Shown here: in pieces, positions 1 through 26,014 of the stretch | Position numbering within the stretch: position 1 is the first letter of the stretch | Layout of the letters: each line of letters begins with the position of its first letter | Source: a virus | Direction: 5' to 3' (one strand) | DNA length: 26,014 nucleotides | Virus record (IMG/VR): IMGVR_UViG_3300036670_000354 | Location: 1 to 26,014 of that record | Program-made: the position numbers and the translations under genes | Notes under the pieces: model-generated | Told to the model about the DNA's origin: nothing | Database searches by the model: none | What the model saw: the letters and a program-made list of their open reading frames with translations, nothing else

Positions 1-218
1 TTAAAAAATCCTCTTCCCACTATTTATATGGGTCCACGGTACACCCTCTCACATTTATATACCAAGAGTTACACGGCAGTAACTTCGAAGACCAAAAGGG
101 CTACAGCATCACTATACAAGGCTTCTCTCCTGCTCAACCCAAATTATTTACACAAGTAGAAATAAATGCAAACCCAATTATAAGTGGTTTAGCCTTCGAT
201 CTCGCGCAGGATCTATAA
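1..218 (+). CDS. 3' end of an unidentified gene (partial)
   Basis: The reading frame whose codons start at base 3 is open from the window edge to a TAA at 216-218 and gives about 71 residues, ending F-D-L-A-Q-D-L. The piece is rich in Ser, Thr, Gln and hydrophobic residues with alternating beta-like patterning (for example Y-S-I-T-I-Q-G-F) and has no recognisable motif. Since a head block starts right after it and it is on the same strand, it is probably the last gene of an upstream structural block, but that is inference from position. The start and any diagnostic domain lie outside the window. Confidence 0.6.
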   Translation, partial: KKSSSHYLYGSTVHPLTFIYQELHGSNFEDQKGYSITIQGFSPAQPKLFTQVEINANPIISGLAFDLAQDL

Positions 219-221
219 ATC

Positions 222-232
222 TGTCCTTTTTT
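222..232 (+). promoter_or_regulatory. TGTCCTTTTTT motif, copy 1 (putative late promoter element)
   Basis: Exact TGTCCTTTTTT, four bases after the stop of the preceding gene and 59 bases before the protease start at 292. It is one of seven exact copies in the window, all heading phage morphogenesis or lysis blocks. Its promoter role is inferred from that placement. No host-type TAnnTTTG box follows at a suitable distance. Confidence 0.55.
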
Positions 233-291
233 AAGCTTACTCATCTAGATAATATTGTTATTCCAAAGGAGTATCATTTAATATTATCAAT

Positions 292-1452
292 TTGAACACG
301 AACTATTTTAAATTTACTAAGAACGAAGCCAAGCAAGAAGCCACTGTATTCATTTACGGTGCCATAGGTGATATGGACTACGAAACTTGGGAGTTAATCA
401 ACACAGCTTCAAAATTTAGAGCCGAATTTGAAAACGCTACAGCCAATGCAGACACGGTAAAAGTAAGAATATCTTCTCCTGGAGGATATGTAGATGAAGG
501 TTTGGCCATCTACAACATCATATTTGGCAGTAAAAAGAAAATCATTACTTACAACGATGGCCTCTGTGCATCCATGGCTGCTATTATTCTCCTCTCTGGA
601 GATGAAATCCATGCTTACAGGAATTCTTTATTGATGATCCATAACTGCTCCGGGATGACTTTTGGAAATGTAAAAGAGATTGAAGAGCAACTTGAATCGC
701 AAAGAAAAATAGATTCTTCATTAGGAAAAGCTATAGAAGACCGCCTTGGTATTTCTTCAAAAGATGTAGAGAAAAACTATCTGAACTATAAAGATAATTG
801 GTTCGAGAGCTCTGAAGCTTTGGAGCTTGGTTTTTATGACAAAATAATACAGAAAGACAAGGATGTACCAACAGACCTTAAAAACATGAGTGCAAAAAAG
901 ATGCATCAAAAATACGCTGCTTTTTTCAAAAAGAAGATGCCAACAAATACTCACCCAAAACCAAAGAAAATGCCCAAACCAAATTCATTTCCAAATCTGC
1001 AAGCGGCCTTAGGACTAGACCAGCCCATTGCGACTACAGATGAAGGAAGCTACATCAATGATGAACAAAAATCATTGATAGAGAACAAAATTACAGGATT
1101 AAAATCTAGCCTTCAAGCATTGAGAGATGAAAAAGGAGGAGAGATAAAAATCCTTAAAGACGAGAAAGCAGATCTTGACACAAAACTTATTGCTGCCAAT
1201 TCTGCAACCACAGAAGGATTGACGTTTTTGAAAGCTATCGCTAAAGCAGCTGGCGTTGTAGATCTTAAGGAAGATGCAACACTTGCAGAAATTAACGATG
1301 CTATAACTGCCCAAGTAGCAGTTCTAAACAAAAAGCCAGGCTCTAGCCATACTTCTGGAAAAGTAGATCCTAAAGGTGATGAAGATAAGAAGCATGCCTA
1401 TTTAGACTTGAATGCTTCCATTTACGATGAGTATAACAAATTAAAAAAATAA
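292..1452 (+). CDS. ClpP-type (S14) head maturation protease with scaffold-like C-terminus
   Basis: Residues about 15-190 are a ClpP-fold serine protease: G-A-I-G-D near 23-27, S-S-P-G-G at 61-65, catalytic Ser94 in L-C-A-S-M-A, His117 in M-I-H-N, and a probable acid at Asp183 in G-F-Y-D. The remaining roughly 190 residues contain a Lys/Pro-rich linker and a charged coiled coil near 250-310. This is the usual arrangement of phage prohead proteases fused to, or carrying, a scaffolding segment that is cleaved during capsid maturation. The major capsid gene follows after 3 bases. The start chosen is TTG at 292, because homologous proteins begin about here and the first in-frame ATG (373) would cut into the protease fold. 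An AAAGGAG sits at 265-271, rather far upstream, so ATT at 283 is a possible alternative start. Confidence 0.88.
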   Translation: MNTNYFKFTKNEAKQEATVFIYGAIGDMDYETWELINTASKFRAEFENATANADTVKVRISSPGGYVDEGLAIYNIIFGSKKKIITYNDGLCASMAAIILLSGDEIHAYRNSLLMIHNCSGMTFGNVKEIEEQLESQRKIDSSLGKAIEDRLGISSKDVEKNYLNYKDNWFESSEALELGFYDKIIQKDKDVPTDLKNMSAKKMHQKYAAFFKKKMPTNTHPKPKKMPKPNSFPNLQAALGLDQPIATTDEGSYINDEQKSLIENKITGLKSSLQALRDEKGGEIKILKDEKADLDTKLIAANSATTEGLTFLKAIAKAAGVVDLKEDATLAEINDAITAQVAVLNKKPGSSHTSGKVDPKGDEDKKHAYLDLNASIYDEYNKLKK

Positions 1453-1455
1453 GAC

Positions 1456-2469
1456 ATGGCAGACATGACAATTGACGATGTTGTAAAAGAACTAGATACG
1501 TTCTTAAGCAACAATCCAACTTTAATTTCAGCAGCTATAAATCGCGCTCAAAATATATTGGACTTACACACACAACCCCTTACAAAGGTAAAGGGTAATT
1601 ATCCCCAAGGCCATACTCTTTTGACCGACGTGGTCCAAGGTTTTGATCCTGTATGGAATGATCTTGGAACTTTACAGATTGAGCACAAAATATTGAAGAA
1701 TTACCACCAAAAGGTCAACTTTGGTTTAATTCCTTCTCAAATTTTAGCGAGTTACTGGGCAGAATTATATGCAGAAGAACGCACACCAGAAGACATGCCG
1801 ATCTCTCGTTACATTATTGAAAACGAACTTCTTCCTAAAGTTCTAGATAATCTAGCCACCTTGAGTGTAACTGGAACATACGATCCTGCAAGAAAGGATG
1901 AGTTTGGTTATTCCATGAATGGAATCAAAACCATTATAGACAATTTGCTTGTTGCAGATGTGGCTACAGCACCTACTCCTTATAAGATTCCTCTGGATGC
2001 AGCAACAGATTTGACGATTGTAGAAACTGTTACCAATTTTGAAAGAAGTCTGCCATCTAAGATGAAAAGCAAAATTAAGAAATTATATATGGGTGAGAAT
2101 ATGGGTGAGAGACACATGTTGGACTATGAAGACAAATTTGGTCAAAACCAATTTCAAAACGATCAGATGAAAACTCGTCTTGGAAAGCGTGAAATTGTAG
2201 TCATTCCTGGTTATGATGGTGATCAAATATTTGCCCATGTTGAAGGAAATTTCAAAAGGTTAATTGATGTTTTTGACGGAGCTCCGGCGGTGACGGATAT
2301 CCAAAAACAAGATTACCAAATCAAGATCTTTATGGAATTTTGGAAAGGATATGACTTCTTGATTGATGAATTGGTCTTTGTTTCCAATTATGCAGATGAA
2401 ACTTTAGGGCTTGGCTCTACAGCTAAGAATCGAAAGTATTACTCATTCGATGGTGTAACTGCACAGTAA
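1456..2469 (+). CDS. Major capsid protein (P2 gpN-like, HK97 fold)
   Basis: A 337-residue protein immediately downstream of the prohead protease, the canonical place for the major capsid subunit. Its length and patterning resemble the P2-family capsid proteins common in Bacteroidetes phages: an N-terminal helical part (about 1-60) that could be removed by the protease, then mixed alpha/beta sequence ending in a segment rich in aromatic residues (F-W-K-G-Y-D-F) near 295. There is no catalytic motif, as expected for a shell protein. It starts at an ATG three bases after the protease stop, so the two are co-transcribed and probably translationally coupled. Assignment rests on order, size and general similarity, not on an invariant motif. 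Confidence 0.8.
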   Translation: MADMTIDDVVKELDTFLSNNPTLISAAINRAQNILDLHTQPLTKVKGNYPQGHTLLTDVVQGFDPVWNDLGTLQIEHKILKNYHQKVNFGLIPSQILASYWAELYAEERTPEDMPISRYIIENELLPKVLDNLATLSVTGTYDPARKDEFGYSMNGIKTIIDNLLVADVATAPTPYKIPLDAATDLTIVETVTNFERSLPSKMKSKIKKLYMGENMGERHMLDYEDKFGQNQFQNDQMKTRLGKREIVVIPGYDGDQIFAHVEGNFKRLIDVFDGAPAVTDIQKQDYQIKIFMEFWKGYDFLIDELVFVSNYADETLGLGSTAKNRKYYSFDGVTAQ

Positions 2470-2480
2470 AAATTTAAATC

Positions 2481-2864
2481 ATGAATAAATCAGATTACAT
2501 AGAAAAAGCAAAATCTCTTGGGCTTGATGTCCAAGATGATTTTACTAACGCTCAACTGAAAAAGTTGATTGAAGACAAGGAAGCAGAATTGGCAGAACTT
2601 GAAGTTGAAAATGAAACAGATTCAGAAGAAAATCAAGAAGTCCATGTTGAAAAGCTTCAAGAAGAATTGAAAGCAGAGCTCCTCGAAGAAGGGATCTACC
2701 TTGATGATCGTGGTCGCAAATACAAATTTACAAAAGATGCTCCAAAAAAAATCAACATTGATGGAGCACCGATGACACAAAGAGAAATTTTAGAAACCGA
2801 AGAAGTTATTTCCGAATTAGTCTACGGAAATAATGGATTCATAAAACGAGTTTATAATGGCTGA
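2481..2864 (+). CDS. HeH/SAP-like small head protein
   Basis: A 127-residue acidic protein. Residues 1-36 resemble a helix-extension-helix (HeH/LEM, SAP-like) fold: Y-I-E-K-A-K-S-L-G-L, then an acidic turn, then T-N-A-Q-L-K-K-L-I. Such motifs are common at the ends of phage head or connector proteins and often touch nucleic acid. A Glu-rich stretch (about 36-70) follows, then a basic, less charged C-terminal half. It lies between capsid and tail-tube candidates, where many phages encode head-tail joining or capsid decoration proteins. The precise role is not recognisable. Its stop overlaps the next start by 8 bases. Confidence 0.6.
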   Translation: MNKSDYIEKAKSLGLDVQDDFTNAQLKKLIEDKEAELAELEVENETDSEENQEVHVEKLQEELKAELLEEGIYLDDRGRKYKFTKDAPKKINIDGAPMTQREILETEEVISELVYGNNGFIKRVYNG

Positions 2865-3429
2865 AGATTGTAGTGAAATTCCACTAGAAAACATTGAGTT
2901 CTGTCCTAGTGATGAAGTAAATGCTGGAGTAAGCGAAGTTGGTGTTTACGCTGCTTCCGTATCTGAATTTAGCACCATAGAAAAACCCCCAAGTCTTAAA
3001 GTAGCAACAGATCTTGAGTCTTGTGCAACAATTGAAGGAGCCCATGCCTTCGTAGATGAAACCAATGGAGGTTTCCATAAGCTGCAGATTAATCCAGACT
3101 CTGGAATGATCGAAACGGTTCAGCTTGGTACTAAAGGAAATATTTCTTTCCAAAACTCATTTACGTTTGCTCTTAGAGGCACAGCGGCCAAAGTAGCTGG
3201 ATATGCTAGAAAGTACAGAAATGAGCCAATGATTTATATTGTAAAGGAAAAGAATGGAGATGTAAAACAAATTGGTAGTCAAGATAGTCCTGCTTATATG
3301 GTAGAACTTGCTGCAGGATCTGGACAAGCACCAGGAGATCCAAAACAAAGCCAGTTCATAATTAGAGATAGCCAAAACTATCCTGCACCAGAATACGCTG
3401 GAACTATCACTGAATTCACAACAGCATAA
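2857..3429 (+). CDS. Putative major tail tube protein
   Basis: A 190-residue protein starting inside the end of the upstream gene. The middle and C-terminal parts show the beta-rich patterning of Bacteroidetes phage tail tube proteins: V-A-G-Y-A-R-K-Y-R-N-E-P-M-I-Y-I-V, then a K-N-G-D turn, then Q-I-G-S, and a late Y-P-A-P-E-Y-A-G-T-I. The N-terminus is acidic with two Cys (C5, C17). No membrane segment or signal peptide is present. The call rests on length, patterning and position after the capsid gene. A head-tail connector or decoration protein remains possible. The stop TAA shares a base with the next ATG (TAATG). Confidence 0.5.
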   Translation: MAEDCSEIPLENIEFCPSDEVNAGVSEVGVYAASVSEFSTIEKPPSLKVATDLESCATIEGAHAFVDETNGGFHKLQINPDSGMIETVQLGTKGNISFQNSFTFALRGTAAKVAGYARKYRNEPMIYIVKEKNGDVKQIGSQDSPAYMVELAAGSGQAPGDPKQSQFIIRDSQNYPAPEYAGTITEFTTA

Positions 3430-3752
3430 TGAGCAAGGTATTCCAGATAAAAAAAGGAAAGTTCGACATCCCTAAGTTCGGTAAGGTAGATACTACCAAA
3501 ACGGAACTTAGTGATGAAAGAGCTCTTGAATTATTTAAGGTGAGTCGCAAGGTTTTCCCCTGGATAATGCTTAAGCCAGATGCCGATAAGTTTTTGAAAA
3601 AACAAAACTTGAAGGCTGAAGAAGTCGCTAAGATGATACAGAATGCTTCTAACATCGAAGAAGTAGAATTACTTAAACAAGTGAACGACTCTAAAACAGT
3701 CGCTGCAATTGCGGAAACAAAAATTAACGCATTTAAAAATTCAAAGATATGA
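3429..3752 (+). CDS. Small protein of the head/tail-tube operon
   Basis: A 107-residue protein, coupled by a TAATG junction to the preceding gene and by an ATGA junction to the next. It has a short beta-like N-terminus (K-V-F-Q-I-K-K-G-K-F-D-I), then helical, Lys/Glu-rich sequence, and a C-terminal half (about 60-100) predicted helical with repeated A-E-E-V and E-E-V-E-L-L segments. No known domain is recognised. Genes just after a tail tube gene often encode tail assembly chaperones or completion factors, but nothing in the sequence proves that here, and no slippery frameshift site is evident at its end. Confidence 0.55.
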   Translation: MSKVFQIKKGKFDIPKFGKVDTTKTELSDERALELFKVSRKVFPWIMLKPDADKFLKKQNLKAEEVAKMIQNASNIEEVELLKQVNDSKTVAAIAETKINAFKNSKI

Positions 3753-4114
3753 AGTCGATTCATTTAGTCTTTACAGCTCTTTTACTTATGGTGGGAGCTG
3801 CGGGATTCGGAACTACAACCGACCTGGACAAAAATTCAAACACTGATCAATTTGAGATTCCTCAATTTGAGATGCAAAGCGTAGATTTTATTTCTTATGA
3901 TTTTTCTTTGAATGAAAAGACTCAGGTTTTATTTATTAAAGAAGTGATTAGCCATAAGGTTTCTAAGACTCATAAGTCCAGTAAGGAGTTACAACCTTTA
4001 GCTCCAGAACCCGATGAGCGAGATTGGAGTTGGCATAGTTTTAAAATAAAAAAATACACTTACCATTTCACCGCTAGGCTACTTAAGGATAACCCTATTA
4101 GAATTTTGTGTTAG
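3749..4114 (+). CDS. Exported small protein of unknown function
   Basis: A 121-residue protein with an N-terminal signal peptide: Lys2, hydrophobic core at about 5-20, and a small-residue region A-A-G-F-G before a Thr/Asp/Asn-rich mature start near 23. No lipobox Cys is present. The mature part is polar, with Q-F-E-I-P-Q-F-E-M, a Lys/His/Ser-rich centre, an acidic turn with W-S-W, and a basic C-terminus ending in Cys. It starts by ATGA overlap and is the last gene before a strong terminator. An exported protein at the end of a capsid/tail-tube operon suggests action on the host envelope, such as superinfection exclusion or a lysis accessory, but no family is recognised. Confidence 0.55.
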   Translation: MKSIHLVFTALLLMVGAAGFGTTTDLDKNSNTDQFEIPQFEMQSVDFISYDFSLNEKTQVLFIKEVISHKVSKTHKSSKELQPLAPEPDERDWSWHSFKIKKYTYHFTARLLKDNPIRILC

Positions 4115-4143
4115 CCATGATTATTTAATTTTAAGTTTTGTTG

Positions 4144-4175
4144 AAAAGACCTTGAAAAATCAAGGTCTTTTTTTT
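4144..4175 (+). terminator. Rho-independent terminator of the head/tail-tube operon
   Basis: A perfect 12-bp stem, 4144-4155 against 4160-4171, with an AAAA loop and a T-run to 4175. It lies 29 bases after the stop of the exported-protein gene. Its last T is the first base of the next TGTCCTTTTTT motif, so one unit ends exactly where the next regulatory site begins. Confidence 0.92.
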
Positions 4176-4185
4176 GTCCTTTTTT
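4175..4185 (+). promoter_or_regulatory. TGTCCTTTTTT motif, copy 2 (putative late promoter element)
   Basis: Exact copy placed directly after a strong terminator and 29 bases before the ATG at 4215. Because upstream transcription ends here, the next gene needs its own promoter, which makes this the best positional argument that the motif marks transcription initiation. Confidence 0.65.
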
Positions 4186-4214
4186 GAGGCTTCTATAATC
4201 GAGACTTTAGTAAA

Positions 4215-4958
4215 ATGAAAATAAAGGATTGGTTTAAAACTAAAGATTTTGAGAAGGGTGTGCAGCTTTACAAGGCCACTTCGAAGCCAAAACGATCGGT
4301 TTTGAAGCAGCTTGAGAAAGGAAAGAGTAGAGCTTCTTTAAGCATGTTAATAAGAGAGCTTCGACAAGCTATGAAGTTTGATAAGCCTAATCTGGTTTAC
4401 AAACCCAAGCCTTCTATTTCTAAGCAGGAAAAGACATTCACAAAGCCATCACAGCCTATAGGGGTGAGAGAGGAGTCTGCCAAGCAATACTTTAAGTCTG
4501 TAGTATATGCAGAACTCCCTCAGGAGCTAAAATCCCGTTACAGGCTTTTAAAAGACTTCTTTTATGACATGTGTGATCTTAAGCTTGAGCTTAATGATCT
4601 GCCCGATAAAGCCGTGAATCAGGCCCTTAAAATTCAGATTGAAATCGATAAGATGGACCAAAAGAAACAACTCATCTGGGATGAGATTGACTATTGGAAA
4701 GCTACTGGCAAAATCCTAAAACAGGAAACTGACATTGATTTGAAAACGATGGACATGCAAAAGATTATCCTTAAGAAAACAAGCCTGCAATCTTCTGTCT
4801 ATCACATGAATTCTAGGCTGAAAAATTGGCAAACGCAATTAGAATCTTCAGAAGATACTGAACAGAAGAGGAATCTTGAAAGCCAGATCCATAGAACCAC
4901 CAATAAAAAACATAAAAATGAAATGACAATTAAACAGATAGAGGACTTTTTAGAATAA
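4215..4958 (+). CDS. Coiled-coil phage protein of unknown function
   Basis: A 247-residue, highly charged and mostly helical protein. Residues 1-55 are basic (D-W-F-K-T-K-D-F-E-K-G, then repeated Lys/Arg/Ser), 56-85 form a Pro/Lys linker, 90-150 are amphipathic helices, and about 165-247 look like a coiled coil (Q-K-I-I-L-K-K, then Q-T-Q-L-E-S-S and E-S-Q-I-H-R). There is no enzyme motif, signal peptide or membrane segment. It is a single-gene unit with its own TGTCCTTTTTT motif, so it is probably expressed with the structural genes. A basic N-terminus plus coiled coil would fit a DNA-binding or scaffolding role in the virion, but that is inference. Its TAA overlaps the A-run that forms the U-tract of the minus-strand RNA. 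Confidence 0.7.
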   Translation: MKIKDWFKTKDFEKGVQLYKATSKPKRSVLKQLEKGKSRASLSMLIRELRQAMKFDKPNLVYKPKPSISKQEKTFTKPSQPIGVREESAKQYFKSVVYAELPQELKSRYRLLKDFFYDMCDLKLELNDLPDKAVNQALKIQIEIDKMDQKKQLIWDEIDYWKATGKILKQETDIDLKTMDMQKIILKKTSLQSSVYHMNSRLKNWQTQLESSEDTEQKRNLESQIHRTTNKKHKNEMTIKQIEDFLE

Positions 4959-5074
4959 AAAAAAGCCCTCTGACGCTCATATAACTCTCACATCACATAA
5001 AAACGACCTCGCAGTCTGCCAGAGGGCTAAAGCCTTCTTGATTGCGAGGTCGTCCTATTTAGTAATGTGAGAGA
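4957..5074 (-). ncRNA. Putative pseudoknotted small RNA, minus strand
   Basis: Three perfect inverted repeats are interleaved here: A 4964-4972/5020-5028 (9 bp), B 4985-4993/5065-5073 (9 bp) and C 5003-5013/5043-5053 (11 bp, extendable to 14 with one G-U). C nests in B, while A joins the C loop to the far 3' end, so the fold is a pseudoknot. Read leftward, a TATATTTG box at 5085-5078 would start RNA at about 5073, exactly at the outer B arm, and the A arm is followed by eight U (4964-4957), giving a terminator-like end. That makes an RNA of about 115 nt. It contains no good reading frame. Seen: repeats, box and U-run. Inferred: that it is transcribed. A plus-strand leader structure for the methylase is the main alternative. 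Confidence 0.6.
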
Positions 5075-5077
5075 TAA

Positions 5078-5085
5078 CAAATATA
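5078..5085 (-). promoter_or_regulatory. Host-type -7 box for the minus-strand small RNA
   Basis: The minus strand reads TATATTTG, an exact match to the Bacteroidetes -7 consensus TAnnTTTG. The spacing puts the start at about 5073, the first base of the outer stem of the RNA. No clear -33 TTTG is seen upstream. Confidence 0.45.
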
Positions 5086-5095
5086 AATAAATACT

Positions 5096-6376
5096 ATGAG
5101 CGAAAAATTATTAGCACCATTAGAATGGCACAACGAAACCAGAAAAGTAAAGGATCTGGTTCCTTATGAATTCAACCCTCGAATTCTTACTGAGGAAAAA
5201 AAACAGAAATTAATCAATTCGATTGAGAAATTTAACCTGGCAGAAGTACCGGCGATCAACACCGACAACAAAATTATTGCAGGCCATCAAAGAATAAAAG
5301 TTCTGATGCTTCTCAACCGTGGAGAAGAAAATATTGATGTTCGTTTACCCAACAGGAGTCTAACAGAAGAGGAATTTAAGCAATACAACATCACCTCAAA
5401 CGTATCTGCAGGCTTTTGGGATGTAGATGTTTTGGAAGAGCATTTTGCAGATATAGATCTCGAAGACTTGGGTTTGAATCTAGATGATTTAGAGTTGCCC
5501 TCAGATTTAATTCCAGAAGACATGTCCGGAGAAGATGAAGGTGACTTTGATGCAGAGCCTCCAGTAGATCCTATTAGTGAAAAAGGTGACGTTTATATTT
5601 TAAAAAGCCTTCAAAAAAACTTAGAGCATAAAGTTGTGTGCGGAGATTCTACCGTAGAAGATCCCTATAAAGAATTATTTCAAAATGAAAAATGTAATCT
5701 AGTATTAACCGATCCACCATATAATGTTGACTACCAAGGAGGAAGTGATAAAAAAAGAGAGAAGATTCAAAATGATAAAATGGAAACTAACTCATTTTAT
5801 GATTTCTTACTACAATTCTATAAGCAAGCTCACAGCATTGCAGAACCAGGAGCCCCTGCTTATGTTTTTCACGCAGATACTGAAGGGGTGAATTTCAGAA
5901 AAGCATTTGTAGATTCTGGTTTTAAACTCTCTGAATGTTTGATTTGGAAAAAGAATTCAATCGTAATGTCAAGACAAGACTATCACTGGATCCATGAACC
6001 AATTTTATACGGATGGAAACTTGGAGCTGCACATAAGTGGTACACAGACAGAAAGCAGCAAACTGTTCTTGAATTTGATAGGCCTTTAAAAAGTGAATAC
6101 CACCCGACGATGAAGCCTATTGAGATGCTTTGCTATCTGATTAAAAACAGCTCTAAACAAAAAGATATTGTTTTTGATGGCTTCTTAGGTTCTGGATCCA
6201 CTCTAATTGCTTCAGAGAAATCTTGGAGAAATTGCAGAGGAATAGAAATTGGAGAAAACTATTGCGATGTTATTGTGAGAAGATGGGTTAAATATATGCA
6301 AGAGAATAAACTGAAATTTGAAGTAATAAAAAATGATAAAAAGTTAACTCAGCATGAAATTGAAGATTTTAAATGA
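5096..6376 (+). CDS. ParB-fused DNA methyltransferase (beta-class, N6_N4 type)
   Basis: A 426-residue two-domain enzyme. Residues about 15-110 are a ParB/Srx-like domain with F-N-P-R (26-29) and G-H-Q-R (63-66). An acidic linker (about 115-165) joins it to an SAM-dependent methyltransferase: motif IV D-P-P-Y-N at 206-210, H-P-T-M-K-P at 336-341, and the SAM-binding motif F-D-G-F-L-G-S-G-S-T at 360-369. Motif IV before motif I is the beta-class order; D-P-P-Y favours adenine-N6 but does not exclude cytosine-N4. In phages such orphan enzymes usually modify phage DNA to escape restriction, with the ParB part contributing DNA or nucleotide binding. It lacks the TGTCCTTTTTT motif, unlike the structural blocks, and its leader carries the pseudoknotted repeats. 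Confidence 0.93.
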   Translation: MSEKLLAPLEWHNETRKVKDLVPYEFNPRILTEEKKQKLINSIEKFNLAEVPAINTDNKIIAGHQRIKVLMLLNRGEENIDVRLPNRSLTEEEFKQYNITSNVSAGFWDVDVLEEHFADIDLEDLGLNLDDLELPSDLIPEDMSGEDEGDFDAEPPVDPISEKGDVYILKSLQKNLEHKVVCGDSTVEDPYKELFQNEKCNLVLTDPPYNVDYQGGSDKKREKIQNDKMETNSFYDFLLQFYKQAHSIAEPGAPAYVFHADTEGVNFRKAFVDSGFKLSECLIWKKNSIVMSRQDYHWIHEPILYGWKLGAAHKWYTDRKQQTVLEFDRPLKSEYHPTMKPIEMLCYLIKNSSKQKDIVFDGFLGSGSTLIASEKSWRNCRGIEIGENYCDVIVRRWVKYMQENKLKFEVIKNDKKLTQHEIEDFK

Positions 6377-6390
6377 GTAATCTAAATTAA

Positions 6391-6422
6391 AAACAGCGGC
6401 TAAATTGCCGCTGTTTTTTTTT
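6391..6422. terminator. Bidirectional terminator between convergent genes
   Basis: A perfect 10-bp stem, 6391-6400 against 6407-6416, with a 6-base loop, followed by a T-run to 6422 on the plus strand and preceded by A residues that give a shorter U-run on the minus strand. It ends the methylase transcript. The stop codon of the minus-strand gene (6402-6400) lies inside the stem and loop, so both units share it. Confidence 0.9.
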
Positions 6423-6708
6423 GTAACAAATAGCAAAACTTTTCTTTTGAAGGTAAAGTAATGTCTTCATCAATTTTTTCTTCTGGAACTGAAATCAAAA
6501 AGTTCTTAAATCCAAGTTGCTCCAAGCATTGGTAGACATCAGATTCATAGATATAATCTTCAGGAAGAATAGATATTATTTTTTTATAAATCTGTTTTAA
6601 CGACAACATTAAAGTGTCTTCATCGGTTTGAAATTGATTCTTTATGGGCTCAAAATTTTGCTGTAAAAATTGTAGAATTTCAGTTTCATAATCAGTTTTA
6701 ATGTTCAT
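6400..6708 (-). CDS. Small acidic orphan protein
   Basis: A 102-residue soluble, mostly helical protein, with no domain I recognise, signal peptide or membrane segment. Its N-terminal half has regular hydrophobic spacing (I-L-Q-F-L-Q-Q-N-F, then L-S-L-K-Q-I-Y-K-K-I-I-S-I-L) that suggests a compact helical bundle; the C-terminus is Lys-rich. It is a single-gene unit with a host-type -7 box (TACTTTTG at 6752-6745) and a shared terminator, and it lacks the TGTCCTTTTTT motif, so it is probably not a late gene. Its leader has CTCTCACATTA directly before the start codon, the same 11 bases as the 5' end of the putative RNA at 4957-5074. A regulator, anti-host or immunity factor would fit this setting, but this is a guess. 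Confidence 0.65.
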   Translation of the reverse strand: MNIKTDYETEILQFLQQNFEPIKNQFQTDEDTLMLSLKQIYKKIISILPEDYIYESDVYQCLEQLGFKNFLISVPEEKIDEDITLPSKEKFCYLLQKKTAAI

Positions 6709-6744
6709 AATGTGAGAGTTTTATATATTTTCTTTTTGTATTCT

Positions 6745-6752
6745 CAAAAGTA
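6745..6752 (-). promoter_or_regulatory. Host-type -7 box upstream of the 6400-6708 gene
   Basis: The minus strand reads TACTTTTG, matching TAnnTTTG. Transcription would start near 6738, about 30 bases before the start codon. No TTTG is seen at -33. An inverted repeat lies just upstream. Confidence 0.4.
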
Positions 6753-6754
6753 AA

Positions 6755-6803
6755 ACCTTAAATATTTGTTTTTGAGGGTTTTAAGGTCTGAAAACCTTTT
6801 TTT
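6755..6803. promoter_or_regulatory. Inverted repeat and overlapping small hairpin
   Basis: ACCTTAAA at 6755-6762 is the exact reverse complement of TTTAAGGT at 6780-6787, centred just upstream of the -7 box of the minus-strand gene, so it could be an operator. The second arm also pairs with 6794-6798 to make a 5-bp hairpin followed by seven T on the plus strand, a weak terminator shape. The two pairings are mutually exclusive. No plus-strand gene follows, so the operator reading is preferred, with low certainty. Confidence 0.25.
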
Positions 6804-6828
6804 AATTATCATTTCTTCACCATGATAA

Positions 6829-6851
6829 ACCGCCGTAACCTATACAGCGGT
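6829..6851. other. Hairpin downstream of the terminase operon
   Basis: ACCGC-C-GTA at 6829-6837 pairs with TAC-A-GCGGT at 6843-6851 with one mismatch and a 5-base loop. It lies 37 bases beyond the end of the terminase large-subunit gene. No U-run follows on the minus strand, so it may stabilise the mRNA 3' end rather than terminate. The rest of 6709-6887 shows no gene. Confidence 0.35.
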
Positions 6852-6887
6852 GACATGTGACGTTTGAAATATCATGCAAATATGAAT

Positions 6888-8408
6888 TTAGAATGAGCTC
6901 ATCGGTAAATCTTCTGGCTTTACGTTTCTTCCAATAAACTTCTCCCAGAACATTTCAAAGATTGGATAGTCAAAGGTATCAGACAGATGCGTTGCGTGTT
7001 CTTGGTCTACACCTTTTCGCTGCTCAGACCTCTTATCTTTCTCAAGGCCTCTTCCTCTATCGTATGCCTCGGCATGCTCCATCGATACAATAAGGTTTGG
7101 ACAGTTGGCTTTGTTAATTCTAATCTTAGGGAGATATTTTCCTTCATCTTTCAGCATCTTATTTAAGAGCCTAAACTTATCAATGTAGTTTGGATTGGTC
7201 CCGGTCGTCATATTATATACCGTCCACCCTTTGCTCTGCAGAAGCTCCTTAGCTTGATCTGCAAATGTCATCTTTGAGTTAGCTGTTCTATTGTTTCCTG
7301 TTCGATCATAATAGAAGTAGATATCTTTACACAAATGCGAGCTGTAATAAGGAATGAACTCTTCAATGAATAAGTGATCTAATATCTTAGGTGACTTCAC
7401 AAAGAATTCCTTGAGCACGTACCACACATCGTCCTGCTGTTGATGTACAGTCATAGCATTTATATTGGCACCCCAGTCCACAGAAATTATCAATGGCTCA
7501 TTCTTAATTACATCGAGATCTTGCTTACAATTAAAAGTCTTACCAGATATATCAGTAAGTGGTAAGCCTTCTAGATAGGAGTTATCAAAGTTTGTGTAAT
7601 AGTGATCCTCTGTAAGCTGGGGGTAAAAGCCGTCTGTAATTTCTTTAGGCCTTTTGTTAAGCATCTCAGCATCATAGATAAGATCACTAGAATAAGATTG
7701 CTTCATGTATTGAAAATAATCAGGCCTTACGTTGTCGAGATTCCAATGCGCGGTGGCTGAATGAAAGAAATACTCATCAGGATGCTTCTTGGCCAGATCT
7801 TCGCCATTGGTGAACCACTTCCCTTTTTTGGTCAGAGGTGTAGAGGATATATAAGTCTCGCTAAGTAAGAAAGGATTATCACCGTGGATAGCAGATTTGG
7901 CTATTGCTCTGTTAGTGTTCTTGACGTTAATGGCTAACTTATCATTATCCAATAGTCCAGCTTCATCTGCAAGGATGCCGGATGAGTTAATACCACGACC
8001 ACCGTTTGAAGAGTTTGGATTGTCTAGGCCTACTAATTGAAACACAGTTCCATTGCTAAAATGTATGATGTTCTTCCAGTGATTTGGCTTTTCATAAGGC
8101 ATTTCAAAACCCATCCTTTTACCTTGGCTAGATCCAACCACATAGTCTACATCCTCATATATCCCGAAAAACTCCAGAGCTTTTTTAGTCGATTTGAATG
8201 TATTACTTAATACCTGAGCGTAGGTGTTACCCACTAGAATAAAGGTGGCTCTAGGCATATACTTAGCCATCATGAGCATGAAATAAGCCAGAATGGTCGA
8301 TTTTCCCGTTCCTCTCCCCCACTCCAAGAACTTAATCTTTTGCTTGGCCATCACAGCGATGATCTGAGGCAAATTGAGAGTTACTTTTTTTCTACCTCTA
8401 GCTTTCAT
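6888..8408 (-). CDS. terL: Terminase large subunit (packaging ATPase/nuclease)
   Basis: A 506-residue DNA-packaging motor. The N-terminal ATPase has Walker A G-R-G-T-G-K-S-T at 31-38 and Walker B I-L-A-D-E-A at 145-150, with a coupling-type S-S-T-P near 188-191. The C-terminal RuvC/RNase H-like nuclease shows the expected acids: Asp311 in I-S-V-D-W-G, Asp368 in Y-Y-D-R-T-G, and Asp477/Asp480 in S-D-T-F-D-Y. It pumps DNA into the prohead and makes the genome cut. The start is at 8408, overlapping the small subunit by 11 bases. It is transcribed leftward, opposite to the other structural blocks, from the motif at 9031-9041. Confidence 0.95.
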   Translation of the reverse strand: MKARGRKKVTLNLPQIIAVMAKQKIKFLEWGRGTGKSTILAYFMLMMAKYMPRATFILVGNTYAQVLSNTFKSTKKALEFFGIYEDVDYVVGSSQGKRMGFEMPYEKPNHWKNIIHFSNGTVFQLVGLDNPNSSNGGRGINSSGILADEAGLLDNDKLAINVKNTNRAIAKSAIHGDNPFLLSETYISSTPLTKKGKWFTNGEDLAKKHPDEYFFHSATAHWNLDNVRPDYFQYMKQSYSSDLIYDAEMLNKRPKEITDGFYPQLTEDHYYTNFDNSYLEGLPLTDISGKTFNCKQDLDVIKNEPLIISVDWGANINAMTVHQQQDDVWYVLKEFFVKSPKILDHLFIEEFIPYYSSHLCKDIYFYYDRTGNNRTANSKMTFADQAKELLQSKGWTVYNMTTGTNPNYIDKFRLLNKMLKDEGKYLPKIRINKANCPNLIVSMEHAEAYDRGRGLEKDKRSEQRKGVDQEHATHLSDTFDYPIFEMFWEKFIGRNVKPEDLPMSSF

Positions 8409-8991
8409 CTTCGTCGCTTAAGTCCTGAAAAGGGATATCAGTAGCTTCCACATTCATATTGACATGGCTTTGGCCATCCTTAAATATCTTTCTAATGAGA
8501 TTCTCTTGCTTTTTAGACATGACCATTTGATAATCTTGAGATTTTAGCTTCTCGAGGTTAACAGTGGATTCTTCTTTGTCCAATCCAAGAAGCTTATCGA
8601 TTTCTTTGTCGATTTTATAGGCCAATTCTAGGTTTTTATCTTTTAGAGACAATTGCAAAAGCTTGTGCTTGCGCTCGATCTGGATGTATCGCTGAGCTTC
8701 TTTGTCGAACTTCTTAAAACTTCCAAAAAGCATCTCTGTGCGTTGGACATCTCTATAGGCAGTCGCTTTTGAGACCCCAAAAAGATGCACCAGCTTCTTA
8801 ACACAATCCTCTCTAGACCGAAACTCGAGCATGGCTATCCACGCAGTTTCCCATCTGTTTTTCATGTTCCGCTCTGCCTCGCTTAAATGCTTCAATTTAT
8901 CCTCATCAGACCGCTTATCATCAAGGTAAAAAGCGAGGATGTTTTCAAAGTGGGTGTCACTGGTTTGAACCTGTAAACTATTACTGCTCAT
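8398..8991 (-). CDS. Terminase small subunit (putative)
   Basis: A 197-residue, highly charged helical protein just upstream of, and overlapping, the large subunit gene. A helix-turn-helix is visible at about 63-85 (C-V-K-K-L-V-H-L-F-G-V-S-K-A-T-A-Y-R-D-V), suited to recognising the packaging site. Helical sequence follows (about 95-140), as in small terminases, where it drives ring assembly, then an acidic C-terminal tail (D-L-S-D-E-D-E-S). The family call rests on the HTH, size and linkage, since small terminases diverge strongly. It is the first gene of the leftward unit, 39 bases after the TGTCCTTTTTT motif on that strand. Confidence 0.82.
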   Translation of the reverse strand: MSSNSLQVQTSDTHFENILAFYLDDKRSDEDKLKHLSEAERNMKNRWETAWIAMLEFRSREDCVKKLVHLFGVSKATAYRDVQRTEMLFGSFKKFDKEAQRYIQIERKHKLLQLSLKDKNLELAYKIDKEIDKLLGLDKEESTVNLEKLKSQDYQMVMSKKQENLIRKIFKDGQSHVNMNVEATDIPFQDLSDEDES

Positions 8992-9030
8992 TCTTATATT
9001 TTATATAAAAATGAGAATCCAAAAGCCCTC

Positions 9031-9041
9031 AAAAAAGGACA
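9031..9041 (-). promoter_or_regulatory. TGTCCTTTTTT motif, copy 3 (minus strand, terminase unit)
   Basis: Exact copy on the minus strand, 39 bases before the small-terminase start. Together with copy 4 it makes a back-to-back pair separated by 9 bases in a divergent gap, as expected for two outward-facing promoters. This is the only minus-strand copy, and it serves the only minus-strand structural block. Confidence 0.65.
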
Positions 9042-9050
9042 CAAGGTTTC

Positions 9051-9061
9051 TGTCCTTTTTT
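9051..9061 (+). promoter_or_regulatory. TGTCCTTTTTT motif, copy 4 (portal unit)
   Basis: Exact copy, with two further T, 29 bases before the ATG at 9091. That is the same spacing as copy 2 to its gene. It faces right, opposite to copy 3. Confidence 0.65.
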
Positions 9062-9090
9062 TTAAAAGGCTCAAATAGCAACTTAGCGTC

Positions 9091-9444
9091 ATGAATGGAA
9101 TAATATTCTTAAAAGATGCCCTCACAGAGATGCGTATGAAGACCTCTGAAGGCATGGCCGTCAAGTTTGATATTAGCGTTAGGAGCTATAACAGGAATTC
9201 GAAAGAAGGGGGCAAAATGTACCATTACATTAATGCTAAACTGGTAATGGAAGAGGGAAATCTAACCAAGGAGGAGAAAGAAATTAACAGTTTGAAGTTC
9301 AAAAAAAGCACTCAAAAAAAAATACAAAAGAACCCACTTCACTTCAACAACAAAACCCGAAACATAAAACTTGAAGATAATACTATCAAAAAAATAAACA
9401 TCAATTACATCATTGAATTTAATGGTGAAAAAGTAATATACTAA
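9091..9444 (+). CDS. Small basic protein upstream of portal
   Basis: A 117-residue Lys-rich protein. Residues 1-55 look like an alpha/beta unit (M-A-V-K-F-D-I-S-V-R-S-Y-N-R then M-Y-H-Y-I-N-A-K-L-V-M), the middle (about 57-85) is strongly basic, and the end is beta-like (I-N-Y-I-I-E-F-N-G-E-K-V-I-Y). No known domain is recognised. It is the first gene of the portal unit and its TAA shares a base with the portal ATG (TAATG), implying coupled translation. A head-assembly or DNA-entry role is plausible from position only. Confidence 0.65.
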   Translation: MNGIIFLKDALTEMRMKTSEGMAVKFDISVRSYNRNSKEGGKMYHYINAKLVMEEGNLTKEEKEINSLKFKKSTQKKIQKNPLHFNNKTRNIKLEDNTIKKININYIIEFNGEKVIY

Positions 9445-10784
9445 TGGCGAAAGTTATTCAACAAAATAAAAACTTACACTTTGGCCTAGGTCAAGTTGCT
9501 GCCTTTGAAATCTACGATTCAAAGGAAAATCACACAACCAAAAAGCTAGAAGAAGCCTCTACCTCTGGAAAAATAGCAAAGTGGGGAGAGTCCAATACTT
9601 ATCCTCAAGAATTTCTAAAGACTTTAAAGAAAAATGGTGCAGGAGGATCATCCTATCGATTTTTGAAAGCGGCTCACTATGGCCAGGGCTTTAAGATCGT
9701 AACAATTGATACGACAGACGATGGCAAGGAAGACAAACGAATTGTTCCTTTAAAAAGCCAACCAGATTTATTTCAATTCTTTAGACAATCGAAAATGAAT
9801 CGATTTTGGGTAGAATCTATCGCTGATTTGGAAACATTTAATATTGCTTTCCCTGAATTTATACTCAGTAATGATTTCAGTAAAATAGTATCTATCAGGA
9901 GACAACCAACTCCAAAAATACGTTTTGAAAAAATTAATGAATCCACGGGTTTCATTGAAAACGTGTATTTCTGCCACAATTGGAAGACTAGCACCAAGGA
10001 AGACTCACAGTATGTTCAAAAGATAGCCTGTGTAGATTCTTATGCAACTGCAGAGCAAATTAAGGAATACTGCAGGCAAAAAAAGCAACACAAATTCATC
10101 ATGCCAATTTTCTATCCATTAATGGATGAAGTCTATTACCCGGAGGCAGACCACCACTCTGTGTATAGAAATGGCTGGATGGACGTGGTGAATTCTATTC
10201 CAGAATACAAAAAAGCATTTTCAAAAAACCAACTCAACATCAAGTTTTTGGTCAAAATTTCAGAAGAATATTTTCTAAGAACCTATGGAAATGACTGGGA
10301 GAAGTTCTCAACAGATGAAAAGCTAAGGATTAGAAAATCCCTAGCCGATGATATAGACAATCACCTGTCTGGAAATCAAAATGCGGGTAAATCCATCCAG
10401 GTTACTGTGTTTAAAGATCGAGAGGGTAAATGGGTAGACGGTATTGACGTAAAACCAATCGAAACCAAAAATAATGGAGAAGGTATTGGACTTCTGGATG
10501 CATCTGGTGGTAACTCAGAAATTATGTCTGCTATTGGAGTAGATCCAAACCTTATGGGAGTCGGAATACCAGGAGGAAAATTAAACGGAGGCTCTGGAAG
10601 TGATAAGAGGGAATCTATGAGCATAGTCAATTCCCTCTTCAAATCCAAGAGAGATACTACACTAGAAGTATTTAACATACTTAGAGATTATAACGAATGG
10701 CCAGAAGATCTAGAAGGATTTTTCGCGGTAGAAAACTTTACCACTTTGGACAAGAACCCAACTGGTTCACAACAAGAAATATAA
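9444..10784 (+). CDS. Portal protein
   Basis: A 446-residue protein in the portal position, after the terminase pair and before a DUF6712-type gene, with a length typical of siphovirus portals (400-500). Features that fit include the N-terminal W-G-E-S-N-T-Y-P-Q-E-F, the aromatic S-R-F-L-K-A-A-H-Y-G-Q-G-F-like crossing near 70-83, and a C-terminal Gly/Ser-rich loop (G-I-P-G-G-K-L-N-G-G-S-G-S-D-K-R-E near 377-393) followed by a long helix, resembling the crown-proximal part of Bacteroidetes phage portals. It would form the dodecameric DNA gateway and dock the terminase. No enzymatic motif is seen. It couples to the next gene by TAATG. Confidence 0.78.
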   Translation: MAKVIQQNKNLHFGLGQVAAFEIYDSKENHTTKKLEEASTSGKIAKWGESNTYPQEFLKTLKKNGAGGSSYRFLKAAHYGQGFKIVTIDTTDDGKEDKRIVPLKSQPDLFQFFRQSKMNRFWVESIADLETFNIAFPEFILSNDFSKIVSIRRQPTPKIRFEKINESTGFIENVYFCHNWKTSTKEDSQYVQKIACVDSYATAEQIKEYCRQKKQHKFIMPIFYPLMDEVYYPEADHHSVYRNGWMDVVNSIPEYKKAFSKNQLNIKFLVKISEEYFLRTYGNDWEKFSTDEKLRIRKSLADDIDNHLSGNQNAGKSIQVTVFKDREGKWVDGIDVKPIETKNNGEGIGLLDASGGNSEIMSAIGVDPNLMGVGIPGGKLNGGSGSDKRESMSIVNSLFKSKRDTTLEVFNILRDYNEWPEDLEGFFAVENFTTLDKNPTGSQQEI

Positions 10785-11725
10785 TGACGATAATTAAAAC
10801 CATAGAAGACTTTCAAAAATACTGTACGATAAGCTACAACTTTAATCTAGCTACCATACAGCCTTATCTCGTTAAGGCAGACAGAAAGTACCTTAAGAGG
10901 TATCTAAGCAAAGAGCTCTATAAAAACTACGTAGAGACGAAGCCAACAAAAGAAATTGCTGTTGAAGTTTATGATCTTATGCAAGAAGCATCTGCCAACA
11001 TCGCTTTGCTGTATTACACAAAGGTGGGGATTATCCATATTACAGATGGTGGGTTTTCTATTGCTCAAAACGAAAAAACAAAGCCTGCAGAGTGGTGGCA
11101 AGTTCGCGATCTAAGACGTCAACTTTTGGAAACTGGTATGGAAGCTATAGATGATGCACTTAGGATTATGCAAAACACATCTGGAGAGACTTTTAAACTT
11201 TGGAGAGACTCTGATTCTTATACTGAGTTCTCTGAGTTTTTCACTCAAACCACAGATGACTTTCAGGAGCGATATAATATCAATGAGAGCAGAATGACTT
11301 TCATTAATCTAAAACCACACATAAAGAGAACTGAAGCTAAATACTTCAAATCGGTTTTAGGCACAGAAACCATCGTCAAGATTAAGTTAGCGGCTAACGA
11401 CTTTACAAAAAAAGCTATGGAACTGGCAAAAGATGCTCAAGTGGATTTTTCAGTCTCAGAGATAGCCAATGAAGGAGCTTTTATTTTTAAGCCGAATGGC
11501 CTTTTTATCCTAACGGATGAAATACCGGGAAAGGAAAAGAGTGAATTGACAGAGAATCAGCTTAAAAACTTATCCAGAATAAAAAAACAAAGCGCCAATG
11601 AGCACCTAAAATCCTTGATAAAATATCTCAATGAAAATGAAGAAGAGTTTCCAGAATTTGCCAACATAAGAAAGCCATCCTTTCAATCTCCTATTCACAA
11701 TACAGGGTCTATTGTTTCTTTTTGA
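10784..11725 (+). CDS. DUF6712-type head completion protein
   Basis: A 313-residue protein starting at the ATG that overlaps the portal stop. An upstream in-frame start at 10697 would lie deep inside the portal gene. The N-terminus (I-K-T-I-E-D-F-Q-K-Y, then F-N-L-A-T-I-Q-P-Y-L, then K-Y-L-K-R-Y-L-S-K-E-L-Y) and the W-W-Q-V-R-D-L-R-R segment near 104 are characteristic of the Bacteroidetes phage family known as DUF6712, which sits beside portal genes and is thought to act as a head-tail adaptor or head completion protein. The second half (about 165-313) is helical and ends in a Pro/Ser tail. Membership is judged from memory of the family pattern, with moderate certainty. Confidence 0.72.
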   Translation: MTIIKTIEDFQKYCTISYNFNLATIQPYLVKADRKYLKRYLSKELYKNYVETKPTKEIAVEVYDLMQEASANIALLYYTKVGIIHITDGGFSIAQNEKTKPAEWWQVRDLRRQLLETGMEAIDDALRIMQNTSGETFKLWRDSDSYTEFSEFFTQTTDDFQERYNINESRMTFINLKPHIKRTEAKYFKSVLGTETIVKIKLAANDFTKKAMELAKDAQVDFSVSEIANEGAFIFKPNGLFILTDEIPGKEKSELTENQLKNLSRIKKQSANEHLKSLIKYLNENEEEFPEFANIRKPSFQSPIHNTGSIVSF

Positions 11726-11730
11726 AATGC

Positions 11731-11741
11731 TGTCCTTTTTT
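11731..11741 (+). promoter_or_regulatory. TGTCCTTTTTT motif, copy 5 (fibre/lysis unit)
   Basis: Exact copy five bases after the preceding stop and 39 bases before the ATG at 11781. It heads the run from the fibre gene through the lysis genes to 17260, in which no other copy occurs. Confidence 0.6.
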
Positions 11742-11780
11742 ACAATTATAAAACCCACCAAATTGCTTAAAAATTAGAAT

Positions 11781-13079
11781 ATGCCGTTAACTAGGCCTTC
11801 ATCCTCACTCAAGGAAAAGATAAATAAAAATCCTGTAATCAATAGGCTCGAGCAAGCAACGGCTCAAGACTTTATTGAGCTTTGCAATCTAATTAATGAA
11901 TATGCAGATTTTATTGAGGACCTATTTGATGAAACCCATAGAAGCAATTTTCTAGGATATTACGGTAACCTGTCTCTTTTGCAAGCCAGATACCCCAACC
12001 CTCCAGAAGACTCTTTTGGAATAATAGTTAGTATAGCGAACGATCCAGAATCAATATACAGATATATAGGAGGATCTTATGTTCTTTTGGGAGGAAGCCA
12101 AAATCTTCTTTTCTATTCTCAAGTATCGAACTTTCCTGTCACAGGGCAAATGGATAAACTATATATAACTAGAGCTCAAAAGAAAATATATGCATGGTGG
12201 GATAGCCAATATCACTACTTAGGGAGCTTTGAGTTCACCATTGATAATGCTCTAGATGAGAACAGCACCAACCCTTTACAAAACAAGGTACTTTTCGAAA
12301 AGTTTCAAGAAATAATAGAACTTATTCAGGCTTTAGATAGCGAAAATGGAATAGTCTACATTTCCCAATGGGATGCGAAATTAAATACTCCTTTCCTTAC
12401 AGATGCAAATGCGTCAGAAGCTAGAAATGCATATATATGTACGGTAGAATTTACACTTTTTGGTATAGAATGGAAACCAGGAGATTATTTAATTTATGAT
12501 AATGAAGGAAAAATATTTAGAGAGCCTAACCCACTTTTAGGAATTTTATCCGCAGTAGCTTATAGCAATAGTTATAATGATTTATTGGATCTACCTGATT
12601 TGTCTGAAATAATCGAAAATGGCCTATCGGCTTATGAAGTATGGCTGGCAGATGGCAATGAGGGATCATCGCTACAAGATTATTATCTATTTATTACTGG
12701 ACCACAAGGAAATAAAGGTGATGACGGTGACACTGGTTCACAAGGACCTAAAGGATCTAAAGGTGATGACGGTGACACTGGTTCACAAGGACCTAAAGGA
12801 TCTAAAGGTGATGACGGTGACACTGGTTCACAAGGACCTCAAGGCTCCCAAGGACCACAAGGAACTAAAGGTGATGACGGTGACACTGGCTCCCAAGGGC
12901 CTAAAGGAGATCAAGGAGATCCTAATCCTAACGCCTTAGATAGCTCAAAGTTAGGCGGTAAATTGCCAGCCTTTTATGCGGCAAAAACTAATTATGCCAC
13001 ACCCACTATAGGCGGTACAATCAAAATGAGAATAAACGGATCAGATTTATTTATCAGTAACAACGGAACAAACCCTTAA
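11781..13079 (+). CDS. Collagen-repeat tail fibre protein
   Basis: A 432-residue putative fibre. Residues 1-60 are helical (I-N-R-L-E-Q-A-T-A-Q-D-F-I-E-L), about 60-150 are beta-rich with G-G-S-Y-V-L-L-G-G, and about 306-380 are Gly-X-Y collagen repeats (G-D-D-G-D-T-G-S-Q-G-P-K) that would wind into a triple helix. The C-terminus (S-K-L-G-G-K-L-P-A-F-Y-A, then P-T-I-G-G-T-I-K-M) resembles the end of many phage fibres, where trimerisation and receptor contact occur. A segment with L-D-E-N-S-T-N-P-L-Q-N-K-V near 157 is another common fibre motif. It is the first gene of the adsorption/lysis block. The collagen section is encoded by nearly identical DNA repeats. Confidence 0.85.
   Translation: MPLTRPSSSLKEKINKNPVINRLEQATAQDFIELCNLINEYADFIEDLFDETHRSNFLGYYGNLSLLQARYPNPPEDSFGIIVSIANDPESIYRYIGGSYVLLGGSQNLLFYSQVSNFPVTGQMDKLYITRAQKKIYAWWDSQYHYLGSFEFTIDNALDENSTNPLQNKVLFEKFQEIIELIQALDSENGIVYISQWDAKLNTPFLTDANASEARNAYICTVEFTLFGIEWKPGDYLIYDNEGKIFREPNPLLGILSAVAYSNSYNDLLDLPDLSEIIENGLSAYEVWLADGNEGSSLQDYYLFITGPQGNKGDDGDTGSQGPKGSKGDDGDTGSQGPKGSKGDDGDTGSQGPQGSQGPQGTKGDDGDTGSQGPKGDQGDPNPNALDSSKLGGKLPAFYAAKTNYATPTIGGTIKMRINGSDLFISNNGTNP
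12714..12911 (+). repeat. 45-bp tandem repeats encoding collagen-like Gly-X-Y
   Basis: Copies start at 12714, 12759, 12804 and 12867. The first two are identical over 45 bases, the third differs near its end, and an 18-base insert (12849-12866) precedes a slightly diverged fourth. Each unit encodes 15 residues, five Gly-X-Y triplets, so gain or loss of a unit keeps the frame and changes fibre length. Confidence 0.92.
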
Positions 13080-13082
13080 CAA

Positions 13083-13973
13083 ATGGCAAAGACACTAAAT
13101 GTTAACGGAACACAAATGGCAAACGTAACAGCAAATGGCGTTCCAATCAATAGGGTTTATATAAATGGGGTTTTAGTTTTTGAGAAAACCACTCCTGTTA
13201 CTGATGAGTTGACAATAGACCCTGAAGCTATAGGTATAAGTAGTGATCAACAAAGTTACACCATTGACGTATTTTCTAACACAGATTGGGATGTATCTGA
13301 ACAACTTAGTGAGGCATCTCTAAGTGCAAGCAGTGGTTCTGGTAATGGCACTATTACTGTTAAAGTGCTTGAAAACACATCTTCATCTGAAAGAGTCCGT
13401 TCATTTTCATTTTATGCAGGAGATTTAATTGTTACACACACTTTCACACAGGAAGGTATTCCTGAAGTATTAACAATAGACCCAACAAGTCAACCAGTAA
13501 GTAACGCTGAAGAGACCTATACAATAGATGTAACATCCAACACAAGCTGGACTGCCTCAGAAGATTTGAGTTGGGCCTCTTTTGTGGGCATACCTTCTGG
13601 ATCTGGAAATGGAAGTGTAACTGTCAAAGTAAATCCAAACTCATCATCATCCACCAGAACTGGTAAAATTATATTCACTACAGAAAATATAAATGTAGAA
13701 CATACAATAAATCAAGCAGCTACACCACCTCCGTTTAACGATGGAGAGTTAAACGAGCATACTGTATCTAATTCAAGTACAAGCTTCGGGGCTTGCAATG
13801 GCTCTGTAAATAAAACAGTTTATTCCCAAAGCATTAATTTTAGTAATAGCAGTATTTTATACAACGAGTCTAATGGCGCTACAAGAGCTAATGCAGGATT
13901 TTATAGTAAAGGCAGTTCAGTAATAGAATGTGGTAACGAAGGGAATGTTATAAATAGCGGATTTTGCCAATAA
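13083..13973 (+). CDS. BACON-domain virion protein
   Basis: A 296-residue protein with two BACON domains at about 42-124 and 129-213. Each shows the pattern I-D-V-x-S-N-T-x-W, then a G-S-G-N-G turn and a closing T-H-T-F or E-H-T-I-N-Q strand. BACON is a Bacteroidetes-associated immunoglobulin-like fold often tied to glycan or mucin binding and common in phage virions. Residues 1-35 (N-G-T-Q-M-A-N-V-T-A-N-G-V-P-I-N-R-V-Y) resemble a short virion-anchoring module. The last 80 residues are Ser/Asn-rich with three Cys and may be the receptor-contacting tip. It starts three bases after the fibre gene, so the two probably work together in host attachment. Confidence 0.82.
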   Translation: MAKTLNVNGTQMANVTANGVPINRVYINGVLVFEKTTPVTDELTIDPEAIGISSDQQSYTIDVFSNTDWDVSEQLSEASLSASSGSGNGTITVKVLENTSSSERVRSFSFYAGDLIVTHTFTQEGIPEVLTIDPTSQPVSNAEETYTIDVTSNTSWTASEDLSWASFVGIPSGSGNGSVTVKVNPNSSSSTRTGKIIFTTENINVEHTINQAATPPPFNDGELNEHTVSNSSTSFGACNGSVNKTVYSQSINFSNSSILYNESNGATRANAGFYSKGSSVIECGNEGNVINSGFCQ

Positions 13974-14018
13974 AGGCCTAAATAAAAATAATTGATAAAC
14001 AATCAACCAAAAAACACC

Positions 14019-14318
14019 ATGGCGAAAAAAAATAATCTAAGACAAAACGAATTCCACAACTTGGCAACATTTGGTCAATTTGGGATAAGAGAACTTATAA
14101 CGGGAGTTGATAGTACAAAAGAAGAAAAGTTTTTCACGGTGAGGGCTCAGCTAGATTCCGAATTTACTGCAGAATCTTATGGTGGTGGAGATAGTCCTCT
14201 AACCTTTACCATAAAAGCAGACCATACAATTGAAGGTCCTTTTAAGAATATAACAGGGGTTAAGGGACATATATTTTGCTATAAATCTGATGAATTTAAA
14301 AAACCTGATGAATTATGA
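14019..14318 (+). CDS. Small protein between adsorption genes
   Basis: A 99-residue protein. I chose the ATG at 14019 over an in-frame TTG at 13992 because the ATG begins M-A-K-K-N-N-L, as in neighbouring genes, and leaves a 45-base gap to the previous gene. The sequence has a basic N-terminus, then beta-like segments (F-F-T-V-R-A-Q-L-D, L-T-F-T-I-K-A-D-H-T-I) and the G-G-G-D-S-P-L turn. No domain is recognised. Its stop overlaps the next start by ATGA. It may be an adaptor or chaperone for the lectin-like protein, by position only. Confidence 0.6.
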   Translation: MAKKNNLRQNEFHNLATFGQFGIRELITGVDSTKEEKFFTVRAQLDSEFTAESYGGGDSPLTFTIKADHTIEGPFKNITGVKGHIFCYKSDEFKKPDEL

Positions 14319-15214
14319 CTTTAGGAATGGGACTTGGAATGCCGAAGCACAGGTTTGTAGGTTTAGATAGCTTTCAAGGAATGCTCGATCTTTTTCCTAA
14401 TGGAAGTTTTTCGGCAAGTGTTAGGAAGCTAAAAGCGAACTACGCAGACAATTCTACCGTGGTAAGAATAGCTAACTCAGACCAGTTAGGAATAGGCTTT
14501 GCAAACAACGAACTTAATGAGCCTGCCTTAGTAACCTTTGCAAATGGTGGCGATGCTTTTAATGTTAATTTTAAAGACCAAACAGGCAACGGCAGAGACT
14601 TTTCACAGGCTTCAGCAGCTTCACAACCAAAAATAGTTGATAGCGGTTCTGTTATTAAGGCAAATACAAAGCCTACATTATCCTATGACGGAAAAAATTA
14701 TCATTTACGTAGCCCTGCTGCTGATTTTGTTAAGCCTACAGATAAGCTTCAAGTTTCTGTAGTACTTAATAGCAGTGTCTCTAATATTGATAATAAAAAT
14801 ATTATAGCAGATTATGATAGTGGTTTTGATCAAAGAAGTTGGTTAATCAGATTTAGGAGTGACGATAATTTAGAAATTGTATTTGGAGATGAATCTGATG
14901 GCACATTCGCTGGTGCTTATAGAGGCACTAATCCAATAAATCCTGAAAATTTAAACAGTGTAGGTTTTACATTTGATAGTGGAACAGTAGTATTATATGC
15001 CAATGGTTCTGTTATAAGTGGAAATGAAGTTGCTGGAACTATACCGACATCGCTATTTCAATCAAGTGCTGATATAACTATAGGATGTGCAATAAGTAGT
15101 AATCAACCAGTTAACTTGTGGAATGGTCAAATATCAGAAATTTATTTAGCGGATAATTTAGCAGATGATATAGTTGGCATTCAACAAAATCAAATGGCAT
15201 ATTTTAATATTTGA
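14315..15214 (+). CDS. Lectin-like (concanavalin-A/LamG-fold) virion protein
   Basis: A 299-residue protein. Residues about 33-130 carry the pattern A-S-V-R-K-L, then G-F-A-N-N-E-L, then D-Q-T-G-N-G-R-D-F-S-Q and S-Q-P-K-I-V, frequent in phage tail proteins and in the lectin-like part of arabinofuranosidase-B-type families. Residues about 140-299 look like a LamG/concanavalin-A jelly roll, with F-T-F-D-S-G-T-V-V-L-Y-A-N-G-S-V and a closing G-Q-I-S-E-I-Y-L. Such proteins bind surface carbohydrates and here probably serve as a receptor-binding or tail-tip protein. No glycosidase active site is evident. Confidence 0.75.
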   Translation: MTLGMGLGMPKHRFVGLDSFQGMLDLFPNGSFSASVRKLKANYADNSTVVRIANSDQLGIGFANNELNEPALVTFANGGDAFNVNFKDQTGNGRDFSQASAASQPKIVDSGSVIKANTKPTLSYDGKNYHLRSPAADFVKPTDKLQVSVVLNSSVSNIDNKNIIADYDSGFDQRSWLIRFRSDDNLEIVFGDESDGTFAGAYRGTNPINPENLNSVGFTFDSGTVVLYANGSVISGNEVAGTIPTSLFQSSADITIGCAISSNQPVNLWNGQISEIYLADNLADDIVGIQQNQMAYFNI

Positions 15215-15219
15215 TAATT

Positions 15220-15429
15220 ATGTATTATAAAGGAACATTACAGCAATGTACAGCTTATAACGATCAAGTGACTTTTGGAGAAAAGTATAAGCTTCCTACT
15301 GTAAGATGGGAGAACGTAAGAAATCACAAAAACGGAATCGATTTTGCAATCCTAAAGCACCAGAATTACGAAAGTGAATTAGAACAAATTGAAAATTTAG
15401 AGGGTTGGTTTGACAATACAGAATTATAA
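15220..15429 (+). CDS. Small protein after the lectin gene
   Basis: A 69-residue acidic protein. The ATG at 15220 is preferred to the in-frame TTG at 15211, which would overlap the previous stop. It reads M-Y-Y-K-G-T-L, then a basic centre (V-R-W-E-N-V-R-N-H-K-N-G) and an acidic end (E-S-E-L-E-Q-I-E-N-L-E-G-W-F). No domain is recognised. Position between a receptor-binding candidate and the holin suggests a small tail or assembly factor. Confidence 0.55.
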   Translation: MYYKGTLQQCTAYNDQVTFGEKYKLPTVRWENVRNHKNGIDFAILKHQNYESELEQIENLEGWFDNTEL

Positions 15430-15438
15430 AAAAAAACC

Positions 15439-15975
15439 ATGAACAACACCTATTTATTTAAAACCTTAGACTTCCACAGCGGAGCCTTATTTGTGATATC
15501 TCTGGTACCTAGCTATGGCGTTACAAGGCTGTTTAATCTTATTTTTGAAGGGGTGGAACAAAAAGAACTTATCATGCCATTGGTGGTTGTAGCTTTTGGG
15601 ATCTTCGCTTTCTTCATTGTTTATTTGGTCGATTTGAGACTAGGAATTAAAGCAGCTAGAAAAGAAGGTATGCAAATAAGTTATATCAAACTCTGGGAAA
15701 GCTTCTGGAAATTTTTTGGAGTGATCATACTTATGTTCTGTATGACAATATTTTGTTTTCTTTTTATTGCGCTAAACCTAGACACTATCTACAAGATGTT
15801 TCTATACCTCACAGTCGCTTTTAACATCATGCTTTGCTTATACGAATTCGCCAGCATTGGTAGGAATTTAGAAATTCTGTATAAAAAAAAGCCGAAATAT
15901 TTTATTCTGTTAGATACTATTTCGAAGACGGTAGAAGCCGGAATTACAAACAAATTAAAAAAACTATTTAACTGA
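15439..15975 (+). CDS. Holin, phage_holin_4-like
   Basis: A 178-residue membrane protein with hydrophobic segments at about 44-64, 92-112 and 118-138, plus a hydrophobic N-terminal stretch at 14-36. Between the first pairs lies D-L-R-L-G-I-K-A-A-R-K-E-G, and after the last comes Y-E-F-A-S-I-G-R-N, both typical of the holin family that includes phage_holin_4. Holins form inner-membrane lesions that time lysis and let the endolysin out. It is followed directly by the endolysin gene with a TGATG overlap, the usual lysis pairing. Confidence 0.75.
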   Translation: MNNTYLFKTLDFHSGALFVISLVPSYGVTRLFNLIFEGVEQKELIMPLVVVAFGIFAFFIVYLVDLRLGIKAARKEGMQISYIKLWESFWKFFGVIILMFCMTIFCFLFIALNLDTIYKMFLYLTVAFNIMLCLYEFASIGRNLEILYKKKPKYFILLDTISKTVEAGITNKLKKLFN

Positions 15976-16421
15976 TGAAAACCATTAATGAAAGATTAGA
16001 TGAATTAGAAAAAAAGCTATTGACGCCTGAGAATTTTACGGTCAGGGAATATCTTAATTATGGTGATTACTCAGTAGTTAAGAAGTTAGATAGGGAACTA
16101 ATATTGGCTGAGTTCGAAGAGCAAAGCACAGCAGAACAACAACAAAACTTATCTATTCTTTGGGCTATGCAGCCTTATAGAACTGAGTGTGGTTTCCCTT
16201 TTTTCATTACCTGCGGTAAACGTACGCTAAGACATGAGTTAAGCAGAGGGCGAAGCGGTGACAGTACTCATTTGTCTGAGGCAAATGATATAACCACTGA
16301 GGATGAAGGCAAAATGACCTACTTATCCAATTTATTGAAAAACACTTGGATTGGTGGATTTAAGCATTACGTGTCTAAACGTTTTATTCACATTGATATA
16401 TCCAGAAACAGAACATGGTAG
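15975..16421 (+). CDS. M15-family peptidase endolysin
   Basis: A 148-residue zinc peptidase without signal peptide, so it needs the holin for release. The zinc site follows the M15 pattern: S-T-H-L-S-E-A-N-D-I gives His99 and Asp105, and F-I-H-I-D-I gives His139. The upstream F-F-I-T-C-G-K-R-T matches the substrate-binding segment that is usually S-G-x-R. Residues 1-20 form a short helical lead-in. M15 endolysins cleave D-Ala or L-Ala-D-Glu bonds in peptidoglycan peptides. The position next to the holin fits. Confidence 0.86.
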   Translation: MKTINERLDELEKKLLTPENFTVREYLNYGDYSVVKKLDRELILAEFEEQSTAEQQQNLSILWAMQPYRTECGFPFFITCGKRTLRHELSRGRSGDSTHLSEANDITTEDEGKMTYLSNLLKNTWIGGFKHYVSKRFIHIDISRNRTW

Positions 16422-16446
16422 TAAGAACAATTATAAATTATTAATT

Positions 16447-16623
16447 ATGAGTGATGAATTTCCAAGAAGAGCAATACAAGAAAAGTGGAGCTTTGCAGAA
16501 AAAATAATAGACCAAGCAATAAAAATAACAGAGGATATGGGATGTGACGAAGATTTGACTGATGCAGTTGTTCTTCTAGCAGAAGCACAGAATAAAGTTG
16601 CTGACTTTGTTGATAAAAAATAG
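16447..16623 (+). CDS. Small lysis-region protein
   Basis: A 58-residue acidic helical protein starting at the ATG at 16447. The longer in-frame option from 16351 would lie inside the endolysin gene. The sequence has I-I-D-Q-A-I-K-I-T-E and D-A-V-V-L-L-A-E-A-Q-N-K-V, two amphipathic helices joined by a Cys/Asp/Glu turn. No membrane segment or known motif is present. It sits between endolysin and the second holin-like gene and may regulate lysis, which is inference. Confidence 0.6.
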   Translation: MSDEFPRRAIQEKWSFAEKIIDQAIKITEDMGCDEDLTDAVVLLAEAQNKVADFVDKK

Positions 16624-16626
16624 AAC

Positions 16627-17130
16627 ATGGTAGATCCAAAAAAACAATCTTACAAAGAAAAGAACGGCACTTCAAGAGTTGGTGATAGCATTCGTTGGTT
16701 AGTTGAAAAAGGAACTAAAGTTGCTCCAGAGCTTTTGCAGCTTGCTGGAAGCTTTACAGGTATCAAGGGTTTAGGCGATTTGGTAAATCAAATAAATGAT
16801 TCGCCAGACATATCTGAAGAAGATAAAAAGATGCTTAATTTTCAGGCTAAATTAGACATTCAACAATACGAAGCTGAAGCTGCTGATAGAGATTCAGCAA
16901 GAAAAAGACAAATTGAAATTTCTAAATCTGGAAATCCAGACATATTGTACAACGTATCTGGATTTATTGGCTTAGGTGTTTTTGCCTTTGTTGTGTATTC
17001 AATCGTCTTCTTAGACATTCCTTCATCAAACAAGGAAATATTCATACATCTTATTGGAATAGTTGAAGGTGTAGCTTTATCAATATTTGGTTTCTTTTTT
17101 GGAAGTTCTGACAATGAGAAAAAACGTTAA
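16627..17130 (+). CDS. Second holin-like membrane protein (3TM-holin type)
   Basis: A 167-residue protein. The N-terminal half is soluble and helical with A-A-D-R-D-S-A-R-K-R-Q-I-E near 85-97, followed by two membrane helices at about 109-129 and 138-159, and ends F-F-F-G-S-S-D-N-E-K-K-R. The D-R-x-S-A-R motif plus the F-G-S-S terminus is the pattern of holin_3TM-type proteins next to phage lysis genes. It may be an antiholin partner or a second holin. It starts three bases after the preceding stop and overlaps the next small frame by 17 bases. Confidence 0.68.
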   Translation: MVDPKKQSYKEKNGTSRVGDSIRWLVEKGTKVAPELLQLAGSFTGIKGLGDLVNQINDSPDISEEDKKMLNFQAKLDIQQYEAEAADRDSARKRQIEISKSGNPDILYNVSGFIGLGVFAFVVYSIVFLDIPSSNKEIFIHLIGIVEGVALSIFGFFFGSSDNEKKR

Positions 17131-17260
17131 CCTAAAAACTGATATACAAGTCAGAAACTATCGATTTGTTATTGGTCCACAAGTTGGTGTGACTTACACT
17201 GCAGATGGTTTTACACCTTATTTAGGTGTGGGTTTGACGTATAGATTGATACGTTTCTAA
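17114..17260 (+). CDS. 48-residue beta-rich lysis-region protein
   Basis: A short frame from ATG 17114 to TAA 17260, overlapping the holin-like gene. It encodes alternating hydrophobic sequence ending G-V-T-Y-T-A-D-G-F-T-P-Y-L-G-V-G-L-T-Y with a final R-L-I-R-F. This ending is the C-terminal pattern of longer Bacteroidetes phage proteins near lysis genes (DUF6808-like, to my recollection), which normally carry an N-terminal membrane anchor that is absent here. It may be a truncated spanin-like protein or a self-contained short version. It fills the gap before the next motif, which supports it being real. Confidence 0.5.
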   Translation: MRKNVNLKTDIQVRNYRFVIGPQVGVTYTADGFTPYLGVGLTYRLIRF

Positions 17261-17275
17261 AATAACCTTTTTTCA

Positions 17276-17286
17276 TGTCCTTTTTT
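17276..17286 (+). promoter_or_regulatory. TGTCCTTTTTT motif, copy 6
   Basis: Exact copy 15 bases after the preceding stop. It lies 29 bases before the ATG at 17316, the same spacing as copies 2 and 4, but only 11 bases before the ATG at 17298. This favours 17316 as the true start. Confidence 0.6.
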
Positions 17287-17315
17287 AAGGTGTTTTCATG
17301 CTGCAAATTAGCAGT

Positions 17316-18143
17316 ATGAAAGTAACAATGTCCCTTAAACTACCCACCACTTGGAATGCAATTCCAGAAAAGAACTACTGTAAGATATCAAAATCACTTC
17401 ACTTTTATAGGAAGTTTTATGAAACGATGCCAGACGGCAAAGCCAAAGAAAGATTCACCATAAAGCTTATCGCTACCCTGGTTAATCATTTGCTGAAGTC
17501 TAATAACTTTTTCAAAAGGAAAATAGCACTCGTGCAGCTTCCTCTCCAAGAATACGAACAGTATGTGTCGTTTCTACTTACAGCTTCTCAAAGAACTTTA
17601 TTCCCCAAATCATTTAAGCGGCACGGTAACACTTACATTAAGCCTGGAGACCGTCTTAAAAATTGCAGCATAGGGGAATTCGCTTTTGTAGACACGATGT
17701 ATTTTCAGTATTTACAAACCTATAATGAGAATTATCTATTACTCCTCATTGCTTCATTGTACAGGCCCAAACTAAAGGAAAAATCTCTAGACGACCAACG
17801 CATCCTCTTTTCCAAGAACTATGTGCAAGAACATGCGGACTACTTTAAGTTTTTGCCAAGGCATAAGAAGATAGGCATTCTACTAGCCTATGAAGGGTGT
17901 CGAAATTACATGGCCAAAATATATCCAAATGTCTTTCCTAAGACACAAGATGAAGAAGAAGGCCAAAAGAAAAAGGAACAAAAATACACACCTTTCAAAA
18001 CATTAATTCAGTATAAAATAGGATTCGATCCTTCCAAAATTGACTCTGTAAACAAAGTCAATGCTCACGATTACTTGAGCAACTGGGAGAATGAATTGAA
18101 AGAAATCAAAAAACAAAAATCGCATCATGCAATTAGATCATAA
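17316..18143 (+). CDS. Phage protein of unknown function, connector/tail region
   Basis: A 275-residue protein if started at ATG 17316; ATG 17298 would add six residues and ATG 17328 would remove four. The sequence is basic and mostly helical, beginning K-L-P-T-T-W-N-A-I-P-E-K, with a mid-part I-G-E-F-A-F-V-D-T-M-Y-F-Q-Y-L near 115-130, a helix K-K-I-G-I-L-L-A-Y-E-G-C-R-N near 190, and a Lys/Glu-rich stretch near 215-228. No enzyme motif, signal or membrane segment is present. It resembles uncharacterised Bacteroidetes phage proteins encoded ahead of the tape measure, where tail assembly factors often lie. The next gene overlaps it by 17 bases. Confidence 0.65.
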   Translation: MKVTMSLKLPTTWNAIPEKNYCKISKSLHFYRKFYETMPDGKAKERFTIKLIATLVNHLLKSNNFFKRKIALVQLPLQEYEQYVSFLLTASQRTLFPKSFKRHGNTYIKPGDRLKNCSIGEFAFVDTMYFQYLQTYNENYLLLLIASLYRPKLKEKSLDDQRILFSKNYVQEHADYFKFLPRHKKIGILLAYEGCRNYMAKIYPNVFPKTQDEEEGQKKKEQKYTPFKTLIQYKIGFDPSKIDSVNKVNAHDYLSNWENELKEIKKQKSHHAIRS

Positions 18144-18630
18144 CTCAATCATTGATTACTTCAGAAATTTAAACGCTAAAGCGACCTTCTTCCCGGAGGA
18201 CTCTTTTTTCAGAATGGATCTAGAAGAGATCTTCGATGCCTTTAGGAAAGGAATAAATTATCCTGCCTTGGCGGTGGAGTCTCCAGACATCGATTTGTCC
18301 GACAGCTCTGAGCAGGAAACAGTAAACAAGAGGATGTTTGCTTTTCACATTTACAAAAAACCAGAAACTGATAGATATCAAGATGTCCAGGACACACTTA
18401 ATCTCTGTGAAAGCCTTGGATATAAGATTATTGCTAGGATGAAAAAAGATAGTCACGACCCCAATTCGATCATCTATGGATCCTTTAAGCCAAAAACGGT
18501 AAAAGCAAATCAAGTTTCAAAAGTATTTACAGAGGGTCTATATGGATATCGATTTACGGGCGAGTTTTCAAAAAGCGATCCTTTGGTCTTGGATCCTGCA
18601 GATTGGGAAGATCTAGATTCTAGATGTTAG
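18127..18630 (+). CDS. Phage protein of unknown function, putative tail terminator or connector
   Basis: A 167-residue protein overlapping the preceding gene. It starts with a helical segment (I-I-D-Y-F-R-N-L-N-A), followed by alternating strands: Y-P-A-L-A-V-E-S-P, M-F-A-F-H-I-Y-K-K and Y-R-F-T-G-E-F-S. The last part, G-L-Y-G-Y-R-F-T-G-E-F, resembles the closing beta-sheet of small alpha/beta connector or tail-terminator proteins, which have about this length and lie before the tape measure. The match is structural impression only. Its stop is immediately followed by the next TGTCCTTTTTT motif. Confidence 0.6.
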   Translation: MQLDHNSIIDYFRNLNAKATFFPEDSFFRMDLEEIFDAFRKGINYPALAVESPDIDLSDSSEQETVNKRMFAFHIYKKPETDRYQDVQDTLNLCESLGYKIIARMKKDSHDPNSIIYGSFKPKTVKANQVSKVFTEGLYGYRFTGEFSKSDPLVLDPADWEDLDSRC

Positions 18631-18641
18631 TGTCCTTTTTT
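18631..18641 (+). promoter_or_regulatory. TGTCCTTTTTT motif, copy 7 (tape-measure/tail unit)
   Basis: Exact copy directly adjoining the preceding stop codon and 38 bases before the ATG at 18680. It is the last copy in the window and heads the long tail block to 25791. Confidence 0.6.
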
Positions 18642-18679
18642 GGGGGTTAGTATAAGCAGAAATTTAAGAAAAATTAGTA

Positions 18680-19162
18680 ATGACATCTAAGCAGTTATAC
18701 AATAAGGAAAGATACATAGGGCGTAAAGCGGCAAAGCTTGCAGAGGATTATGTTCTACGCCAAATAAAGCTTGAGCTTACGATACGAAATAAAGGAGATG
18801 CCTTCAAAAAAATTAAGCCATTACTGGAAGCTACAAAAGTGAGAGCCAAAATGGGAGATTGGCGTTTGCTGGGCTTAAACTTTACAAGCTCCAAAATTGG
18901 ATTTATACAGCATTTTGGATTTACTGGAGTGAGAGGTGGTGGCACTATTCTACTAGAGCATTCTAGATACAATCAAAGTGCAACCCAAAGAGAAAGTCAT
19001 GATGTCAATCTAAAGAGCAAAAGCATGTTCAATAACATATACATACAATCGGGCGCGGCAAATTACTTGCTTCAAGAACTTGGACAGATTAGGACAGAAA
19101 ATATAAAAATTAAATTAACAAATCTAGTACTAGAACTCAATACCAAGGATGGGAAGGAATAA
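18680..19162 (+). CDS. Putative tail completion protein
   Basis: A 160-residue basic protein just upstream of the tape measure gene, overlapping it by 14 bases. The N-terminal half is helical and Lys-rich (A-A-K-L-A-E-D-Y-V-L-R-Q-I-K-L-E), the centre has F-I-Q-H-F-G-F-T-G-V-R-G-G-G-T, and the rest is mixed. The G-F-I-Q-H-F-G segment recalls proteins of the gp10/virion morphogenesis type, in which a similar Gly/His turn lies between helix and sheet, but I cannot confirm the family. Position supports a neck or tail completion role. Confidence 0.6.
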   Translation: MTSKQLYNKERYIGRKAAKLAEDYVLRQIKLELTIRNKGDAFKKIKPLLEATKVRAKMGDWRLLGLNFTSSKIGFIQHFGFTGVRGGGTILLEHSRYNQSATQRESHDVNLKSKSMFNNIYIQSGAANYLLQELGQIRTENIKIKLTNLVLELNTKDGKE

Positions 19163-21992
19163 TACAGAGTTTAACCTTACCATCAAGATGAATGGTAAGG
19201 AAATTAAAAACACACTTAATGGAGTTGGTAAGGAACTTCGCTCCATGCGTTCGCGTACCAAAAACTTAACAGAAGGCACAGAAGAGTATTATAAGGCTAA
19301 TAAGGAATTGGCCAAAACTGAGAAGATTTACGATGATATGAAGAAAAATCAGCGTGAACTTCTCAATGAAACTAAGAAAAATATAGATGCCCAAGAAGAT
19401 CACAACTCTGCTCTTAATGATTTTAGCCAGGGATTTGGTCAATTATTTTCATCTATAAAATCTGGTGACTTCGTTGGTGCTAGAGAAGGATTTAATGGCA
19501 TTACCTCTGGTATAAAGGGAGCAACCAAGGCAGGCTTGGCCTTTATCGCTACTCCTGTGGGTGCCGCAATTGCAGCCTTAACCGTATTATTTATTGCAGG
19601 ACGAGAGGTCTTCAATTTCAATAAGGGACTAGAAGTGATGAACCAAGAGTTAAGAGCTCTTGGGGTCTCTTCAACAGAAATTGGAAAAGTAAGAGACGAA
19701 ATAAAAGCGACTGCAGAAACTTTCGATAAGGAGTTTAAAGAAATTGCCAAAAATGCAAAATCGGTGTCGGAGAGTTTTGGAATTTCGATGTCAGAAGCTA
19801 ATGATGTCATCGCTCGAGGACTTGCAGATGGAGGAGCAAAGAATGATGAGTTTTTGCAGTCTTTAGGAGAATACGATGAGTTCTTTTCTGCAGCAGGGTA
19901 CTCTGCCCAGGAGTTTGTGGATGTGATAAACCAAGGCTATGAGCTTGGAATCTACAAAGATAAGCTTCCAGACGCGCTCAAGGAGGCAGACTTATCTCTA
20001 AGGGAACAAAGTAAATCTACTCGAGATGCAATCGTGAATGCTTTCGGGGCCACATTTACAGATGATATTTTAAAAAGGATAAATACCGGAGAAACGACCA
20101 CCAAAGAAGCTCTGCAGGAAATTGCAGCCGAGGCAGAAAAGTCTGGCTTAAGCATGCAACAACAAGCAAAACTTACGGCAGATGTATTTCGTGGCGCTGG
20201 TGAAGATGCTGGGGGCGCACTCAAGGTTTTGGAAGCTGTAGGAAAAGCAGCAACTAGAGAACTAGATGGTGTTGCACAAGCGAATTTGGAATTACAAGAA
20301 GCTAATGAGAAATTAAACAAAGCACAATCTGAGCTATTTGGTATAGAAAGCTTTGGCGAAATATGGATTAATATTAAAAGAATAGCCATAAACTCAATTA
20401 CTGCAATTTTAGATTATTTTGTTTTCTTAAAAAAAGGATACACACTAATTGCGCAAGAACTTCTTAACGTTTTTGTAAAAGCAGGAAATGGATCCATAGA
20501 TGTCATAATAAGCCTAGTCGAAAAAGCTAGACCATTATTAAGAAGTCTTGGTGTTGAAGTTGATGCTCTTGTAAAAGGTCTGGAAGCTGTAAAGTTTGAA
20601 AAGTTTGACTTTTTTGGAGATGATAATGATCAAAAAGTTCCACCACCTCCAGAAGGTCCAGTTGTAGACGAAGAAGCAGAGAAAAAACGTGCTGAAGCTG
20701 CTAAGGAAAGACTAGCTGAAGAAGCTGCTGCTATAAAAAAAAGAGACGATCTTAAAGCTGAAATTGCAAAAAATGAAAAGAAGAGAATCGAGGAAGTCGA
20801 TAAGCTTGAGGCAGAATACATTAAGAAAAAAGAAGATCGCTTAGCAACTTCAGCAGTAAAAGAGGCACAGCTAGAAAAAGATAGAGCCGTGAAAAAGGCA
20901 GAAGATCTTAAAGCCTCTCAACAACTCATGGACCAAATAAAGGCGGAGCATGATGTAAAGATTGCAGAAGCAAAATTAGTAGAAGAAGAAGAAGAGCTAT
21001 TGAGGCTTACGGAGTTTGAGACTCGCAAAAAAGAGCTTATGGATGAGCTTGAGCTTCTTGAAGCAGAGACCGATGAGGAGAAGAAAATCATCCAGGAGGA
21101 ACAGCGTATGGAAGAAGACATGCGTAAGTTGGAGCAAATGAAGCTCACTGTAGATGAAAGGAATCAGTTAATTGAATTACTTCAGGAAAAGCATCAGGAA
21201 AAGCTTCAGGAAATTGAAAACAAAGGATTAGGAAAAAGGATTAAAGATGATGAGAAATTTCACCAACAGAGACAAAATCTAATTAATAATACTTTAGGTG
21301 CTGCGATTAATGCTGTTGGAGTTGAGACAAGGTTAGGCAAGGCACTTTTACTTGTAAAGCAAATACAAGCAGCAAAAGAAATGGGTATTGAGTTAGGACT
21401 GTTTAAATCTAAAATGTCTCTTAACGTTTCAGAAGCAACTGGTGATTCTGCAAAAGGTTTAGCCAAGACTGCTTCTGCTCTTCCATTTCCTGCTAACATT
21501 CCTTTAATCATTGGTTTTGCAGCTCAAGTAGCAGGCATTATTGGGACAATAAGAAGTGTAACTAGTGCAGGAAGTGGAGTAAAAACAACTGGTTTTGCAA
21601 AAGGAGGTTTTACAGATGCTTTTGGTATGGGACAGATCGATGAAAGTGGAAAGGAAGTCGCCGGTGTTGTCCATAAAAATGAATATGTAGTTCCAGAATT
21701 TGTAAGGCAAATGCCAGGCATCCCTCCTATTCTAGATTATCTAGAAGATAAGCGTAAACAAGGCTTGGGGGGCTTTGCACAAGGTGGAGAGACTTCATCC
21801 CAAGAAGATACAAGCACAACAAGTTCAGACACGGGAAATTCAAGAATTACGGAAGTTTTGGAACGGTTAATTATAAAGCTAGATAAGCCATTTATTGCCA
21901 ATCTACTATTTGGATACGATGCCGAACTTAAGAGACAGGAAGTACAAAAAGAACTACTAGATATCGAACAAGCAAACCAAGTCAAAAAATGA
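19149..21992 (+). CDS. Tail tape measure protein
   Basis: The longest gene here, 947 residues. Residues 1-90 are coiled coil, 128-150 a hydrophobic segment (A-G-L-A-F-I-A-T-P-V-G-A-A), about 160-370 a helical region of tape-measure type (E-L-R-A-L-G-V-S-S, F-G-I-S-M-S-E-A-N-D-V, V-I-N-Q-G-Y-E-L-G-I), about 505-705 a very charged coiled coil, 775-800 hydrophobic again, and near 838-850 V-A-G-V-V-H-K-N-E-Y-V-V-P, a C-terminal signature common in Bacteroidetes phage tape measures. The protein sets tail length and is ejected into the host envelope with the DNA. It couples to the next gene by ATGA. Confidence 0.93.
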   Translation: MGRNNTEFNLTIKMNGKEIKNTLNGVGKELRSMRSRTKNLTEGTEEYYKANKELAKTEKIYDDMKKNQRELLNETKKNIDAQEDHNSALNDFSQGFGQLFSSIKSGDFVGAREGFNGITSGIKGATKAGLAFIATPVGAAIAALTVLFIAGREVFNFNKGLEVMNQELRALGVSSTEIGKVRDEIKATAETFDKEFKEIAKNAKSVSESFGISMSEANDVIARGLADGGAKNDEFLQSLGEYDEFFSAAGYSAQEFVDVINQGYELGIYKDKLPDALKEADLSLREQSKSTRDAIVNAFGATFTDDILKRINTGETTTKEALQEIAAEAEKSGLSMQQQAKLTADVFRGAGEDAGGALKVLEAVGKAATRELDGVAQANLELQEANEKLNKAQSELFGIESFGEIWINIKRIAINSITAILDYFVFLKKGYTLIAQELLNVFVKAGNGSIDVIISLVEKARPLLRSLGVEVDALVKGLEAVKFEKFDFFGDDNDQKVPPPPEGPVVDEEAEKKRAEAAKERLAEEAAAIKKRDDLKAEIAKNEKKRIEEVDKLEAEYIKKKEDRLATSAVKEAQLEKDRAVKKAEDLKASQQLMDQIKAEHDVKIAEAKLVEEEEELLRLTEFETRKKELMDELELLEAETDEEKKIIQEEQRMEEDMRKLEQMKLTVDERNQLIELLQEKHQEKLQEIENKGLGKRIKDDEKFHQQRQNLINNTLGAAINAVGVETRLGKALLLVKQIQAAKEMGIELGLFKSKMSLNVSEATGDSAKGLAKTASALPFPANIPLIIGFAAQVAGIIGTIRSVTSAGSGVKTTGFAKGGFTDAFGMGQIDESGKEVAGVVHKNEYVVPEFVRQMPGIPPILDYLEDKRKQGLGGFAQGGETSSQEDTSTTSSDTGNSRITEVLERLIIKLDKPFIANLLFGYDAELKRQEVQKELLDIEQANQVKK

Positions 21993-24025
21993 CCAATTTC
22001 AATCCATCAAACATAGTTTTAAGATTTGTAAAAAATTCTGGAAATACTCCGGCTACTTTCACATCTCTCAATGTAGATTCTTTAGATCCAGAGGCAGCAG
22101 GCATAAGTTTCATAAAACCCAGTTGGCTTAATATATATCAACTCAACGAAGAAGAAACCGATGAAGGGGCTTTTTACAATTACAGTCTGTCTATAAATTC
22201 AAATTCTGCCAATAATCTTCCTGTAGGAAATTATACTGAAACGGTTGAAGCAAGAGTAAGCTATCAAAATTTGCCAGGCATAGACTTCTTTTATGCTAGT
22301 TTCACGATAGTTCTAGAAGTAAGGGAGATTACAGAAATAAGTGTTAACCCACAACAACTAGCCTTTAGTCTAATTGAAGGAGATCCCAATCCCAATTCTA
22401 GAGCAGTAGTCATTGTCACAGAAAACAACTGGGCTATCTTAGCAGATCAAAACTGGGTAACACTATCCAACACCGGAGGAAGTGGAAATGATACGGTGCA
22501 GCTTGGTGTAAATGCAGACGGATTGCCAATAGGCACTTACAATGCAAGTGTTTTAATCACCGATCTCCAGTCTACAAAAACTATAAATGTAACTCTTACT
22601 GTAAACTCTCCAAACGGTGGGAATCAATATGTCATTCTTAACACGACCCTTATAGAGGTTTCAGAAAACCAAAATGAAGATCCCGAATCTACAGGCCAAA
22701 TAATTATTGAAAATACATTGGATGTTGAGATTGAAACGGACAGCTCTTGGATAGATTTGGATGTTTCAGATTTTACTCCTGGTATCAATATTTTGAATTT
22801 CATAATTCAAAATACAAATAATTTCACTCTGGGTACTTTTATAGGAGAAATAAAAGTGACTTCATTGCTTGGAGTTCAAAAGGCCGTTGTTATCCTTAGG
22901 GTGATAAATCCAGACACAATTGGTTTGGTGAATGGAGGTTTTTATTTTGCTAAGGATTATAATAAATTAAACCTTAGCAATGCTCAAAATAATGCTGAAG
23001 CTGTGATAAAACACAGAGTGCAAACCAGTGATGGTGTAGAAATATACGATAGGAAAACACCCTATTTTCAAAATCAAATAGCTATTGAAATTGGAGTTGA
23101 AACTATTAATTTGCTCAGACCTTTTATTTACCTATTTGCCTTGCAATCTCTGGAAGTGAATCGATTCCTTATTCCATACAAGCCTTTAACCTATAGGTTG
23201 GAAGTGTATAATAAAGTTGTAGGTGAAAATAGTTTGTCTTTGAACAACGAATTTCAAAATTTACTTTTTGTAAATGGAGAATCTCCAGAAAATGTTTTTG
23301 AGACATTTGATATCGAAGACGTCATCAAAACAAGAACCACAGCTGTTGGTAAGGAAGTTGCAGTCACTTCAAACTTTAAGAGGCTTTGTCATATTCCCAA
23401 GGTTATTTATGCAGGAAAGAATGCTTGCTTAAGTTTTAGCTTTTATTCATCCAGCACCCCTTCCGAAGTTTCAATTCGCATTACTTCTGCAGAACAAACA
23501 ACTAGTGACACCATAAACATTAGCGGTCTAGGAACTTTCGATAGTAACACTAGAATTTTCTCGGTGATTTTAAGTCTAAATAAATATGATTTACAAGAAG
23601 GAGATGTCGTCAATGTGAATTCTGATATTATTAATTTTAAAGTTTTTATAAAAAAAGCTTCTGCAGAAAGCACTCAATTAATCTGGCAAAACCAATGGAA
23701 TTGCATGGAAATTTTCAACTGCTCTGGCACCTTCAAAAAGGTGGAAAGATCACAATCAGATTCAGCAGAATATGTCCGTAATCATAAAACCGTAAGCGAA
23801 GAATTCAACTTCAAAAACCCAATTGATTTTGAAGTCAACACAGGAACAATTTATAGCAAAGAGGAAGTAAACCAGTTGAAAACGATTCAGAATTCCAGTG
23901 AAATATTCATCAAGAAAGGAGATGATATCTACAAAGTTATAAAAGATTTCAGAAGTCTTAAAACCTATGAGACGAGAGATTTTGAGAAAGGATTCAATTT
24001 AAAATTTAAACTTGCTGAAGTATGA
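21989..24025 (+). CDS. Large distal tail protein with Ig/BACON-like repeats
   Basis: A 678-residue protein directly after the tape measure, the usual place of the distal tail protein. Residues 1-115 are an Ig-like beta domain, about 115-208 a BACON-like domain (E-N-N-W-A-I-L-A-D-Q-N-W-V-T-L, G-S-G-N-D-T-V, then closing T-K-T-I-N-V-T-L), about 215-305 a similar repeat (D-S-S-W-I-D-L-D), and 306-678 a separate beta-rich domain. The first three domains probably decorate the tail tip and bind sugars, while the C-terminal domain builds the tail ring or hub. No signal peptide is visible. It is joined by ATGA overlaps on both sides. Confidence 0.75.
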   Translation: MTNFNPSNIVLRFVKNSGNTPATFTSLNVDSLDPEAAGISFIKPSWLNIYQLNEEETDEGAFYNYSLSINSNSANNLPVGNYTETVEARVSYQNLPGIDFFYASFTIVLEVREITEISVNPQQLAFSLIEGDPNPNSRAVVIVTENNWAILADQNWVTLSNTGGSGNDTVQLGVNADGLPIGTYNASVLITDLQSTKTINVTLTVNSPNGGNQYVILNTTLIEVSENQNEDPESTGQIIIENTLDVEIETDSSWIDLDVSDFTPGINILNFIIQNTNNFTLGTFIGEIKVTSLLGVQKAVVILRVINPDTIGLVNGGFYFAKDYNKLNLSNAQNNAEAVIKHRVQTSDGVEIYDRKTPYFQNQIAIEIGVETINLLRPFIYLFALQSLEVNRFLIPYKPLTYRLEVYNKVVGENSLSLNNEFQNLLFVNGESPENVFETFDIEDVIKTRTTAVGKEVAVTSNFKRLCHIPKVIYAGKNACLSFSFYSSSTPSEVSIRITSAEQTTSDTINISGLGTFDSNTRIFSVILSLNKYDLQEGDVVNVNSDIINFKVFIKKASAESTQLIWQNQWNCMEIFNCSGTFKKVERSQSDSAEYVRNHKTVSEEFNFKNPIDFEVNTGTIYSKEEVNQLKTIQNSSEIFIKKGDDIYKVIKDFRSLKTYETRDFEKGFNLKFKLAEV

Positions 24026-25791
24026 TAGTTTTTCAAAGCGATCTTTTTAGAATAGATTTGTCTAAATATAACGTCTCATTAAAAGAAAAATCTTCTTTAT
24101 TCAGCGACAATATATATCAATCTTACAGCTTGCCATTTGTCGTTCCAGAAGCTTCTGAAATTATAAAAAAACTAGGTTTGCCAACCTTGAATAATATTAT
24201 AAATCTAAAGACGTCTATATCTGGAAGGCTTCTTTTTTTTGATAAATTCTACAGCTGTAAGTTTTACATACAATCTTACAAAAGCGATAATCTAAATTGC
24301 AAGTTTACTTTTGGAGACAACAAGCCGGACGGCTTCGATGCCGAGCTTAAGAATTTGGGTTGGGAAAATATCTCAAATATAAATTTTAATGATCATGCGG
24401 TATCTTTAATTTCGAAATCTTGGCCAGAAACCTCACACCAATTTCCTTTAATTCATGATGCCAAAATTCAAGAAGAGGATAATTATGAAAAGTTTTTAGG
24501 CTTTATAAATAATTATGATCAATTATCTGGGAGCTTCTTATCCAACCAATTTCTTAATGAAGTAGATGATGATGGAGATACAGTAAGTGTTCTCTACAAT
24601 AGAAATGTGATGATGCCTTGCGTGTATTTGGCAGAAATATTACAAAAAGGCTATAAACTTGCTGGTAAGGAAGTATTAGGAGAATTCATAAACCATGAGA
24701 CTATCAAAAAAATAATCTACAAACCAGACACCTTTTTGGAGAAGTTCTATGACACACAATTTGAAACCTTTATTTTCTCAAACCCTGAAAGTGTAAATCC
24801 TGAAGGAGGAACAGACAATTACTACCTCACAACCTTCGACCCCCAAGAAGTAGGGAGTTATGAACTTTATCTTAAGTTCAATTTACCTAGATCAATAGCC
24901 TCAAGTTTTGATCTTAAAGTCACTGTAGATGATGTGTTATTCAAAGAATACTCCAGCTCACTATCTAGAGTCATCCTCAATGAAAAGCTCAAGATTAATA
25001 TTGAAGGAATTACGTCGACTACAAAAGTAAAAGTCGAATTATTTATTCCTTTCACTACCATAAATATTGAAGATTACAATACTATTCAATTTTCATTTGC
25101 AGAGGGCGATTTAAATTTATTTCCAAGACTATATAATTTAGGCGAATTTATGCCAGACATGAAGTTTGGAGAGTTTGTAAATTTTATAAAAAATTGGTTT
25201 AATCTGGATATTAAAACATTTGATAATTATGTCATTATCGACTTTTTAGAAAACAATATTACTAGAAGAAGAAAAAGAGATCATGAACACCTTAAAGTAA
25301 ATGATGCTGAGTTTTCCACCAACGAAAATAAGGTCTATAAACTTCAATATGATAATGATCAAAAGGTGATCGTTAATAAGCAAGGTCAAATTTACAACGA
25401 GATCGACATTGATGTTAATAAGATCGTAGAAATTAAGGTAGAGGCATCTGCTTTAGTTTCAGAATTTAAGAGAAGAATACTCACGGCTGTTGCAAGTGAA
25501 AATGAAAGTAAGTTCGATTTTATGTACTACGATGGTTTAACCGCGAACCGAGTGCCCTCTTCTGCAGCACTTTCTACGCAAAACGTTTACGATTTATTTT
25601 GGAAAAAATGGTTGCGAACTAGGATAAATTCTAAAACAGTAAAGGAAAGCTTTAGATGTTCAGCGTTTGAAACGTTCGATAAAGATGAGATTTTAAAGAA
25701 ATACAATGAATTTATATTTCCCAAAGAAATTAATATTAAGTATTTGAATTCTGAAACTGTAGAAGTTTCTATTGAGGGGGAAACTCTTTAG
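24022..25791 (+). CDS. Tail hub / tail-associated structural protein
   Basis: A 589-residue protein after the distal tail candidate. It begins M-I-V-F-Q-S-D-L-F-R-I-D-L and has S-Y-S-L-P-F-V-V-P near 35-42 and K-G-Y-K-L-A-G-K-E-V-L-G-E-F near 209-222, patterns shared by Bacteroidetes phage proteins that follow the tape measure and are usually labelled structural or tail proteins. The central part is beta-rich (about 260-370), and the end is mixed. There is no peptidase or hydrolase motif. By order it would be the baseplate hub or central tail-tip protein. Its last 23 bases overlap the 3' end of the minus-strand gene. Confidence 0.68.
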   Translation: MIVFQSDLFRIDLSKYNVSLKEKSSLFSDNIYQSYSLPFVVPEASEIIKKLGLPTLNNIINLKTSISGRLLFFDKFYSCKFYIQSYKSDNLNCKFTFGDNKPDGFDAELKNLGWENISNINFNDHAVSLISKSWPETSHQFPLIHDAKIQEEDNYEKFLGFINNYDQLSGSFLSNQFLNEVDDDGDTVSVLYNRNVMMPCVYLAEILQKGYKLAGKEVLGEFINHETIKKIIYKPDTFLEKFYDTQFETFIFSNPESVNPEGGTDNYYLTTFDPQEVGSYELYLKFNLPRSIASSFDLKVTVDDVLFKEYSSSLSRVILNEKLKINIEGITSTTKVKVELFIPFTTINIEDYNTIQFSFAEGDLNLFPRLYNLGEFMPDMKFGEFVNFIKNWFNLDIKTFDNYVIIDFLENNITRRRKRDHEHLKVNDAEFSTNENKVYKLQYDNDQKVIVNKQGQIYNEIDIDVNKIVEIKVEASALVSEFKRRILTAVASENESKFDFMYYDGLTANRVPSSAALSTQNVYDLFWKKWLRTRINSKTVKESFRCSAFETFDKDEILKKYNEFIFPKEINIKYLNSETVEVSIEGETL

Positions 25792-25981
25792 TTTTCTCAG
25801 GAAAATCAAATGAATAACCTTCTACAAATTCATTGAAAATTTTAACTTTAATCTCAGAGTTAGTATTTATTCGCTTTAATATTTCTAAATCATCTTTTTT
25901 AGTATGTCTAAAAGAGGTTGTTATCAATTTCGCATTTTCAGGAATTTCTCCACATTCTTCAAAATTTGTTTTAAAAGCCAT
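25769..25981 (-). CDS. Small orphan protein, convergent with the tail block
   Basis: A 70-residue protein with a mixed-charge, alpha/beta-like sequence: C-G-E-I-P-E-N-A-K-L-I-T-T-S-F-R-H, then D-D-L-E-I-L-K-R-I-N, then I-K-V-K-I-F-N-E-F. It has no known domain. It has its own TATATTTG box close upstream, giving a leader of only about 8-10 bases, and it overlaps the end of the tail gene by 23 bases in convergent orientation. Like the 6400-6708 gene it lacks TGTCCTTTTTT, so it may be expressed early or in the lysogen. A functional name is not possible. Confidence 0.6.
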   Translation of the reverse strand: MAFKTNFEECGEIPENAKLITTSFRHTKKDDLEILKRINTNSEIKVKIFNEFVEGYSFDFPEKTKEFPPQ

Positions 25982-25994
25982 TAGATATTTTTAT

Positions 25995-26002
25995 CAAATA
26001 TA
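25995..26002 (-). promoter_or_regulatory. Host-type -7 box for the 25769-25981 gene
   Basis: The minus strand reads TATATTTG, matching TAnnTTTG, about 14 bases before the start codon. The -33 region lies outside the window. Confidence 0.45.
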
Positions 26003-26014
26003 CTAAAAATCTAT

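Follow-up and report, generated by a model that had tools for sequence, protein, structure and literature searches.

The Com protein of phage Mu activates translation of mom via a hairpin at its start codon (PMC6483171), and in transposable phages this com/mom pair controls the DNA-modification gene that lies at the right end. In SuMu, a Mu-like phage of Haemophilus, an annotated com gene precedes a D12 methylase gene homologous to those described below. Flavobacterium phage fF4 (PMC7761591) and Hankyphage (PMC12135933) are also described as transposable phages, and in each a modification gene occupies the place of mom, at the right end or close to it. PUL operons of Bacteroides are repressed by antisense RNAs divergent from them (PMC10994844).

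The locus described here lies in a stretch of viral DNA of 26,014 nucleotides (IMG/VR record IMGVR_UViG_3300036670_000354, positions 1 to 26,014; hereafter the window). Comparative evidence shows that it encodes a member of a new, widely conserved family of structured RNAs, predicted to be transcribed from the minus strand. The RNA occupies the same upstream slot as com, but it is an opposite-strand RNA gene where Mu has a zinc-finger protein, and it also occurs in phages where no Mu transposase was detected, that of the window being one. It resembles the PUL antisense RNAs in being a short RNA opposite an operon leader, in a sense–antisense pair (PMC10994844); those RNAs, however, flank sugar-uptake operons, whereas the present one is carried by phages, folds into a covarying pseudoknot and accompanies modification genes. 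The ToxI RNA of type III toxin–antitoxin systems is likewise a small pseudoknotted RNA adjoining its partner gene; in contrast to it, the present RNA has no tandem repeats, lies on the opposite strand and not in its partner's own leader, and is partnered by methyltransferases, thymidylate-synthase-like proteins or Mom instead of an RNase. With the phi29-type pRNA (RF00044) it shares the character of a small structured phage RNA with loop complementarity, but it has no Rfam match and is unlinked to the terminase gene across the family. A packaging RNA, the first thought because a terminase lies nearby, was rejected, as most loci are away from the terminase and no Rfam match was found. As to retrons, no reverse transcriptase was seen next to the RNA, either in the window or in the inspected loci, except for the Hankyphage DGR reverse transcriptase, two genes away.

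Architecture of the RNA in the window

The RNA is about 115 nt long (4957-5073, minus strand, from the predicted +1 through the end of the U-run). On one side is an open reading frame without Pfam or PHROG match (4215-4958, plus strand); on the other, faced by the RNA, is a co-directional gene for a ParB-domain N6/N4 DNA methyltransferase (5096-6376, plus strand; Pfam N6_N4_Mtase, E 2.7e-27; PHROG DNA methyltransferase, E 4.5e-129). A transcript reading through from the upstream gene would include the complement of the RNA. The putative Bacteroidota sigma-A -7 box, TATATTTG, is found at 5078-5085 (minus strand), with consensus and position taken from PMC9723704. The box has been mapped at -12 to -5 in F. 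psychrophilum (PMC9723704) and, if it is so placed here, the predicted +1 falls on the first base of P1, at 5073.

Comparative evidence shows the predicted RNA to have the shape of a long rod, built of P1, the AU-rich P1b and P2, and to form P3 by base pairing between the apical loop and the 3′ tail of the same molecule; all the elements that follow are on the minus strand. P1, the outer stem, is formed by a 5′ arm CTCTCACATTAC (5062-5073) and a 3′ arm GTGATGTGAGAG (4985-4996), with 9 perfect base pairs or 12 when one U.G is counted. P1b is weak in the window, and the central stem P2 has 11 base pairs between ACGACCTCGCA (5043-5053) and TGCGAGGTCGT (5003-5013). The loop-to-tail helix P3, of 9 base pairs, joins element A, AGCCCTCTG, on the 3′ side of the apical loop (5020-5028), to element B, CAGAGGGCT, directly ahead of the U-run (4964-4972). 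The run of eight U (4957-4964) is a putative terminator tail; its first T also takes part in P3, and it overlaps the stop codon of the plus-strand upstream gene. The box, the predicted start at the outer stem, the perfect repeats of 9, 9 and 11 bp and the U8 end, all listed in an earlier note on this DNA, were found again on the minus strand. The minus-strand fold has an energy of -51.1 kcal/mol (z -5.8), which none of 200 dinucleotide shuffles equalled.

Across the family, the linker between P1 and P3 has about 9-14 nt and the rod 22-32 bp. With so short a linker and so long a rod, an intramolecular P3 would need a bent rod, to which a head-to-tail dimer is the alternative. Two additional elements may compete with P3. 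Element A0, GAAGGC (5032-5037), placed from the sequence and from RNAfold predictions for family members, can form a weak apical hairpin with element A in competition with the pseudoknot. Element C, AGTCCTCT (4940-4947), detected by a repeat search, is a downstream copy complementary to B and would compete with A for it, given transcription read-through; across the family, B:C complementarity exceeds that of shuffles (median score 16 vs 12). As C is complementary to B and A is pairable with A0, the pairings of A and of B are mutually exclusive. The earlier note, drawn from the window sequence alone, had missed element C, and the link to DNA-modification genes was not visible to it.

A widespread RNA family

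Rfam gave no match at gathering score for the window and 17 further loci, and at relaxed E-values only miRNA and sRNA models appeared, far under threshold; the earlier note, too, had recognised no known family. A nucleotide search of phage records with the gap returned chance matches only, because the primary sequence diverges fast. A search based on the methyltransferase, on the other hand, yielded 10 distinct phages or prophages in which this gap holds the RNA, including prophages of Mesonia sp. HuA40, Mesonia aestuariivivens and Zunongwangia atlantica. The first covariance model (R1), trained on seven relatives with the window left out, recovers the window at E 1.3e-5, as well as other left-out loci (L046, E 1.4e-11; L007, E 1.8e-4). 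The second model (R2), whose training set includes the window, gives E 4.7e-14 for it. R1 matches were found in 10 of 397 genomes of the family of genome G002 and R2 matches in 12 of 396 genomes of the order, and among 395 genomes from the whole phylum credible matches were confined to those already known from the order search. R2 also matches 9 of the 34 viral contigs containing the loop pattern, and 68 of 80 contigs encoding a thymidylate-synthase-like (TS) protein, with the RNA upstream on the opposite strand. Two of the 12 TS contigs that R2 missed, L255 and L238, have a diverged copy recognisable by eye; that of L238 (1240-1520) is in the same place and has a wholly different P3, GCCCAAGG/CCUUGGGC. 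Matches at L069 883-1002 (E 0.34) and L152/L164 (E 5e-4) were rejected on inspection as chance, being in coding sequence or a simple repeat. In total, about 110 loci were found, 85 of them left once near-identical copies were removed. One genome, G258, has two copies, one before a D12 gene (L120:1501-1622) and one before a TS-like gene (L126:83-198), with near-identical downstream flanks.

Among named phages, the RNA is present in Hankyphage of Bacteroides (p00, BK010646, E 3.1e-8; jmh43_hp, E 2.2e-8), in BX-TP2 and in phage fF4 of F. columnare (MN850656, E 1.7e-10). Many phages of Bacteroidota carry it; their hosts live in soil, sea, fish and gut, and Hankyphage, common in the gut, is among them. 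The D12 methyltransferase of fF4 (L282:1498-1962) is annotated at 154 residues, about half the usual length.

The fold is kept by covariation. A set of 68 members was aligned with the covariance model, since MAFFT misaligns P1 and P2. In this set, 90.1% of the cells are paired, compared with 63.1% in shuffles, and there are 692 double-change cells vs 222 in shuffles and 80-168 with slid partners. The covariation score is 0.579, vs 0.157 when shuffled and at most 0.110 with slid partners, and the covarying pairs number 11 of 12 in P1, 9 of 9 in P2 and 7 of 10 in P3. Pair counts from such an alignment lean to the model, but P3 lies outside the model and is also found on a plain alignment: RNAalifold, run on eleven rows aligned with MAFFT, picks the P3 helix with 10 pairs, 4 of them compensatory. 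A strong loop-to-tail P3 with matched arms occurs in all 85 non-redundant RNAs, and the arm sequences are often private to one member, as in GUCCUCCAAC/GUUGGAGGAC, GCCCCCGG/CCGGGGGC and GCCUUCCAAC/GUUGGAAGGC. The helices are therefore maintained in related phages by compensatory changes, the outcome on which the earlier note had staked its proposal. A conserved kissing loop (YUNR) was also looked for by eye and found no consistent support.

As read from the sequences, exact TAnnTTTG is present in 83 of the 85 members, with TTTG alone in 1 more, and in 69 of 85 the pseudoknot is followed by four or more U in a row. The spacing of TAnnTTTG is near-constant, 2-5 nt ahead of the first model position. 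The U-run is mostly missing in ParB-MTase phages, where the stop codon of the neighbouring gene overlaps, and the earlier suggestion that the terminator itself would be a pseudoknot is general only in part.

Association with DNA-modification genes

The TS set was chosen by gene, and therefore only the 31 loci found by the RNA model or the DNA pattern alone support the association statistic, which rests on them. In 29 of these 31 unbiased loci a recognised modification-type gene lies at the 5′ end of the RNA, and in the other two a putative one; the order and orientation of the RNA are fixed in 31 of 31. The gene is a D12 methyltransferase or close homologue in L116, L118, L120, L124, L142, L145, L166 and L184, a ParB-MTase in L117 and L046/L119, and a TS-like gene in L121-L123, L125, L126, L137, L139-L141, L144, L146, L147, L167, L171, L186, L190 and L194. 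It is a C5 cytosine methylase in L185, Mom in L143/L160, and an ABC-ATPase/GNAT cassette of no known function in L138/L154 and L188. The Mom homologue (L160:887-1624, plus strand; PF25680, E 3.3e-64) belongs to a Flavobacteriales genome and has the RNA ahead of it. The ABC-ATPase/GNAT cassettes are behind the RNA at L154:8239-10015 and L188:4756-5882 (both plus strand), the former also with a formyltransferase; both match a PHROG of no known function (phrog_11143 in L154), and they are candidates for a DNA-modification cassette of a new kind.

In the inspected loci the upstream gene, wherever visible, runs the same way as the modification gene, so that the RNA is antisense inside an operon-like array. 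The family thus occupies the opposite strand of the gap that separates a late phage gene from a DNA-modification gene or operon. The 5′ end of the RNA is usually 20-50 nt from the start of the modification gene, without overlap of the start codon in most loci. In the TS set, the RNA is 18-53 nt ahead of the TS gene in 33 loci, and most of the others have the order RNA-D12-TS. In 14 GC-richer, Hankyphage-like loci of this set (L249 by layout only), a small HTH, Mor-like protein comes first; in L251, L257, L269, L270 and similar loci this first gene encodes 80 residues, and its product is possibly a late activator of the modification operon. In close relatives lacking the RNA in the gap, the methyltransferase start abuts or overlaps the upstream gene. 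One of them is L006, where the two abut at 1300-1349 and the terminase is 81% identical to that of the window phage. At L163, regular repeats resembling a CRISPR array (5248-7435) lie upstream of the TS gene and the prophage end.

Mu-type transposase traces were detected in 5 of 19 records tested; no Mu transposase was found in the window record, which may be a fragment. The RNA was not found in SuMu, and no com-like ORF was seen between the RNA and the gene in the loci inspected.

Proposed antisense control

The com slot of SuMu, the Com/mom control of Mu, the antisense RNAs of PUL operons and the presence of this RNA in the matching slot lead us to propose, with confidence that stands at about an even balance, that it is a cis-encoded antisense regulator of the late modification gene, in the place of Com. 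The RNA would be made from a host sigma-A-type promoter active in the lysogen and, together with its transcription toward the oncoming late operon, would silence the modification gene by base pairing to the leader present in every read-through mRNA. That plus-strand leader would itself form a stable rod ahead of the start codon. The pseudoknot and the U-run would give the RNA a compact, terminated and stable 3′ end, and strong late transcription in the lytic cycle would override the silencing. The RNA would thereby fill, by antisense, the role that Com and the mom mRNA hairpin have in Mu.

Some observations count against this proposal. The RNA is off the start codon in most loci, and in the 14 TS-group loci the first gene is that of the HTH protein and not that of a modification enzyme. 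In addition, a purely antisense RNA could do without a conserved pseudoknot, and the fold thus points to another partner or to a role in trans. The strongest rival is in fact a trans-acting phage RNA, for example in counter-defence or as a sponge or protein decoy, that shares a single anti-defence cassette with the anti-restriction modification genes and does not regulate them. The retention of fold and pseudoknot while the neighbouring gene family changes completely speaks for this explanation, as does the character of a free-standing predicted RNA gene with its own host-type promoter box. We nevertheless hold it to be unlikely: a mere island partner should vary in order and strand, whereas both are fixed in the 31 unbiased loci, the 5′ end always being beside the modification operon, and the sequence of P3 is not conserved, so that no universal seed is visible.

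Strand of the functional RNA

The rod folds on both strands, with a family mean of -49.4 kcal/mol on the plus strand vs -44.4 kcal/mol on the minus strand; the window stems reach -49.5 on the plus strand (z -8.0 vs dinucleotide shuffles). The earlier note had assigned the whole structure to one strand only. The box, the pseudoknot and the U-run are indeed confined to the minus strand, but for the stems the plus strand folds just as well. In P3, read on the minus strand, there are 87 G.U vs 18 A.C cells among 68 sequences, an asymmetry which shows selection on the pseudoknot in the minus-strand RNA. The rod has 61 G.U vs 84 A.C cells in the same reading and number of sequences, an absence of strand bias, although misalignment where P2 meets the loop may have added to the A.C cells. 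An overall minus-strand G.U excess (69:24, 21 sequences) is withdrawn for the rod, the 68 sequences upholding it for P3 only. Read most simply, the rod is important on both strands, as it would be in sense–antisense pairs; its lack of bias fits selection on both transcripts and weakens the minus-strand-only claim. A rod without G.U bias, with the opposite strand folding slightly better, is also to be counted against antisense control.

These data bear on a rival in which the function lies with the leader of the modification mRNA, on the plus strand, as a translation-control hairpin like the mom TIS of Mu, and the minus-strand features are secondary. The rod does fold slightly better on the plus strand, just ahead of the start codon, and Mu mom is under such a hairpin together with Com (PMC6483171). 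The P3 asymmetry favours the minus strand, however, and the position of TAnnTTTG is near-fixed with respect to P1 while the distance to the ATG varies; the U-run is a minus-strand feature too. We regard this rival as quite improbable. Transcriptional interference alone, with the modification gene insulated by a divergent promoter and terminator and with an inert RNA product, would account for the strong conservation of a promoter box that faces the oncoming late operon, but it appears very unlikely given the 692 compensatory cells, pseudoknot included, which indicate selection on the RNA product. A DNA element (a cruciform, an inverted-repeat insertion, or a packaging or transposition site) could explain nested inverted repeats that fold on both strands, yet it is barely credible in view of the P3 G.U asymmetry, the near-fixed promoter spacing, the U-run and the fixed link to modification genes and not to genome ends.

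Implications of the association

A further reading is one which we put forward tentatively and with somewhat more doubt than belief: the RNA may be the counterpart of Com in Bacteroidota phages, timing by strand-switching (A:A0 or A:B, and B:A or B:C) the switch-on of the downstream modification enzyme. Were this so, the RNA would be a genomic beacon for unrecognised phage DNA modifications. The family also makes the timing by phages of potentially harmful DNA modification testable outside Mu, in cultured lysogens for which stranded RNA-seq exists. The family is undescribed and deeply conserved, in phages of a main phylum of the human gut, soil and sea, and one carrier, Hankyphage, has been described as globally ubiquitous. 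Since the RNA marks about six kinds of DNA-modification module, it can be used to find modification enzymes that have escaped recognition. Elsewhere in the window, the gene at 11781-13079 (plus strand) probably encodes a tail fibre with collagen-like repeats, KGSKGDDGDTGSQGP.
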